Positions 1 through 64,000 of a DNA stretch of 64,000 bases are shown in pieces. A program made the translations under genes and the position numbers. A model generated the notes under the pieces. It did no database searches, had not been told where the DNA came from, and was given only the letters and a program-made list of their open reading frames with translations. This stretch comes from Magnetospirillum aberrantis SpK (lineage in GTDB: Bacteria; Pseudomonadota; Alphaproteobacteria; Rhodospirillales; Magnetospirillaceae), in contig NZ_JAAIYP010000034.1 in assembly GCF_011022235.1 (NCBI RefSeq), positions 186,001 to 250,000 of the forward strand. The letters are read 5' to 3'. Within the stretch, counting starts at the first letter, position 1. Each line of letters opens with the position of its first letter.

Positions 1-526
1 CGTCCGCGCGTTCTGCAAGCGTGACCTCAAGAAAACGGATCAACTCGCACAACATCACCTGCGTGGCGAGTCCCGGCGCTTCGGTCCCGCCGAGCTTCGC
101 CAACATTCTCTGCGAGGTAACCCAATCGAGAGGGCGCACATCCTGATCCGAGCCGACCCGAATGAACAGCAGAGCACCATGGGCCCGCCGCAATTCCTCC
201 ATCCAATCTGGTGCGATCTCGCAATCCAGCACGGCGTTGCGCCAGAGTTCACCCGAAATGTCAGGGACCACGATTGCCGTTTCCTGACCTCCCGCCTGAT
301 CAACGACGACGACTTCAAAGTCTCGGCGCTGGTCGGTGTGCTCCGAACGGGGAGCGAAGTTGCCTGAGTAGAGGTGGTCGGCAACCTCAAGAACAAACGT
401 GATGTCATCGGGCTGCTGCGCGGCCTTGAGTTGCCCACTGCCCGCATCTAGTGCAGTCCAGAGCCTACCGACATAGTTAGTCTTGCCCGAATCCGGACCG
501 CCGAGCAGTATTACCGAATGGGTCAT
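1..526 (-). CDS. P-loop GTPase-like protein, 3' end off the window (partial)
   Basis: The reading frame is open from an ATG at 526-524 to the left edge, giving 175 visible residues; the C terminus lies outside the window. A Walker A motif GGPDSGKT sits at residues 9-16 and a PDISGE motif at 88-93 is in the place of the switch II/Walker B region, followed by a hydrophobic strand (LLFIRV) near 118. This is the layout of a TRAFAC-type GTPase of the kind called DO-GTPase in predicted bacterial conflict systems. The start codon overlaps the stop of the upstream GTPase gene as ATGA, so the two are probably translationally coupled. The TKxD-type base-recognition motif is not visible here. The family is inferred from motifs; the biochemical role is unknown. 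Confidence 0.7.
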   Translation of the reverse strand, partial: MTHSVILLGGPDSGKTNYVGRLWTALDAGSGQLKAAQQPDDITFVLEVADHLYSGNFAPRSEHTDQRRDFEVVVVDQAGGQETAIVVPDISGELWRNAVLDCEIAPDWMEELRRAHGALLFIRVGSDQDVRPLDWVTSQRMLAKLGGTEAPGLATQVMLCELIRFLEVTLAERAD

Positions 527-1551
527 CGATCCCTCCTGAAGGCAATATAGGATCGTGAGCCCTCCTCGGGGGCACTGCTCGGCCAGAAATCAACTTCGCA
601 ACGCAACTGCTCCACGGTTGCTTCCATCAGCTCCGAGAGGCCGAAGCCGGCCCTCACATCGCCGCATTCCGAGAAGGGCGCGATTTGACAAATCCTCGCG
701 ACCACATCGCGTTTCGCTAGCTCTGCGGCAATCCGGGTCTCGATCGACTCACTCAGTTCGCCGTGGTCACGATGGGTGACGACGATCATCATGCGAGGGA
801 TCTCGCCATCAAAGATCGACTTGATCCTGCCCGCAAGTTGCCCCAACCGACTGATGACGCCTTGCCGCCGTTCCCTGTCCATCAGCGCTCGCCCATCGAC
901 AACCACCCATATCACCTCGGCCGATTTTAAGAAATCAAAGCGGTCGGCACGCGCCGAGCAAACAAGCTCCGTAGTCCACTCGCCAGGTAGGTCTGGAAGC
1001 GCAAAATCAACACGGCGACCATCGGCCTGCCTTAACAGGCGCAAGTGCAGGAACCCTGGACGGCGATCATCCGCCATCTCAGTGTGCACCGTCATCTGCT
1101 CCGGGGGTTCTCCCTCGTTCCATTCGCGGGCACCACGCGCGATCTCATCGAACCCGATCAGGCTTCGGCTGTCGGCGAAGGACCAGCCTTCGAGCTGTGC
1201 GTTGGAGACGAGGAGGTAGAGGCTCGCCAAACACGCAGTTTTGCCAGACTCGGGATCTCCAAGAATTCCCACAACGGTTACATACCGCGAGCCCATCATG
1301 CTGGAAACGAAATCGGGGCCCAGCGTTCGGCTCGACGGAAATGAAGCCGCTCCAGCCGGCTTCTCGAGAACCGGAGCGCCAGGATCATCCGTGGGCTCAG
1401 CTCGATCCGACTCGCTCTCGACCTCATCAGCACTGCCGATGGCCTTGTCCCCGGCGGCAACGTGATGTTTGCAGGTGGCGGGGTCGTGTTCCAGCGCACA
1501 CACACCGGTCTCGCCCACGGTGCAGCCATCGAAGGTGCAGGCGCGGCTCAT
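523..1551 (-). CDS. P-loop GTPase-like protein with N-terminal Cys/His cluster (DO-GTPase2-like)
   Basis: 342 residues from the ATG at 1551, which overlaps the TGA of the upstream gene (ATGA); a longer frame to 1617 would intrude into that gene. Residues 5-30 carry a cluster of four cysteines and two histidines (C5, C10, C18, C27, H29, H30) that could bind zinc. After a low-complexity linker, Walker A GDPESGKT is at 98-105, PDLPGE at 186-191, a hydrophobic strand VIWVVVDGR at 213-221 and THRD at 259-262 in the place of the NKxD guanine-recognition motif. The order matches a small GTPase fold. It is third in the four-gene operon and directly precedes a second P-loop protein, which suggests a paired-GTPase device. 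Function is inferred only from motifs and context. Confidence 0.7.
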   Translation of the reverse strand: MSRACTFDGCTVGETGVCALEHDPATCKHHVAAGDKAIGSADEVESESDRAEPTDDPGAPVLEKPAGAASFPSSRTLGPDFVSSMMGSRYVTVVGILGDPESGKTACLASLYLLVSNAQLEGWSFADSRSLIGFDEIARGAREWNEGEPPEQMTVHTEMADDRRPGFLHLRLLRQADGRRVDFALPDLPGEWTTELVCSARADRFDFLKSAEVIWVVVDGRALMDRERRQGVISRLGQLAGRIKSIFDGEIPRMMIVVTHRDHGELSESIETRIAAELAKRDVVARICQIAPFSECGDVRAGFGLSELMEATVEQLRCEVDFWPSSAPEEGSRSYIAFRRDR

Positions 1552-2573
1552 AGACGTCCCGGCCCTTTGGTAACGAGACGAGCCAGCGTGCACTCCACAA
1601 GCGCGCGACAACCCCATGTCGAGGCTTTCCGCTTCTCCTTCACCCCTTCACCGGAGAACAAACCCGTAAAAAGAGCGTTCAGCAATGGATAAACCGTTGG
1701 CGCAGACGTGACCGCTTCCGGAATCCACCCGATAAGTGCATCGCGATCTTGCCCGATCACTTCGACAAGCTCCCGAAGATCGAGCTCGGGGTCTGCGTCG
1801 ACGGTACGCAGGACGATTTCACGATGGACGTCGGCGGGCAGGCGACGAAGCAGGTTCGCAGCCTCAATACCCATCGTCACCAAACGTGTCGCTTCAGGAA
1901 TATCAGACAGTGGCCGACCGAGTACACGACTCCGGCCCAGTTGGGCCCACCAGAGGACGTCGAGTTCTTCTCGATCGAGCGCAGCATTGCGTCGCAACGG
2001 ATCGACAATCTCAGCGACGATTTCCTTGAAGTCCGACGTAGCCTTCCTCTCGCTATCGACGGTAATCTCTAGATCTTGAACCTCCGGTACCGGTTCGCGC
2101 TCGCGTGCTCTGTTAGCGCTTTCGAGGCTGCGTTCTCTAGCGCGCTCGAGCACTTCACGGCGGAGCGCCTCCCTTTTCTCCTCGGGAAGTGCCGGCTGGA
2201 ATGCAAGCGAAAGCCACAGCGCATTTGAATAGATATCCGCTCTCGTCCAGCCCCCGGTCCCAGGCTTTTCCTCGATCACGGACAGCGCGGCCATGCCCGC
2301 ACAGACCCCGACCTCCAAGGGGCGCTCAGAGCTCAGAAATGCGGAAGCGTGCTTCTGCACCGCATCCTCAATCTCTTCCGCAAGACTCTCAGGCGGCGTA
2401 CCGTCTCCGCCCAGTGAATCCGCAATTTCCGCTGCCTTGGCGATGATTTGGGGGCTATTGTCAATCTTACCCCAAGCGGCTGCGAGCTGCTTAACCGCCT
2501 TCTGCCGCGAGTCCACGTCCTCGTTGCTCGGCGAAAGACCGCTGATCCGCATGTGAACCGAAAGCCTACTCAT
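1548..2573 (-). CDS. all-helical GTPase-associated protein (GASH-like)
   Basis: 341 residues, predicted almost entirely helical, with no catalytic motif, signal peptide or membrane segment. Residues 40-100 form a helical region rich in small residues and 130-200 are charged. Around 204-240 there is a pattern (ELDVLWW, then GRPLSDIPEAT) that I associate with the GASH family (GTPase-associated system helical domain). The gene sits between the metallophosphoesterase and the first GTPase, joined to the former by TGATG and to the latter by ATGA. In described conflict systems such helical proteins accompany paired GTPases and may act as adaptor or scaffold. The family call comes from memory of the pattern and needs a profile search. 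Confidence 0.55.
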   Translation of the reverse strand: MSRLSVHMRISGLSPSNEDVDSRQKAVKQLAAAWGKIDNSPQIIAKAAEIADSLGGDGTPPESLAEEIEDAVQKHASAFLSSERPLEVGVCAGMAALSVIEEKPGTGGWTRADIYSNALWLSLAFQPALPEEKREALRREVLERARERSLESANRAREREPVPEVQDLEITVDSERKATSDFKEIVAEIVDPLRRNAALDREELDVLWWAQLGRSRVLGRPLSDIPEATRLVTMGIEAANLLRRLPADVHREIVLRTVDADPELDLRELVEVIGQDRDALIGWIPEAVTSAPTVYPLLNALFTGLFSGEGVKEKRKASTWGCRALVECTLARLVTKGPGRL

Positions 2574-3928
2574 CAGTTCTGCCCCCCGTCTCGTTCTTCG
2601 ATCAGCTTATCGATCATCCGGTCTAACTCAAGAAGTCTGCCCTCGCGCGCGAGCCAATCGAATAGCTTGCGCTCAACCCCCTGGGTCATCCGTTCGTCGG
2701 AGTCCGCCGGGATCGCGTTGAGTTCCACAAGTATGCGGAGTCTTTCATTTTCCAGTAGATCGCGGAAGAAACGCAACAGCGTGAGCTCGTAGCCTTCAAT
2801 GGGCGGTGGCATGGGCGGCGTCTCCTCGGCAATTTCCTTGGCGACAAACTCCACAACCTGCTGATCCGACTCTTCATCCCTCACAGGGGCACGTTCTCCT
2901 GCGGCCAAACCGTTCTCGTTCCGCTGCGTGCACTTCCTGAAGTTGGGCGAACCCAGCACGAAGCGAGGCTGGCTTCCACCGAGACGTTTGGTGTCGGCCT
3001 CAAAGCGTGTCTGTTTAGGGTTCCAGGCCCGGGGATGCATCGTGACCGCGAGGGCATCGGCTTCCTCGTCCCAGTCGAACTCGATGATGTTGTATGTGTA
3101 GGTGTAAGCCTCGTTCGACTTAAATGGGACGGCGGCGCCTGCGGCGACCATCATGACGTCACACCTATCGTCGACCGGATCTATCGTGACCTTGGGATCA
3201 TGCTCGTGCCCGGAGATGAACACGCGCGCACGGTTACGCACATATTGCCGGACCTCGTCTGCATCCCTGTACCAGTTTAGGGGGTGGTGGACGAGGAGGA
3301 CGTTCTCCTCGCCAGTATTCCGTGGAATGGTAAATTGCCGCGCACCGATCATGAGTTCAGGGGCGTCATCCCGCTCTTTCCCATGGCAGAGTAGAGCCGA
3401 ATTCATGCGAATGAAGCGGATCCATCGGCCGGGCGCCAACTCGATTCGACGGTTTGTGGCAAAGCGCGCTTCGTCGTCGAGCGCGCAATCATATCCGCAA
3501 GAGAAACGCCCATAATCTTCGAAGCGGGCAAGGAGCGAGGCCCGGTCCGCCGGGTTGTTCACCACCCTCTCATACTCAGCAGCGCCGCCCGCGCGAATGT
3601 AGTCGAGCAATTGAGAGCCACCGACCGAAAGCTTGTCCCGGTCCACGTCGTGGTTGCCAGGTACCATTTGCACCATATGGATCGGGCAGCCGATGCTTCG
3701 CGCCAGTTCATCGAGCCAGCGGCCAGCGTCATCGTACTGCGCCCGCTTGCCCGAATAAGCAATATCCCCGGTAACTAATATCCCCTGAGCCACGCGGCCC
3801 GGAAGGTTACCAACGACCTCAGCCGCATCCGCGATCAATTGCTGTTTGACGTCATCATGGATGTGGACGGTGTCGTCACGTTCCTGGCCGAAATGGATAT
3901 CAGAAAGATGGACAAAGGCTGCTGACAT
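2573..3928 (-). CDS. calcineurin-like metallophosphoesterase with C-terminal EAD/Death-like domain
   Basis: 451 residues. The metal-binding motifs of calcineurin-type phosphoesterases appear in order: DIH at 10-12, GDIAYSG at 54-60, GNHD at 91-94, HHP at 214-216 and GHEHD at 240-244, so the catalytic domain (about 1-300) should be active. After a linker rich in Glu and Pro, residues 380-445 form a compact helical domain ending in LFDWLAREGRLLELDRMI, which resembles effector-associated or bacterial Death-like adaptor domains. The gene is first in the operon, and a 17-bp palindrome lies 30 bp upstream of its start. The substrate cannot be read from sequence; nucleotides, nucleic acids or phosphoproteins are all possible. 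The phosphoesterase fold is secure; the C-terminal domain call is tentative. Confidence 0.85.
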   Translation of the reverse strand: MSAAFVHLSDIHFGQERDDTVHIHDDVKQQLIADAAEVVGNLPGRVAQGILVTGDIAYSGKRAQYDDAGRWLDELARSIGCPIHMVQMVPGNHDVDRDKLSVGGSQLLDYIRAGGAAEYERVVNNPADRASLLARFEDYGRFSCGYDCALDDEARFATNRRIELAPGRWIRFIRMNSALLCHGKERDDAPELMIGARQFTIPRNTGEENVLLVHHPLNWYRDADEVRQYVRNRARVFISGHEHDPKVTIDPVDDRCDVMMVAAGAAVPFKSNEAYTYTYNIIEFDWDEEADALAVTMHPRAWNPKQTRFEADTKRLGGSQPRFVLGSPNFRKCTQRNENGLAAGERAPVRDEESDQQVVEFVAKEIAEETPPMPPPIEGYELTLLRFFRDLLENERLRILVELNAIPADSDERMTQGVERKLFDWLAREGRLLELDRMIDKLIEERDGGQN

Positions 3929-4248
3929 CTATTCACCATGTCGACAGGGACAGCGTTCGGCGCAAATTTAGCGCCAGAAAACCCTCAGTGCCACAACTAA
4001 CGAGGCAGGGCATGACCCGGCCCACATTGCCATTACCGCCCTTTTCAGGCATCACAGAGAAGATGAGACTCCACCTCTGACCGGACACAATCAGGGGAAC
4101 AGGTCAACATCCTTCCGGCAGGATCTTTCGGTCCAGGGTCATCCATCGACGGCCTCTACCTTAGACCTGACAAAAATCTATCTCTGACCGAGAATAATCT
4201 GGAAAACAGGACAATAAGGCAGTTCCCCTTTCCGTAGAGCATCATTTC
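3929..4248. other. 320-bp intergenic region between the two accessory modules
   Basis: It holds the upstream region of the metallophosphoesterase operon and the downstream region of the nuclease gene, both on the minus strand. Apart from the palindrome at 3959-3975 no gene, tRNA or clear terminator is visible. Short frames here show no recognisable coding pattern. Confidence 0.6.
3959..3975. promoter_or_regulatory. 17-bp palindrome upstream of the phosphoesterase operon
   Basis: GGCGCAAATTTAGCGCC is a palindrome with 5-bp arms GGCGC/GCGCC around an AT-rich centre. It ends 30 bp upstream of the phosphoesterase ATG (3928). On the minus strand its centre contains TAAATT, a weak -10-like hexamer, so a protein bound here could block transcription. 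No repressor gene is recognisable in the operon. Operator function is inferred from position and symmetry only. Confidence 0.3.
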
Positions 4249-5664
4249 TCAGTCCGGATTGAAGGGTGAAAATCCCTCCGCATAAGCAGCGAGAAGATCA
4301 AGAGCATTCCGCTGCCTTATACGGAATTTCACTCCGCTCAATATCGGAGATGCGCCAAGCTCTGCCTCCATTAACGATTTGCATAAATTATACAGTTTTT
4401 TGCTGTGTTCGTTTGATCCTGAGAGCCCCTTTAAGTACCCGAGCATGCTCTCAAACATAATGTTTTCTTGCACTTCCTCTGTGGCGTCCTCGCCCGCAGG
4501 AAACCAAAGCTCATTTTCAGGCTCAGAACCTACAGCAATACGCCGCAGAATCCATGAATAAATATATTGTTTTGTGTACAATTTGGGGTCTGTTTTTGCA
4601 TCTTCGTAGAGCCTGTATTTCGCATCCATTAGGCCACCGTCACCTTCAAGCCAGACTGCGTCAGGTCGCATCGGACTAAACATCTGCTCTAACTCTTCGT
4701 GGCGACGGTGACTGGCAATTTGCATTGCACGAGCCCTCGTAAGGTTCGCAGTATCCGCCAAAGCAACTCTGCGGCCTTCCCGGATTAGCCCCTCGATGCA
4801 GGCCGCTTCCCAAACGCAGGAAAATCCGGCAATACCCCACGCTTCCTTGGTATCTGCTACAGATACACCGTTTAGAAAATGGTCTGCAGCTTCATAGAAA
4901 TCTAGATACACGTCATCCCTTATAGAGTGTGCATCAATGCGCTCAAGGTGGTCACAGAGTGTTTCTCGCGTCTCACGCCATTGTTCTATTTTGAATAAGC
5001 TAGCGTCTGACGAAAGATGATCGGATCTATACTCTTGTGAAAGTGCAGATACAACTTCAGTGCACTCCCACCCCATTTGGTTGGAAATTTCATATGCAAT
5101 GAAGCAGCACATCCGAACCAAGTCTGATGGGCATTCCCCAGGAAGCGTTCTCCGAGTGAGGAAATCCTGGTCAACGATTGCCGTGCCGTCCTCTAGGAAA
5201 TTTGCTCTGTGAAGGTTGCGATGGAAGCCCCCCCAGTCCACTGCGTCTTTTCTGCCCGCCCGCTCAACCAGCTGGAGTAAATATGGCTCTTCCTGCAGAT
5301 TAAGAACTCCCCAAAGGCGGTCGAGCGCCGAAAACATTACGCTGGGGGCGTCACCTTTCTGTTTAATTGCGTTAAATTCCGAACGGCCATGTTGCTTATT
5401 TTGCCGAGCGAGGAAGTCCTGGAGGACACTTCCTTTCATGGAACTTCCGGTGCGCGCAAAGGCTCTTAGGGCTGAATATAGAATAAAATATACAGACTTG
5501 ACGCGCTCGTACCGTTCCTCGGCGGGCAAACCATTAATCGTATCCAGAATGCTCTCGAAACCGAGAGGCATGCGAAGAGTAGGCGTGCCATTGCGCAACA
5601 GCAGCCCAACGAAGGCAGATTTTCCATCGGCCATTTCCAGAGTAAGTGATGAAAAATCAATCAT
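4249..5664 (-). CDS. LlaJI-like PD-(D/E)xK restriction endonuclease subunit
   Basis: 471 residues, encoded downstream of and overlapping the McrB-like ATPase gene by 8 bp. A PD-(D/E)xK nuclease core is readable as PD at 334-335 and DAK at 347-349, preceded by a VWE motif at 284-286, which I associate with the LlaJI/McrC-type partner nucleases of GTP-dependent restriction systems. The N-terminal 280 residues are mostly helical and unassigned. Together with the ATPase it would form a two-component restriction system that recognises DNA through the ATPase partner. No methyltransferase gene is nearby, which favours a modification-dependent (type IV-like) mode, though this is inference. Codon use is clearly more AT-rich than in the core genes, consistent with horizontal transfer. 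Confidence 0.65.
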   Translation of the reverse strand: MIDFSSLTLEMADGKSAFVGLLLRNGTPTLRMPLGFESILDTINGLPAEERYERVKSVYFILYSALRAFARTGSSMKGSVLQDFLARQNKQHGRSEFNAIKQKGDAPSVMFSALDRLWGVLNLQEEPYLLQLVERAGRKDAVDWGGFHRNLHRANFLEDGTAIVDQDFLTRRTLPGECPSDLVRMCCFIAYEISNQMGWECTEVVSALSQEYRSDHLSSDASLFKIEQWRETRETLCDHLERIDAHSIRDDVYLDFYEAADHFLNGVSVADTKEAWGIAGFSCVWEAACIEGLIREGRRVALADTANLTRARAMQIASHRRHEELEQMFSPMRPDAVWLEGDGGLMDAKYRLYEDAKTDPKLYTKQYIYSWILRRIAVGSEPENELWFPAGEDATEEVQENIMFESMLGYLKGLSGSNEHSKKLYNLCKSLMEAELGASPILSGVKFRIRQRNALDLLAAYAEGFSPFNPD

Positions 5665-7075
5665 CTGGTGTCAGCGCCGCCGACCGAAAATCCCAGAGCA
5701 TGATCATAAAACGATCCAGGTGGTCACTGAGATCTGCAAAGGTACGCAAGCTGACGCCCATTGCATCTGCTAGCAAAGACCGGTGACGAGGAAATACGGT
5801 ATCCCACAGAAAAAACAGCAACTTATTACGGATTTTGCTCGCAGGTATGGCAACGGCGTCATTCACCACCTCAGGGCGGATGAAGCGGTAGCCGATTTGC
5901 TTATCCTCGATATGCCTGATGCTCTCCGAGTGAGAAAGAATGAAGGAGTTTACTGCATCGACAAAATCCACCCACTTCCAAGCTGCAGACAGTGCGGGCT
6001 CCACATCGTCAAAAATTTGCACATTGACTAAGTCTCCGGCTCGTCCTCGGGTGCCCGCGGCCAGGTATTCCCATTCCCAGCGCCGCTTGAACGCGCTATC
6101 CATATAATAAATCGAATCATCAGATGTATTCATCGTGGCAAATATGGAGAGATTACGAGGGATTACAATTTCACCAGACCGCATCAACTCCAGTAGGTGC
6201 CGCCCTTCCGCCGTCGAAGCTTGATCTATGTCGGAAATTTCAGCCTGTTCCCTTAGGGCCATAAGTTCCATCTCCGGCAGATGGATGCGATAGCTTGAGC
6301 GCCCCCGTGTATCCCGGTCTAACAACTGAAAGATTGAACCGAAAATCGAGGCGCAGTTTCCCCGGTTCAGTTCATCGATCACCAGCGCTACGTTGCGGAC
6401 CACTCCTGCGGGTACCAGGATTGCCTCGCGATAGGCCTTCGCTAAAGCCAGCAAAAAATGGCCTGGGTAGAATCTATAGGTAACAGTGGACCTTCCGGGG
6501 CTATTCAGATCCGGCACGCTGAGTGGCAACAGCTTTCCTACGAAATCGCCATAGGTGTACTCGGGATGAAAGATGGTTTGGACGACGCATTCGCGCTCAA
6601 TACGCAACTTGTTGAGATAAGTGCTGCGGAGAATGTGGCTCTTGCCAGTACCCGGCGGACCGAAAATGATCAATTGTTCAGGGAGCATGGACGCGGCCGC
6701 TTCCAGTTGGGTCTGCAATTCATCTGCTCGCCACCGAATGGTGCACGCCAACCTGCCACGCCCATCCAATTGGCTAAGGATGGCTGCTCGGATGGCGTTC
6801 AGTTGGTTCTGTTCAACCCGCCGCCGCTCATTTTCGCGCCGCGCGCTGTCCAGAGCTTCTTCTAGCGGGTTAGCAGACGCACCTTCTGAACTACCAATAT
6901 CACCCGCGTTTGTTGCAGATGAAAACGTCCGTTTTTTACGCACGTCTACCGTAACGACCTTTGAGCGTCCGTGACTAAAACTTTGGCGAACCTGCCCGGC
7001 TTCAACGGTTTTTTTAAGCTCAAGCTTGCCTGGCTGCGAAAGCTTTAGAGGCGCTTTTCTTTCTTGATCGCTCAT
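5657..7075 (-). CDS. McrB-type AAA+ NTPase with IF-2-like N-terminal segment
   Basis: 472 residues. The AAA+ core carries Walker A GPPGTGKS at 139-146, Walker B VIDELNRGN at 232-240 with the McrB-type NR pair, MNTSD at 315-319 and RRW at 331-333, all typical of the McrB GTPase subfamily that drives a partner nuclease. The N terminus is unusual: residues 9-50 (including KKTVEAGQVRQSFSHGRSK) read like the conserved N-terminal segment of alphaproteobacterial translation initiation factor IF-2. Residues 70-90 (LEEALDSARRENERRR) resemble the charged helix that follows it there. No DNA-recognition domain of usual McrB type is obvious in front of the core. The codons of the IF-2-like part are as AT-rich as the rest of the gene. 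The ATPase assignment is strong; the role of the N terminus is unknown. Confidence 0.8.
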   Translation of the reverse strand: MSDQERKAPLKLSQPGKLELKKTVEAGQVRQSFSHGRSKVVTVDVRKKRTFSSATNAGDIGSSEGASANPLEEALDSARRENERRRVEQNQLNAIRAAILSQLDGRGRLACTIRWRADELQTQLEAAASMLPEQLIIFGPPGTGKSHILRSTYLNKLRIERECVVQTIFHPEYTYGDFVGKLLPLSVPDLNSPGRSTVTYRFYPGHFLLALAKAYREAILVPAGVVRNVALVIDELNRGNCASIFGSIFQLLDRDTRGRSSYRIHLPEMELMALREQAEISDIDQASTAEGRHLLELMRSGEIVIPRNLSIFATMNTSDDSIYYMDSAFKRRWEWEYLAAGTRGRAGDLVNVQIFDDVEPALSAAWKWVDFVDAVNSFILSHSESIRHIEDKQIGYRFIRPEVVNDAVAIPASKIRNKLLFFLWDTVFPRHRSLLADAMGVSLRTFADLSDHLDRFMIMLWDFRSAALTPDD

Positions 7076-7459
7076 TTGCTTAACTTTATAGGCAGTGATG
7101 CGTCCGCGCGCTTAACAAGCGTGACGGCGTGAGATTGACACGCATATCATATGCAAAACGTTGTGGGTACATCTAAAGATGGGGTGCTCAGCGGGCTGCC
7201 AGGGTGTGGAATTATCGTTCTTTATAAGGCAACTGACCTGGCTCAACGTTCTGCCCGAACAAGGCGGATTTGCCGCAGTGCGTGAGGTGGCGGCAGGCTG
7301 TATTGGGAACAGCTTGAGCCCGGGAACATCAAACTGTCCCTCAGTTCTCAGAAAGCTCGCTTTGCCCGGTTTGTTGCATTTGGTAAAGTCGCGAAGCGCA
7401 ACATTTTTGCGGTGTTGCTCCAGCAACGGCAGAGCCAGAGAATGGTTGCGCCCGATCCA

Positions 7460-7492
7460 CTGCGAAGTGAGCCTTCGGCTTGCACTTCGCAG
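7460..7492. repeat. strong imperfect hairpin without U tract
   Basis: Arms CTGCGAAGTG and CACTTCGCAG are perfectly complementary, with a second inner stem AGCC/GGCT closed by TTC and a 2-nt bulge. No T-run follows on either strand, so it is not a standard terminator. It may be a palindromic repeat unit or an RNA structure. Confidence 0.4.
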
Positions 7493-7533
7493 CGCCTCGG
7501 TCGCCCGAATTAAAGGGCAACAATGCCCGAAAC

Positions 7534-7549
7534 TGCACTATTTGGTGCA
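7534..7549. promoter_or_regulatory. NtrC-like binding palindrome
   Basis: TGCACTATTTGGTGCA closely resembles enteric NtrC sites such as TGCACTATATTGGTGCA but is one base shorter in the centre (16 rather than 17 bp). It lies about 150 bp upstream of a possible GG-N10-GC sigma-54 element and about 310 bp upstream of the otsA start. NtrB and NtrC are encoded in this window. Binding is inferred from similarity. Confidence 0.35.
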
Positions 7550-7696
7550 AATGCATGCGGGGGAAAACACCCCTAACCCGCTGTGACCCACAATAATGAA
7601 TTGAAATAAATAGATATTTCTTGGATAGCCCTCGTCACGAACCGACACTGGTCGTTCGTGGATTGTCGCCCGTGGCCTGAACGTTTTCACTGTACA

Positions 7697-7712
7697 TGGG
7701 CCCGACACTGCG
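7697..7712 (+). promoter_or_regulatory. possible sigma-54 -24/-12 element
   Basis: TGGGCC-N5-CTGCG has the essential GG and GC pairs with 10 bases between them, but only partial agreement with TGGCAC-N5-TTGCA. GG-N10-GC occurs often by chance in GC-rich DNA. The NtrC-like palindrome upstream is the main reason to list it. Confidence 0.2.
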
Positions 7713-7861
7713 CATGCGGGGCGATCACCTGTTCCCGTTTAAACGGCGGCTGCCACTTTTTCGCCACAATCGTAAAATCAAATATATCTAATCGAAAATG
7801 CAGATTACGCACCAGCCTGTCCACTGATATGCTGGGTCGCGTTTCCGTTGGAGGTGTACGC

Positions 7862-10108
7862 ATGAGATTGGCCTTCAGGTTCGTTCTTCCCCTGATGTTG
7901 CTGTTGGGGGGTATCGCCTGGGCCGCGGCGCCACTGGTTGGCGATTTGATTGGCCGCTGGTTTCGTACGGATGTGGAATTGCGGTCCCGACTGATCTTTC
8001 ATTCCGTCCATGATTCCCTTTTGTCTTTGGTGCTGACGACAGACGACCGCCGGGCGGGTCGCAAGATTGACGAGTTGTTCAGAAGGATCAGCCAGGACGA
8101 GCGTCTGCTGGCCATCGGCCTGTGTTCGCCGGAAGGAAAGCTGCTGCACAAGTCCGCCGCTTGGCCCAAGGCCCTGCCCTGTCCTCCTGCCCCTGTCGCC
8201 GGCCAGGAATTCGGCCAACGGCGGTTGGATACTGGTACGGTTCTGGCCGCCGCCTTCTCGCTGACGTCCGACCGGGATGATTTGGGTTATCTGGTCATCC
8301 TGCACGACCTGAGCTTCATCGAAAAACGCAGTTCCAGCGCCGAAATTTATCTGGCCGTTTTTCTTGGGTTGCTGGGAATGGCGGCGGCAGGTGTCACTTT
8401 GCTGATGGCTCGCCTTACCTTGCATTATTGGCTGAAGGCGATGCGTAAGGGCCTGGTCTATCGTCCCAATGCCGAGGGCGAGGACGGCAAGGTGCCGGTG
8501 GAAATCCAGCCATTGGTACGCGAAATGCGGAAAGTGATGCGGCAACTGGACGCTCCGCGTTCGCTGACCGAGGCAATCCGTGTGGAATGGGGGCCGGACA
8601 GCCTGCGCAGTCTGTTGCGCAACGAATTGCCCGACGCCGAAGTGATGGTGGTTTCCAACCGCGAGCCCTATATCCACAACATGGAAAGCGACCAGATCAC
8701 CGTGCAGCGTCCGGCAAGCGGCTTGGTCACCGCGCTGGAGCCGATCATGAGGGCTTGCGGCGGCACCTGGATCGCGCATGGCAGCGGCAGCGCCGACCAG
8801 CTCAAGGTGGACAGCTCCGACCGGCTGGGCGTACCGCCGGAAAAGCCCAGCTATACCTTGCGCAGGGTCTGGCTGTCCGACGCGGAACAGGACGGATATT
8901 ATTACGGCTTCGCCAACGAAGGCATGTGGCCGCTATGCCATATCGCCTTTGTCCGCCCCAATTTCCGCACGTCCGATTGGGAGCATTATGTGGCGGTGAA
9001 CCGCAAGTTCGCCGACGCCGTGGTAGCTGAAGCCCGCACCTCAAACCCCATCGTTTTGGTCCAGGACTACCATTTCGCCTTGCTGCCGCGCATGGTGCGT
9101 GAGCGTCTTCCCGACGCGACCATCGTCACCTTCTGGCATATCCCCTGGCCCAATGCCGAAGTCTTCAGCATCTGCCCATGGAAAGAGGAAATCCTCTCTG
9201 GCCTGCTGGGCAGCTCGATCCTGGGATTCCACACACAATTCCATTGTCTGAACTTCGTGGAATCGGTGGACCGTTTCATGGAATGCCAGATCGACCGCGA
9301 GCACAGCACGGTCAGCGCCAGTTCGGGAACCACGTTGGTTCGTCCCTACCCCATTTCCATCGAGTGGCCGCCGGCGGCCCTGGCCGGCCAGCCGCCGGTA
9401 AAGGAATGCGGCGATCTGGTTCGCAAGAAATACGGCTTGAAAGCGGATGTCCGCATCGCCGTGGGTGTCGAAAGATTCGACTATACCAAGGGCATCGCCG
9501 ACCGTTTCCGCGCGGTGGAAAGCCTGTTGGAAAACCATCCCGAATGGATCGGCCATTTCACCCTGGTCCAGGTCGCCGCCCCGACGCGCAGCCGCCTGCC
9601 CGCCTATCGCGACACCCAGGTCGAGGCGGAAACGCTGGTTCAAAGCATTAACGCCCGATTCGGGCGGGACGACTGGCAACCGATCATCCTTGCCGCCACC
9701 CACCACGAACCGGACGCGGTGTTCACCCTGTTTCGTTCCGCCGATTTGTGCATGGTGTCCAGCCTGCATGACGGAATGAATCTGGTGGCCAAGGAATTCG
9801 TCGCCGCACGCGACGACGACGACGGCGTGCTGATCCTGTCGACCTTCGCAGGCGCCTCGCGCGAATTGCACGAGGCGCTGATCGTCAACCCCTACGACAT
9901 TCATGCCATGGGGGAAGCCCTTCACATCGGCCTGTCCATGCCGGACGATCAGCGCCGGGACCGCATGCGGCTGATGCGCGAGATGGTAGGCGAACACAAC
10001 ATTTATTTCTGGGCGGGCCGCATGCTGCTGGATGCCGCCCGTATCCGCAAACGGCGGCATATCGAGCGCCAGATCGCCGACGTGTCGAAGGAGGTTGCCG
10101 CAAAGTGA
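7862..10108 (+). CDS. otsA: trehalose-6-phosphate synthase with membrane-anchored N-terminal region
   Basis: 748 residues from the ATG at 7862, chosen because GGAGGT (7850-7855) lies 6 bp before it and a signal-anchor helix follows at once. It should make trehalose 6-phosphate from UDP-glucose and glucose 6-phosphate. Residues 4-24 form a first membrane helix, 25-160 a probably periplasmic region and about 160-183 a second helix; a HAMP-like linker then leads to a GT20 domain from about 260 (VVSNREPY, WHIPWP, GVERFDYTKGI, HDGMNLVAKEF, STFAGASREL). Typical OtsA is only about 450-480 residues and soluble, so the N-terminal sensor-like part is an added module. otsB follows with a 4-bp overlap. 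The GT20 assignment is strong; nucleotide preference is not readable. Confidence 0.9.
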   Translation: MRLAFRFVLPLMLLLGGIAWAAAPLVGDLIGRWFRTDVELRSRLIFHSVHDSLLSLVLTTDDRRAGRKIDELFRRISQDERLLAIGLCSPEGKLLHKSAAWPKALPCPPAPVAGQEFGQRRLDTGTVLAAAFSLTSDRDDLGYLVILHDLSFIEKRSSSAEIYLAVFLGLLGMAAAGVTLLMARLTLHYWLKAMRKGLVYRPNAEGEDGKVPVEIQPLVREMRKVMRQLDAPRSLTEAIRVEWGPDSLRSLLRNELPDAEVMVVSNREPYIHNMESDQITVQRPASGLVTALEPIMRACGGTWIAHGSGSADQLKVDSSDRLGVPPEKPSYTLRRVWLSDAEQDGYYYGFANEGMWPLCHIAFVRPNFRTSDWEHYVAVNRKFADAVVAEARTSNPIVLVQDYHFALLPRMVRERLPDATIVTFWHIPWPNAEVFSICPWKEEILSGLLGSSILGFHTQFHCLNFVESVDRFMECQIDREHSTVSASSGTTLVRPYPISIEWPPAALAGQPPVKECGDLVRKKYGLKADVRIAVGVERFDYTKGIADRFRAVESLLENHPEWIGHFTLVQVAAPTRSRLPAYRDTQVEAETLVQSINARFGRDDWQPIILAATHHEPDAVFTLFRSADLCMVSSLHDGMNLVAKEFVAARDDDDGVLILSTFAGASRELHEALIVNPYDIHAMGEALHIGLSMPDDQRRDRMRLMREMVGEHNIYFWAGRMLLDAARIRKRRHIERQIADVSKEVAAK

Positions 10109-10866
10109 AGGTCAAAAATATGAACGATGCCTTTGAACTGACGCCACGCGACTGGAAGGACTGGGCGCTGTTTCTCGACATCGACGGCACGTTGCTTGAT
10201 CTGGCGCCAACGCCGGACGCCGTTTTGGTTCCTTCCACCCTGCCGGCGGTGCTGAACGGCTTGTCGCGGCGACTGTCCGGGGCCTTGGCGCTGATCAGCG
10301 GCCGTGAACTCGCCGCCATCGAACGGCTTTTCCCCGAAATGCGTGACGCCGCCGGGGCTCATGGCGCCCAATGGCGCCTGAATGGTCGGGGCATGGACGG
10401 CATCGACGGCTGGCCGCGGTCCTTGGCCGACGAGGTGGCGGCCCGCGCCGCAGCCATCGCCGGCGTTCTGGTCGAACGCAAGGCTTGTTCGCTGTCGTTG
10501 CATTATCGTGACAATCTGCCCCTGGCAGACACCATTCATGCTCTTGCCGAAGACGTCGTCCGCCGTTCACCGCACCCGCTTCGGCTTTTGCATGGAAAAG
10601 CGGTGGTCGAGCTGATCCCCGACGCGGCCGGCAAGGGACGCGCCATCGAACGTTTCATGGCGGAGCCGGCCTATCGCGGGCGCATCCCGGTTTTCGTCGG
10701 TGACGACGTGACCGACGAGGAAGGCTTTGCCTCGGTCAATCGTTTGGGCGGCATTTCCATTCATGTGGGCGGTGGCCGACCGACGGCTGCGCGGTTCCAC
10801 CTGTCCGACCCCGAAACAGTGCGGCGCTGGCTCGCGCGCCTGAACGACTTGCCAAGAGGAGCATGA
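10105..10866 (+). CDS. otsB: trehalose-6-phosphate phosphatase
   Basis: 253 residues from a GTG at 10105, favoured because AAGGAGGT at 10088-10095 is well spaced to it, whereas the next ATG (10120) would be too far. It should dephosphorylate trehalose 6-phosphate to trehalose in the cytoplasm. HAD motifs are visible: FLDIDGTLLD near residues 19-28, LISGRE near 62 and GDDVTDEEGF near 199. Length matches the OtsB family. The start overlaps the otsA stop by 4 bp and the stop overlaps the next start by 4 bp, so the three genes form one operon. Confidence is high. Confidence 0.92.
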   Translation: MKVKNMNDAFELTPRDWKDWALFLDIDGTLLDLAPTPDAVLVPSTLPAVLNGLSRRLSGALALISGRELAAIERLFPEMRDAAGAHGAQWRLNGRGMDGIDGWPRSLADEVAARAAAIAGVLVERKACSLSLHYRDNLPLADTIHALAEDVVRRSPHPLRLLHGKAVVELIPDAAGKGRAIERFMAEPAYRGRIPVFVGDDVTDEEGFASVNRLGGISIHVGGGRPTAARFHLSDPETVRRWLARLNDLPRGA

Positions 10867-12680
10867 ACGTCATGAACTCGCTCGAACTGGGAGCCATCGG
10901 CAATTGCTCCATCGCCGCCCTGATCGACGGCGCCGGCACGTTGGTTTGGGGGTGTTTTCCCCGGATGGACGGAGACGCGGTGTTTTCAGCCCTGCTGAAC
11001 GACGCCCGCACCGCTCATGATCCCAGGGCCCATGATCCCAGGGAAGGCACCTTCTCGCTGGAACTGGTTGACCAGTTGCATAGCGACCAAAGTTATCTCG
11101 CCAACTCGGCCATTCTGCGGACAACGCTTTACGACCACCACGGCGGCGTGGTCGAGATCACCGACTTCGCGCCGCGCTTCGCCCTTTACGAACGCATTTA
11201 CCGGCCGCCGATGATCGTCCGTCGCATCCGTCCGGTGAAAGGGCGCCCCCGGCTGACGGTTCGGGTCCGGCCCCGTTTCGACAATGGCGGCATCCGCCCG
11301 GAAATCACCCGTGGCAGCAACCACATCCGCTATGTCTCGCCGGCCCAGACGCTGCGTCTGACCACCAACGCCCCCATCTCGTACCTGATCGAGGAACGGC
11401 CCTTCCTACTGGATCGGCCGGTCGACCTGTTGCTGGGAAGCGACGAAAGCCTTCAGGCCGGCATCGAGACCACGGCCCGCGACCTGTTCGAACGGACCTG
11501 GGACCATTGGCGCAGTTGGGTCCGTTCGCTGTCCATCCCGTTCGAATGGCAAGACGCGGTCATCCGGGCCGCCATCACCCTCAAGGTGTGCAATTTCGAG
11601 GAAACCGGCGCCATCGTCGCGGCGCTGACCACCTCGGTTCCCGAGGCGCCGGAAACCGAACGGAACTGGGATTACCGTTTCTGTTGGCTGCGCGACGCCT
11701 ATTTCGTCATCCATGCGCTCAACCGGTTGGGTGTGACGCGGACCATGGAAGACTACCTTCGTTTCATCAACGACATCGTTGAAGAAGCGACCGAAGGCGA
11801 ATTGCGCCCGGTCTACGGCATCGCCCGCGACACCGCCATCGAGGAAGTGGTGGTCCCTCACCTTTCCGGCTATCGCGGCTTTGGGCCGGTCCGTGTCGGA
11901 AACCAAGCCTATCTTCAGGTCCAGAACGACGTCTATGGCAGCGTGGTCCTGGCCTCGACCCATGCGTTCTTCGACCAGCGTCTGGGATATCCCGGCGGCA
12001 ATACCTTGTTCGAACAGCTCGAACGCTTGGGCAACCGCGCGGTGGCGCTGTTTGACAAGCCGGATGCCGGGCCATGGGAATTGCGCACCATCGCCTCCGT
12101 CCACACCTTCTCGGCGGTCATGTGCTGGGCGGCCTGTGATCGTCTGTCCAAGATCGCCAACCGCCTGGGCATGGCCGACCGCGCCTCTTATTGGCGGCGC
12201 GAGGCCGACCGTATCCACACCATCATTTGCGAACAGGCCTGGAACCCGGATGTGGGCAGCTTCGTCTCGACCTTCGGTGGCCGCGACATGGACGCCACCT
12301 TGCTGTTGCTGCACGAGGTGGACTTCCTGTCCGCCGACGACCCACGCTTCGCCGCCACGGTGGATTGCGTCGCTCGCACCCTCAAGGTCGGCGACTATCT
12401 CTACCGCTATGTCGCCGAGGACGATTTCGGCAAGCCCAAGACGGCTTTCGTCATTTGTGTCTTCTGGTACATCGACGCCCTCGCCGCCCTGGGCCGCCGC
12501 CAGGAAGCCCGTGAATTGTTCGAAACCGTCTTGCGTCAGCGTAACGCCCTGGGGTTGCTGTCCGAAGACATCGACCCGCGCAGCGGCGAATTGTGGGGCA
12601 ATTTCCCCCAAACCTATTCCATGGTCGGCCTGATCAATTGCGCGGTGCGGCTGTCCCGTCATTGGGAGGAAGCTTTCTGA
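10863..12680 (+). CDS. glycoside hydrolase family 15 protein (glucoamylase/trehalase-like)
   Basis: 605 residues, starting with ATGA overlap on otsB and an AGAGGAG ribosome binding site. GH15 hallmarks are present: an N-terminal beta-rich domain (about 1-230), then the (alpha/alpha)6 catalytic domain with NWDYRFCWLRDAYF near 267 and the C-terminal GLLSEDIDPRSGELWGNFPQ region near 560-580. GH15 enzymes release glucose from alpha-glucans, and some split trehalose. Its place behind otsA-otsB suggests a role in trehalose turnover or in supplying glucose from glycogen-like polymers; the substrate cannot be settled from sequence. Residues 50-60 contain a short in-frame tandem repeat (AHDPR twice). 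There is no signal peptide, so it is likely cytoplasmic. Confidence 0.85.
   Translation: MNVMNSLELGAIGNCSIAALIDGAGTLVWGCFPRMDGDAVFSALLNDARTAHDPRAHDPREGTFSLELVDQLHSDQSYLANSAILRTTLYDHHGGVVEITDFAPRFALYERIYRPPMIVRRIRPVKGRPRLTVRVRPRFDNGGIRPEITRGSNHIRYVSPAQTLRLTTNAPISYLIEERPFLLDRPVDLLLGSDESLQAGIETTARDLFERTWDHWRSWVRSLSIPFEWQDAVIRAAITLKVCNFEETGAIVAALTTSVPEAPETERNWDYRFCWLRDAYFVIHALNRLGVTRTMEDYLRFINDIVEEATEGELRPVYGIARDTAIEEVVVPHLSGYRGFGPVRVGNQAYLQVQNDVYGSVVLASTHAFFDQRLGYPGGNTLFEQLERLGNRAVALFDKPDAGPWELRTIASVHTFSAVMCWAACDRLSKIANRLGMADRASYWRREADRIHTIICEQAWNPDVGSFVSTFGGRDMDATLLLLHEVDFLSADDPRFAATVDCVARTLKVGDYLYRYVAEDDFGKPKTAFVICVFWYIDALAALGRRQEARELFETVLRQRNALGLLSEDIDPRSGELWGNFPQTYSMVGLINCAVRLSRHWEEAF
11016..11043. 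repeat. 15-bp in-frame tandem duplication in the GH15 gene
   Basis: CATGATCCCAGGG occurs at 11016-11028 and again at 11031-11043, giving a period of 15 bp and a duplicated AHDPR in the protein. The near identity suggests a recent slippage event. Confidence 0.7.
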
Positions 12681-12751
12681 CAAAAGCGCATGCCCTGGCG
12701 GACGGACTGCATTACCTTGCCGATGCGGCACCGTTTCCTCAGGAGGTTTCC

Positions 12752-13552
12752 TTGCGTCCCATCGACCGTCTGCTGGACATCATGGTCACCTTGCGCGATC
12801 CCGAGCGCGGCTGTGCCTGGGATCGCGAGCAGACCTTCGCCACCATCGCGCCCTACACCATCGAGGAAGCCTACGAGGTCGCCGACGCCATCGACCATGG
12901 CGACATGGCGGCGCTGAAGGACGAGTTGGGCGACCTGCTGTTCCAGGTGGTGTTCCATTCCCAGATGGCATCCGAAGCCGGTTCCTTCGTGTTCGACGAC
13001 GTCGCAAAGGCTATTGCCGACAAGATGGTCCGTCGCCACCCCCACGTTTTCGGCGACGCCGAGATCCGCGACGCCGATACCCAAACGGTGGCGTGGGAAG
13101 CCACCAAGGCCGACGAACGCGCCGCCAAGGGGCATGACAGCGTGCTTGATGGCGTGGCCCGTTCCCTGCCTCCCATGACACGTGCGCTGAAGTTGCAGAA
13201 CCGTGCCGCCCGCGTCGGTTTCGACTGGGCGGGGCCTTTGGATGTGATTGCCAAGATCGTCGAAGAAGTCGATGAAATAAAACATGAAATCAATATCGAG
13301 GCAGAGTTCGACCGTATCGAGGACGAGATGGGCGACGTTCTCTTTGCTTGCGTCAACCTTGCCCGCAAGCTCAAAATCGACCCGGAAGGCGCGCTGAAGC
13401 GTGCCAACGCCAAGTTCGACCGTCGCTTCCGCCATGTGGAACGCGAGTTGTCTGCCGCCGGACGCCGGCCCGAGGATGCCACGCTGGACGAGATGGAAGC
13501 GCTGTGGATCGACGCCAAAGGGATCGAGCGCAAGGGAGAGCGCAAGGAATGA
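12752..13552 (+). CDS. mazG: nucleoside triphosphate pyrophosphohydrolase MazG
   Basis: 266 residues from a TTG at 12752, preceded by AGGAGG at 12741-12746. The resulting N terminus (RPIDRLLDIM) lines up with E. coli MazG, and the total length fits the family; longer frames start inside the GH15 gene. MazG hydrolyses nucleoside triphosphates to monophosphates and pyrophosphate, cleaning pools of damaged or excess nucleotides. Two tandem MazG helical domains are visible, the first with the EEAYEVADAI and KDELGDLLFQVVFH metal-binding helices, the second with EEVDEIKHEI and EDEMGDVLFACVN. It lies 71 bp behind the GH15 gene and overlaps the lipoprotein gene by 4 bp. Confidence 0.92.
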   Translation: MRPIDRLLDIMVTLRDPERGCAWDREQTFATIAPYTIEEAYEVADAIDHGDMAALKDELGDLLFQVVFHSQMASEAGSFVFDDVAKAIADKMVRRHPHVFGDAEIRDADTQTVAWEATKADERAAKGHDSVLDGVARSLPPMTRALKLQNRAARVGFDWAGPLDVIAKIVEEVDEIKHEINIEAEFDRIEDEMGDVLFACVNLARKLKIDPEGALKRANAKFDRRFRHVERELSAAGRRPEDATLDEMEALWIDAKGIERKGERKE

Positions 13553-14184
13553 CCCGGTCTTTTCTGGCCCGTGTGGCGACGGTGGTCGCCCTGACCCTGG
13601 GACTCGCCTCCTGCTACATCCCGGATAACTTCCACAGCGAATTGCGGCTGTCACGTTTCGGCGATTGGGCGGTTACCTTCGATGGCGACCTGATCTATGC
13701 GCCGATCATGCACGATTATGCCGAAGGCAAGATCACGGCCGATAACGAAGAAGAGAAAAACCAAAATATCTACAAGGACTTGGTGCGCGATCCTGCCATC
13801 AAGGCCATCCAGCGGATCGGCAAGGGCCGTTTCAACATCAAATACGAACGCATGGGGCGGTTGGGCAAGGTTCAGCTTTCCGCCCTGTTGCGGCGAGACG
13901 CCCGTCTGTTGGCGCTGAAATCGGCCGAGGACGGCACCATCACCATTGCCGGAAACGGCGTGCGACCCGGCGACGCCCAACGCATGACCGAATTGGGGAT
14001 CGGCATGCGCGGCGAGTTCCGTATCACCACCGACGGCAACGTCTTGCGCCACAACGCCAACGAGGTGCGGCCGTTCGGGCAGTACCGCGTTTACATCTGG
14101 AAGGTGGAAAACGCCTTCTCGCCCTCGCCTATCCTGGTGATGCAGCGCGAGGACGACCCGCAACGTCCGCTTGAGGAGAAATGA
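13549..14184 (+). CDS. putative lipoprotein of unknown function
   Basis: 211 residues from the ATG at 13549, which overlaps the mazG stop as ATGA. Residues 1-21 form a lipoprotein signal with the lipobox LASC, so Cys21 should be lipidated and the protein anchored in an envelope membrane. The mature part has alternating hydrophobic and polar residues suggestive of beta strands but no motif I recognise. Its position between mazG and a dehydrogenase gives no clear functional hint. The lipoprotein nature is well supported; the function is unknown. Confidence 0.75.
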   Translation: MTRSFLARVATVVALTLGLASCYIPDNFHSELRLSRFGDWAVTFDGDLIYAPIMHDYAEGKITADNEEEKNQNIYKDLVRDPAIKAIQRIGKGRFNIKYERMGRLGKVQLSALLRRDARLLALKSAEDGTITIAGNGVRPGDAQRMTELGIGMRGEFRITTDGNVLRHNANEVRPFGQYRVYIWKVENAFSPSPILVMQREDDPQRPLEEK

Positions 14185-14188
14185 TTCC

Positions 14189-14956
14189 ATGACCGATTGG
14201 AGCCAGCGCACGGTGCTGATTACCGGCGCCACTGCCGGTTTCGGCACCGCCATCGCCCGCCGTTTCGCCGCGCTGGGGGGCCGGTTGGTACTCAGTGGCC
14301 GCCGTGGCGACCGTCTGGAGGAATTGAAGGCCGAGTTGGGAGTGCCGGTACATCCGTTGGTACTGGACGTGCGCGACCGCCAAGCGGTGTTCGACGCCGT
14401 CGCCGCCCTGCCCGCGCCGTTCGCCGATATCGACGTCCTGGTCAACAACGCCGGCTTGGCGCTGGGGCTCAATCCGGTTGACTCCGCCAATGTCGAGGAT
14501 TGGGAAACCATGGTCGACACCAACCTCAAGGGGGTGATGGCGGTGACCCGTGCGGTGTTGCCCGGCATGGTGGCCCGCAATCGCGGCCATGTGATCAACA
14601 TTTCCTCGACAGCCGGCTCCTACCCCTATCCCGGCTCGACCATCTACGGCGCCACCAAGGCGGCTGTCACCATGTTCTCGCTGAACATGCTGGCCGATCT
14701 GGTCAAGACCAAGGTACGGGTGACCAACATCGAACCGGGCTTGTGTGGCGGCTCGGAATTCTCGTTGGTGCGGTTCAAGGGCGACCCTGACGCGGCGGCC
14801 AAGGTTTATGCGGGCACCGAACCTCTAACGCCAGAAGATGTCGCTGAATCAGTGGTCTGGGCAGCAACATTGCCGCCGCATGTCAACATCAACCGCATCG
14901 AGATGATGCCCACTTGCCAGGCCCCGGCAGGGCTGGCGGTGCATCGCGAGGGCTAA
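14189..14956 (+). CDS. short-chain dehydrogenase/reductase (YdfG-like)
   Basis: 255 residues from the ATG at 14189, with GAGGAGAA 8 bp upstream. It carries the classical SDR motifs: TGATAGFG for cofactor binding near residues 12-19, NNAG near 87-90, the catalytic Ser in NISSTAGS, and YGATK with the catalytic Tyr and Lys. The ending resembles YdfG-type enzymes that act on 3-hydroxy acids such as serine or 3-hydroxypropionate with NADP. That substrate is an inference. Its stop overlaps the convergent stop of the next gene. Confidence 0.85.
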   Translation: MTDWSQRTVLITGATAGFGTAIARRFAALGGRLVLSGRRGDRLEELKAELGVPVHPLVLDVRDRQAVFDAVAALPAPFADIDVLVNNAGLALGLNPVDSANVEDWETMVDTNLKGVMAVTRAVLPGMVARNRGHVINISSTAGSYPYPGSTIYGATKAAVTMFSLNMLADLVKTKVRVTNIEPGLCGGSEFSLVRFKGDPDAAAKVYAGTEPLTPEDVAESVVWAATLPPHVNINRIEMMPTCQAPAGLAVHREG

Positions 14957-15720
14957 TCGATCAGCGGCGCCAGATCCCACCAACTGGCTTGACCGGGGGC
15001 CAGCAAAAGCTGGCCGTCGGCATGCAGGACCGGTGTATAGGCCGATCCGTCCATCATGGCGCCATATCCGCCAGCCTCGGCGTGGATCAGCACGCCGGCG
15101 GCGTGGTCCCACGGCATCAGCTTCTTGAAATGGGCAAAATGCAACTTGCCGGTGACCAGATCCAGGTAGTCGTGGGCGGCGCTGCCGCGTCGGGCCACAT
15201 GCAACACATGCTCGGCCACCCGGCCCCGTTTCTTCACTGAACCAGCCATTTGGGCCAACGGTACCTCGGCCGACACGCGCAGACGGGTATCGGCGCGCCA
15301 AGCGCCCTGCCCCCTGTGAGCGGTGATGGTGCGGTTGGGCACCGGATCGTGAATCCATCCCGCCTGGGTGACACCATCGATCACCAGGGCGACCACCACC
15401 GCGAAACGCGGGTTGTTGTGGGCGAAGTTGGCGGTGCCGTCCACCGGGTCGATCACCCACACCACGCCGGGGCGTTCCAGGGCGGTCATCAAGGCCGGAT
15501 CGGCCTCGACCCCTTCCTCGCCGACCACCGATCCGGGCATGACCTCGCACAACCGGCGCGCCAGCACCTTTTCCGCCTCGATGTCGGCTTCGGTCACCAG
15601 TTGGTTCGGTTTCTTTTCATGGATCTGGGCAGCGCTGAGGTTCTTGAAACGCGGCAAGATTTCACTTTCCGTCGCTTCGCGAATGATTCCGCAGACCAAA
15701 TCCATGTCGACGACGCTCAT
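14953..15720 (-). CDS. inositol monophosphatase family phosphatase
   Basis: 255 residues with the Mg2+-dependent phosphatase motifs of the family: VGEEG near 71, DPVDGTANF near 95-103 and WDHAAGVLIHAEAGG near 207-221. Members hydrolyse inositol phosphates, histidinol phosphate or 3'-phosphoadenosine 5'-phosphate; the sequence alone does not decide. The start overlaps the hflX stop by ATGA, so it belongs to the hfq-hflX transcript. The family is clear, the substrate open. Confidence 0.85.
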   Translation of the reverse strand: MSVVDMDLVCGIIREATESEILPRFKNLSAAQIHEKKPNQLVTEADIEAEKVLARRLCEVMPGSVVGEEGVEADPALMTALERPGVVWVIDPVDGTANFAHNNPRFAVVVALVIDGVTQAGWIHDPVPNRTITAHRGQGAWRADTRLRVSAEVPLAQMAGSVKKRGRVAEHVLHVARRGSAAHDYLDLVTGKLHFAHFKKLMPWDHAAGVLIHAEAGGYGAMMDGSAYTPVLHADGQLLLAPGQASWWDLAPLID

Positions 15721-17033
15721 CCCCGCCTTCCTTCGGCCTGACGTTGCTGGAAGCGCTGCACGTCAACGGGATCGAGACGCACGCGCACATGCGCGACGGA
15801 TTCGTCGTCGTGCCGCTCGGTCACCTCGCCATGGCGGTACAGCCAAGCCAGGGTGGCGCCATCGCTCAACGGCACTTCGGCATCCAGTGTTTCACGGCCC
15901 GCCGACAGGCTTTGGTCAAGGCAAGCCAGCAACTCGTCCACCCCCTCGCCGCTCAGCGCCGAGACCGGCAGGGTCAGGGGGCGGCGTCGGGCCTGGTTCA
16001 ATACCTCGACCCGTGCCGTGTCGTCCAACAGGTCGATCTTGTTCAACGCCTCGACCAAACCGCGATCGACCACTTCGGACAGGCCGAGATCCTTCAGCAC
16101 CAGTTCGACGTCGGTCGCCTGGGCCACGGTGTCGGGATGGGCGACATCGCGCACATGGACGACGACATCGGCCTCCAGCACCTCTTCCAGGGTGGCGCGA
16201 AAGGCGGCGACCAGTTCGTGCGGCAGGTCCGACACGAAGCCCACGGTGTCGGACAGGATGATTTCGCGCCCCGACGGCAGCTTGAGGCCGCGCATGGTCG
16301 GGTCAAGGGTGGCGAACAACATGTCCTTGGCCATCACCTCCGCCCGCGTCAGGCGGTTGAACAGCGTGGACTTGCCGGCATTGGTGTACCCGACCAAGGC
16401 GACGATGGGATACGGAATTTTGCGCCGCGCGCTACGGTGCAATTCGCGCGTCCGTTTGACCTCGTCCAATTCCCGCTTCAGCTTGACGATGCGCTCGCCG
16501 ATCATGCGGCGGTCGGCCTCGATCTGGGTTTCGCCGGGGCCTCCCATGAAACCAAAACCGCCGCGCTGGCGTTCCAGGTGGGTCCATGATCGCACCAGCC
16601 GCGAACGCTGGTAGCTGAGCGCAGCCAATTCCACCTGAAGCGTACCCTCGCGGGTACGGGCCCTTTCGCCGAAAATTTCCAGAATCAGGCCGGTGCGGTC
16701 GATGACCTTGCACGCCCAGGCTTTTTCCAGATTGCGCTGCTGAACCGGCGACAAATGACCGTCGACGACGGCCAGGGAAATCTCGGTGTCCTTGATGATT
16801 TCCGCCAAACGTTCGACCGCGCCCTTGCCCAAAAGCGTGGCGGGCCGGCGTTTGGCGACCGGCACCACCTGAGCCTCGACCACGTCAAGGTCGATGGCGC
16901 TGGCCAACCCGACCGCTTCGTCCAACCGCGCTTCAGGCAGGCGGACACCACCCTCCGCCGCCTTCAGGGCGGGGTGGACGACGATAGCGCGCTGGCGGGG
17001 GGAACCGGTTGGCCCGGCCTGTCCGCTGGACAC
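15717..17033 (-). CDS. hflX: ribosome-associated GTPase HflX
   Basis: 438 residues from a GTG at 17033 that directly follows the hfq stop codon. HflX splits stalled ribosomes. The N-terminal HflX domain (about 15-200, with the Gly-rich GGPGETQIEADRR loop) is followed by the G domain with GYTNAGKST at 215-223, DTVGFVSDLPH, and NKID. Length is normal. The hfq-hflX order is conserved in many proteobacteria. Confidence is high. Confidence 0.95.
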   Translation of the reverse strand: MSSGQAGPTGSPRQRAIVVHPALKAAEGGVRLPEARLDEAVGLASAIDLDVVEAQVVPVAKRRPATLLGKGAVERLAEIIKDTEISLAVVDGHLSPVQQRNLEKAWACKVIDRTGLILEIFGERARTREGTLQVELAALSYQRSRLVRSWTHLERQRGGFGFMGGPGETQIEADRRMIGERIVKLKRELDEVKRTRELHRSARRKIPYPIVALVGYTNAGKSTLFNRLTRAEVMAKDMLFATLDPTMRGLKLPSGREIILSDTVGFVSDLPHELVAAFRATLEEVLEADVVVHVRDVAHPDTVAQATDVELVLKDLGLSEVVDRGLVEALNKIDLLDDTARVEVLNQARRRPLTLPVSALSGEGVDELLACLDQSLSAGRETLDAEVPLSDGATLAWLYRHGEVTERHDDESVAHVRVRLDPVDVQRFQQRQAEGRRG

Positions 17034-17288
17034 TTATTCTTCGCCGCCTTCCTTGGCCGACGGCTCGAACAACTGGACGGGGGTGGACGGCATCACGGTC
17101 GAGATGGCGTGCTTGTACACCAATTGGGTGTGACCGTCGCGGCGCAGCAGCACCGAGAAATTGTCGAACCAGGTGACGATGCCTTGCAGCTTCACCCCGT
17201 TGACCAGGAAGATCGTAACCGGAGTCTTGTTCTTGCGGATGTTGTTGAGAAACACATCCTGTACGTTTTGCGACTTTTCGGCGGACAT
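17034..17288 (-). CDS. hfq: RNA chaperone Hfq
   Basis: 84 residues with the Sm1 and Sm2 motifs of Hfq ([19 protein letters not shown] and the YKHAIST end of Sm2). It forms a hexameric ring that pairs small RNAs with mRNAs. The C-terminal tail is short, as usual in alphaproteobacteria. It is the first gene of the hfq-hflX-phosphatase run. Confidence 0.97.
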
Positions 17289-17370
17289 GGTGGTAATCCG
17301 TTCTTATTGCCCGAAGGACATCGTGTGATAGGCCTTGGGAAGATCCTCCCCAAAGTCACCTTCGTTACCA

Positions 17371-18039
17371 TCAAATTGGGGATATGGGAACCGCAAGTTC
17401 GCTGACAAGAGCGACCATTGCCGCACAATTTTCCAGGTAATACACCGGCGGGTGGGACGGGAACTCACCCGGTCGGGGAGGTTCTGGTCTGACCAGTACC
17501 GGAACGCAGCCGCAATTGACCGCACATTGCAGGTCGATATGGGAATCGCCGGCGAACCACACCGACTGCCCCGGCGCGATGCCCGAGCCGTCAAGCGCCA
17601 TCAACACGGGTGCCAGGGCCGGTTTGTCGGCTTCGGCGTCGTTAGCGCCAACCAGGGCGGCGAATAGATCGGTCCAACCCAGCACTTCGGCTTCCTTGCG
17701 CAGAAAGGTGCCGCGTTTGTTGCTGACCACGCTCAGATGGATGCCGGCATCCTTGAAGGCCCTCAACATCTCGGCTGCGCCGGGCAGAGGCCGCAGGTGC
17801 GAGAGATGGATGGATTCGAAGCTTTTGGTAAAGACGTCACGGGCCTCGGGCCAGCGTTCGCCGAACATCTGCGGAAACGAATCGCGCATCGAGGCGGCGA
17901 CGTTGGCCTGGGTCTCGACCATGTCCCATTCCGACATGCCGAAATGGCGGAAGGTCATATTGTAAGATTCCTGGATGCATACCCAGGAATCGACCAAAGT
18001 GTTGTCCCAGTCGAAGACGATGGCGCGTGGCCTGCTCAC
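17371..18039 (-). CDS. HAD-superfamily phosphatase (phosphoglycolate phosphatase-like)
   Basis: 222 residues from a GTG at 18039 that overlaps the stop of the upstream transaminase gene. HAD motif I DWDNTLVDS is at residues 10-18, motif II in VVSNKRG and motif IV in FAGDSHIDLQCA. The helical cap between motifs I and II is of the phosphoglycolate phosphatase type. The substrate is not readable; a house-cleaning or glycolate-related phosphatase is likely. Confidence 0.8.
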   Translation of the reverse strand: MSRPRAIVFDWDNTLVDSWVCIQESYNMTFRHFGMSEWDMVETQANVAASMRDSFPQMFGERWPEARDVFTKSFESIHLSHLRPLPGAAEMLRAFKDAGIHLSVVSNKRGTFLRKEAEVLGWTDLFAALVGANDAEADKPALAPVLMALDGSGIAPGQSVWFAGDSHIDLQCAVNCGCVPVLVRPEPPRPGEFPSHPPVYYLENCAAMVALVSELAVPISPI

Positions 18040-18884
18040 TTTTTGCGAAGCTCCTGGTAAAGGGCCCTGAGATGCAAGGTGATGGGGCCGGGATGCCCCT
18101 CACCTACCCTGAGGCCGTCGATCCGGGTGACCGGCAGCACGGTGACGGTGGTGCCGGTGACGAAGGCTTCGCGGGCGGCCATGGCCTCGGTCACGGTGAA
18201 GGGACGCTCTCCCACCTCGATACCCGCCTTGCGCGCCAGTTCGATCACGTTGGCCCGTGTCACCCCGGACAGGATGGCGCCATCGGCCGGATGGGTCAGA
18301 AGCGCGCCGTCCGCGGCGACGATAAAGGCGTTGGCCGCCGTCGCCTCGGTGACAAATCCGCCGGAATCCACCAGCCACGCCTCGGCAGCGCCGCTTTCTT
18401 TGGCCGATTGCCGGGCCAGCAGGTTGGGCAACAGGCCGACTGTCTTGATGTCGGGCCGCCGCCACCGCTGGTCGGACCGGGTGACCACGGCGATTCCCTT
18501 CTCCACCGCCTCGGTTGACGGCCCCTTGCTGGTCCAGGCGCCGACCACCAGGGTCGGCGGCGTTTCGGCGGGAAAGGTATGGTTGCGGGGTGCCGTACCG
18601 CGCGACACCTGGACATAGACCACGCCGTCGCGCACCCGGTTCATGTCGGCGACACGGCCCATGATCAGGGCCAGCACCGCCCGACGCACCGGCCAGGCGA
18701 TGGCCAGCGCCCCCAAAGAGCGCTCAAGACGGTCCAGATGTTGTTCTAGATGGCACAACCGGCCGGTAACCACCGGGGCCACTTCGTAGACGGAATCGGC
18801 GAATTGGAAGCCACGGTCTTCCACATGCACCGCCGCTTCGTGGTGCAGGCAATATTGACCGTTCACATAGGTCACACGGGCCAT
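18036..18884 (-). CDS. dat: D-amino-acid transaminase (class IV aminotransferase)
   Basis: 282 residues of fold-type IV PLP aminotransferase. The N terminus YVNGQY...VHVEDRGFQFADSVYE and the GFVTEATAANAFIV loop match D-alanine/branched-chain class IV enzymes, and the RG/LPVTRIDG ends fit the D-amino-acid subtype. It would exchange amino groups between D-alanine and 2-oxo acids to supply D-glutamate or recycle D-amino acids. It is coupled to trkA by TGATG. The class is certain, the precise substrate likely. Confidence 0.85.
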   Translation of the reverse strand: MARVTYVNGQYCLHHEAAVHVEDRGFQFADSVYEVAPVVTGRLCHLEQHLDRLERSLGALAIAWPVRRAVLALIMGRVADMNRVRDGVVYVQVSRGTAPRNHTFPAETPPTLVVGAWTSKGPSTEAVEKGIAVVTRSDQRWRRPDIKTVGLLPNLLARQSAKESGAAEAWLVDSGGFVTEATAANAFIVAADGALLTHPADGAILSGVTRANVIELARKAGIEVGERPFTVTEAMAAREAFVTGTTVTVLPVTRIDGLRVGEGHPGPITLHLRALYQELRKK

Positions 18885-20260
18885 CAGAAATACTCCAACC
18901 GCACCGAGAACATCTTTTCGACCTTCTTCACCGCTTCGGCGGTGGCGAACAAAACGACACGGTCGCCGGCCTGGACCACGGTGTTGCCGCGCGGACTGAT
19001 GACCGTGCCATTGCGCACCACGGCCCCCAACAGAACCCCGACCGGCAGCTTGACGTCGCGCAGCGGCTTGCCCACCAGGCTTGAGGTCTCGAGCGCATCG
19101 GCCTCGATCAGTTCGCCGAACCCTTCGTGCAGGGAATGGACGGCATGGATGCGGCCACGGCGCACGTGCTGCAAGATGTTCGAGACGGTGATGGCACGCG
19201 GGTTGATCACCACGTCAACCCCCAAGGGGCCGACCAACGCCTTGTAGGACGCCTTGTTGATCAGGGTCATGGCGCGGCGCGCCCCGCTGCGTTTCGCCAG
19301 CAAGGCCGCCAGGATGTTGGTCTCGTCGTCGTTGGTGACCGAAACCACGGTTTCTGCGGTGGAGACCCCGGCTTCGGTCAGGATCTCCATGTCCAGGACG
19401 TCGCCGTTCAGGACCACCGAGCGGGTCAGGGTCTTGGCGACGAACTCGGCACGTTCCTTGTTGATCTCGATGATCTTGATGGCGACGTTGGGATGCTGGG
19501 CCTCGATCTGCTGCGCCAGGAACAGACCGATATTGCCGCCGCCGAACACCACGATACGCCGCGCTTCCTGGTCTTCGCGGCCGAACGCCGCCAACGCCCG
19601 GCCCACATGCTGGGTATCGACGACGAAATAGACCTCATCGCCTTCGAGCATCTGATCCTCGGCGGTCGGCACAATGGGCTTGCCGTCGCGGACAATGCCG
19701 ATAACCACGATGGTCAGGTCGGGAAACAGCACGGTCAACTGTCTCAGCGGCGTGTTGATCAAGGGGGTATCGGGATTGCAACGCACGCCGATCAGCCGCA
19801 CCTTGTCGCCGGCCAGCGGAATGACGTCGATGGCGCCGGGCACCTGTAGACGCCGGGTGATGGCCCGCGCCACCTCGATTTCCGGGCTGATGATGACGTC
19901 GATGGGCATGTGCTCGCGCGAGAACAAGGTCGCCCACATGGGCTGAAGATAGGATTGCGAGCGGATACGCGCGATCTTCGTCGGCACGTCGAACAGCGAA
20001 TGCGCCACCTGACACGCCACCATGTTGACTTCGTCGGCATGGGTGACGGCGATCAGCATGTCGGCGTCGCCGGCACCGGCCTGTTCCAGAACAGACGGCT
20101 GCGAGGCATGCCCCAGCACGGCCTGGACATCCAACGTGTCGGTGATCTTGCGGATCAGTTCCGGCCGCTGGTCGATGACCGTGACGTCGTTGTTCTCGCT
20201 GGCCAGGTAATGGGCGATGTTGAAACCGACCTGGCCGGCCCCGCACACGATGACCTTCAT
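18884..20260 (-). CDS. trkA: Trk K+ uptake regulatory NAD-binding protein TrkA
   Basis: 458 residues containing two RCK units, each with a Rossmann nucleotide-binding domain (GAGQVGFNIA near 7, GGGNIGLFLA near 236) and a TrkA-C domain. TrkA is the cytoplasmic gating subunit of the TrkH/TrkG potassium transporter. The location after ntrX is conserved in alphaproteobacteria. No trkH is in the window. Confidence is high. Confidence 0.95.
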   Translation of the reverse strand: MKVIVCGAGQVGFNIAHYLASENNDVTVIDQRPELIRKITDTLDVQAVLGHASQPSVLEQAGAGDADMLIAVTHADEVNMVACQVAHSLFDVPTKIARIRSQSYLQPMWATLFSREHMPIDVIISPEIEVARAITRRLQVPGAIDVIPLAGDKVRLIGVRCNPDTPLINTPLRQLTVLFPDLTIVVIGIVRDGKPIVPTAEDQMLEGDEVYFVVDTQHVGRALAAFGREDQEARRIVVFGGGNIGLFLAQQIEAQHPNVAIKIIEINKERAEFVAKTLTRSVVLNGDVLDMEILTEAGVSTAETVVSVTNDDETNILAALLAKRSGARRAMTLINKASYKALVGPLGVDVVINPRAITVSNILQHVRRGRIHAVHSLHEGFGELIEADALETSSLVGKPLRDVKLPVGVLLGAVVRNGTVISPRGNTVVQAGDRVVLFATAEAVKKVEKMFSVRLEYF

Positions 20261-20284
20261 GCCCGTCCCCTTAAAGTGTGGCCG

Positions 20285-21688
20285 TCAACTGCGGGCCTTT
20301 TCGTCGGTGTTGACCCCAAGCAGCTTGAGCTTGCGGTGCAGCGCCGAACGTTCCATGCCGACAAACGCGGCGGTTCGCGAGATGTTGCCGGAGAACCGGT
20401 TGACCTGAGCCAACAGATACTCGCGTTCGAACAATTCGCGGGCCTCGCGCAGCGGAAGCGTCATGATCTCGCTGGATTTCTCCCAACGCAAGACCACCGG
20501 GGTAATCGCATTGATTTCATTGGGCAGCATGTCGGCGCGTACCGGCTCGGACGCGTCGCCCGGCGCCATGATCAGAACCCAATCGATGGCGTTGCGCAAC
20601 TGGCGCACGTTTCCCGGCCAGTCATAGGCCTGAAGGGCCGCCAACGCGTCCTCGCCCAACTGACGCGGCTGGGTGCCGGCGGCCTGGGCGGCAAGATGCA
20701 TGAAATGGCGGGCCAGGGCCGGGATGTCTTCCTTGCGCTCACGCAAGGCCGGCACCCGGAACGGCACCACGTTCAGGCGGTAATAAAGATCCTCACGCAG
20801 ACGACCGGCCGCCATCTCGGACTGAACGTCACGGTTGGTGGTGGCGATCACCCGCACGTCCACCTCGACCCGCTGGCCTCCCCCCACCCGCTCGAACGTC
20901 TGGTCCTGAAGGACGCGAACGATCTTGCCTTGGGTCTCAAGCGGCATGTCGGCCACTTCGTCCAACAGCAACGTACCGCCATGGGCCATTTCGAACGTGC
21001 CGATCTTGCGCGGGCTGTCCGGGGTTTCGCCATGTTCGGTACCGAACAGCTCGATCTCCATGCGGTCGGGATGCATGGCGGCGCAGTTCAGCACCACGAA
21101 CGGTCCCTCGGCCCGGCGCGACCGGTTGTGGATGATCCGGGCCACCACTTCCTTGCCAGAACCGGCCGGCCCGGTGATCAACACACGGGAATTGGTCGGC
21201 GCCACCTTGTCCAACGCCTGACGGACCTGCTGCACGAACGGTGAATTGCCGACAAGTTCGGTCACCGGCGCCGCCGAGCCGGCACGCAAGCGCAATTCCT
21301 TGTTTTCACGACGCAGGTTGGCGGCCTCGATGGCGCGCTCGACGATGATCAACAGGCGGTCGGTCTGAAACGGTTTCTCGATGAAGTCGTAGGCACCGAT
21401 CTTGATGGCTTCGACCGCCGTCTCGATGTTGCCGTGACCCGAGATCATCACCACCGGCACGTCGGGATGGTCGCGCTTGACCTCGGACAGGATGCCCAGC
21501 CCGTCCAGCTTCGACCCTTGCAACCAGATATCTTGGACGATCAGGCTGGGTCGTCGGGCACGCACCGCCTCGATCGCGGCGTCGGAATTGGCCGCCTCGC
21601 GGGTGGAATAGCCTTCGTCCTCAAGGATGCCGGCGATCAGGGCGCGAATATCGGCCTCGTCGTCGACGATCAGAATGTCATGCGCCAT
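20285..21688 (-). CDS. ntrX: response regulator NtrX
   Basis: 467 residues: receiver domain 1-120 with phospho-acceptor Asp53, AAA+ domain about 145-375, and a Fis-type helix-turn-helix at the C terminus (SRTAAFVGMERSALHRKL). The loop that in sigma-54 activators carries GAFTGA reads EHGETPDSPRKIG here, so the sigma-54-contact motif is missing, as known for alphaproteobacterial NtrX. The start overlaps ntrY by 11 bp. It is the partner of the sensor NtrY and is linked to nitrogen and redox control. Confidence 0.95.
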   Translation of the reverse strand: MAHDILIVDDEADIRALIAGILEDEGYSTREAANSDAAIEAVRARRPSLIVQDIWLQGSKLDGLGILSEVKRDHPDVPVVMISGHGNIETAVEAIKIGAYDFIEKPFQTDRLLIIVERAIEAANLRRENKELRLRAGSAAPVTELVGNSPFVQQVRQALDKVAPTNSRVLITGPAGSGKEVVARIIHNRSRRAEGPFVVLNCAAMHPDRMEIELFGTEHGETPDSPRKIGTFEMAHGGTLLLDEVADMPLETQGKIVRVLQDQTFERVGGGQRVEVDVRVIATTNRDVQSEMAAGRLREDLYYRLNVVPFRVPALRERKEDIPALARHFMHLAAQAAGTQPRQLGEDALAALQAYDWPGNVRQLRNAIDWVLIMAPGDASEPVRADMLPNEINAITPVVLRWEKSSEIMTLPLREARELFEREYLLAQVNRFSGNISRTAAFVGMERSALHRKLKLLGVNTDEKARS

Positions 21689-23918
21689 GGGTTGCCGTGT
21701 GCTCTGCGGACGCGGAAGCGGCCGGTTTCTCGGTATCGCGGAAGATCAGACTGACGCGGGCACCGCCACCGGAAGCGTCCTCCAAGATGAGATCACCGCC
21801 ATGGTCTTCCATGATTTTCTTGACGATGGCAAGACCTAATCCGGTGCCCTTGGCCCGCGTCGTCATATAGGGTTCGGTCAGGCGGTCGCGGTTTTCCTTG
21901 GGCAATCCCTTGCCGTTGTCGGTCACATCCACCCGCCAGAAATCGCCATTTTGTTCGAGACGCAAACGGATGCGCCCAGGGGCAAGATCCTGTCCCTCGC
22001 GGCCGTGGATGGCCTCGACCGCGTTCTTCAGCAGGTTGGTCAGCGCCTGTCCGATCAGACGGCCGTCACAGGTCTGAGGCGCCGGACCATCGGGAAGCTC
22101 TGCCTCGAAGGAAACGTCTGGATAGCCGGTGCGTTGCAGGAATACCGCATGGCGGCAAATCTCGGTCAAATCCTCGGGCTTCATCTGCGGCGCCGGCATC
22201 CGCGCGAAGGATGAGAACTCGTCCACCATGCGGCCGATGTCGCCGACCTGACGCACGATGGTTTCCACAAGCTTTGAGTAAGTCTCAGGATCGCTTTGTA
22301 TCTCTTTGAGATATTTGCGCTTCAGCCGCTCCGCTGAAAGTTGGATCGGAGTCAGCGGGTTCTTGATCTCGTGGGCGATACGCCGGGCCACATCGGCCCA
22401 GGCGGCGGTGCGCTGGGCCGACACCAATTCGGTGATGTCGTCGAAAGTGACCACATAACCGATGGTTTCGCCGGCCAATTGCTCGGCTGCCGCCCGCACC
22501 AAAAGGATACGTGAGCGGCCGTCGCGGAACAGCTTGATCTGTTGCTGCCCCAACCGGTCGGGACGGCGGCGGCATTCGTCGACACATTCCGCCAGTTCGG
22601 GCGCCACCACCGGCAACGGTTTGCCCACAGCCTGTTCGGGGTCCAGTCCGAGCATGTCGCAGGCGGAACGGTTGGGCAGATGCACCAGCCCGTCGCGATC
22701 CAACCCAATGACCCCGGCGGAAACGCCGGACAGCACCGTTTCGGTGAAGCGCGACCGTTCGTCCAGTTCCCGGTTGGCCTCCACCAGATCGCGGCGCTGG
22801 CTTTCCAATTGTTCGGTCATGCGATTGAAGGCGCGGGCCAGGGTGCCGACCTCGTCGGCGCCTTCTTCCGCGACCTTGACGTTCAGATTGCCGGCGCGAA
22901 CCTTGTCGGCGGCGTCGATCAGTCGGGCGATGGGGGTCGCCAGAGACCGGGCCATGGTCAACCCCACCCACACCGCCGCCAACAGCAGCAACAGCGAGAT
23001 CACCGCGAACACCAACGAGAACGCCCGTTCCAACCCGGCCCGGCGCCCCTCCAGGCGTTCGTATTCGGTCACCGCCGCCGACGTCTGCTCCATGTGGCCG
23101 ATCACCTTGGGATCGACGAAGCGGCCAACGAACAGGTAGACCTCGCCATAGAAGTTTTGCAGGCGGACCAAAGCACGGACTCGGTCGTCGTCGTCGCTGG
23201 TCAGCACCGCGACTTCGCCGGAACGGGCTTTCTCATAGGCCCAATAAGGGATTTGTTCGACCCCGGACTCGATCGAGAATGCCAGCCCAGAGCGCGCCAA
23301 CACCCGCCCTTGGCCTTCGAAGACAATGGCTTCGGTCAGGCCGCGGATAGCCGCCTGGTTGCCGATGAAGGCGGAGAAGCGCGGGCTGGAACGCACCAAC
23401 TCGGCGCCTTCGCGGTTGATGTCGTTGGCCATGGCCAACGCATCGCCGCCGACGATCTGTTGATGTTCCTCAAGATAGGCCTTGGCCACCTGACGCGAGG
23501 CTTGAAGCGCGGTGCGGACCCGGTCGGAAAACCAGCTCTCGACACCGTAGCGGAAAAAGACGGTGGACCCCACCGACACCACGATGGCCGGCGTCACCGC
23601 CACCAGCGCGAACAAGATGACGAAGCGCAGATGCAGTTTCGAACCGGTGCTGCCTCGGCGCCCGGCCTGCCACACCGCCAGGATGCGAAGGCCGACGACC
23701 ACGCCCAACGCCAGCAGCAAGCCCAGATCCAGCCCCAGCAGGGACAACACGGTACGGGGGTTGGGACCGATCGGGCCGGACACCGTCATGGCCAGGAAGG
23801 TCGCGGTCACCGACGGAATCACCGCCAGCGTCAACCCCAAGGCCACCTTGCGCGCCAGCCCCACCTGACGCGCCCACACCATCAAACGCGGGAACAATCG
23901 GCGACGGTCGCTGGACAT
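21678..23918 (-). CDS. ntrY: sensor histidine kinase NtrY
   Basis: 746 residues. N-terminal membrane helices (three in the first 110 residues) and a periplasmic sensor region up to about 300 precede another helix (LLLLLAAVWVGLTMA), a HAMP domain, a PAS domain and the kinase core with H-box RRIAHEIKNPLTPIQ, N-box NLLKNAVEA and G-boxes DNGKGLP and GTGLGLAIV. It phosphorylates NtrX. It sits between ntrC and ntrX, the standard order. Confidence 0.95.
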   Translation of the reverse strand: MSSDRRRLFPRLMVWARQVGLARKVALGLTLAVIPSVTATFLAMTVSGPIGPNPRTVLSLLGLDLGLLLALGVVVGLRILAVWQAGRRGSTGSKLHLRFVILFALVAVTPAIVVSVGSTVFFRYGVESWFSDRVRTALQASRQVAKAYLEEHQQIVGGDALAMANDINREGAELVRSSPRFSAFIGNQAAIRGLTEAIVFEGQGRVLARSGLAFSIESGVEQIPYWAYEKARSGEVAVLTSDDDDRVRALVRLQNFYGEVYLFVGRFVDPKVIGHMEQTSAAVTEYERLEGRRAGLERAFSLVFAVISLLLLLAAVWVGLTMARSLATPIARLIDAADKVRAGNLNVKVAEEGADEVGTLARAFNRMTEQLESQRRDLVEANRELDERSRFTETVLSGVSAGVIGLDRDGLVHLPNRSACDMLGLDPEQAVGKPLPVVAPELAECVDECRRRPDRLGQQQIKLFRDGRSRILLVRAAAEQLAGETIGYVVTFDDITELVSAQRTAAWADVARRIAHEIKNPLTPIQLSAERLKRKYLKEIQSDPETYSKLVETIVRQVGDIGRMVDEFSSFARMPAPQMKPEDLTEICRHAVFLQRTGYPDVSFEAELPDGPAPQTCDGRLIGQALTNLLKNAVEAIHGREGQDLAPGRIRLRLEQNGDFWRVDVTDNGKGLPKENRDRLTEPYMTTRAKGTGLGLAIVKKIMEDHGGDLILEDASGGGARVSLIFRDTEKPAASASAEHTATHGA

Positions 23919-23922
23919 GGCG

Positions 23923-25374
23923 TTACTTCAGGCCGCCGCGCGCCACTGGAATGTCGAGATCGCGGATCTTCTTGCGAAGCGTGTTGCGGTTGAGCCCCAG
24001 AATCTGCGCGGCCTTGATCTGGTTGCCGCGCGTCGCCTCAAGCGCCAGGGTGATCAACGGCCGCTCCACCTCGCGCAGGACGCGGTCATAAACGCCGGGT
24101 GGAGGCAGGTTGTCGCCGTGGCTGTTGAAATATTCCCGCAAGTGCCGCTCGACCGTGCTCGACAACCCCTCGCCTTCCACAGCACCCATGGCATCGACGG
24201 TGGGCATGCCACCGGCCAACTCGGCCTCGATCACCTCGATGCCGATGACTTCCTGGGAATAAAGCGCGGCCAGACGGCGTACCAGATTTTCCAGCTCGCG
24301 CACGTTGCCCGGCCAGCGGTGGCGCTTGAGCCGGTCCATGGCCTGGGCGTCGATGGTCTTGGCCGGCAATCCCTCTTGGGCGGCCAGGGACAGGAAATGA
24401 CGCACCAGTTCCGGGATGTCTTCGGCGCGTTCGCGAAGCGGCGGCAAACGGATCGGCACCACGTTCAGGCGATAGAACAGATCCTCGCGGAACAGCCCTT
24501 GGCGAATCAGTTGGGTCAGGTCGCGGTGGGTGGCGGCGACGATCCGAACATTGGCCCGGATGGGGGTGCGGCCGCCGACGGTGGTGTATTCGCCTTCCTG
24601 CAACACGCGCAACAGCCGGGTCTGTGCCTCGGGCGGCATGTCACCGATTTCGTCCAGGAACAAGGTACCACCCTCGGCCTGCTCGAACCGACCGGCGGCA
24701 CGTTGGGTGGCGCCGGTGAAAGCCCCCTTTTCGTGGCCGAACAACTCGCTTTCGATCAGTTCGCGGGGAATGGCTGCCATGTTGATGGCGACGAACGGGC
24801 CGTTGCGGCGCTTGCCATAATTGTGCAGCGCGCGAGCCACCAATTCCTTGCCGGTTCCCGATTCGCCGGTGATCATCACCGTCAGGTCGGTGCCCATCAG
24901 GCGCGCCAGCGTGCGGTAAATCTCCTGCATGGCCGGCGAGCGGCCGATCAGCGGCAGCTTCTCCTCATCCTCCGGGCCCTCACCACCATCGGCCGGATTG
25001 TTGCGCGGAGCCGTCAATGCTCGGTTAACGACGGCCACCAGTTCCTTGAGATCAAATGGTTTTGGCAGATATTCGAAGGCGCCGCGCTGGGTCGCCTTGA
25101 CCGCCGTCAGCAGCGTGTTTTGCGCGCTCATGACGATGATCCGCATGTCGGGGCGGATCTTCTTGATGCGTGGCAACAGGTCGAGACCGCTTTCGTCGGG
25201 CATCACCACGTCGGTGATGACCAGATCCCCTTCGCCCTCGGACACCCAGCGCCACAGCGTCGAGGCGTTGCCGGTGGTGCGAACTTCGTAGCCGGCGCGT
25301 CCCAGCGCCTGGGCAAGAACGGTGCGAATGCCGCGGTCGTCATCGGCGACCAGAATGGTGGAAGTGGTATTCAT
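23923..25374 (-). CDS. ntrC: nitrogen regulation response regulator NtrC
   Basis: 483 residues: receiver domain with phospho-acceptor Asp55, AAA+ domain with Walker A GESGTGKE, the sigma-54 contact loop GAFTGA and Walker [10 protein letters not shown], and a C-terminal Fis-type DNA-binding domain ([19 protein letters not shown]). It activates sigma-54 promoters when nitrogen is limiting. It follows ntrB after 3 bp. Confidence 0.97.
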
Positions 25375-25377
25375 CGC

Positions 25378-26496
25378 TTAGATGTCGTCCCCTTCTTGGA
25401 CCATGGGCAACATGACCCGGAAGATGGTGCGGCGTGGCATGCTGTCGAACTCGACGATGCCGCCATGGTCACCGACAATTTTGGCGACCAAAGCAAGTCC
25501 CAATCCAGAACCGGAAGCCTTGGTGGTCACGAACGCATCGAACAGATGCGAACGCAAATCCTCGGGGATACCGGGGCCATTGTCCTGAATGCTCACCACC
25601 AGCGGCAGGTGGCGCCGGGTCTCGGACCCCGCCACCGCCAGACGCACCCCGTGCTGATAGGCGGTGGAGATGACGATTTCACCGCCATCGGCGGGAACCG
25701 CCTCGGCGGCGTTCTTCACCAGATTCAGGAACACCTGGATCAATTGGTCGCGATTGCCGAAAACCGGCGGCAAGGACGGATCGTAATTCTCGATGATACG
25801 GACGTTACGGCCGAAACCGTTTTCGGCCAGCCGGCGCACGTGTTCCAACACCTGGTGGATGTTGATGGCGACCCGGTCCACCGGCGGCTTGTCGGAAAAT
25901 ACTTCCATACGATCGACAAGCGCCACGATGCGGTCGGCTTCATCCACGATCAACCGGGTCAGCACGCGGTCGTCCTCGTTGGCGGTGCCTTCCAGCAATT
26001 GGGCGGCACCGCGGATACCAGACAACGGGTTCTTGACCTCGTGCGCCAGCATGGCGGCCATGGCGGTGACCGAGCGAGCCGCGTTGCGGCTGGCCAACGA
26101 CCCGCCGATCTTCAGCGCGATCGATTGTTCGTGCAGCGAAAGCACCACATGGCCCGGAGTTTCGGCGATGGGAGCCGCCTGAACGGTGACCGTGCGATGG
26201 CCAGTGCGCGGCGTATCGAGCGCGATGCCATATTCCGAAACCACCAGGGCATTGTCGCGTGCCTGGAAAACCAGGGACAACACCGGGCTGTCGGCCGGCA
26301 ACAGGTCGGTAAGCGGGCGGCCGCACAGATAGCTGGCGCCCGACTGGAACAATTGTTCGGCGGCGGCGTTGACGTATTGGATGACGTCGCGCCCGTCCAC
26401 GGCGATGACCGCGCTGGCCAACGCCCCCAGCACGACGGCCGGGTCCATGGCGGTTTGGGGGGGGCGCGGACGGAAGATGGCGGTGGCCTTACCCAT
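25378..26496 (-). CDS. ntrB: nitrogen regulation sensor kinase NtrB
   Basis: 372 residues from the ATG at 26496, whose A is shared with the dusB stop (TGATG); a TTG one codon upstream is also in frame. A PAS domain (about 20-130) precedes the kinase core with H-box [17 protein letters not shown]-box NLVKNAAEA and G-boxes DNGPGIPED and GSGLGLALV. No membrane segments, as expected for cytosolic NtrB, which is controlled by PII proteins. Confidence 0.96.
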
Positions 26497-27503
26497 CAAG
26501 CGGCGACCTTTTCCAGCAAAGGAAGATAAAACGACCGGACGGCCTCGCGCACGGCTTCGGCGTCGTGCATGCGGTTGACCTGAGCCCGGAAATCGGTGGA
26601 ACCGCGCAAGCCCTTGGAATACCAGGCGATATGCTTTCTTGCCATGCGAACACCGGTTTCGCGACCGTAATGGTTCAGCATGGCCTCGAAATGCTCAAGC
26701 ACGATATCCAGCTGTTCGGCCAGCGTAGGGTCGGCCAAGTGTTCGCCGGTGGCCAGAAAATGGGCGACCTGACCGGGAAACCACGGACGGCCATAGGTTC
26801 CGCGCCCGATCATGACACCGTCCGCGCCCGATTGCTCAAGCGCACGCACCGCGTCTTCCTGCGTCTCGATGTCGCCGTTGACCACCACCGGAATGGAAAC
26901 GGCTTCCTTGACCTGACGCACGAATCCCCAATCGGCGGTGCCGGTATAGAATTGCTGGCGGGTCCGGCCGTGCACGGTGACCATCTTGATCCCGCATTCC
27001 TGGGCGATCCGGGCCAGACGCGGGGCGTTCAGGCTGTTTTGGTCCCAGCCCATGCGGCACTTCAGGGTGACGGGAACATCCACCGCCTTGACGGTGGCTT
27101 CCATCAGCTTGCCGGCCAGCACCTCGTCCTTCATCAGGGCCGACCCAGCCTCGCCCTTGACCGCCACTTTCTTGACCGGACAGCCCATGTTGATGTCGAT
27201 GATCGCCGCGCCGCGACCGGCGTTCATCCGCGCGGCTTCCGCCATCACTTCCGGTTCGCAGCCGGCAAGCTGGACCGAAATGGGCTGTTCGACATCGGTG
27301 TGGGCAACCATCTGCATGGTCTGGCGGGTTTCACGGATCATCGCCTGACTGGCGATCATCTCGGACACCACCAAGCCGGCCCCCATACGCTTGACCAGAC
27401 GGCGGAACGGCATGTCGGTCACCCCCGACATGGGGGCAAGGATCACCGGGTTGTCGAGGGCAACCTGACCGACGGCAAGGGAATGACGAATTCGTGTCTG
27501 CAT
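26496..27503 (-). CDS. dusB: tRNA-dihydrouridine synthase (DusB/NifR3)
   Basis: 335 residues from the ATG at 27503, which gives the usual N terminus ([20 protein letters not shown]); a frame extending to 27578 adds an unrelated 25 residues. The FMN-dependent TIM-barrel enzyme reduces uridines in tRNA D-loops. Visible motifs are the APMSGVTD start, the catalytic cysteine in MGCPVKKV, and HGRTRQQFY. The dusB-ntrBC pairing is the classic nifR3-ntrBC arrangement. A CATAAT-like -10 lies so close to the ATG that the leader would be very short and lack a clear ribosome binding site. Confidence 0.94.
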
Positions 27504-27582
27504 GAGTGCGTATTTATTATGCAGACCATGCCCAGCGCAACGGCAAAAGCCATTTGACACTGAACATTTTCGCGGCAAATGC

Positions 27583-28377
27583 CTAAAGCACCACCTGGGT
27601 AACGAATTTCACGCCGGGAAAAGCCAGGACCAACAACAGATACGCCACCAGAACCACACGGGCGGCGATGCGTCCACGCACGCCGCAGACACGGTGCCCC
27701 AGCAAAAGCGCACTGATCAGGCCAAAGGCGATCAACGACAGCAGGGTCTTGTGGTCCAATTTCCAGACCACCCCGGTTTCGAAATACTGGGTCGCCAGTC
27801 CTGAAGCGATTCCAAGGCCCAGGATCACCTCGCTGGACAGCAAAAGCCACCCCGACAGACGCTCGGAATCCACCACCGACGGCAACATCCTGGTCAGACG
27901 GGTCGGCCGCTTGCGTTTAAGCGCCCGTTCCTGAAGGAACACCGCCAGCGAGGCGACCGCCGCCAGGGTCAGCAAGGCATAGGTCAGAACCGAAACAAGG
28001 ATGTGCAGGTCGATCCAGAACGCCGGCGCGCCACCGGCCATGGGCCGGGGTTCGCCACGGGCGATCGAAGCCACAAGGCCGACCGCCGCGAGATAAGGCA
28101 TCAGCAATGGCCCCAGACGCCAGCCGGACGGCACAACCGCCGACAAAACCGCGAACAGTACGGTGGTGGTGGCGACGCTGACCCACAAGGCGGTGCCGAG
28201 GTCGGTCTGCCACGCCCCCGAAACCAGTGCCAGGGAAAAGACCGAGGTCGCGATGACGGCCATCCCGACAACGATCCAAAAGGCAGCGTCCCGCCGTGCG
28301 CCGCCGCGCAGCGGCACAAGAGCGGCGGGAACGAGGGACGCCAAGGCGACAGCGTTGAGGAGCACGGGTGTAGACAT
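27583..28377 (-). CDS. cytochrome c assembly-type membrane protein (YpjD/CcsA-like)
   Basis: 264 residues from the ATG at 28377; the open frame continues to 28560 but the extra part is not membrane-like. About eight hydrophobic helices are visible with conserved histidines in [16 protein letters not shown] and [11 protein letters not shown], typical of the CcmC/CcsA/YpjD cytochrome-c-assembly family. The tryptophan-rich heme-handling loop of true CcsA is not obvious. Family membership is likely; heme handling is an inference. The adjacent plus-strand gene ispDF is divergent. Confidence 0.75.
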
Positions 28378-28492
28378 GGCGCGACTATACCACCGTTTGC
28401 GAATGGGAAAAGGCCGAGCCTGCGAGCACCTGCTCTTGGCAGACGCGGCGCGGGCGCATAGGCTGCTCGGCCACGGGCAAAGGAGGACAGGA

Positions 28493-29644
28493 ATGGCGAA
28501 AGTGGTGGCGTTGGTGGTGGCGGCCGGACGTGGCCGCCGGTTTGGCGGCGACATGCCCAAGCAATACCAATCCCTGGCTGGCCGGCCGGTGCTGCGTCAC
28601 ACCCTGGCCCGTCTTGCCGCCAATCCGCAGGTGGACGCGGTCCGCGCCGTCATCCATTCCGACGACCTCGATCTCTATGCCGAGGCGGCCGCCGGGCTGG
28701 GATTGCTGGAACCGGTATTCGGCGGCGAAACCCGCCAGGACTCGGTGCGTCTTGGCCTGGAAAGCCTGTCTGCCCTGGGATGCGAGGTGGTGTTGATCCA
28801 TGACGGCGCCCGCCCCTTTGTCGACACGGGAACGATCGCCCGCGTGGTCGCCGCCTTGGACAGCCATCCCGGCGCCGTCCCCGCCGTGGCGGTGGCGGAC
28901 ACCTTGAAACGGGGAAATGCCGGCCTGGTCGCCGGGACGGTCGACCGGGCGCATCTGTGGCGGGCGCAAACCCCGCAAGGTTTTCGCTTTCAGGACATTC
29001 TAGCCGCCCATCTGGCGGTCGCCGGCCAGGAACTGACCGACGACGCGGCCGTGGCGGAACAGGCCGGCCTGTCGGTCGCCCTGGTCCAGGGAAGCGAAGA
29101 CAACTTCAAGATCACCACCACCGCCGACCTTGACCGTGCCGGCCGGGCTCTGTCCGGCCCCGGTGAAACCCGCATGGCCACCGGCTATGACGTCCATCGT
29201 TTCGCGCCGGGAACAGGGGTGTGGCTGTGTGGCGTCCAGATTCCCCACGATTTCGGGCTCGAGGGCCATTCCGACGCCGACGTGGCGTTGCACGCCGCCA
29301 CCGACGCCCTGTTGGGAACCATCGCCGCCGCCGATATCGGGCGTCACTTCCCCCCCAGCGACCCGAAATGGAAGGGCGCCTCGTCCGACCGGTTCCTGGC
29401 CCATGCCGGGGCGTTGGTGGCGGGACTGGGCGGCCGCGTCGTCCATCTCGACATCACGGTGATCTGCGAACGCCCCAAGATCGGCCCCCATCGTGCCGCC
29501 ATGCAGGCAAGGGTGGCGGAAATATTAGGCCTTTCCTACGACCGGGTCAGCATCAAGGCCACCACCACCGAAGGCCTGGGCTTCACCGGTCGGCGCGAGG
29601 GCATTGCCGCCCAAGCGGCGGCAACGGTGTGGCTTCCCGGTTAA
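28493..29644 (+). CDS. ispDF: bifunctional IspD/IspF of the MEP isoprenoid pathway
   Basis: 383 residues from the ATG at 28493, with AGGAGG 6 bp upstream. The N-terminal half is IspD (2-C-methyl-D-erythritol 4-phosphate cytidylyltransferase: VVAAGRGRRFGGDMPKQY, VLIHDGARPF). The C-terminal half from about 225 is IspF (2,4-cyclodiphosphate synthase: GYDVHRF, GLEGHSDADVALHA, DIGRHFPPSDP, KATTTEGLGFTGR). The fusion is common in alphaproteobacteria and links two non-consecutive steps. Its stop overlaps the convergent cutA stop. Confidence 0.96.
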   Translation: MAKVVALVVAAGRGRRFGGDMPKQYQSLAGRPVLRHTLARLAANPQVDAVRAVIHSDDLDLYAEAAAGLGLLEPVFGGETRQDSVRLGLESLSALGCEVVLIHDGARPFVDTGTIARVVAALDSHPGAVPAVAVADTLKRGNAGLVAGTVDRAHLWRAQTPQGFRFQDILAAHLAVAGQELTDDAAVAEQAGLSVALVQGSEDNFKITTTADLDRAGRALSGPGETRMATGYDVHRFAPGTGVWLCGVQIPHDFGLEGHSDADVALHAATDALLGTIAAADIGRHFPPSDPKWKGASSDRFLAHAGALVAGLGGRVVHLDITVICERPKIGPHRAAMQARVAEILGLSYDRVSIKATTTEGLGFTGRREGIAAQAAATVWLPG

Positions 29645-29964
29645 GACCGCGTTTCGGCGGCGATCCAGGCCAGGAAAGCCGGATTGCCGCCGTCGATGGT
29701 CAGCGACACCACACAGGGGCAATCATAGGGGTGGCTGGCGCGCAACCGTTCGGTCAGGGCCGGGACCAGATCGGCGCGGGTCTTGAACAGAACGGCAATT
29801 TCGTCGTCCTGGTTCAGCTTACCGTCCCACCAATAAACCGAATGAATGGCTCCCAGCACGTTGGCGCAGGCCGCCAGACGTTCGGACACCGCCAGATTGG
29901 CCAGCCGCAAAGCCGTGTCACGGTCGGGCGCGGTGACATAGATCAGCCGGGCTTCCTCGCTCAT
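29641..29964 (-). CDS. cutA: divalent-cation tolerance protein CutA
   Basis: 107 residues matching the small trimeric CutA family: the N-terminal strand LIYVTAPDRDTA, LAACANV and YWWDGKL motifs, and the HPYDCPCVV segment. CutA is linked to divalent metal tolerance, with an unclear molecular role. It overlaps the upstream glycosyltransferase-like gene by 4 bp. Confidence 0.93.
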   Translation of the reverse strand: MSEEARLIYVTAPDRDTALRLANLAVSERLAACANVLGAIHSVYWWDGKLNQDDEIAVLFKTRADLVPALTERLRASHPYDCPCVVSLTIDGGNPAFLAWIAAETRS

Positions 29965-31115
29965 TCCCCGCCTCCATTCGATACTGCCGCGTCATGATCG
30001 CGGCGCGCCTCAACTGCCATGGATGTTGCCGAGCGGCGATCCAGGATGTCTTCCAACACGTCCACACCTTCCACGACCCCCGAAGGTACGGCAACCTTCT
30101 GATCTGGAAGTGAAAACAACTTATGCAGTAGCCCCTCAAGCCCCCCTGTCAATTCCTGCGCGGTCGTCGGCAGGCACCGGCAGTGACGGGCCAGCCAGCG
30201 TTCGAGCGGCGGCGCCTCGGGCCAATCCGGCCGGGGCTCGTACAATACCGGCACACCGGCCAGACCGGCTTCACTGAAGGTCCCGTAGCCAGGTTTTCCA
30301 ACAATCAGGTCGACCGAGGCGAACAGATCGGAGAAGGGCACGCCGGCCTTCTGCCACCGGGCCATGTCCGGCCGTCCCTCGGGAGTCGCGGCAAGCGTGC
30401 TGAGCCAGAACCAGCCAGGAACCTTCGGCCATCGTTCCTGATCGAGTCGGGGATCCACGCCGCCAAAAGCGATCATCCCCACCCGCACCCCGTTTTCCAC
30501 CCGCAAGTTCCTGCGGATTTCACCACGCCGGTCGGCGCCCAATCGGGCAACGGGGCCGATGTCGCGAACGTTCGGCAGGCTCATGCTCTGAGCAGGTTGC
30601 GGCCGAAGAAACAGTTCGGCCTTGGCATAGGCCGCGCGCATCTCGGCCCGGAAAGGCTGACATTGCGGCAGATCGGCGAAAAAATGGTCCGCCAAGTCGG
30701 CCCAATTCAACGAGGAAAAGGCCACCACCGGAATGCCCGCCATCTCGGCGGCGGCAATGGTGACATAGGGCACGTTGGCCAACACCAGATCCGGGGCGGC
30801 GGACCGCAGCCGCTCCGCCTCACGCGCGACCAGAGCCGGAAAATCGGCATGCAGCGCCAGATAACGTTCGGCGCTGGCCGCAACGTCGACGGCGATGTCC
30901 GGGGTCATGACGAAACCGAAATCGGGAATGTCCGTCACATGTTCGAAATCGTCATAGCGGGTCGCCAGGAAATCGCGCGGCATGCCTGTTTGGATGGTCA
31001 GGCGCAGGTCGGGTCGCCGACGCCGCAACTCGGCCACCAACGGCGCGGTCATGGTGGCATGACCGAACCCATGCGGTGACAAGGCCACCCACAGATGCGG
31101 GGAAGAAAGGATCAT
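29961..31115 (-). CDS. glycosyltransferase-like GT-B protein
   Basis: 384 residues from the ATG at 31115. The open frame runs through the tRNA gene to 31796, so the upstream portion cannot be coding. The protein looks like a GT-B glycosyltransferase of the MurG/UDP-glycosyltransferase type: an N-terminal Gly/His loop (SPHGFGHATMTAPLV) and a C-terminal donor-binding motif GKPGYGTFSEAGLAGVPVL. It has no membrane helix. The start lacks a strong ribosome binding site. Acceptor and donor are unknown. It is followed by cutA with an ATGA overlap. Confidence 0.7.
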   Translation of the reverse strand: MILSSPHLWVALSPHGFGHATMTAPLVAELRRRRPDLRLTIQTGMPRDFLATRYDDFEHVTDIPDFGFVMTPDIAVDVAASAERYLALHADFPALVAREAERLRSAAPDLVLANVPYVTIAAAEMAGIPVVAFSSLNWADLADHFFADLPQCQPFRAEMRAAYAKAELFLRPQPAQSMSLPNVRDIGPVARLGADRRGEIRRNLRVENGVRVGMIAFGGVDPRLDQERWPKVPGWFWLSTLAATPEGRPDMARWQKAGVPFSDLFASVDLIVGKPGYGTFSEAGLAGVPVLYEPRPDWPEAPPLERWLARHCRCLPTTAQELTGGLEGLLHKLFSLPDQKVAVPSGVVEGVDVLEDILDRRSATSMAVEARRDHDAAVSNGGGE

Positions 31116-31148
31116 GGCGGAAATAAAAGCATGGAGGATGAAAATGAT

Positions 31149-31181
31149 AAAGCCCTGAAACCGGCTCGGCTTCAGGGCTTT
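31149..31181 (-). terminator. rho-independent terminator after tRNA-Pro
   Basis: An 11-bp perfect stem, AAAGCCCTGAA paired with TTCAGGGCTTT, with an 11-nt loop, is followed on the minus strand by a U-rich run (ATCATTTTC). It begins 5 bp after the tRNA CCA end. It separates the tRNA from the glycosyltransferase-like gene. Confidence 0.8.
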
Positions 31182-31185
31182 ATAA

Positions 31186-31262
31186 TGGTCGGAGCGGCGG
31201 GATTCGAACCCACGACCCCCAGTCCCCCAGACTGATGCGCTACCGGGCTGCGCTACGCTCCG
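31186..31262 (-). tRNA. tRNA-Pro (anticodon GGG)
   Basis: 77 nt on the minus strand. The acceptor stem pairs CGGAGCG with CGCTCCG, followed by A73 and an encoded CCA. The anticodon stem TCAGT/ACTGG encloses the loop CTGGGGG, giving anticodon GGG, which reads CCC and CCU. The T-loop GTTCGAATC and the D-arm AGCGCAGCCCGGTAGCGC are canonical. Confidence 0.97.
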
Positions 31263-31355
31263 ACCGGGCCAAGGACGATGAAATCCCTGGCATTTTATCC
31301 GAAGGAAACTCTTTCGGATGGGGGCTTTCGGCGGGTACCGCCGGAAGAGGGGCGC

Positions 31356-31384
31356 ACTATACTCAGGAGCCCCCTGCCCCGCAA
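31356..31384 (-). promoter_or_regulatory. sigma-70 promoter for tRNA-Pro
   Basis: On the minus strand TTGCGG is followed after 17 bp by TATAGT, a good -35/-10 pair. It lies between the end of the merR-like gene and the tRNA, giving a leader of about 87 nt before the mature 5' end. Confidence 0.55.
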
Positions 31385-31392
31385 CCCCCAAA

Positions 31393-31953
31393 TTAACGGG
31401 GCTGCAAAAGACCGCGCAGGTGTTCCAACTCGCCCAGAAGGGCCTGCAATTCGCGGCGGGTTTCCGGCGAAATTTCCGGTGTGTGGGCGGATTGAACCAC
31501 CGCGTCCTCCACCTCGACCGTGACGGGGGCAACCTCGCCGTCGTCCATGCCGCTGTCGTCCCCGGCCGCGTTCTCCGGTTCAGGCATGGGTTCGGGCTCG
31601 GCATCGTCCTCGGAATCGTTCCCCAGCGGCAATTCCACCTCGGCGGTCCGCACGGCCGCTGCGACGGCATCACGCACGCCGCCTTCGCGCAGCAGCTTCT
31701 GCACGCCCTTGATGGTATAGCCCTCACTGTAAAGCAGGTCACGGATACGGCGCAAAAGCACCACATCCTCGGGGCGGTAATAGCGCCGGCCGCCACCGCG
31801 CTTGAGCGGCTTGACCTGAGGGAACTTGCTTTCCCAGAAGCGCAGGACGTGCTGGGGCACGTCCAGTTCGTCGGCCACCTCGCTGATGGTGCGGAAGGCG
31901 GATTCCGACTTGCCGGAACGGCGGACTAAAGGAAGTTCGCCGTCGGCGGTCAT
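31393..31953 (-). CDS. MerR-family transcriptional regulator
   Basis: 186 residues from the ATG at 31953, which shares its A with the ihfA stop (TGATG); an in-frame GTG one codon upstream is possible. The N-terminal winged helix-turn-helix ([20 protein letters not shown] and [20 protein letters not shown]) is MerR type. The C-terminal part is acidic with a Glu/Pro-rich stretch and a final helix, without metal-binding cysteines. This MerR/ihfA pairing is common in alphaproteobacteria. Its ligand and targets are unknown. Confidence 0.88.
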
Positions 31954-32273
31954 CACAGCCCAGCCTTGGCCGAGGAAACCGGCCCTTCGTTGATCTTTTT
32001 CTTGAGCAGTTGCGACGGACGGAACACCAGAACCCGGCGCGGCAGAATGGGCACTTCCTCGCCGGTCTTGGGATTGCGTCCCACCCGCTGCCCCTTGGCG
32101 CGGACGGAGAAGCTGCCGAAAGACGAAATCTTCACCGATTCGCCGCGGGCCAGCGCCCCCGACAGCTCATTCAACACCGCTTCCAACAGATCCGCGGATT
32201 CATTGCGGGAAAGACCCACCTCTTGATAGATCGCCTCGCTCAACTGGGCGCGTGTGATGGTCTTTTCCGACAT
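31953..32273 (-). CDS. ihfA: integration host factor alpha subunit
   Basis: 106 residues of the HU/IHF family: the N-terminal helices ([20 protein letters not shown]), the [12 protein letters not shown] saddle and the DNA-inserting arm with [10 protein letters not shown]. With the beta subunit it sharply bends DNA. It lies between fabH and merR in the plsX-fabH-ihfA operon. It could support sigma-54 promoters such as those activated by NtrC. Confidence 0.95.
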
Positions 32274-32311
32274 GACGCGACTTGCCTGAAAATGAAAGGG
32301 AATGGGATACA

Positions 32312-32339
32312 GACCCTATCCGCTTCGCGGAAAAGGGTC
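32312..32339 (-). terminator. stem-loop between fabH and ihfA
   Basis: GACCCT and CCGC arms pair with GCGG and AGGGTC around a GAA loop with internal mismatches. The downstream minus strand is only weakly U-rich, so it may attenuate rather than stop the fabH transcript. Confidence 0.35.
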
Positions 32340-32411
32340 AATATCAAAGGGATGTGGGAAAACCTTAGCTCGGTTGCGCAAGAAAGCCTTGCCAGATACC
32401 GCAGCGCGGGA

Positions 32412-33386
32412 TCAAAGGCGCGCCAGCGCCGACCCCCAGGTGAAACCGCCACCCATGGCTTCGAGCAGAACCAGATCGCCACGCTTGACGCGGCCATCGC
32501 CGAAAGCTTCCGCAAAGGCCAGAGGGATCGAAGCCGCCGAGGTGTTGGCGTGACGGTCAAGGGTGACCACCATGCGCTCCATGGGAAAGCCCAGCTTCTT
32601 GGCGGTACCTTCCAGGATGCGGCGATTAGCCTGATGCGGCACCACCCAGTCGATGTCAGCAGCGGTCAGGTCGTTGGCTTTCAGCGCCTCTCCCACCACT
32701 TCGGCCAGGTTCACCACCGCATGACGGAAAACCTCGCGCCCCTCCATCCGCAAATGCCCGACGGTCTGGGACGAGGACGGCCCGCCATCCACCTTGAGCA
32801 GGTCGTAGTGGCGACCATCGGAATGCAGGTGGGTGGACAAGATGCCGCGATCGGTGTTGCTGCCCTTTTCCCACGAACCGCGCAGAACCATGGCGCCAGC
32901 ACCGTCGCCGAACAGAACACAGGTACCGCGGTCGTTCCAGTCGAGGATGCGCGAAAAGGTCTCGGCCCCCACCACCATGGCGGTCCGCACCTGCCCGGAC
33001 TTGATGAAGTTGTCTGCCACCGACAGGGCATAGATGAAACCCGAGCACACCGCCTGGACGTCGAAGGCGAACCCAGAATTCATGCCCAGGCGCTGTTGCA
33101 CGCGGGCGGCGGTGGCGGGAAAGGTGTTGTCGGGGGTGGCGGTGGCCACCACCAGCATATCCAGGTCCTCGGCCTTGATCTCGGCCGATTCCAGTGCCTT
33201 TCGCGCGGCGGCGACGGCAAGGTCGGAAGTGGTTTCATCCTCGGCCGCGATGTGGCGCTGGCGGATGCCGGTGCGCTCGATGATCCATTCGTCGGACGTG
33301 TCGACCATGCCCGCCAGTTCGGCGTTGGTCAGGATGCGGGACGGCAGATAGGAGCCGCAGCCAACGATGTGGGAGCGCAGAATCAT
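32412..33386 (-). CDS. fabH: beta-ketoacyl-ACP synthase III
   Basis: 324 residues. It condenses acetyl-CoA with malonyl-ACP to start fatty acid synthesis. The thiolase-fold signatures are visible: catalytic Cys in [14 protein letters not shown] near 112, His in VPHQANRRI near 250, Asn in [12 protein letters not shown] near 280, and the C-terminal [13 protein letters not shown]. It follows plsX by 9 bp, the conserved plsX-fabH order. Confidence 0.97.
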
Positions 33387-33395
33387 TTTGCGGGA

Positions 33396-34466
33396 TTATC
33401 CGTTTCCGGCGACACGCTGCGCGGCAGCGGCCTCCTGAGGTTTCAGGTGCTCCAGCTCCCGCCGGATGCGGTCGTTGTAGCCATGAGCCACCAGATCGAC
33501 AGCGACGCCGACCGCGTTGGCAAAGCCGAAAGCGTCCGTGCCGCCGTGGCTTTTGACCGCGATGCCATTGAGGCCCAGGAACATGGCGCCGTTATAGCGA
33601 CGGGGGTCGGTGCGCAACTTGACCTTGTTAAGGGCGCGGCGCGCCAACAAGTATCCCAACTTAGCCAGCAACGAGCTGCCGAACGCATGACGCAAAAAGC
33701 CCGAGAAGAACTTCACCGTGCCTTCGGCGGTCTTGAGCGCGATATTACCGGTGAAGCCATCGGTAACCACCACGTCCACGGTCCCGGCGCAGATGTCGTT
33801 GCCCTCCACGAATCCATGGAAACGGATCGGCAACTGGCTCTCGCGCAGGATGTTGGCGGCACCGCGCACGGCATCGTTGCCCTTCAACTCCTCGGCACCG
33901 ACGTTGAGAATGCCGATGGTCGGCTTTTCCAACCCCAGCACGGCACGGGCGAATACCTCGCCCATCACCGCGAACTGCACCAGATTGTTGGCGCCGCATT
34001 CGACGTTCGCGCCCAGATCGAGCATGACGGTTTCACCGCGCTCGGTCGGGAACAGGCCGGCGATGGCCGGCCGGTCGATTCCCGGCAACATGCGCAGGAC
34101 GAACTTGGATACCGCCATCAGGGCGCCGGTATTGCCGGCGGAAACCACGCCCGCCGCCTCGCCCTTGACCACGGCGTCCACCGCCAGCCACATGCTGGTG
34201 CGACGCCCTGTCCGCAGAACCTGACTGGGCTTGTCCTCCATCGACACCGATTCCTCGGTGTGGCGAATCTGACAGATACCCTTGAGTTCCGGGTAACGTT
34301 CAAGAAGCGGTTCGATACGGCGGGTATCACCGAACAGCAGATAGCGGACGTGCGGAAGCCGCACGTGCGCCAGCCGGACCCCTTCGACGACCATGTCAGG
34401 GGCGTGGTCGCCCCCCATGGCGTCGATGGAGATGGTTACGGGTGCGCTCACCGTCTTGCGCTCCAC
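33396..34466 (-). CDS. plsX: phosphate acyltransferase PlsX
   Basis: 356 residues from a GTG at 34466; a second in-frame GTG at 34451 would remove five residues. It converts acyl-ACP to acyl-phosphate for phospholipid synthesis. Family motifs include ISIDAMGGDHAPD at the start, SAGNTGALM and VVTDGFTGNIALKT. It lies between rpmF and fabH, as usual. Confidence 0.95.
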   Translation of the reverse strand: MERKTVSAPVTISIDAMGGDHAPDMVVEGVRLAHVRLPHVRYLLFGDTRRIEPLLERYPELKGICQIRHTEESVSMEDKPSQVLRTGRRTSMWLAVDAVVKGEAAGVVSAGNTGALMAVSKFVLRMLPGIDRPAIAGLFPTERGETVMLDLGANVECGANNLVQFAVMGEVFARAVLGLEKPTIGILNVGAEELKGNDAVRGAANILRESQLPIRFHGFVEGNDICAGTVDVVVTDGFTGNIALKTAEGTVKFFSGFLRHAFGSSLLAKLGYLLARRALNKVKLRTDPRRYNGAMFLGLNGIAVKSHGGTDAFGFANAVGVAVDLVAHGYNDRIRRELEHLKPQEAAAAQRVAGNG

Positions 34467-34482
34467 CGAACGTTATGCCGGA

Positions 34483-34671
34483 TCAGGCGTTGGCTTCGCC
34501 CTGGGCGACGACCTCGCGACCATCGTAATGGCCACAGGAACCGCAAACGTGATGGGGCAGCTTCTGCTCGCCGCAGTTCGGGCACTCGATGCCGGAAACG
34601 TTCGGCAGGCCATGATGCGCGCGGCGCATGTTGCGGCGGGACTTGGAGGTCTTCTTCTTCGGGACAGCCAT
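34483..34671 (-). CDS. rpmF: 50S ribosomal protein L32
   Basis: 62 residues starting [19 protein letters not shown], the basic N terminus of L32, then a four-cysteine zinc ribbon (CPNCGE...CGSCG). The intact CxxC pairs mark the zinc-binding form. The YceD-rpmF-plsX order is conserved. Confidence 0.96.
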
Positions 34672-34760
34672 TTTGTGTACTCTCTGCTCAGGAGGCCCTG
34701 ATGGGGAAAGGGGCCTTTATTAGCCAAAAAGACCGGATGGTTCAAGGGTATGGTGAACCA

Positions 34761-35306
34761 TCACCCCTTATTTTTGTGCAACTGTGCCAATACCGCGAAG
34801 GGATTGGGCCTCTTCTCCTCTTCCACCTCGCGGTCATCGCCGCTTTCAAAGGTGATTCCCGGCTTTCGTGGAAATGGGTCGAGCGCCAGCGCCACATGCT
34901 CCGCCACCGCCTCGCCGACGTCAATCGTTCCGTCAAGGATGGGGTCCGGCGGGTCTTCCTCGTCAAGGGATAATTCGATTTCAGTCATGGGCTGTTCGTC
35001 GGATTGTTCGGTTCCGAAACTCAGGACGAAATCCTCGGATACCGTCTGGGCGACGGGCTCAAGGGTGACGACGCAGGTTTGCACCACCTCGGCCTCGACA
35101 TGGCCGTTCACCCGGACCACCGCGCCGCCGGCCAGAACCCGAAGCGTCAGTTCGGCCCGCAGAACGCCGATGGATTGGATGGCGAAACGATCGGCCAAAG
35201 CCGCGCGCTCGGCAGGCTTCGCCTCGATGTCCAGATGCATGCCGGAAGCGGGAATGCGATCAACACGGACGATTCGGCTGAATTCTGGAACCACAGCGTC
35301 GCTCAC
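34761..35306 (-). CDS. YceD/DUF177 family protein
   Basis: 181 residues from a GTG at 35306. The acidic family is linked to 23S rRNA accumulation and often lies next to rpmF. The typical pattern is present: a central TCVVTLEPVAQTVSEDFVLSF strand region (one cysteine rather than a CxxC pair) and a very acidic ILDGTIDVGEAVAEHVALALDPFPR segment. The start overlaps the upstream chaperone gene by 4 bp. Confidence 0.85.
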   Translation of the reverse strand: MSDAVVPEFSRIVRVDRIPASGMHLDIEAKPAERAALADRFAIQSIGVLRAELTLRVLAGGAVVRVNGHVEAEVVQTCVVTLEPVAQTVSEDFVLSFGTEQSDEQPMTEIELSLDEEDPPDPILDGTIDVGEAVAEHVALALDPFPRKPGITFESGDDREVEEEKRPNPFAVLAQLHKNKG

Positions 35307-35842
35307 AGCGTCCCCTCCGGGTCCTGGAACGCAACTTTTCCCTGGGTCATGGCGTCGCCGTCCTGTGTTTCCAGAAAAGCCAGCTGTGCCAGGACATGGC
35401 GAGCCAGCGCCGCCGGGTCACCCTCTCCGCTTTTGCCGGACTGGAACACGTTGCGTTCAAGCGCCGCCGTCAGGGCCCCGGCTTCCTCCGCCTCAAGCGC
35501 ACGGTCATACGCTCCGGCACGGCCATAGAACGCCTCAGCCATGTTCAGCACCCTTTTGCCGACCCGCAGGTCGGTGACCCCCATTTCCCGCAAATTGCGA
35601 TCCATGTCGGTGAACATGAGCTCGACCAGCGCGCGGGCCACCGGTTCGGCACCGGCGCGGGTCAGCCTGCGCATGACCATCCACACATGCAAGATGATCA
35701 TGTCGTAGCGCCCCTCCAGGGTATCCGGCACCCCGAAAGCGGTGTAGTAGACCGGGCGGCGCGCTTGCTCCACCGCGCTGAGATAAAGGTCTGACGCGGC
35801 CTGCTCGCGCTGGCGTCGTTCCCGAAAACGGTTGAAAAGCAT
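35303..35842 (-). CDS. ubiquinol-cytochrome c chaperone family protein (Cbp3/UQCC1-like)
   Basis: 179 residues from the ATG at 35842, giving an N terminus LFNRFRERRQREQ; an extension to 35959 is unlikely. The conserved Cbp3 core is present: YYTAFGVPDTLEGRYDMI, HVWMVMRRL, and FTDMDRNLREMGVTDLRVGK. In mitochondria this domain assists cytochrome b assembly in complex III; here a similar role in the cytochrome bc1 complex is inferred. bamE is divergent to it. Confidence 0.88.
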   Translation of the reverse strand: MLFNRFRERRQREQAASDLYLSAVEQARRPVYYTAFGVPDTLEGRYDMIILHVWMVMRRLTRAGAEPVARALVELMFTDMDRNLREMGVTDLRVGKRVLNMAEAFYGRAGAYDRALEAEEAGALTAALERNVFQSGKSGEGDPAALARHVLAQLAFLETQDGDAMTQGKVAFQDPEGTL

Positions 35843-35978
35843 GAATCTCGTTCCAGTAAGTGTCCTGGGGTGAGGGAATTCGGCTGCGACGATTGACAAC
35901 GCCGCGCCCAGGAGTGCAATGTTGGCCCACACTTTGGCTTCCGCGCTGGCGCGCGTCAATGCTTCGGCTTAGAACCGG

Positions 35979-36440
35979 ATGAATGTCCTGACCCGTCCCT
36001 CGCCCTTCGCCCTCGCCCTCGTCGCCGCTCTTGCCCTTGGCGCCTGTACGCCAACGGTGGATTTGCGCGGCAACCTGCCCACTCCGGAAAACCTGGCCGA
36101 GATCAAGCCGGGCAAAACCACCCGCGACGAGGTCCAGCAATTGCTGGGAACGCCTTCGACCACCTCCACTTTCGGTGACGAAAGCTGGCAGTACATCTCG
36201 GCGCGGACCGAGACCAAGGCGTTCTTCAAGCCCGAGGTCAAGGACCGCAAGGTGGTGTCCATCACCTTCGACCGTTCCGGCGTGGTCAAGGACGTGATCG
36301 AGCGTGGCCTTGAAGACGGCGTTGCCATCAATTCCGTCGAACGCGAAACCCCCACTGCCGGCAAAGAGCTGAGTATCCTTGAGCAGCTGGTGGGCAACAT
36401 CGGAAAGTTTTCCAAGGACAGCAAGGGCAACAGTCCCTGA
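35979..36440 (+). CDS. bamE: outer membrane assembly lipoprotein BamE (SmpA/OmlA)
   Basis: 153 residues. A lipoprotein signal ends in LGAC, so Cys23 is the lipidated residue. The BamE fold is marked by IKPGKTTRDEVQQLLGTPST and a beta-rich part ending in DVIER. It is a small subunit of the BAM complex for outer membrane protein insertion. A bidirectional terminator follows. Confidence 0.92.
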   Translation: MNVLTRPSPFALALVAALALGACTPTVDLRGNLPTPENLAEIKPGKTTRDEVQQLLGTPSTTSTFGDESWQYISARTETKAFFKPEVKDRKVVSITFDRSGVVKDVIERGLEDGVAINSVERETPTAGKELSILEQLVGNIGKFSKDSKGNSP

Positions 36441-36490
36441 CGGCCGCGACGCTCGCCTCAGGCGAGGCGGCCAAATCCATTTCGCCAACG

Positions 36491-36520
36491 AAAAAACCCC
36501 GGCCTTTCGGCCGGGGTTTT
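36491..36520. terminator. bidirectional rho-independent terminator (bamE / hppA)
   Basis: AAAACCCCGGCC and GGCCGGGGTTTT form a 12-bp stem around TTTC, flanked by A-run and T-run. It lies between the convergent bamE and hppA genes and should stop both. Confidence 0.9.
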
Positions 36521-36542
36521 CCGTTTCAACGCGAGCTTCGGA

Positions 36543-38624
36543 TCAGCCCGCCACCATCGCCAGCAACAGAATGGCGACGATGTTGATGATCTTGATCATC
36601 GGGTTGACGGCCGGGCCGGCGGTGTCCTTGTAGGGATCGCCGACGGTGTCGCCGGTCACCGCCGCCTTGTGGGCGTCGGAACCCTTGCCACCATGATGGC
36701 CGTCCTCGATGTACTTCTTGGCGTTATCCCACGCACCGCCGCCCGAGGTCATCGAGATGGCGACGAACAGGCCGGTGACGATGGTGCCCAGCAACAGGGC
36801 GCCCAACGCGGTAAAGGCCGCATTCTGGTCGGCAACGAGCAGAATGACGAAGTACAACACCACCGGCGACAGCACCGGCAGCATCGAGGGGATGATCATT
36901 TCGCGGATCGCCGCCTTGGTCAGCATGTCCACGGCACGACCGTAGTCGGGCTTGGCAGTGCCAGCCATGATGCCGGGGATTTCCTTGAACTGACGGCGAA
37001 CCTCGACCACCACCGAACCGGCGGCACGGCCGACCGCCTGCATACCCATGGCACCGAACAGGTAGGGCAGCAGACCGCCAAGGAACAGGCCGATGACCAC
37101 ATAGGGATCCTCAAGGCTGAACTTGACGTTCAGGTTGGGGAAATAATGCTTGAGGTCTTCGGTATAGGCGGCGAACAGCACCAGCGCGGCCAAGCCGGCC
37201 GAACCGATGGCGTAGCCCTTGGTGACCGCCTTGGTGGTGTTGCCGACGGCGTCCAGCGCGTCGGTGATCTTGCGCACGTCCTTGGGCAACTCCGCCATTT
37301 CGGCGATGCCGCCGGCGTTGTCGGTGACCGGACCATAGGCGTCCAGCGCCACGATCATGCCGGCCAGCGCCAACATGGTGGTGGCCGCCACCGAGATGCC
37401 GAACAGGCCGGCGACGTTGTAGGCAAGGATGATGGCAATGGAGATCACCAGCACCGGCAAGGCGCAGGCTTCCATGGACACCGCCAAGCCCTGGATCACG
37501 TTGGTACCGTGACCGGTGGTCGAGGCCTGGGCCACCGACTTGACCGGACGGTACTCGGTGCCGGTGTAGTATTCGGTGATCCACACCAGAAGGCCGGTGA
37601 CCGCGAGACCGATCAACGCGCAGGCATAAAGCCCGCCGCCGGTGATGGTATGGCCGGCCGTTTCGAAGGTGGTGGCGAAGCCGTCTTCGAACATGACGCT
37701 GATGATGGCGGCGATCAAAATCGCCGACAGCACGCCGGTAACCACCAACCCCTTGTACAGCGCCTTCATGATCTTGCCGGAAGCGTCCAGCTTGACAAAG
37801 AAGGTACCGACGACGGAAGCGAAGATGCACACGCCGCAAATGACCAGCGGCAACATCATCATGGCTTCCTGGGCGGCACCGGTGAAGAAGATCGAGCCCA
37901 ACAGCATGGTACCGACCACGGTCACCGCGTAGGTTTCGAACAAGTCGGCGGCCATGCCGGCACAGTCGCCCACATTGTCGCCCACGTTGTCGGCGATCAC
38001 CGCCGGGTTACGCGGATCATCCTCGGGAATGCCGGCTTCCACCTTGCCCACCAGATCGGCGCCCACATCAGCACCCTTGGTGAAGATGCCGCCGCCCAGT
38101 CGGGCGAAGATGGAGATCAGCGACGCGCCGAAGGACAACGCCACCAGCGCTTCCAACAGGTCGCGACCGCCAACGCCGGTATTGCGCAGCAGGCCGTAAT
38201 AGCCGGCGACGCCCAGAAGACCCAGGCCGACCACCAGCAGGCCGGTGATGGCGCCGGACTTGAAAGCGACATCAAGGGCCTGCTGCATGCCGCCGGAACG
38301 GGCCGCTTCGGCCGTACGCACGTTGGCGCGCACCGAAACGTTCATGCCGACATAGCCGGCGATGGCGGACAGAACCGCACCCAGCACGAAGCCGGCGGCT
38401 TGGAAAACGCCGAGACGCCAGGCCAGGATGGCCGCGACCACGACGCCGACAATGGCAATGGTTCGATATTGACGATTAAGGTAGGCCTTGGCGCCCTCCT
38501 GAACCGCCGCCGCGATTTCCTGCATGCGTGGTGTGCCTGCAGGCGAAGCTAGGACCGACTTGATGGCATAGGCGCCGTACAGCACCGCCACCAAGCCGCA
38601 GGCGATCACAAAGAGTGTTGTCAT
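36543..38624 (-). CDS. hppA: membrane-bound proton-pumping pyrophosphatase, K+-insensitive type
   Basis: 693 residues with about 16 membrane helices. It couples pyrophosphate hydrolysis to H+ export from the cytoplasm. The acidic loops [22 protein letters not shown] and [19 protein letters not shown] that bind Mg-pyrophosphate are intact. The GNTTK motif puts a lysine at residue 465, where K+-dependent enzymes have alanine; this marks the K+-independent H+-pump class, as in Rhodospirillum rubrum. It stands alone, with a terminator behind it and 256 bp of AT-rich upstream DNA. Confidence 0.96.
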
Positions 38625-38880
38625 TGTGTATTTATCCCCTGAGCAGCTTTATTGACTTTCGCGCCTCGTATTTCCGTCCGGCGAAAACTGCTGGTTGGCT
38701 GAGAGGACAACGCAAGCGCGGAAAAAGTTGCCAGAAGACATGGGACGATGCAATGCATAGCTCACCAAACTATGCCTTTATGGTATTTATCCACCGTTTT
38801 TTGATGGATAATTGGGATAATTCCAAAACAAAAAAGGTTGCCATAGGAAATATCCACCCCATCACACGCTCAGCGGAGGG

Positions 38881-39351
38881 TCATTTCAGGCTGGACTGCT
38901 CTATCGAAACGTCCTTGACCCAGCCGGGGGCCAAGACCTTGTCGCAGATGACCTGCATGCGGCGACGGATGGCCGCATGGTCCAGATCGGAACGGTCCCG
39001 CAACTGGTAGGGCAAGAACGCCATCATGTCCTCGAGAAATGCGTTCTGAAGACGCGGTAGATTCTGGGCGACGATTTCCTTTTTCTCGAACGGCACCTCG
39101 AGCCGGATGATCATCTCCGCCTGTTTGCGAACCTCGCGATCCTGGACGATGGGCACGATCAACAGCCCGAAATCCACGAAGGACGGGGGCGTCACCGAGG
39201 GCACGACGGGCTCCCCCTCTTTATGGGCCGGCGCCTTGCCGATCAACTGGTTGAAACGATCCAACGGATCGATGCCCCAGAAATACAGGCCCCCGATGAT
39301 GGCTCCCACCATCATCAGGAATGCGATTACCATGAAGATCAATCGAATCAC
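38881..39351 (-). CDS. FliL-like single-pass membrane protein
   Basis: 156 residues from a GTG at 39351 overlapping the thiL stop (GTGA). Residues 3-25 form one membrane helix; the remainder is likely periplasmic with a FliL-like pattern (VDFGLLIVPIVQDREVRKQAEMI, then an amphipathic helix). True FliL acts at the flagellar stator, but no flagellar genes are nearby, so the link is uncertain. Confidence 0.6.
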   Translation of the reverse strand: MIRLIFMVIAFLMMVGAIIGGLYFWGIDPLDRFNQLIGKAPAHKEGEPVVPSVTPPSFVDFGLLIVPIVQDREVRKQAEMIIRLEVPFEKKEIVAQNLPRLQNAFLEDMMAFLPYQLRDRSDLDHAAIRRRMQVICDKVLAPGWVKDVSIEQSSLK

Positions 39352-40373
39352 GCGCCGGCCCCCGTTTCCGTTGCGCTGAAATGCCGCCAGCCGCCATGGG
39401 GCAAGGACAGCGTACCGCCATTGGCGTCCACCACCCGAACCCCCTCCCCCTCGGCCATGCTGCCGATGGCGGTCACCGCAACTCCGACGCGGCGCCCCAG
39501 GTTCAAGACAGCCTCTGTGGCGTGGGCCGGCGCGGTGAACAGCAACTCGTAATCATCACCGCCGGCAAGAACGCTGGCAAGCAATGTCTGGTCGGTGGCC
39601 AGGGCAGCGGCGGTGGCGGCAGACAACGGCACCTTGGCTGCCTCGATCCGCGCGCCCAGCCCGGACGCCCGACAGATGTGCCCCAGATCCTGCACCAGCC
39701 CGTCCGAGACGTCCATGCCGGCATGGGCAAGGCCGACCAGCCCAGCCCCCAGCGACAGCCGCGGAGACGGCAGGCGATAACGGCCCGCCAGAAAGGAAAC
39801 ATGCCCGGCCGCCAGTCCCGGCCATCCGTCGCGCGCCGCCCGCAGGCCCAAGGCGCCGTCGCCGATGCTGCCGCTGACCCACACCACGTCCCCGGCCTGG
39901 GCACCGGAACGTAAGATCGCCCTGCCCTTCGCCACCTTTCCCAACGCCGTCAGAGCCAGGGTCAAGGGGCCCGGCGTGGACACGGTGTCGCCGCCGATCA
40001 GGGAGACGCCGAATTCCGCGACGTCCGCGGCCAAACCGGCGGCGAAACGTTGCATCCAGTCAAGGTCGGTGCCACGGGGAAAGGCCGCCGCCAGCATCAC
40101 GGCGAATGGCCGTGCCCCCTTGGCGGCCAGATCGGACAGGTTGACACGCATCAGCTTGCGCGCCACCAGATCGGGCGGATCGTCGGGCAGGAAATGCACG
40201 CCCGCCACCATGGCATCCATGGTGGCGGCGGTTTCATGATCGGGATCTGCGGCTAAAAGCGCCACGTCGTCGGTCAGGTTCAGGGCACCGGGATAGCCGC
40301 GCGACAACGGCGCGAACAGATCGGCGATGATCTGGAACTCGTCAACCGACGAAGCAGGAAGGGTGCCGCTCAA
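39348..40373 (-). CDS. thiL: thiamine-monophosphate kinase
   Basis: 341 residues from a TTG at 40373, supported by GAGGAGG 5 bp upstream. It phosphorylates thiamine monophosphate to the diphosphate. ThiL motifs are readable: DDVALL near 36, TMDAMVAGVHFLPDDPPDLVA, VNLSDLAAKGARP, SLIGGDTVSTPG and DVSDGLVQDLGHI. It lies between nusB and the FliL-like gene. Confidence 0.94.
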   Translation of the reverse strand: MSGTLPASSVDEFQIIADLFAPLSRGYPGALNLTDDVALLAADPDHETAATMDAMVAGVHFLPDDPPDLVARKLMRVNLSDLAAKGARPFAVMLAAAFPRGTDLDWMQRFAAGLAADVAEFGVSLIGGDTVSTPGPLTLALTALGKVAKGRAILRSGAQAGDVVWVSGSIGDGALGLRAARDGWPGLAAGHVSFLAGRYRLPSPRLSLGAGLVGLAHAGMDVSDGLVQDLGHICRASGLGARIEAAKVPLSAATAAALATDQTLLASVLAGGDDYELLFTAPAHATEAVLNLGRRVGVAVTAIGSMAEGEGVRVVDANGGTLSLPHGGWRHFSATETGAGA

Positions 40374-40382
40374 GCCCCCTCC

Positions 40383-40880
40383 TCAGCCCGGCCGCGTCGC
40401 GTCGCCTTCGAACTCCTCGGCGCGCAGCACGCGGGCGACTTTGTCCAGCACCGCGTTGACCATCTTGGGCTCGGGCCCGGCATAGAACGCGTGGGCGACG
40501 TCGACGAATTCGGTGATGGCGACGCGGGCCGGCGTCTGCGGCCTTGCCTTCAGTTCGAACGCCCCGGCACGCAAGATGGCCCGCAGCACGGCCTCGAGCC
40601 GGTCCACCGTCCAGTCGCGCGACAAGGCATGACCGATCATCTCGTCCAACAAAGGACCTTCTGTGGTGGCTCCGTGCACCAGGAACGTGACCAGATCGCC
40701 GTCAGGCTGAGCCAGACGGCCCTTGGGCTCGTCCTCCTGGCGCTGACGGAACTCGTCGATGGCCTGTTCGGCGGGAACGCCGGTGATTTCCATGGAATAA
40801 AGCGCCTGAACCGCGGCAAGACGGGCGGCGGAACGGCGAGTGGCGTTGGGATTGGGCTTGCGCACTTGGATTTTGCTCAA
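40383..40880 (-). CDS. nusB: transcription antitermination factor NusB
   Basis: 165 residues from a TTG at 40880 that overlaps the ribH stop (TTGA). The all-helical NusB fold is marked by RSAARLAAVQALYSMEITG, ILRAGAFELK and AITEFVDVAHAFYAGPEPKMVNAVLDKV. It acts with NusE on rRNA antitermination. The ribH-nusB-thiL order is conserved. Confidence 0.93.
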   Translation of the reverse strand: MSKIQVRKPNPNATRRSAARLAAVQALYSMEITGVPAEQAIDEFRQRQEDEPKGRLAQPDGDLVTFLVHGATTEGPLLDEMIGHALSRDWTVDRLEAVLRAILRAGAFELKARPQTPARVAITEFVDVAHAFYAGPEPKMVNAVLDKVARVLRAEEFEGDATRPG

Positions 40881-41335
40881 CGGGTCAGTTTCAGGGTGCG
40901 CTTGAGATCAAGCATGCGAAGACAGGCGCGGGCCGCTTGGCCGCCCAAATTCTTACGGGCGGGGTCGGCACGATTCAGCGCCTGGGTTTCGTTGTGGACG
41001 GTCAGCACGCCGCTGCCGACGGCCAGATGGCGGCGGGTCGCCACCTCGGAACAGCCGTTCACGCAAGCGGTCGAGACATGGTGGTAATGGTCGCTTTCGC
41101 CTCGGATGGCCGTGCCCAGAAGCACGAAGCCGTCATAGCGGATATCGGCGGTGCCCAATTCCTGGGCTGCCGCGAACATTTCAAGCGCCGCCGGCAGTTC
41201 CAAGATGCCGGGAAGGGTCACCTTGTCCCAGGCCACGCCCGCCGTTTCCAGCGTCTGGACCGCGCCGGCCAACAGCATGTCGGCCAGATGGTCGTAGAAA
41301 CGCGCCTCGATGATCAGGACGCGGGGCTCGCTCAT
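40877..41335 (-). CDS. ribH: 6,7-dimethyl-8-ribityllumazine synthase
   Basis: 152 residues. It joins the ribityl-aminouracil with dihydroxybutanone phosphate. Family motifs: EARFYDHLADML, LPGILELPAAL, LGTAIRGESDHYHHV. It is the penultimate step of riboflavin synthesis and lies in the ribD-ribE-ribB-ribH order. Confidence 0.94.
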   Translation of the reverse strand: MSEPRVLIIEARFYDHLADMLLAGAVQTLETAGVAWDKVTLPGILELPAALEMFAAAQELGTADIRYDGFVLLGTAIRGESDHYHHVSTACVNGCSEVATRRHLAVGSGVLTVHNETQALNRADPARKNLGGQAARACLRMLDLKRTLKLTR

Positions 41336-41352
41336 GGTCGGATCCTTTTTCC

Positions 41353-42471
41353 TCAGGCCACCGGGATGGGGCGCTGTTCCACCACTTCCAGGCCAAAGCC
41401 GTCAAGGCCGATGATGGTTTTTTTGGTGTTCGACAACAAGATCATGCGATCGACGCCAAGATCCAGCAGCATTTGCGCACCAACGCCGTAATCGCGCAGC
41501 TCGGTCGGCACCGGACGCTGATCCAGTTGCGCACGCACGCGGTCGGACAGGCTGGTCGGACGCGGTTCACGCACCAGGACAACCACCCCGCGCCCGTGGG
41601 CGGCGATCATTTCCATGGCGGTATGAAGCTCTCCGGCCTTGCCGGACCCCTGGTCGCCCAGAACGTCGTCAAGGATGTTGACGGCATGCACGCGGACCAT
41701 GACCGGCTGATCGCCGCTCAGATCGCCCTTCACCAGGGCGACGTGCTCCACATAGGCCAGTTGATTGGCATAGATCACCATTCGCCATTCACCCCCCCAT
41801 TTCGAGGTGAGCGGCGCCTCGACCTCGCGGCGGATGATCTTGTCATGGCGGCGGCGATAGGCGATCAGATCGGCGATGGTGGCGATCTTGAGACCATGCA
41901 ACTGGGCGAACTTCACCAGATCGGGCATGCGCGCCATGGTGCCGTCGTCGTTCATGATCTCGCAGATCACGCCCGAGGGATTGAGGCCGGCAAGGCGCGA
42001 GATGTCCACGGCCGCCTCGGTATGGCCGGCGCGCACCAGCACGCCGCCATCGCGCGCCATCAGCGGGAAGACGTGGCCGGGGCTGACGATGTCGGACGCT
42101 TCTTTTTCCGGGTCGATGGCGACCTGGATGGTGCGCGCCCGGTCGGCGGCGGAAATGCCGGTGGTCACCCCTTCGCGTGCCTCGATGGACACCGTGAAAG
42201 CGGTCTGCATGCGGGTGCCGTTGTCCGGGCTCATGGGCTTGAGCCCCAGATGCTCGCACCGGGAACGGGTCATGGACAGGCAGATCAGGCCGCGTCCATA
42301 GCGGGCCATGAAGTTGACCGCCTCGGGCGTCGCCATCTGAGCGGGAATGACCAAGTCACCCTCGTTCTCGCGATCCTCGTCGTCGACCAGGATGAACATG
42401 CGGCCCGACCGGGCCTCGGCGATGATCTCCTCGATCGAGGAAAGCTGGTCGTGATACTCGGACAACGCCAC
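41353..42471 (-). CDS. ribB: 3,4-dihydroxy-2-butanone-4-phosphate synthase with degenerate GTP cyclohydrolase II domain (RibBX-like)
   Basis: 372 residues from a GTG at 42471, chosen because AAAAGGA lies 9 bp upstream and just before the ribE stop; the longer ATG frame (42504) has no binding site. The N-terminal half (to about 210) is a full DHBP synthase (LVDDEDRENEGD, GHTEAAVD). The C-terminal half aligns with RibA, but the zinc-binding Cys region (HSECLTGDVFGSLRCDC in E. coli) reads HAVNILDDVLGDQGSGKAG here, with no cysteine left. GTP cyclohydrolase II activity is therefore probably lost, as in described RibBX proteins. A separate ribA should exist elsewhere. Confidence 0.88.
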   Translation of the reverse strand: MALSEYHDQLSSIEEIIAEARSGRMFILVDDEDRENEGDLVIPAQMATPEAVNFMARYGRGLICLSMTRSRCEHLGLKPMSPDNGTRMQTAFTVSIEAREGVTTGISAADRARTIQVAIDPEKEASDIVSPGHVFPLMARDGGVLVRAGHTEAAVDISRLAGLNPSGVICEIMNDDGTMARMPDLVKFAQLHGLKIATIADLIAYRRRHDKIIRREVEAPLTSKWGGEWRMVIYANQLAYVEHVALVKGDLSGDQPVMVRVHAVNILDDVLGDQGSGKAGELHTAMEMIAAHGRGVVVLVREPRPTSLSDRVRAQLDQRPVPTELRDYGVGAQMLLDLGVDRMILLSNTKKTIIGLDGFGLEVVEQRPIPVA

Positions 42472-42475
42472 CGGA

Positions 42476-43069
42476 TCAGTCCTTTTCCAGAAGGCGCGCA
42501 ACATAACGTGCGAGCATGTCGATTTCCATATTGACGCTGTCCCCTTCGCGCAAAATCCCGAACGTGGTCACCGCCTGGGTATGGGGAATGACATTGATGC
42601 CGAACAGACGTCCGTCAACCTCGTTGACGGTCAGCGACACGCCGTCCAACGCCACCGATCCCTTGGGAGCGACGAACTTGGCCAGCGCCTCGGGCGCTTC
42701 GAAAGTGAAGCGTAGCGATTCGTTCTCGGGGCGGATCGACATCACGCGGGCGACGCCGTCCACATGCCCGGACACGATATGTCCGCCCAGTTCATCACCC
42801 ACCCGGCAGGCCCGTTCCAGGTTGACCCGCGTTCCCACCTGCCAGTCGCCCAGAGTGGTCTTGGACAAGGTCTCGGCCGAGGCCTGGATGACATAGGTGT
42901 CGGCGGCGGTCTCGATCACCGTCAGACACACGCCGTTATGGGCGATGGAAGCGCCGATCTCGACCGAGGACAGGTCGTAATGGGTGGCGATCTCGAAACG
43001 GGCGTCCTGGCCCTGATCCCGCGCAACCTTGCGCACTTCACCAAGATCGGTGACGATGCCTGTGAACAT
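42476..43069 (-). CDS. ribE: riboflavin synthase alpha chain
   Basis: 197 residues made of two similar lumazine-binding barrels, each starting with a typical motif (MFTGIVTDLGEV at the N terminus; VSGHVDGVARV near 98). It dismutates two lumazines to riboflavin. The next gene, ribB, begins just after its stop. Length is normal. Confidence 0.95.
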   Translation of the reverse strand: MFTGIVTDLGEVRKVARDQGQDARFEIATHYDLSSVEIGASIAHNGVCLTVIETAADTYVIQASAETLSKTTLGDWQVGTRVNLERACRVGDELGGHIVSGHVDGVARVMSIRPENESLRFTFEAPEALAKFVAPKGSVALDGVSLTVNEVDGRLFGINVIPHTQAVTTFGILREGDSVNMEIDMLARYVARLLEKD

Positions 43070-43082
43070 CGGCCCGTACTCC

Positions 43083-44201
43083 TTAGATTTTTCTATAGAT
43101 TTCCATCACGTCGCCACCGACCGACTGGGTCGTGACACGTTCGAAATGCGGTGTCTGCGCCAAATGATCAACGCCGAAGCAGACCGCCGCCGGCAAGCCG
43201 TCGCCCCCCATCATGCGGGGCGCCCGAAACCATACCAAACGGTCCACCAGACCATCCCGCAACAACCCGGCGGCAAGATGAGCGCCGCCCTCCACCAAGA
43301 CGCGGGTGACGCCGCTCTCGGCCAGGATTTCCAGGGCCGCTTTGAGATCCAGGGAATGGTCCGTCCCTTCCGGCACTTCCACCACATCGACACCGGCTTC
43401 CTGATAGGCGGCGATGCGGTCAGAATCCCCGCCCTCCAAGGTCAGCAGCCATGTGGGAATCTCGGCAGCCCCCACCACCAACCGATTGGTCAAAGGCAGA
43501 CGCATGCGGCCATCCAGAACCACGCGAACCGGCGAACGGTCTTCAAGACCCGGCAAGCGGCAGGTCAGTTCAGGATCGTCGGCCAGCGCGGTCCCGCTGC
43601 CGACGACGATGACGTCGTTTTCCGCCCGCAACAAATGTGCGGCCTGACGCGCCGGTGCGCCGGTCACCCACTTGCTTTCGCCGGAATGGGTGGCGATCCG
43701 GCCGTCCAGCGTGGTCGCCACCTTCAGCGTCACCAACGGCCGGCCTTCCCGTTGACGCATCAGGAAACCGGCATTGAGGTCGCGGGCCTCGTCGGCACAG
43801 ACCCCGGTCTTGACCTCGACCCCGGCCGCGCGCAACAGGTCGAAACCACGTCCCGACACGCGGGGGTCCGGGTCTTCGATGGCGGCGACGACACGGGAAA
43901 CGCCCGCCGAAATCAAGGCTTCGGCGCAAGGAGGCGTCTTACCGTGATGGGAACAAGGTTCCAACGTCACATAAGCGGTGGCGCCACGCGCCGCCTCGCC
44001 GGCCATGGCCAAGGCTTCGGTCTCGGCATGGGGACGCCCCCCCGGCTGTGTCCAGCCGCGCCCGACCACCCGGCCGTTCTTGACAACGACGCATCCCACC
44101 GCCGGATTGGGCCACACGTTCCCCAGGCCGCGCCGGGCCAGGCCCAAGGCGGCGCGCATGTGGGCGCGGTCAATATCAGTCGTCGTCGTGGCTGCCACCG
44201 A
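43083..44201 (-). CDS. ribD: bifunctional diaminohydroxyphosphoribosylaminopyrimidine deaminase / reductase
   Basis: 372 residues from a GTG at 44201 with GGGAAAGA upstream; it overlaps the nrdR end by 26 bp, and a longer frame is implausible. The deaminase domain (about 1-150) has the zinc motifs HAETEAL and [15 protein letters not shown]. The reductase domain has [16 protein letters not shown] and [10 protein letters not shown]. It carries out the second and third steps of the pathway. Confidence 0.92.
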
Positions 44202-44643
44202 CCATCTTTCCCAGGAAATCCTCGAAGTCTTTTGCTTCGCGGAAGTTGCGGTAAACCGAGGCGTAGCGGACGTATGCAACCTTGTCCAGGTCCATCAGCA
44301 CGTCCATCACCAATTCGCCGATGTACTTGGACGGCACCTCGTTCTCGCCCATGCTTTCCAGGCGACGATGGATGCCGTTGGCGATGCGTTCGATCTGTTC
44401 TTCCTCGACCGGACGCTTGCGCAACGCGATACGCAACGACTTGACCAGCTTTTCGCGGTCGAACGGAATGCGGCCGCCGTCCTTCTTGATGACCACAAGG
44501 TCGCGGATCTGAACGCGTTCGAAGGTGGTGAAGCGCGAACCGCACGCCGGGCAGGAACGGCGGCGGCGAATGGCCGAATTATCCTCGGTCGGTCGCGAAT
44601 CCTTCACCTGGGTATCGTCATGACCACAGAACGGACAACGCAT
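44176..44643 (-). CDS. nrdR: transcriptional repressor NrdR
   Basis: 155 residues: an N-terminal zinc ribbon (CPFCGHDD and [10 protein letters not shown]), then an ATP-cone ([17 protein letters not shown] and onward). It represses ribonucleotide reductase genes according to ATP/dATP. Its end overlaps ribD. Confidence 0.96.
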
Positions 44644-44665
44644 CTGTCTGTTTCCCCTTGAGACG

Positions 44666-44696
44666 AAAGGGGCCGTTCCTCCCCAGGAACGGCCCC
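44666..44696 (-). terminator. terminator-like hairpin after glyA
   Basis: GGGGCCGTTCCT pairs perfectly with AGGAACGGCCCC around a 4-nt loop. On the minus strand it is followed by TTTCGTC, a short U-run. It lies between glyA and nrdR and probably separates the two transcripts. Confidence 0.7.
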
Positions 44697-44706
44697 GCCC
44701 GCTTGT

Positions 44707-45984
44707 TTACGAGTAGATCGGGAACCGGCGGCACAATTCCGCCACGTCCTCCCGCGCCTTCTTTTCGGCGGCGGAATTATCTTCGGGATTGGCGGCCAGA
44801 CCGTCGAGCACGTCGCCGATCAGTTCGCCCACCTTCTTGAACTCTTCGACGCCGAAGCCGCGCGTGGTGGCGGCCGGCGTGCCCAGACGCACGCCAGAAG
44901 TGATCGTCGGCTTTTCCGGGTCGAACGGGATGCCGTTCTTGTTGCAGGTCATGCCGGCGTGCTCAAGGCTGGCCTCGGCGGCCTTGCCGGTCAGCTTCTT
45001 GGGGCGCAGGTCAACCAGCATCAGGTGCGAATCGGTGCCGCCCGACACGATGGCCAGACCGCGGCGCACCAGGGTGTCGGCCAGTGCCTTGGCGTTGGCC
45101 ACCACCTGGGCGGCGTATTGCTTGAATTCCGGCTGCAACGCCTCGCCGAAAGCCACCGCCTTGCCGGCGATGACATGCATCAGCGGGCCACCCTGGATGC
45201 CCGGAAAAATGGCCGAGTTGATCTTCTTGGCGATCGCCTCGTCGTTGGTCAGGATCATGCCGCCGCGCGGGCCGCGCAGGGTCTTGTGGGTGGTGGTGGT
45301 CACCACATGGGCATGGGGAAACGGGCTGGGATACTGGCCACCCGCGACCAGACCGGCGAAATGGGCCATGTCGACCATGAACAGCGCCCCCACCTCGTCG
45401 GCGATCTTGCGGAAGCGGGCGAAGTCGATGGTACGCGGATAGGCCGAGCCGCCGGTGATGATCAGCTTCGGCTTATGTTCCTTGGCCAGTTGCTCGACCT
45501 CGTCGAAATCGATCTGGGCGTCCTGAAGGCGCACACCGTACTGCACCGCCTTGAACCACTTGCCCGACTGGTTGGGGGCCGCGCCGTGAGTCAGGTGGCC
45601 GCCAGCCGCCAGGCTCAGGCCCATGATGGTGTCGCCGGGCTGGATCAACGCCTGGAACACGCCCTGGTTGGCCTGGGAACCGGAATTGGGCTGGACGTTG
45701 GCGAACTGACAGCCAAACAGCTTGCAGGCCCGCTCGATGGCCAGTTGCTCGACGATGTCCACGAACTCGCAGCCGCCGTAATAACGCTTACCGGGATAAC
45801 CCTCGGCGTATTTGTTGGTCATCACCGAGCCCTGCGCCTCGAGAACCGCCCGCGAAACGATGTTTTCGGACGCGATCAGCTCGATCTGATCCTGCTGACG
45901 CTTCAGCTCCTTGGAAATGGCGGCGAAGACGTCGACGTCACGCTCGGCCAGGGAGGTGCGGAAGAAAGTGTCGGTGGCGGTCAT
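44707..45984 (-). CDS. glyA: serine hydroxymethyltransferase
   Basis: 425 residues from the ATG at 45984, matching the usual SHMT N terminus ([14 protein letters not shown]). It interconverts serine and glycine with tetrahydrofolate. PLP lysine is in [14 protein letters not shown] near 227; [21 protein letters not shown] and [13 protein letters not shown] are conserved. It lies downstream of rpiB. Confidence 0.97.
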
Positions 45985-46034
45985 CGGTGAATGTCTTTCG
46001 TGCAAGGTCGACAGGGAATGGGCAGTCAATCGGC

Positions 46035-46484
46035 TCAGCGCTCGCCGTTCTCGGCCAGCTTGGCGACACGCCGGGCGTGGCGGCCACCTTCGAATTCGGT
46101 CTGAAGGAACAGATCCAGGCAGTCCTTGGCGATTTCGGGGCCGACGGTGCGCCCCCCCATGACCAGGACATTGGCGTCGTTATGCTGGCGGCACATCTTG
46201 GCGCCGTAGGCGTCGTGCACCAGCGCGGCGCGCACATGCGCGAAGCGGTTGGCGGCGATGGAGATGCCGATGCCGGAACCACACATGAGGACGCCACGGG
46301 TCGCGCGCCCTTCTTTCAACGCCTCGGCCATGGCGACGGCGAAGTCGGGATAATCCACCGATTGCGCGCCATCCGTGCCGAGGTCGAGCACCGCATAGCC
46401 CAAGCTTTCCAGATGCCGGGCCAGAAGCGTCTTGAGCTCGACGCCGCCGTGATCCGAAGCCAGTGCGATGGTTTCCTTAGTCAT
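46035..46484 (-). CDS. rpiB: ribose-5-phosphate isomerase B
   Basis: 149 residues of the RpiB/LacAB family: [12 protein letters not shown] at the start, [17 protein letters not shown] with the catalytic Cys near 78, and ARRVAKL. It interconverts ribose 5-phosphate and ribulose 5-phosphate. The rpiB-glyA-nrdR-ribD order is typical of alphaproteobacteria. Confidence 0.95.
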
Positions 46485-46837
46485 GCCGAAAAATACCTAC
46501 GGGATCAGGAAGTACGGGGATCGCTTCAATACCATATCTCGGCACATTTTGCCAACGTGCCACCATCTCGTGGGGCATCCGTCACAGCATCGCCGCAATG
46601 CGTCGGTAGAATGACGAAATCATTCATCCCCTCGCTGCGATCATTCCGTTTCGACAAGTGAACAGCCGGCCATGACACAGACCATTGGGGTATAGCCCGC
46701 TCCAGTGCGCCGGCATTTATTGAAAATCCCAGTCGCCGAAAGAATTGATTATTCTTATGGCTCAGATAGGAATTGACAGCAAAGATAAGCCGTGCATCAT
46801 TGATACAGTTTCGGCAAGAACCTGCGTGGACAAGCCA
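46485..46837. other. 353-bp divergent intergenic region (rpiB / mucR)
   Basis: It contains the mucR promoter candidate near its right end. GGCAC and GTGCC arms at 46541-46561 form a small inverted repeat near the rpiB start. No gene is seen. Confidence 0.5.
46773..46800 (+). promoter_or_regulatory. sigma-70-like promoter upstream of mucR
   Basis: A perfect TTGACA (46773-46778) is followed after 16 bp by CATCAT (46795-46800, four of six matches to TATAAT). Transcription from here would begin near 46807, about 30 bp before the chosen ATG. Confidence 0.4.
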
Positions 46838-47293
46838 ATGACCGACATCACCGCCGACAAAAGCAACCGCGACGACATCCTGCGCATGGCCGTGGACGTC
46901 GTGGCCGCTTACGTGAGCAAGAATCCCCTGCCCGCCGGCCAGATCCCGGAGGTCATCCACACGGTTTACTCTTCCTTGGCCTCGCTTGAGACCGGCGCGC
47001 CGGAAGCCAAGTCCGAAGCGCCGAAGCCTGCCGTTCCGGTGAAGAAGTCGGTGACCCCCGACTACATCATCTGCCTCGAGGACGGCAAGAAGCTCAAGAT
47101 GCTGAAACGGCATCTGCGCACCACCTACAACATGACTCCCGACGAATATCGGGCCAAGTGGGCGCTGCCGCCGGATTATCCCATGGTCGCCCCCAACTAC
47201 GCCGCGCAGCGTTCCGACTTCGCCAAGAAGATTGGCCTGGGCCGCAAGGCCGGAGAGACAGACGAAAAGCCGGGGCGCCGCAAGACCCGCTGA
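46838..47293 (+). CDS. MucR/Ros-family zinc-finger regulator
   Basis: 151 residues from the ATG at 46838; an upstream in-frame ATG at 46757 lies before the likely promoter. The N terminus (DDILRMAVDVVAAYVSKNPLPAGQIPEVI) is the MucR helical segment; the C terminus carries the Ros-type finger (CLEDGKKLKMLKRHLRTTY) followed by MTPDEYRAKWALPPDYPMVAP. These proteins bind AT-rich promoter DNA in alphaproteobacteria. Targets here are unknown. Confidence 0.9.
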   Translation: MTDITADKSNRDDILRMAVDVVAAYVSKNPLPAGQIPEVIHTVYSSLASLETGAPEAKSEAPKPAVPVKKSVTPDYIICLEDGKKLKMLKRHLRTTYNMTPDEYRAKWALPPDYPMVAPNYAAQRSDFAKKIGLGRKAGETDEKPGRRKTR

Positions 47294-47312
47294 GGAATTC
47301 GCCCCCCCCCAA

Positions 47313-47376
47313 AGCCGCGTCGTTTCCGACGCGGCTCAGGTTGCTGACAAAGCCCTCGCCCTTGGCGGGGGCTTTT
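47313..47376 (+). terminator. tandem terminator hairpins after mucR
   Basis: A first hairpin AGCCGCGTCG/CGACGCGGCT (47313-47336) lacks a T-run. A second, AGCCCTCGCC with GGCGGGGGCT (47351-47372), is followed by TTTT. The pair should end the mucR transcript. Confidence 0.75.
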
Positions 47377-47389
47377 GATTCAATAGGGC

Positions 47390-47545
47390 ATGCTCAGGAA
47401 ACCGACGCCCCAACAGACGGAACTGGAGATGGTGACCATCGCGTCGCTGGTTCCGTCGGATCACCTGCGGCACAAGATCGCCGCGGCGATCGACTTTTCG
47501 TTCATCCGCGAGCGGGTGGCGCATCTATCCTGTGCGGACAATGTA
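47390..47545 (+). pseudogene. 5' remnant of an IS1182-type transposase gene
   Basis: The frame starting at ATG 47390 encodes about 51 residues (LRKPTPQQTELEMVTIASLV, then DFSFIRERVAHL and CADN) that match the start of IS1182-family transposases. After CADN the similarity stops abruptly; a full gene would need more than 400 residues. The following DNA runs straight into a hairpin region, as after an internal deletion. No catalytic DDE residues remain, so it is inactive. Confidence 0.7.
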
Positions 47546-47560
47546 CGGCCGTCTGACGTG

Positions 47561-47597
47561 CACAAAAAAACAAACCCCGCCGGAAATCGACGGGGTT
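47561..47597 (-). terminator. rho-independent terminator after the GH17-like gene
   Basis: AACCCCGTCG and CGGCGGGGTT pair around ATTTC on the minus strand, followed by TTTGTTTTTTTG, a strong U tract. It lies 40 bp beyond the stop of the GH17-like gene. Confidence 0.85.
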
Positions 47598-47636
47598 CGT
47601 CAGCAGTCTGAGGCCCCGCTTTCCCGTGGCTTTCTT

Positions 47637-49385
47637 TTATTTTTGCAGCCGCCATTCAGCCCAATAGGGCAGCGCCATCAGCGCCAACATCGCCGACCAC
47701 ACCAACATTTCGCCATTGGCGAAAAAAATGCCGGCCAGCAACGGCGCCTGTTCGGCCAGGGTGGCATGCATGGCCTGGAAATCCTCGCCTAGATACAGCG
47801 CCAGGGATTCGGAAGCCGGGGCCAACACCATCGCCACCATCAAGACCCCGGCCATTTCCCGTCCGGCAAGGCGGCGGGCGGGAACGCCGCTGGAGAACAT
47901 CTGGCCGATGGCGAAAGCCTGACGCCACGGCAAGCCGAACGCCCACACCCTGATCAGCCCCCACAACGCCAACCCGACACAGGGCGCCAGATATTCCACG
48001 TTCGGAATGTCGCGGTAACGGCCGTTGAAGAACAGCAGCAGGGTCGCCACCCAGGCCATGACGGCATAGAAGATGGCGACGCGCTCGCTCCAGACACAGC
48101 GGCACGAAACGGCGCCGGTCCTGAGCGACAGCCCGGCCACCCGCACCAGCAATACCGCGAAGACCGCATGCACCGCGATGCGCGCCACGGTGACGGCGTC
48201 ACGCACCAGCGGTTCGACCGCCAGCCACGCCTTGGACCCCGGCAACAGGGTCGCCACCAGCCAGATCGTGCGATCGCTGTCGCGCGTCACCCAGGCGTTG
48301 GTCGCCTGCCACACCACGGCCGAGGCGAGGATTTGGGCGAACACCGCCAGCACCAGGGCACGGGCCGGGGTATAGTCTCCGGCACGGCGCAGAAAGACCA
48401 AGGCGGCGATCAGCCCCAGCCCAGCGGCCCAGGCGGCATGACGCGGCCAATCGGGATTGTCCTGGACCGGCCCCGACATGGTGAACTTTACCGCGCGGTC
48501 CACGTCCTCGACGCCCCAGAAGGCACCGACCGTACCTTCCAGCTTGGCTTTCCACGGCTGGTCGAAGGCTTCGACCAGATTGTAGTCGAAGCCGTTTTCC
48601 TTGGACACCTTGGCCAGGGTGCGCACGAACTTGGCGGCGCTTTCCATGTTGACCGCCGCCGGCCCACGGTTACGCCCCTTGGTCGGCCATCCCGCCTCGC
48701 CGATCAGGATCGGCTTGCCGGGAAAGCGTTCCTGCATCAAACGGTAGATCTTGACGATATGTTCGGCGGCGCCTTCCACCCCGATGGGCTCGTCCTCCCA
48801 ATAGGGCAGAATGTGGATGGTGATGAAGTCCACCTCGTTCGCCACCTGGGGATAGCGCAAATAAAAGGCCCAGACGTCGGCATAGGACACCGGCTGTTTG
48901 ACCGCCGCCTTGACCTTGCGGATATAGGCGATCAGTTCGTCGGGCTTCAGGTCCTGGCGCAGCAACACCTCGTTGCCGACGATCACCCGTTTGATGGAAT
49001 CGGGGTTGGCGTTGGCAGCCGCGATCAGTGCGTCCACCTCGGCGGCGTTGATGTCCAGCTTCTTGCCCAGCCAGGCCGAGTGGGTGACGTCGATGCCGTA
49101 TTTGCGAGCCAGTTCCGGGACGATTTCCATGCCTTCGCGCGCGGTATAGGTCCGCACGCCCTTGGCCACGCCCACCAGCCCCTTGAGGTCTTCCTCGATT
49201 TGCTGGGGCGGCGGATAGGTTTGGGAAATCGGGCTTTGGCCGCGACGGAACGGCGCGAACGACACCGACGGAAACGGTTCGTCAAAGGAAAGCGCGACCG
49301 GCACCGGCCGGTTGAACCAGCCCCAGCCGGCGACACTGGCCACGGCCGAAACGAACAAGATCACAAGAATGGAAGCGATGCGCAT
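47637..49385 (-). CDS. GH17-like membrane glycoside hydrolase/transglycosylase
   Basis: 582 residues. An N-terminal signal anchor (4-22) is followed by a TIM-barrel-like domain to about 310 with GH17 features: RTYTA, VIVGNEVLLRQDL near 133-145 with the acid Glu, ILIGEAGWPTKGRNRG near 223-238 with the nucleophile Glu. The C-terminal 260 residues hold about seven membrane helices. The layout resembles NdvC-type enzymes that remodel cyclic beta-glucans in the periplasm. Substrate is inferred from that likeness. It is transcribed after dnaE. Confidence 0.75.
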   Translation of the reverse strand: MRIASILVILFVSAVASVAGWGWFNRPVPVALSFDEPFPSVSFAPFRRGQSPISQTYPPPQQIEEDLKGLVGVAKGVRTYTAREGMEIVPELARKYGIDVTHSAWLGKKLDINAAEVDALIAAANANPDSIKRVIVGNEVLLRQDLKPDELIAYIRKVKAAVKQPVSYADVWAFYLRYPQVANEVDFITIHILPYWEDEPIGVEGAAEHIVKIYRLMQERFPGKPILIGEAGWPTKGRNRGPAAVNMESAAKFVRTLAKVSKENGFDYNLVEAFDQPWKAKLEGTVGAFWGVEDVDRAVKFTMSGPVQDNPDWPRHAAWAAGLGLIAALVFLRRAGDYTPARALVLAVFAQILASAVVWQATNAWVTRDSDRTIWLVATLLPGSKAWLAVEPLVRDAVTVARIAVHAVFAVLLVRVAGLSLRTGAVSCRCVWSERVAIFYAVMAWVATLLLFFNGRYRDIPNVEYLAPCVGLALWGLIRVWAFGLPWRQAFAIGQMFSSGVPARRLAGREMAGVLMVAMVLAPASESLALYLGEDFQAMHATLAEQAPLLAGIFFANGEMLVWSAMLALMALPYWAEWRLQK

Positions 49386-49418
49386 GGATCGGGCCCCAAA
49401 AGACGGCAGCCCGTCATA

Positions 49419-52400
49419 CTAGATTTCTTCCACCTCGGCCACACCGGGAACCGAGCGCAAGGCGTGCATGAACGTCGGGTTCAGTTGGATGGTCCGGTCG
49501 ATCGACAACTCCACCTCGCGATTTTCCGTCTGCGCAACGATCAAGATGCGGTTGCGCCCCCTGCCCTCGTTGGCCACCAGTTGCGCCAAGGTGGGCAGCG
49601 GCGCCTCGTCGCGCACGAAAATCCTGAGCCCGGCGGCAGCCCGCGCCGCCTCCTGGTCCAGCGAGGCGATGCGTTGGCAGGTCATGCGTACCTGTTCATC
49701 CTCGAGCTTGGCATCCACCTCAAGCAACAGCGGTCCACCCGTCTCGAACAACTCACGCGAGGCGGCCAGGGTTTCCGAGAACACCGTCACCTCGAACATG
49801 CCCGACGAATCGGACAGCGTCAGGAAGGCATAGCGGCTGCCCTTGGCCGAGGTTCGTTCCTGTTTGGCAAGAAGGGAACCGGCCAGTTTGACGCGCCCCT
49901 TGCCGCCGCCCTGAAGGTGGCCGACCAGTTCGGCGATCTTGACCACGCCCAGGCGCTTGAGGCTCTTGGCGAAGGCGTCGAGCGGGTGGGCCGAAAGATA
50001 AAAGCCGATGGCGTCGAATTCCTGGCTCAACTTTTCGTGCGGCGACCAGTCGGCGGCGTTTTCCAGCTTTGGCGCCGGGGCGATGTTGCCACCCAACAGG
50101 CTCATCTGGCTGGAATCGCGCTGTTCCGCCTCGGCGGCACCGTAACGAAGCAACGCTTCGCAATTCTTGAACACCTTGCCGCGATTTTTTTCCAAGGAAT
50201 CGAACACGCCGGCCCGGACCATGTTTTCCATCTGGCGGCGGTTCAGTTGCTTGGTGTCGAGACGGCGGGCGAAATCCCACAAATCCTTGTAGGGACCGCC
50301 GCGGTCGCGTTCCTCGACGATCTGACGGCACGCCCCCTCGCCCACGTTCTTCAACGCGGCCAAGGCGTAACGAACCGCCAACGAGCCGTCGGACAATTTT
50401 TCCACGCTGAAATCATGCCGCGACTTGTTGATGTCGGGCGGCAACAGCTTGATTTTCAGACGATCCAGTTCCTGACGAGACGAATTGAGCTTGTCGGTGT
50501 TGCTCATTTCGTAAGTCATGGTCGCCGCCATGAACTCGGCCGGGTGGTTGGCCTTGAGCCATGCCGTCTGATAGGCGATCAGCGCATAACAGGCGGCGTG
50601 CGACTTGTTGAAACCGTATTCGGCGAATTTAGCCACCTTGTCGAAGATCATCGAGGCCTGGTCGGCATCGACACCACGCGCCACCGAACCGTCGACGAAC
50701 AGCTTGCGCTGGGCTTCCATCTCCTCCCGGATCTTCTTGCCCATGGCGCGGCGCAACAGGTCGGCGCCGCCAAGCGAATAACCGGCCAGTACTTGGGCCA
50801 ACTGCATGACCTGTTCCTGGTAGACCATGATCCCGAAGGTTTCCTTGAGAATCGGCTCCAGCAACGGGTGCATGTAGTCCGGTTCCTCGCGCCCGTGCTT
50901 ACAGGCGATGTAACGCGGAATCTGGTCCATGGGACCGGGACGATAGAGCGCCACCACGGCGATCAGGTCTTCCAGACGGTTGGGGTGCATCTTGCGCAGA
51001 ACATCGCGCATGCCCGCCGATTCCAGCTGGAACACACCGGCCGTGTCGCCACGGGTCAACAATTCGTAGGTCAGCGCGTCATCCAGGGGCAAGGCCGACA
51101 AATCGACCTCCAGACCCTTGGTTTTCTTGATGTGCTTGCAGGCAGTGACCATGACGGTCAGCGTCTTGAGACCCAGGAAGTCGAACTTGATCAGACCGGT
51201 GCTTTCCACCCATTTCATGTTGAATTGGGTAACCGGCATGTCGGAACGCGGATCTCGGTAAAGCGCGACCAACTGGTCCAGCGGCCGATCACCGATCACC
51301 ACGCCAGCGGCATGGGTCGAGGCATGGCGGTAAAGCCCCTCCAGCTTCATGGCCATGTCGATCAGGTGGCGGACCGTTTCGTCGCTTTCGCGCGCTTCCT
51401 TCAGCAACGGCTCGATCTCAAGCGCCTTTTCCAAGGTCACCGGATTGGCCGGGTTGTTGGGCACCATCTTGCAGATGCGATCCACCTGACCATAGGGCAT
51501 CTGAAGGACGCGGCCGACATCGCGCAGGACGGCACGGGCCTGAAGCTTACCAAAGGTGATGATCTGGGCCACCTTGTCGTGGCCATACTTGTCCTGGACG
51601 TATTTGATGGTCTCTTCGCGCCGGTCCTGACAGAAATCGATGTCGAAGTCGGGCATGGACACGCGTTCGGGATTCAGGAAACGCTCGAACAGCAATCCCC
51701 AACGCAACGGGTCGAGGTCGGTGATGGTCAAGGCCCAGGCCACCGCCGAACCGGCACCCGAGCCACGGCCCGGCCCCACGGGGATGTCGTGAGACTTCGA
51801 CCACTGAATGAAGTCGGACACGATCAGGAAGTAGCCGGGAAAGCCCATCTGTTCGATGATGCCGATTTCGTATTCGATACGCTCCCGGTACGGTTTGGCC
51901 GCGTGCTCTTTCTCCGCGTCGGTCATGCCGGGCTGGAAGACGTGTTTTTCCAGCCGCATGGCCAGACCGTCCCAACATTTCTTGCGCAAAACCTCGGGCT
52001 CGGTCAGGCCGTCCATGTGATAGGGCGGCAGCAACGGCTTGCGCTTGGTGACCATGAAGGCGGTGCGCCGCGCGATGACCAGGGTGTTGTCGCAAGCCTC
52101 GGGCAGATCGGCGAACAATTCGCGCATTTCCTGGGGCGACTTCAGGTAATGCTCGGGCGTCAGGCGGCGGCGGTCGTCTTGCGACACATAGGCGCCATCG
52201 GCGATGCAGATCAGCGCGTCATGCGCCTCGTACATTTCGCGGTTGGGGAAATAGGCCTGGTTGGTGGCGACCAGCGGCAGGTCGTGCTTGTAGGCCAAGT
52301 CCACCAGCGCGGGTTCGACCTTGTCCTCTTCCTCCAGACCATGGCGCTGAAGCTCGACATAGGCGCGGCCGGGAAAGGCCTGGGCCAAGCGCACCAGAAC

Positions 52401-52883
52401 GATTTCGGCCCGCTCCTTTTGCCCTTCCAGCAACAGGCGGTTGACCGGACCGGCGGTGGCACCGGTCAACAGGATCAGGCCATCCGCATGGGTTTCCAGG
52501 TCGCGCACCGCCACCTGCGGCGTTTCACCGCCAGGAGTCTCCAGATAGGCCTTGGACACCAGCTTCATCAGGTTGGCGTAGCCGACCTCTGACTGGCACA
52601 ACAGGACGATCCAATCGGGGTCTGGCCGACGGCCATCCTTGTTCGGTCCCTCGCCCTCGCGCCGGACGGCCAGTTGCACACCGATGATCGGTTGGACACC
52701 AAAATCAGAGCAATAGGTGGAAAATTCCAACGCGCCGAACAGGTTGCCTTTGTCGGCGATACCGACGGCGGGCATGCCCTTCTTGTCGCACATCTTGACC
52801 AATTCCTTGATCCTGATGGCGCCTTCGGACAGCGAATAGGCGGTGTGGACGCGAAGATGAACGAAATCGGCGTGGGTAGACAT
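49419..52883 (-). CDS. dnaE: DNA polymerase III alpha subunit
   Basis: 1154 residues from the ATG at 52883, giving the usual N terminus (FVHLRVHTAYSLSEG). The PHP domain comes first; the catalytic aspartates lie in the PDFDIDFCQDRREE motif near 410. GRGSGAGSAVAWAL, the helix-hairpin-helix and an OB-fold towards the C terminus are also visible. It is the replicative polymerase of the holoenzyme. Length is typical of DnaE1. Confidence 0.97.
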   Translation of the reverse strand: MSTHADFVHLRVHTAYSLSEGAIRIKELVKMCDKKGMPAVGIADKGNLFGALEFSTYCSDFGVQPIIGVQLAVRREGEGPNKDGRRPDPDWIVLLCQSEVGYANLMKLVSKAYLETPGGETPQVAVRDLETHADGLILLTGATAGPVNRLLLEGQKERAEIVLVRLAQAFPGRAYVELQRHGLEEEDKVEPALVDLAYKHDLPLVATNQAYFPNREMYEAHDALICIADGAYVSQDDRRRLTPEHYLKSPQEMRELFADLPEACDNTLVIARRTAFMVTKRKPLLPPYHMDGLTEPEVLRKKCWDGLAMRLEKHVFQPGMTDAEKEHAAKPYRERIEYEIGIIEQMGFPGYFLIVSDFIQWSKSHDIPVGPGRGSGAGSAVAWALTITDLDPLRWGLLFERFLNPERVSMPDFDIDFCQDRREETIKYVQDKYGHDKVAQIITFGKLQARAVLRDVGRVLQMPYGQVDRICKMVPNNPANPVTLEKALEIEPLLKEARESDETVRHLIDMAMKLEGLYRHASTHAAGVVIGDRPLDQLVALYRDPRSDMPVTQFNMKWVESTGLIKFDFLGLKTLTVMVTACKHIKKTKGLEVDLSALPLDDALTYELLTRGDTAGVFQLESAGMRDVLRKMHPNRLEDLIAVVALYRPGPMDQIPRYIACKHGREEPDYMHPLLEPILKETFGIMVYQEQVMQLAQVLAGYSLGGADLLRRAMGKKIREEMEAQRKLFVDGSVARGVDADQASMIFDKVAKFAEYGFNKSHAACYALIAYQTAWLKANHPAEFMAATMTYEMSNTDKLNSSRQELDRLKIKLLPPDINKSRHDFSVEKLSDGSLAVRYALAALKNVGEGACRQIVEERDRGGPYKDLWDFARRLDTKQLNRRQMENMVRAGVFDSLEKNRGKVFKNCEALLRYGAAEAEQRDSSQMSLLGGNIAPAPKLENAADWSPHEKLSQEFDAIGFYLSAHPLDAFAKSLKRLGVVKIAELVGHLQGGGKGRVKLAGSLLAKQERTSAKGSRYAFLTLSDSSGMFEVTVFSETLAASRELFETGGPLLLEVDAKLEDEQVRMTCQRIASLDQEAARAAAGLRIFVRDEAPLPTLAQLVANEGRGRNRILIVAQTENREVELSIDRTIQLNPTFMHALRSVPGVAEVEEI

Positions 52884-52887
52884 CCGC

Positions 52888-54153
52888 CTATGATGCCGCG
52901 TCTTCACCCTCTTCGGCAATCGCGTCCTTCCAGCATCCGTCAAGATCGGCCTTGGCCGCCTCGACCACCGTGGCATCCAGCTTGCCGCCGAATACCATGC
53001 CATCCAGGATGGCGACGATCTCGGGTGGGGTCAGCGGCTGGCGATAGGGGCGCCTTTGCGCCAAAGCCTGCAATACGTCGGCCACGGCGATGATCCGCGC
53101 CTCGAGCGGCAGGCTGCCGTTCTCCAGGTGGAAGGGATAGCCCTGGCCCGAGACGTATTCGTGATGAAAGGCCGCCCACTGCGCCATCGGCCCGTCACCA
53201 AAGGCGCGGCGCAACACCTCGTAGGTGTCGAAGGCATGACGCGCCATGCGGCGGCGTTCGTCGGCACTGAGCGGGCCTTGCTTGTCCAGCAATTCGTCGG
53301 GAATGCGCAACTTGCCGATGTCATGCAACAGTGCCGATATTTCCATCATGTCCAGGGTTTGCCGCGACAGGCCGAACCCCCGCCCCAACCGCATCGCCAC
53401 CGCCGCCACCCCGACCGAATGACGCTCGGTATAAGGGCTCTTGGCGTCGATCACCCGCCCGAACATGGTCGCCAAAGCCCGCATGTCGGCAATGTTCAGC
53501 ACCACCGGCGGGCCTTGGCACAAGCGCTCACGCAAGCGCTCGCGCAAGGACGGTTCCTCCTGATAGAACCAGAATGCCTCGCGCTGGGCGATATCGTGGA
53601 AAACCGCCATCAATTCGGGGGCGAAATGGCTTCCTTCGTAACGGCGCAACACGTCGATCACCGGCCGCCCCTCGGCCACGCCGCGCGCCCGCACCGCATC
53701 GGCGCGGTCCACCAGGAAGATCAGGTTGGCGTCAAGCGCCAGACCCGGCGCGACGCCACGGTGGCGCAAATGTGCCCATGGGGTGTGATGCTCAAGGACG
53801 ATCGGCGCCAAATGGGACAGCAACGGCACCGATTGCAGATAAAGGCAGCCCCGTTCGCAATGGGCATGTTCGCCTTCCCACAAGATGTCGTTGACCAGAT
53901 GGCGGTGTTCGCGCGTCGATGACACCCCGCAATCGTGCAATAACCCAGCCTGTAACAACAGATGGATGCGTTCAGGGGGCCATTCCATCTCGTCCGCGCA
54001 CAGCGCGGCCATCAACGCCACGCGATGTCCATGGCCGATCTCGTCGACTCCGATGAAGTCCAGAGCGTCGGCAAGGGCCAGAATGACACGGTCGAGATCG
54101 ACGATCCCGAGTCCGGGAAAAGCGGCGGAAGCAGCATCGGCGTTGGGGGGCAT
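52888..54153 (-). CDS. tandem HD / HD-GYP domain phosphohydrolase
   Basis: 421 residues from the ATG at 54153, with AAGGAGG 7 bp upstream. The first half has one HD unit (HGHRVAL near 46, HDCG near 76, then VLEHHTPW). The second half is HD-GYP: HDIGK near 285, HHEYVSGQGYP near 335-345, where a serine replaces the usual Asp of HHExxDGxGYP. Such proteins hydrolyse cyclic di-GMP; here only the second domain looks competent. It has no receiver or membrane part. It lies 4 bp upstream of dnaE. Confidence 0.8.
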   Translation of the reverse strand: MPPNADAASAAFPGLGIVDLDRVILALADALDFIGVDEIGHGHRVALMAALCADEMEWPPERIHLLLQAGLLHDCGVSSTREHRHLVNDILWEGEHAHCERGCLYLQSVPLLSHLAPIVLEHHTPWAHLRHRGVAPGLALDANLIFLVDRADAVRARGVAEGRPVIDVLRRYEGSHFAPELMAVFHDIAQREAFWFYQEEPSLRERLRERLCQGPPVVLNIADMRALATMFGRVIDAKSPYTERHSVGVAAVAMRLGRGFGLSRQTLDMMEISALLHDIGKLRIPDELLDKQGPLSADERRRMARHAFDTYEVLRRAFGDGPMAQWAAFHHEYVSGQGYPFHLENGSLPLEARIIAVADVLQALAQRRPYRQPLTPPEIVAILDGMVFGGKLDATVVEAAKADLDGCWKDAIAEEGEDAAS

Positions 54154-54190
54154 GGCCGGCCTCCTTTGCTGGGACCAGTATAGCGCAAAC

Positions 54191-54484
54191 TCAGCGTTTA
54201 CGCACATCCCGCGGCCAATCCACATATTCGGGCGGACGCTTGCGCACCCAGGCGACGAAACGGGCGATGGCCGGGTCGGCCCGCACCTGTTGCGGCGTGG
54301 AAAAGTCACCTGCCAGTTCGCGTTCGGAAAAGCGCGCGTGCAAGGTGCGGTGACAGACACGGTGCAGGAAAGCCGTTTCCCGCCCGCCCTGGGACTTCGG
54401 AATCCAATGGTGTTCGTCCACGGACGAACCGGCCACCATCGGCCGGCCGCAAATGGGACAAGGACCAAGCTCCGTCCCGATCAT
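54191..54484 (-). CDS. small HNH nuclease-like protein
   Basis: 97 residues with CPICG (Cys9, Cys12), DEHHWIPKSQGG at 23-34 and VCHRTLH at 43-49, giving the zinc-ribbon and HNH pattern of small HNH endonucleases. The catalytic His pair is present. It overlaps the 65-residue gene by 4 bp. Its target is unknown; it may be a housekeeping nuclease rather than mobile DNA. Confidence 0.7.
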   Translation of the reverse strand: MIGTELGPCPICGRPMVAGSSVDEHHWIPKSQGGRETAFLHRVCHRTLHARFSERELAGDFSTPQQVRADPAIARFVAWVRKRPPEYVDWPRDVRKR

Positions 54485-54678
54485 TCCCGTTCGAGCATGT
54501 CGGCCAAGGCGTCAAGCACCGACGCATCCTCGGGCCGGACCCGCAGCTCGGCGCTGTCGTCGTCTTCCTCTTCCAGCAGATAATCCAGCCTGGGATGGGT
54601 GGACACCAGCCAGCGTAACGCCTTGACCCGTTCTTCGGGTGCGATTTCCAAGATCACGGGATACTCGGCATAGAACAC
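54481..54678 (-). CDS. small acidic protein of unknown function
   Basis: 65 residues, acidic, with a run of Glu/Asp at 36-44 (EEEDDDSAEL) and hydrophobic helix-like ends. No family is recognised. It is coupled to the HNH gene by an ATGA overlap and lies 17 bp behind lolD, which supports real translation. Confidence 0.55.
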   Translation of the reverse strand: MFYAEYPVILEIAPEERVKALRWLVSTHPRLDYLLEEEDDDSAELRVRPEDASVLDALADMLERE

Positions 54679-54695
54679 GGCCGCCCCCTTGTTGA

Positions 54696-55382
54696 TCAGA
54701 CCGGCAACAAGACACCGTCTTGTAACCGTACCATCCGATCCATGCGGGCGGCCAGTTCGGGGTTATGCGTAGCGATCAGGGCAGCCACCCCCGACGACCG
54801 CACCAAGGAGATCAGTTCGCGGAACACCCCTTCGGCGGTGTGGGGATCAAGGTTGCCGGTGGGTTCGTCCGCCAGCAACACCTTGGGCGCGTTGGCCAGC
54901 GCACGGCAAATGGCGACGCGCTGTTGTTCACCGCCCGACAACTGGCCGGGACGGTGTTCGGCGCGCGGCGCAAGTCCCATGCGTTCCAGCAGTTCCAGGG
55001 CCCGTTCGGCAGCCGCCTTGCGTGACGTTCCGGCGATCATCTGTGGCAACACCACGTTCTCCAGGGCCGAGAACTCCGGCAACAGGTGGTGATATTGGTA
55101 GACGAAGCCGAGATGGGAGCGGCGCAAGGTGGTGCGGCGATCCTCGCTCAACTTGCCGCAGGCCTCACCGCCCAGCCACACCTCGCCCTGGTCGGGACGT
55201 TCCAGAAGGCCGGCGATGTGCAGCAACGTCGACTTTCCCGCCCCCGATGGGCCGACAAGGGCGACGATCTCACCGGGTTCAATGGACAATTCGGCCCCGT
55301 TCAGCACATGCAATGTGTCCTTGCCTTGCGAGAACGAGCGCGAGATGGTTTCGAGACGCAATCCGGCGGAACGGTCACTCAT
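54696..55382 (-). CDS. lolD: lipoprotein-releasing ABC transporter ATPase LolD
   Basis: 228 residues with Walker [10 protein letters not shown] near 42-50, the [15 protein letters not shown] signature, Walker B LLADEP and the MacB/LolD-type start. It powers release of lipoproteins from the inner membrane. It overlaps the lolC end by 8 bp. Confidence 0.95.
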
Positions 55383-56628
55383 AGCGCAGCGCCTCCACCG
55401 GATCGAGCTTGGCCGCCCGCCAGCTGGGATAGATGGTGGCGGCGATGGACAGGCCCAAGGCCATCAGCACCACCGCCACGACTTCGCCGGGATCGACGCG
55501 GGCCGGTAGTTGGGTCAGGAAGTAAATCTCGGCGGCGAACAACTCACGGCCGATGACGGATTGGATGAACTGGCGGATGTTCTCGATGTTGGTGGCGAAC
55601 AGCACCCCCAACACCGTTCCGAACACCGTGCCGACCACGCCGACCGAGGCGCCGGCCAGGAAAAAGATGCGCATGACCATGCCGCGCGTCGCCCCCATGG
55701 TGCGCAGGATGGCGATGTCGCGCCCCTTGTCCTTCACCAGCATGATCAGGGACGAGATGATGTTGAACGCCGCCACCAGGATGATCAGCGTCAGGATCAG
55801 GAACATCACGTTGCGTTCCACCTGGATGGCGTTGAAGAAGCTGGCGTTGGCCTGTTGCCAGTCGTAGATGCGTACGCCCCCCGTGGCGGTGGCCGCACGG
55901 TAGATGGTGGTCCGCAGCTCGGGCACCCGGTCGGGATTGTCGGCGAACACCTCGATCTGGGTGACCGCGCCGGGCAGCTTGAAATAGGTTTGAGCGGCAT
56001 CGAGCGCCATGAACACGAAGCCGGAATCGTATTCGAACATGCCGATGTTGAAGGTGCCGGCGATGCGATAGCCGCGCAGGCGTGGCACCGTGCCGAAAGC
56101 GGTGGCGTTGCCCTTGGGCGAGATCAAGGTGATGGTGTCGCCGACGCCGAGCCCCAGCTTTTCCGCCAGACGATAACCGATCAACACGGATTCGCCGTCG
56201 CGGAACTCCTCGAACGGGCCGCTCAGCCCTTTCCTGATGATCTCGCGCCCCAACAGATCGTCAGGGCGGACACCACGCACGATGGCGCCGGCCGCGCCGC
56301 CTTGCGACGTGGCCATCACCTGCCCTTCCACGGTGGGGATGACGCGGGTCACGCCCGGCAACTGGCGGATGGCCTCGGCCAGCGGATCAAAGCCGATCAA
56401 GGCCGGTCCGGCGCCATAGACCCCAAGATGGCCGTTGATACCCAAGATGCGTGACAGCAATTCCTGGCGAAAGCCGTTCATCACCGCCATGACCACGATC
56501 AACGTGGCGACGCCAAGCCCAATTCCCAACAGGGAAAAGCCGGCGATGACGGAAATGAACCCTTCCTTGCGGCGGGCACGCAGGTAGCGAAACGCCACCA
56601 TTCTTTCGAAGGCATCGAACACGGGCAC
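55375..56628 (-). CDS. lolC: lipoprotein-releasing ABC transporter permease LolC/LolE
   Basis: 417 residues from a GTG at 56628 (a second GTG at 56622 is possible). Four membrane helices: one near 23-50 and three towards the C terminus, with a large periplasmic domain between, as in LolC/LolE. Only one such permease is encoded here, so it probably works as a homodimer, which is usual in alphaproteobacteria. Confidence 0.93.
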
Positions 56629-56632
56629 AATT

Positions 56633-56664
56633 CCTTACGCGGTCTGGTCCTTACGCGGTCTGGA
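56633..56664. repeat. 16-bp tandem duplication between lolC and proS
   Basis: CCTTACGCGGTCTGGT is followed directly by CCTTACGCGGTCTGGA (15 of 16 identical). On the minus strand the copy nearest lolC provides AAGGAA just before its GTG, so the duplication touches its ribosome binding site. Confidence 0.8.
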
Positions 56665-56666
56665 CC

Positions 56667-57956
56667 TCAGGCGGTCAGGCGGGCAAGCGCGGCTTCCACC
56701 GACAATTCCACCTTCTCGCCGCTTAGGCGGTTCTTCAATTCGACCACGCCGACGGCCAGTCCCTTGGGGCCCGCCACCAGTTGCCACGGCAGACCGATCA
56801 GGTCCATGTCGGCGAACTTGACACCGGCCCGGTCGTCGCGGTCGTCGTACAGCACCTCGACACCGTTTTCCGACAAGCTGCGGTAGATATCCTCGCAGGT
56901 CTTGTCGCAGGTGGCGTCGCCGGCCTTGAGATTGATCAGACCAACCTTGAACGGCGCCACCGCTTCCGGCCACTTGATGCCACGGTCGTCGTGGTACGCC
57001 TCGATAATGGCGCCCATAAGGCGGGAAACGCCGATGCCGTAACAGCCCATCTCGGCCAGGACCGTCTCGCCGCCCGGACCGGGAACCACGGCGTTCATGG
57101 CCTTGGAATACTTGGTGCCAAGATAGAAGATGTGGCCGACCTCGATGCCGCGCGCTTCCTTCAGGCGCTCGGCCGGGGGACAGTTGGCGGCCGAGGAATC
57201 ATGCTTCTCGTCGGTGACGGCATACAGCTTGGACAAGGTTTCAAGGTCGATCTCGTCCTTGGCGGCCAATTCGTCATAGGCGACGTCATAGAACACGCCC
57301 GATTCGCCGGTTTCGGCCAGGATGTGGAACTCGTGCGACAGACTGCCGCCGATGGCCCCCGAATCGGCGGCCATGGGGATGGCGGTCAGCCCCATGCGCT
57401 TGAAAGTCTTCAAATAGGCGTTGAACATCACCTCGTAAGCCTTTTTCGCGCCTTCATAATCCATGGCGAAGGAATAGCAGTCCTTCATCAGGAACTCGCG
57501 GCCGCGCATGACGCCGAAACGCGGACGAACCTCGTCGCGGAACTTCCACTGGATCTGATAGAGAATCTTCGGCATCTCGCGATAGGAGCGGACGTTGTCG
57601 CGGAAGATCTGGGTGATCAGTTCCTCGTTGGTCGGGCCATACAGCATTTCGCGTTCGTGGCGGTCGGTGATGCGCAGCATCTCCTTGCCGTAGGCGTCGT
57701 AACGGCCGCTTTCCCGCCACAGATCGGCCGATTGAATGGTCGGCATCAGCAATTCCTGGGCGCCGGCCGCATTCTGTTCCTCGCGCACGATGCGCTCGAT
57801 GTTCTTCAGCACGCGCAGACCCAGCGGCAACCAAGTGTAGATACCCGAGGCCGACTGACGGACCATGCCGGCGCGCAGCATCAGACGATGCGAGGCGATC
57901 TGGGCCTCGGCCGGGGTCTCCTTGAGGGTCGGCAGGAAATAGGTGGACAGACGCAT
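56667..57956 (-). CDS. proS: prolyl-tRNA synthetase (short form)
   Basis: 429 residues from the ATG at 57956; the frame continues upstream but the family N terminus ([18 protein letters not shown]) fixes the start. Class II motifs are present: motif 2 around [21 protein letters not shown] and motif 3 [17 protein letters not shown]. It lacks the long editing insertion of E. coli ProS (about 570 residues), as in other alphaproteobacteria. Confidence 0.95.
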
Positions 57957-58074
57957 GATTTCCTCGGGTCGGGAAAGGGAAAAACAGGAATGGCAGGTCA
58001 CGTGGGGTGCGCCCCGTTCGGCGGCTGCGACTTTAGGCAAAGCCCAAGGCGATGACAAGCGGGTGCCGGTCGCT

Positions 58075-58962
58075 TCAGCGCACGCCCCGCTTTTGACAGG
58101 CGCGGGCCAGTTCCTCCTGGTCCTCGGGAAGCAACGGCTGATCATTGAAAGTGAAGGTGCCCTTGGCCACGTCGTAGCGCACGGTGCCGACCTTCATGGT
58201 GGTGCTGTCCAACCCCTTGGCCGAGATGGTCGCCAGCTTGGCCTCGGCCGCCGCCTGGGCTGCGGTGTACTGCTCGGTCTTGGCGGCACTGCCGTCAACG
58301 ATGGCTTGCTGGGTGGCGATGGCTTTGGTGGTCGCCGTCTGGCTGGCGCTGTTGGCGCTGATCTCGGCCTGTTTGGCGTCGACCAGGGACTTCTGGGCCG
58401 TCACCGCACGTTTGGCCGCCTGATAGTCGCGGCTGGACGCCGTCCTTGTTCCAGCATCCACCTCGGCTTGCAAGGTCGCCAGCGTGGTCGTCGCGGTGGT
58501 GTAGTCGGCGTCAAGCGCCGCCTTTTCCGTCGCCAGGGTCGCGGCTTGAGTGGTCAGGGTGGTTTGTTGCGCGGTCAAGCTGGTGATCTGCGCCTGGGCA
58601 GCCACCTTGCTGGTGTAGGTCGAGGATTGCCCTTCCAACGCCGCAGCCTTTTCACGTTGGGCCAAGTTCCTGGCCCCATAGGAAATGGGGTTGATGGTGA
58701 TGGGAAATTCCAGAACGTCGGGCAACAGGCCGGGAATAGCGTCGGCGCCGCTTCCCGGCATGTCGGCCGGCGCCACCGCCCGGCCATGCACGTCCACCCC
58801 CGGCTTGTACGCCACGTCGGGGGCCGGAACGTGGCGGATCAAACGCGAGCAATCGGTCTTGGTGATGACGATGCGCAACGGTTGCGCCGATTGCTCCGCT
58901 TGGGCGAACGCCATTCCCGACAGCAGGCAGAAGCCGGCGGCGAGACCAAAAATTCGTCTCAT
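58075..58962 (-). CDS. secreted Ala/Thr-rich coiled-coil protein of unknown function
   Basis: 295 residues from the ATG at 58962 with AAGGAG 7 bp upstream. A signal peptide ends at AFA (about residue 20). Residues 104-230 form a long heptad-like stretch rich in Ala, Thr and Gln (for example [20 protein letters not shown]), a likely coiled coil or coiled-coil fibre. Two cysteines flank it (TDC near 37 and the C-terminal ARACQKRG). The function is unknown; the shape suggests a periplasmic scaffold. Confidence 0.7.
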
Positions 58963-59208
58963 AGGCACACTCCTTGCGCGCTAAGGACAACCCAGCCATG
59001 CGGGAACATTGGCCGAAATCCGCCGTTTCAGCAAGGTTATCCACCGCTCACGAAATTTTTTAAAAAAAAGTTGGTGACGAGAGTTATGAAATTGCGTAAT
59101 GTTCTTTCAAGCCCAACACGGGATGGGGCAGACCGAAAAAAATAGGCACCCCGATGCGGCTCAAGTTTAGGGAGGAGTCGCCAGCGTCCGCAACGCGGAG
59201 ACGCAGGG

Positions 59209-59238
59209 ATGGCAAGATCAGAGAACTGATCTTGCCAT
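59209..59238 (+). terminator. perfect 12-bp hairpin with plus-strand T-run downstream of tag
   Basis: ATGGCAAGATCA and TGATCTTGCCAT are perfectly complementary around a 6-nt loop, followed on the plus strand by TTTTGCATTTC. On the minus strand, where the neighbouring genes lie, it ends with CCCTGCG and no U tract, although it sits 8 bp after the tag stop. It may mark the end of an unannotated plus-strand transcript. Confidence 0.45.
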
Positions 59239-59246
59239 TTTGCATT

Positions 59247-59804
59247 TCAGTTCCCCGTTTCCAACCGCACCGGGTCCAACCACGCCGGACACGCGGCCCG
59301 GATTCGCTCCTGAACCGGGCAATCGTCGCGATGGGCACCGGCCAGCACGCCGATGCTCATCAGGAACTCTCCCACCACTTCTCCACCCATGAAGACGAAG
59401 CTGCGGCGGAACAGTCTGACCCATTCCTCTTTGGATAACGGGTGATGGGCGGCGATCCAGGCCGCGAACGAACCGTGCTGGTGCCTGATTTCCTGCAAAC
59501 GGCGCGCGTTCTCGATGATCGCTTCGATCTTGCGGCGGTTGCGGATGATGCCGGAATCGGCCATCAGCCGCAGGATATCGTCCTCGCCATACTGAACGAC
59601 ACGGTCGATTGCGAAACCGTCGAAGGCGGCGGCCAAGGCGGGCCGTTTCTTGAGGACGATCAGCCACGACAGCCCGGCCTGGAAGATTTCAAGCGCCAGA
59701 CGCTCGAACAGGACCGCGTCGTCCGTTACGGGAAAACCGTATTCGTGGTCATGGTAGGGACCATGGAAGGGATGGCCAGGCGCGACGTCGCAATACCAAC
59801 TCAT
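59247..59804 (-). CDS. tag: DNA-3-methyladenine glycosylase I
   Basis: 185 residues. It removes 3-methyladenine from alkylated DNA. The Tag family is marked by the N-terminal WYCDV, YHDHEYGFP, FQAGLSWLIVLKKRPA and SGIIRNRRKIEA. Zinc ligands at the ends are only partly matched. It follows the epimerase gene by 65 bp. Confidence 0.93.
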   Translation of the reverse strand: MSWYCDVAPGHPFHGPYHDHEYGFPVTDDAVLFERLALEIFQAGLSWLIVLKKRPALAAAFDGFAIDRVVQYGEDDILRLMADSGIIRNRRKIEAIIENARRLQEIRHQHGSFAAWIAAHHPLSKEEWVRLFRRSFVFMGGEVVGEFLMSIGVLAGAHRDDCPVQERIRAACPAWLDPVRLETGN

Positions 59805-59869
59805 GCCCCCTCCCCTTGTCCATCGACGCCCGGACAGCCGTCAAGCCATCCGGGCGCGGGTCAAAAAGC

Positions 59870-60274
59870 TCAAGCCTGCTCCAACTCGACCAGGGTACCG
59901 AAAAAATCCTTGGGATGCAGGAACAGCACCGGCTTGTCGTGGGCGCCGATCTTGGGCTCGCCATCGCCCAGAACGCGGGCCCCCTGGGCCTTCAACTGGT
60001 CACGGGCGGCGTAGATGTCCGCGACCTCGTAACAGATGTGGTGGATGCCGCCCGAGGCGTTCTTTTCCAGGAAAGCGGCGATGGGCGACTTTTCCCCCAA
60101 CGGATGCAGCAACTCGACCTTGGTGTTCGGCAACTCGACGAAGACCACGGTGACGCCGTGGGCGGGCTGGGGAACAGGGGCGGAAACCTTGGCGCCCAAG
60201 GTGTCGCGATAAAGCTTGGTGGCGGCTTCAAGGTCCGGCACGGCAATGGCGACGTGGTTAAGCTTACCGATCAT
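59870..60274 (-). CDS. mce: methylmalonyl-CoA epimerase
   Basis: 134 residues of the VOC fold: KLNHVAIAVPDLEAA with the metal His near 7, GVTVVFVELPNTKVELLHPLGE with a Glu, and GGIHHICYEV with a second His pair. It interconverts the (R) and (S) methylmalonyl-CoA isomers, linking propionyl-CoA to succinyl-CoA. The mutase is not in the window. Confidence 0.93.
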   Translation of the reverse strand: MIGKLNHVAIAVPDLEAATKLYRDTLGAKVSAPVPQPAHGVTVVFVELPNTKVELLHPLGEKSPIAAFLEKNASGGIHHICYEVADIYAARDQLKAQGARVLGDGEPKIGAHDKPVLFLHPKDFFGTLVELEQA

Positions 60275-60421
60275 CGGGTCCTCGTCAGGGTTGTTTCAGA
60301 AACTCCTTATAGCATGATGGCGGTTTCGGGAAAATGCACAGGCGAAATGCTTTTAGAGTCTTGCGCAGCCCAGCCCTTCGGACTACCACTGGCGACGCAT
60401 ACCGTTGCGGAGACCGCACTT

Positions 60422-62806
60422 GTGAAGGACCCCACGTCAGACGCCGATGATCGCGCCCCCGCGCAGGAGACGCTGTTCTTCTCGGCGGAAATGGGGCCAT
60501 GGACCAAGCTCGCCAACGCCATCGTCCTGATGGTGCTGATGCTGGTCGCGGTGTGTTTCGTGTGGATGATGAGTTCCCTGCCCCGTATCGAGGGGCGGTT
60601 CCCGGTCAAGGGGCTGGACTTGCCCGCGACCGTGGCCCGTGACGAAGCCGGCATCCCGCATGTCACCGCGCGTTCGGTCCGCGACGCCTATTTCGCCATC
60701 GGCTGGACCCATGCCCAGGACCGCCTGTGGCAAATGGAACTGCAACGCCGCGTCGCCGCCGGCCGCCTGGCCGAGACGGTGGGCGCCGCCGGCCTGGACA
60801 GCGACCGTTTCCTGCGCACTTTGGGGATCCGCACCCTGGCCGAAAGCGGCCTCGACAAGTTGGACAAGCCGACCCGCGACGTGCTTCAGGCTTATGCCGA
60901 TGGCATCAATGCCTGGTTGCGCGACCACTGGCACCGCCTGCCTCCCGAATACATCATCTTGGGCATCCGGCCCGAGCCGTGGAGCGCGGCCGACAGCTTG
61001 TCCATCGGCCGCCTGATGGCGCTGCAACTGACCAACGACTGGCGCGCGGAATTGTCGCGCGGCAAGCTGGCGGGGCGCTTCGACGCGCGCCGTTTGGGCG
61101 AATTGTGGCCTGACGTGGCGACGGATGCGCCCGTCACCTTGGGCGCGGTGGACACGGATCGCGTGCTGGCGGCGGTGCCGGATACCGCGTCCCCCCGCCT
61201 TGCCTCGAACGTCTGGGCGATCTCGGGCGAGCATACCGCCAGCGGCAAGCCGCTGCTGGCCAACGATCCGCATCTTGGCTTCCAGGCGCCGGTGCAATGG
61301 TATCTGTTGTCCGTGGACGCTCCTGGCCTGTCGCTGAGTGGCGGCACGATTCCGGGAATCCCCTTCCATCTGGTCGGACACAACGGCCGCATCGCCTGGG
61401 GCACCACCACCACCCACGCCGACACCGTCGACCTGTTCGTGGAAAAGCTGGCCGGCGAAGACAGCTACCTCACCCCGAAAGGGCCGGAACGTTTCGCCGA
61501 AAGGACCGAGACCATCAAGGTCAAGGGCGCCGCCGACGTCGAGTTGCGGGTGCGCACCACCCGCCATGGACCGGTGATCTCCGACCTTTCCGGTGGTCAG
61601 GTGGTTTCCGGGCAAGTGATCGCCATGCGGGCGACCGCGCTGGCCGCCGACGACCTGACGGCCCAGGCCTATCATCGCCTCAACCGGGCCATCGACTGGC
61701 GCGGGTTTTCCGGTGCCCTGCGGGATTTCGGCGCACCGGTCCAGAATTTCGCCTATGCCGACATGACGGGCGCCATCGGCTTCGCCACCGCCGGCCGCGT
61801 CCCGACCCGGCCGAAAGGGGTCAACAGTGCCGTGCCGGTGCGCGGCTGGACCGCCGAGGGAGACTGGACCGGCTGGATTCCCGCCGACAAGATGCCGCAA
61901 CAGCTCAATCCCAAGAGCGGACGTGTGGTCAACGCCAACAACGCCGTGGTCGGCAACCGCTACCCCTATCAGATCGCCAGCCAATGGCCCGAGGCCCATC
62001 GCGCCGAACGCATCGAACAGGTGCTGGCCGGCCATGACGGCTGGACCGTGGCGGAAACGGCCGCGCTGCAACTGGACGAGACATCCCTGCCGGCGTTGAC
62101 GCTGAAGGAAGAACTGGTCTCGGCCCCGCTTTCCGATCCCCTGGCGCAACAGGCGGCCCGGCTGATCGCCGATTGGGACGGCCGGATGGATCGCAGCCGC
62201 GCCGAACCGTTGATTTTCGCGGCGTGGCTGGATCAATTGTGGCGTGATTTGCTGGCGGACGAACTTGGCGACGATTTCGCCGCCTATGGCCGCCCAAAGG
62301 CCGATGTGGTGAACAACATCCTGAACCGCAACCGCCATTGGTGCGATGACGTTTCCACCACCGAGGCCGAAACGTGCGAAACCGTCGCCGGACGCGCGTT
62401 GGAACGCGCCGTGCGGACCCTGGCCGAACGTCACGGCGGCAACATGATGACCTGGCGATGGGGCGACGACCACCTGGCCCGGTTCGACAATGCCGTCATG
62501 GGGCGCCTGCCGCTGGTGGGAGACGGCATGAACCTCGCCATCGCCACTGGCGGCGACGACTTCACCGTCAATCGCGGCAGCTACCTGCCCGGCAGTTTCC
62601 GCCATGTCCACGGTCCCGGCCTGCGGGCCGTCTTCGATCTGTCGGATTTGAACAACAGCCGCTTCGTCATCGCCACCGGGCAATCGGGCAACGCCTTGTC
62701 GCGCCATTACGACGACATGATGGCGGCGTGGCGCGACAATCTTGGCCGCACGCTGGAACGTCGCACCATCGGCGGAGCCGTGCTGCGGCTTGAACCGGGA
62801 TACTGA
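60422..62806 (+). CDS. penicillin-acylase-family hydrolase, membrane-anchored
   Basis: 794 residues from a GTG at 60422, with GGAG 9 bp upstream; other in-frame starts exist both before and after it. A hydrophobic helix near 33-52 follows a short cytosolic part and should anchor the protein with the enzyme outside. The Ntn-hydrolase fold is marked by RDEAGIPHVTA, WTHAQDRLWQMELQRR and the catalytic Ser262 in LASNVWAISGEH, which becomes the N terminus after self-cleavage. NDPHLGF and GHNGRIAWGTTTTHAD are also conserved. Members cleave beta-lactams or acyl-homoserine lactones; the substrate here is unknown. Confidence 0.88.
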   Translation: MKDPTSDADDRAPAQETLFFSAEMGPWTKLANAIVLMVLMLVAVCFVWMMSSLPRIEGRFPVKGLDLPATVARDEAGIPHVTARSVRDAYFAIGWTHAQDRLWQMELQRRVAAGRLAETVGAAGLDSDRFLRTLGIRTLAESGLDKLDKPTRDVLQAYADGINAWLRDHWHRLPPEYIILGIRPEPWSAADSLSIGRLMALQLTNDWRAELSRGKLAGRFDARRLGELWPDVATDAPVTLGAVDTDRVLAAVPDTASPRLASNVWAISGEHTASGKPLLANDPHLGFQAPVQWYLLSVDAPGLSLSGGTIPGIPFHLVGHNGRIAWGTTTTHADTVDLFVEKLAGEDSYLTPKGPERFAERTETIKVKGAADVELRVRTTRHGPVISDLSGGQVVSGQVIAMRATALAADDLTAQAYHRLNRAIDWRGFSGALRDFGAPVQNFAYADMTGAIGFATAGRVPTRPKGVNSAVPVRGWTAEGDWTGWIPADKMPQQLNPKSGRVVNANNAVVGNRYPYQIASQWPEAHRAERIEQVLAGHDGWTVAETAALQLDETSLPALTLKEELVSAPLSDPLAQQAARLIADWDGRMDRSRAEPLIFAAWLDQLWRDLLADELGDDFAAYGRPKADVVNNILNRNRHWCDDVSTTEAETCETVAGRALERAVRTLAERHGGNMMTWRWGDDHLARFDNAVMGRLPLVGDGMNLAIATGGDDFTVNRGSYLPGSFRHVHGPGLRAVFDLSDLNNSRFVIATGQSGNALSRHYDDMMAAWRDNLGRTLERRTIGGAVLRLEPGY

Positions 62807-62809
62807 TTC

Positions 62810-63184
62810 TTAAACCGCGATCAGCGCGGCGGCGACGTCACGCCCTTCGGTCAGCAGCACGTTGTAAGTCCGACAGGCCGCGCCGGTATCCATGGGTTCG
62901 ACCACGATACCGGCCGAGCGCAGAGCGGCCCGCACCTCGCGCGGGACCGGCTGCATACCTTTTCCGCACCCCAACAGCAACACCGCCGGACGAGGCTGAG
63001 CCTCCAGGATCGGCGCAAGGGATTCGACGCTGAGAGCAGCCATGTCCCCGACTTCCCACGCCAGCGTGGCGGATGGCAGCACCAGGACGGACCCCTCGTA
63101 CCGGATAGCGGTGATGGTGAAGCCGCCATCCCCATAGCCATGGATGAGCTGACGGTCGGCGGCGACGACAGGAGTGATATCCAT
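62810..63184 (-). CDS. Mth938-like domain protein (NDUFAF3 family)
   Basis: 124 residues from the ATG at 63184, with GAGG 5 bp upstream; another ATG one codon earlier is possible. The Mth938/DUF498 domain is seen in GYGDGGFTITAIRYEGSVLVLP, LLLGCGKGMQPVPREVR and ACRTYNVLLTEGRDVAAALI. The human relative NDUFAF3 helps complex I assembly. It lies 55 bp downstream of secF, a common pairing in alphaproteobacteria. Confidence 0.85.
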   Translation of the reverse strand: MDITPVVAADRQLIHGYGDGGFTITAIRYEGSVLVLPSATLAWEVGDMAALSVESLAPILEAQPRPAVLLLGCGKGMQPVPREVRAALRSAGIVVEPMDTGAACRTYNVLLTEGRDVAAALIAV

Positions 63185-63239
63185 CATGGCCTCAAGATGG
63201 GGGGAAACTCCCCCCACGGCAAGAGATCGGAACTAAAAG

Positions 63240-64000
63240 TCAGGGAGCGGCCGGTTCGGCCCCTTCCTCGCCCTCCTTGTCAGCGCCGGACCGCAGATCG
63301 AAATACAGCAGCACCGGAATGGCGACATAGATGGACGAGAACGTGCCGATGACCAAACCCCACAGCATGGCGATGGAGAATCCGCGAAGCACTTCGCCCC
63401 CCAGGACCAACAGGGCGACCACGGTCACCATCACGGTCGCCACCGTCAGAATGGTTCGTGCCAGCGTCTCGTTGACCGACAGGTTGAGCAGGTCATAGAC
63501 CGACATGGTCTTGTATTTGCGCAAGTTTTCGCGCACGCGGTCATATTCCACCACCGTATCGTTGATGGAATAGCCGGCGATGGTCAGAATCGCCGCTACG
63601 GTGGTCAGGTTGAATTCGAGCCCGGTGACGGAAAACAGCCCGAAGGTCAGGATGACGTCGTGGAAGGTGGCGGCCAGGGCGCCGACGCCGAACTGCCACT
63701 CGAAGCGGAACCACACATAGGCGGCGATGGCCAGAACCGCCAGGCCGACAGCCAAGGCTCCGTCCACCTTGAGTTCGTCGCCGACCTTGGGACCGACGAT
63801 TTCCACCCGGCGATATTCGTACCCGGCGCCCAAAGCTTCCTTGACGCGGGTCAGCGCCACCATCTGCGCCTTCTCGTCGCCTTCCTGACGCTGGATGCGG
63901 ATCATCACGTCACGGCCGGTGTCGCCGAATTCCTGCAACGACACCTCGCCCAGGTTCAAGGTGTCGAGCACATTGCGCATGTGGCCGACATCGGCCTTTT
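63240..64000 (-). CDS. secF: protein translocase subunit SecF, N terminus off the window (partial)
   Basis: Open to the right edge; the visible 253 residues include KADVGHMRNVLDTLNLGEVS before the first methionine, so the gene begins outside. SecF motifs are present: GPKVGDELKVDGALAVGL at the membrane helix start, TIAGYSINDTVVEYDRVREN and about five helices. With SecD it drives late steps of protein export. The C terminus ends acidic. Confidence 0.95.
   Translation of the reverse strand, partial: KADVGHMRNVLDTLNLGEVSLQEFGDTGRDVMIRIQRQEGDEKAQMVALTRVKEALGAGYEYRRVEIVGPKVGDELKVDGALAVGLAVLAIAAYVWFRFEWQFGVGALAATFHDVILTFGLFSVTGLEFNLTTVAAILTIAGYSINDTVVEYDRVRENLRKYKTMSVYDLLNLSVNETLARTILTVATVMVTVVALLVLGGEVLRGFSIAMLWGLVIGTFSSIYVAIPVLLYFDLRSGADKEGEEGAEPAAP

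Follow-up and report, generated by a model that had tools for sequence, protein, structure and literature searches.

Our question was why a McrB-type restriction protein of Magnetospirillum aberrantis SpK begins with a peptide that reads like the N-terminus of translation initiation factor IF2 (InfB). The N-terminal slot of McrB-type proteins decides what the enzyme attacks, and passages of PMC7680126 describe McrB homologues that fill it with DNA readers (DUF3578, YTH and, in LlaJI, B3). We find that the fusion is real and that its tail is of InfB ancestry. Our tentative answer, to which we give a probability of about 0.42, is that the tail occupies the targeting slot as a docking peptide, most likely for NusA on transcribing RNA polymerase, a reading we favour over a ribosome tether, a decoy and a fortuitous leader.

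A McrB-type GTPase and its nuclease partner

The gene occupies positions 7075-5657 on the minus strand of the window (the whole 64,000-nucleotide stretch analysed), encodes 472 amino acids and heads a run of minus-strand genes; the earlier note had placed it correctly at 5657-7075, and we add the strand. An InfB-derived tail (residues 1-57, positions 6905-7075) contains the Pfam family IF2_assoc (PF08364; residues 15-51, positions 6923-7033). It is followed by a linker in which two long helices are predicted (at residues 70-103 and 107-128, the block spanning positions 6683-6904) and by a McrB-type AAA+ core (residues 132-472, positions 5657-6682), all on the minus strand. In the AlphaFold2 model, pLDDT is below 50 across residues 1-65 and no structure is given for the tail, whose rows in the input alignment included no InfB. 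The helical block is modelled with pLDDT values of 90-92 at residues 71-90 and 62-84 at residues 91-130, and we predict that the two helices form a stalk joining the tail to the AAA+ core.

Pfam AAA_5 covers residues 135-332 of the core, in which Walker A (GPPGTGKS, residues 139-146), Walker B (DE, 234-235), an NxxD motif (NTSD, 316-319) and a pair of arginines (331-332) are intact. Nearly all Walker A/B and NxxD columns are invariant and the two arginines are conserved in an alignment of 28 sequences (this protein and 27 relatives picked from 71 of suitable length). The core matches solved McrB by phmmer (E 9.5e-12) and McrB structures by Foldseek (6ut5, E 2.4e-11; 6hz4, E 3.8e-10), its top Foldseek match being 9a5m chain B (E 5.8e-19). 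The fold and motifs are thus those of a standard McrB AAA+ core, as the earlier note had stated; given the McrB NxxD signature, the core is more likely a GTPase than the ATPase named there. In a tree of the relatives' cores the protein forms a long branch (node support 0.318), its nearest relative by tree distance comes from Skermanella (L079), and no donor is inferred. Upstream of that Skermanella GTPase lies a nucleotidyltransferase-domain protein (NTP_transf_2, L079:2863-3411).

The second gene (minus strand, positions 4249-5664, 471 amino acids) overlaps the GTPase gene by 8 bp. Its product has no Pfam match at all (E ≤ 10) and carries the nuclease motifs PD (334-335), DAK (347-349) and Q366; D347, K349 and Q366 do not vary among 24 nuclease sequences, PD being only the majority consensus. 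The nuclease model matches the fold of 9a5m chain A (Z 13.1) and of McrC (6ut7_G, Z 9.3), and at no fewer than 60 of 80 loci (the best 80 of 125 relatives) a related open reading frame lies downstream of the GTPase. These features suggest a two-gene restriction-type module, consisting of a McrB-like GTPase and a PD-(D/E)xK nuclease, with a putative role in defence.

The same gene order, with a McrB-type AAA+ protein ahead of a nuclease, is found in LlaJI.R1/R2 of pNP40 and in YdiS/YdjA, which we take to be the BsuMI pair. In the integrative model 9a5m, titled YdjA-YdiS, our GTPase resembles chain B and our nuclease chain A, the assignment of chains to proteins being presumed. The pNP40 AAA protein shares 33% identity with our GTPase over 66% of the query. 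LlaJI of pNP40 has two cytosine methyltransferases, whereas none was found here in the neighbours scanned (six beyond the nuclease gene and one beyond the GTPase gene), and its nuclease matches RE_LlaJI (PF09563) at E 3.8e-31, whereas ours has no RE_LlaJI match (E ≤ 10). In contrast to LlaJI and BsuMI, the protein has no recognised DNA-binding N-terminal domain. With type IV McrBC (E. coli, Thermococcus) the pair shares Walker A/B, NxxD, the fold and a nuclease partner, but the IF2 peptide stands in place of the targeting domain at the N-terminus (DUF3578, YTH or the B3 of LlaJI): Pfam (E ≤ 10) finds no domain recognising modified DNA, and IF2_assoc sits in that position.

InfB ancestry and codon rewriting of the tail

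The earlier note had read the N-terminal segment as InfB-like, and this is borne out: IF2_assoc matches residues 15-51 with E 1.4e-12 and 48.1 bits (gathering cut-off 24). In the same genome, IF2_assoc occurs at E ≤ 0.001 in two places only, this gene and infB, which lies downstream of nusA on another contig and is cut by the contig end, restricting comparison to its start. We compared an ungapped 44-residue core (APLKL...KKRTF) with 41 infB starts (the resident gene and 40 relatives). The core is identical to the resident InfB at 42 of 44 positions and to InfB of two congeners (G001 and G010) at 43 of 44, and only these three of the 41 InfB share the alanine in its VEAGQ motif. The likeness spans the first ∼54 residues of the protein, which open as InfB does (MSD...QERK); the GTPase and C-terminal domains that belong to IF2 are absent (Pfam, E ≤ 10).

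At the DNA level the picture is different. Against infB of the resident genome, G001 and G010, 11-15 of the 44 codons are identical, 28-32 show synonymous differences, and 1-2 encode another residue. An equal number of random changes would alter ∼20-22 residues, with a minimum of 13 (2000 trials per comparison). GC at third positions (GC3) reaches 0.48 in these 44 codons, compared with 0.91 for the resident infB and 0.91-0.95 across the three genes, confirming the AT-rich codons pointed out earlier. By blastn, 99 of 134 bases of the tail DNA are identical to the resident infB. The number of identical codons is close to that expected from codon usage in the two genes of the island (13 seen and 13.1 expected for the resident infB, 15 and 13.7 for G010, 11 and 13.4 for G001). 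Synonymous divergence between the tail and its five closest InfB is 0.65-0.74; among the infB pairs that differ at no more than two residues (158 of 820) it never exceeds 0.55.

The residues have thus been kept despite saturated synonymous change, which points to constraint on the protein rather than the RNA and rules out conservation of a leader or regulatory RNA. Likewise, the rewritten codons and the GC3 gap argue against both a chimeric assembly and a recent copy of the resident infB; the tail differs from the resident infB start at 35 of 132 bases and the gene lies inside a contig of 371,582 bases, ruling out misassembly, in agreement with the earlier assessment. Part of the codon rewriting may predate the fusion, having occurred inside a mid-GC donor infB beyond our sample.

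The similarity claimed for the next charged helix fares less well. When residues 52-132 were compared with eight InfB, shuffling gave p ≤ 0.02 for three of them (G001, 0.02; G048, 0.004; G037, 0.002) and p 0.18-0.74 for five (resident InfB, 0.38; G010, 0.74; the others, 0.25, 0.18 and 0.72), all values uncorrected for eight tests. Homology of the stalk region to InfB is mixed and unconvincing, being absent for the resident InfB and G010, and we set aside a longer InfB capture.

A single fusion in a modular slot

We searched 697 genomes (G000-G696), 99 of them with the whole protein, 385 with the IF2_assoc family and 317 with the tail, the sets overlapping. Among the matches listed, every second IF2_assoc match is infB except this gene; no match at all was obtained in 95 of 385 genomes by the family search and in 24 of 317 by the tail search. 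Tracing covered the genomes with two tail matches, those with a single match not being inspected individually. Several candidates for a second fusion were rejected: G404 has two full-length infB frames; in G001 and G525 an infB is split at contig ends, which accounts for the short match of the former and the first match of the latter; in G551 the second match is an almost identical infB start with a reading frame open to the locus end; and the second whole-protein matches in G045 and G082 concern the GTPase core, not the tail.

A search of the genome_contigs collection with the core as a single protein gave no match, and a search with a core alignment (A1) returned 125 relatives, of which the best 80 were fetched. 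A six-frame scan found IF2_assoc in none of 86 loci (these 80 and six more; best other E 0.13), so the hunt for the same fusion in other McrB loci, suggested in the earlier note, ended without a second case. The fusion was not found in viral contigs either, and the tail alone has no match in plasmid or phage collections. In the papers searched we likewise found no described McrB-IF2 or McrB-NusA fusion, as the earlier note had supposed, nor any naming of IF2_assoc or PF08364; the CoCoNuT census (PMC11090510) mentions neither 'initiation factor' nor 'LlaJI'. The fusion, which those papers do not describe, sits on an otherwise ordinary McrB-type pair and is a single instance (n = 1).

The relatives nevertheless reveal what the slot can hold. 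In 65 of 80 loci (the best 80 of 125 relatives), no more than 40 residues separate the first ATG from the P-loop; the frames of two of these 65 (L092 and L130) are interrupted or misplaced. Ten of the 15 loci with longer starts were scanned: three carry Mrr_N, six leucine-rich repeats (L080 carries both), and in two nothing was recognised. The N-terminal slot of this subfamily is modular and swappable, which sits well with the earlier idea of a captured domain reused for targeting. The relatives with leucine-rich repeats (L080, L090, L096, L107, L124 and L146) come from Methylococcales and other proteobacterial metagenome-assembled genomes, and add a further unusual occupant of the targeting slot.

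The short starts of most relatives and the single occurrence in 697 genomes (among the matches listed) are also what one would expect if the tail were a mere translated leader, created when the infB 5′ end of an unsampled, AT-richer relative landed on a core-only McrB gene. Both island genes are indeed AT-richer (GC 0.52 for the GTPase and 0.49 for the nuclease gene, against 0.62 for the 64-kb window), and the InfB-like opening and very low pLDDT of the tail would fit as well. We consider such an accident somewhat unlikely. The VEAGQ alanine is confined, among the 41 InfB, to three whose GC3 is 0.91-0.95, whereas the sole InfB with GC3 below 0.6 (G023, from a 0.9-Mb genome) matches only 30 of 44 positions; moreover, a useless tail, if old, should have lost its 43/44 identity.

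Possible docking partners of the tail

If the tail is kept for binding, the partners of the IF2 N-terminus itself become the obvious candidates. In E. coli, pull-down of NusA requires IF2 Domain I, which also suffices for it, and an AlphaFold3 model places IF2 N1 (residues 1-50) and two strands (residues 57-90) on NusA KH2/AR1, supported by IF2-NusA cross-links at 13, 50 and 88 (passages of PMC12297416). The same passages report that removal of the C-terminal part of NusA nearly abolishes a slow, nucleoid-associated state of Domain I, and that, according to the authors, neither the IF2 N-terminus nor the NusA C-terminus is conserved. Our tail aligns with E. coli IF2 residues 52-92, which overlap this NusA-binding stretch, a weak match at the level of single sequences (E 0.1); the E. 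coli interface also involves IF2 residues 1-50, whose counterpart is missing from the tail.

The resident NusA has the Pfam S1 and KH domains and two C-terminal HHH_5 stretches, and passes the NusA-repeat model TIGR01954 in two stretches (107 bits against a cut-off of 48); E. coli NusA likewise passes in two stretches (136 bits). Among 14 control genomes, those of E. coli and Caulobacter have IF2_assoc above its cut-off; in a set of six control genomes that includes both species, two pass TIGR01954. Across 385 genomes of the class, IF2_assoc is missing in 21 of the 22 without the NusA repeat versus 74 of the 363 with it, a cross-tabulation confounded by phylogeny, neighbouring genes, small fast-evolving genomes and incomplete assemblies. 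The coincident absence of the NusA repeat and IF2_assoc is suggestive only.

For the NusA tether we propose the following mechanism. The GTPase would form a hexamer, and several flexible IF2 tails would therefore jut from the ring on their helical stalks. The tails would bind partners of IF2's own N-terminus, most likely NusA KH2/AR1, and the motor and its nuclease would thereby concentrate on expressed DNA (or nascent RNA). A phage factor competing for the same NusA surface might then be the cue for cutting foreign rather than host DNA. Lambda N binds NusA AR1 (as stated in part of PMC7171158) and could, speculatively, be such a trigger. A full scheme of transcription-coupled restriction, in which phage antiterminators that take NusA AR1 would release or activate a NusA-parked enzyme, seems to us unlikely. 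Should the slot be able to hold a docking peptide for host machinery, the site of transcription, and not a DNA sequence or modification, could steer restriction. The fusion would in addition lend independent support to the poorly understood IF2_assoc segment as a portable interaction module, and would provide a compact tool for probing the recently reported IF2-NusA contact.

IF2 itself binds ribosomes, and the tail could instead tether the enzyme to the 30S subunit, to initiation complexes or to IF2-RNA condensates, where it would attack or sense translation much as is predicted for CoCoNuT systems. Parts of a 2026 preprint (PMC13345285) describe stabilisation of the 30S pre-initiation complex by the N-terminal domains of IF2, and passages of PMC11838494 report that the disordered N-terminal region of IF2 from E. 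coli and C. crescentus (∼350 residues in the latter) phase-separates with RNA. CoCoNuTs likewise join a McrB-type GTPase to part of the translation apparatus, their McrB relatives bearing domains predicted to touch translation components (portions of PMC11090510). Their motif, however, is NxD where ours is NxxD (NTSD), and Pfam finds no OB, YTH or Hsp70 domain in our GTPase or nuclease. Since Domain I of E. coli IF2 is a NusA binder whose slow, nucleoid-like state was considered incompatible with binding to maturing ribosomes (passages of PMC12297416), we regard a ribosome tether as quite improbable. The earlier suggestion of a tether to the translation machinery thus comes near to the reading we favour, but the literature on the IF2 N-terminus points to NusA and not to the ribosome. 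Least probable is that the tail mimics IF2 to draw a phage factor that binds, modifies or cleaves the IF2 N-terminus and so triggers the enzyme: the near residue-for-residue mimicry of the host, retained at the protein level, is what a decoy would need, but a non-exhaustive literature search found no phage factor acting on this segment.

Scans for promoters and terminators gave results at or below chance, and around the island neither tRNAs nor repeats of at least 16 bases were found. One flank of the pair is a glycosyltransferase-family-20 gene (trehalose-phosphate synthase-type). Beyond the nuclease gene, next to the pair, lies a complete-looking GAP1-N1-type GTPase-centric conflict system (window positions 1-3928, minus strand, and L004:3052-6527) made up of a metallophosphoesterase-GAAD effector, GASH, DO-GTPase2, DO-GTPase1 and GAP1-N1; systems of this type are described in passages of PMC7159879.
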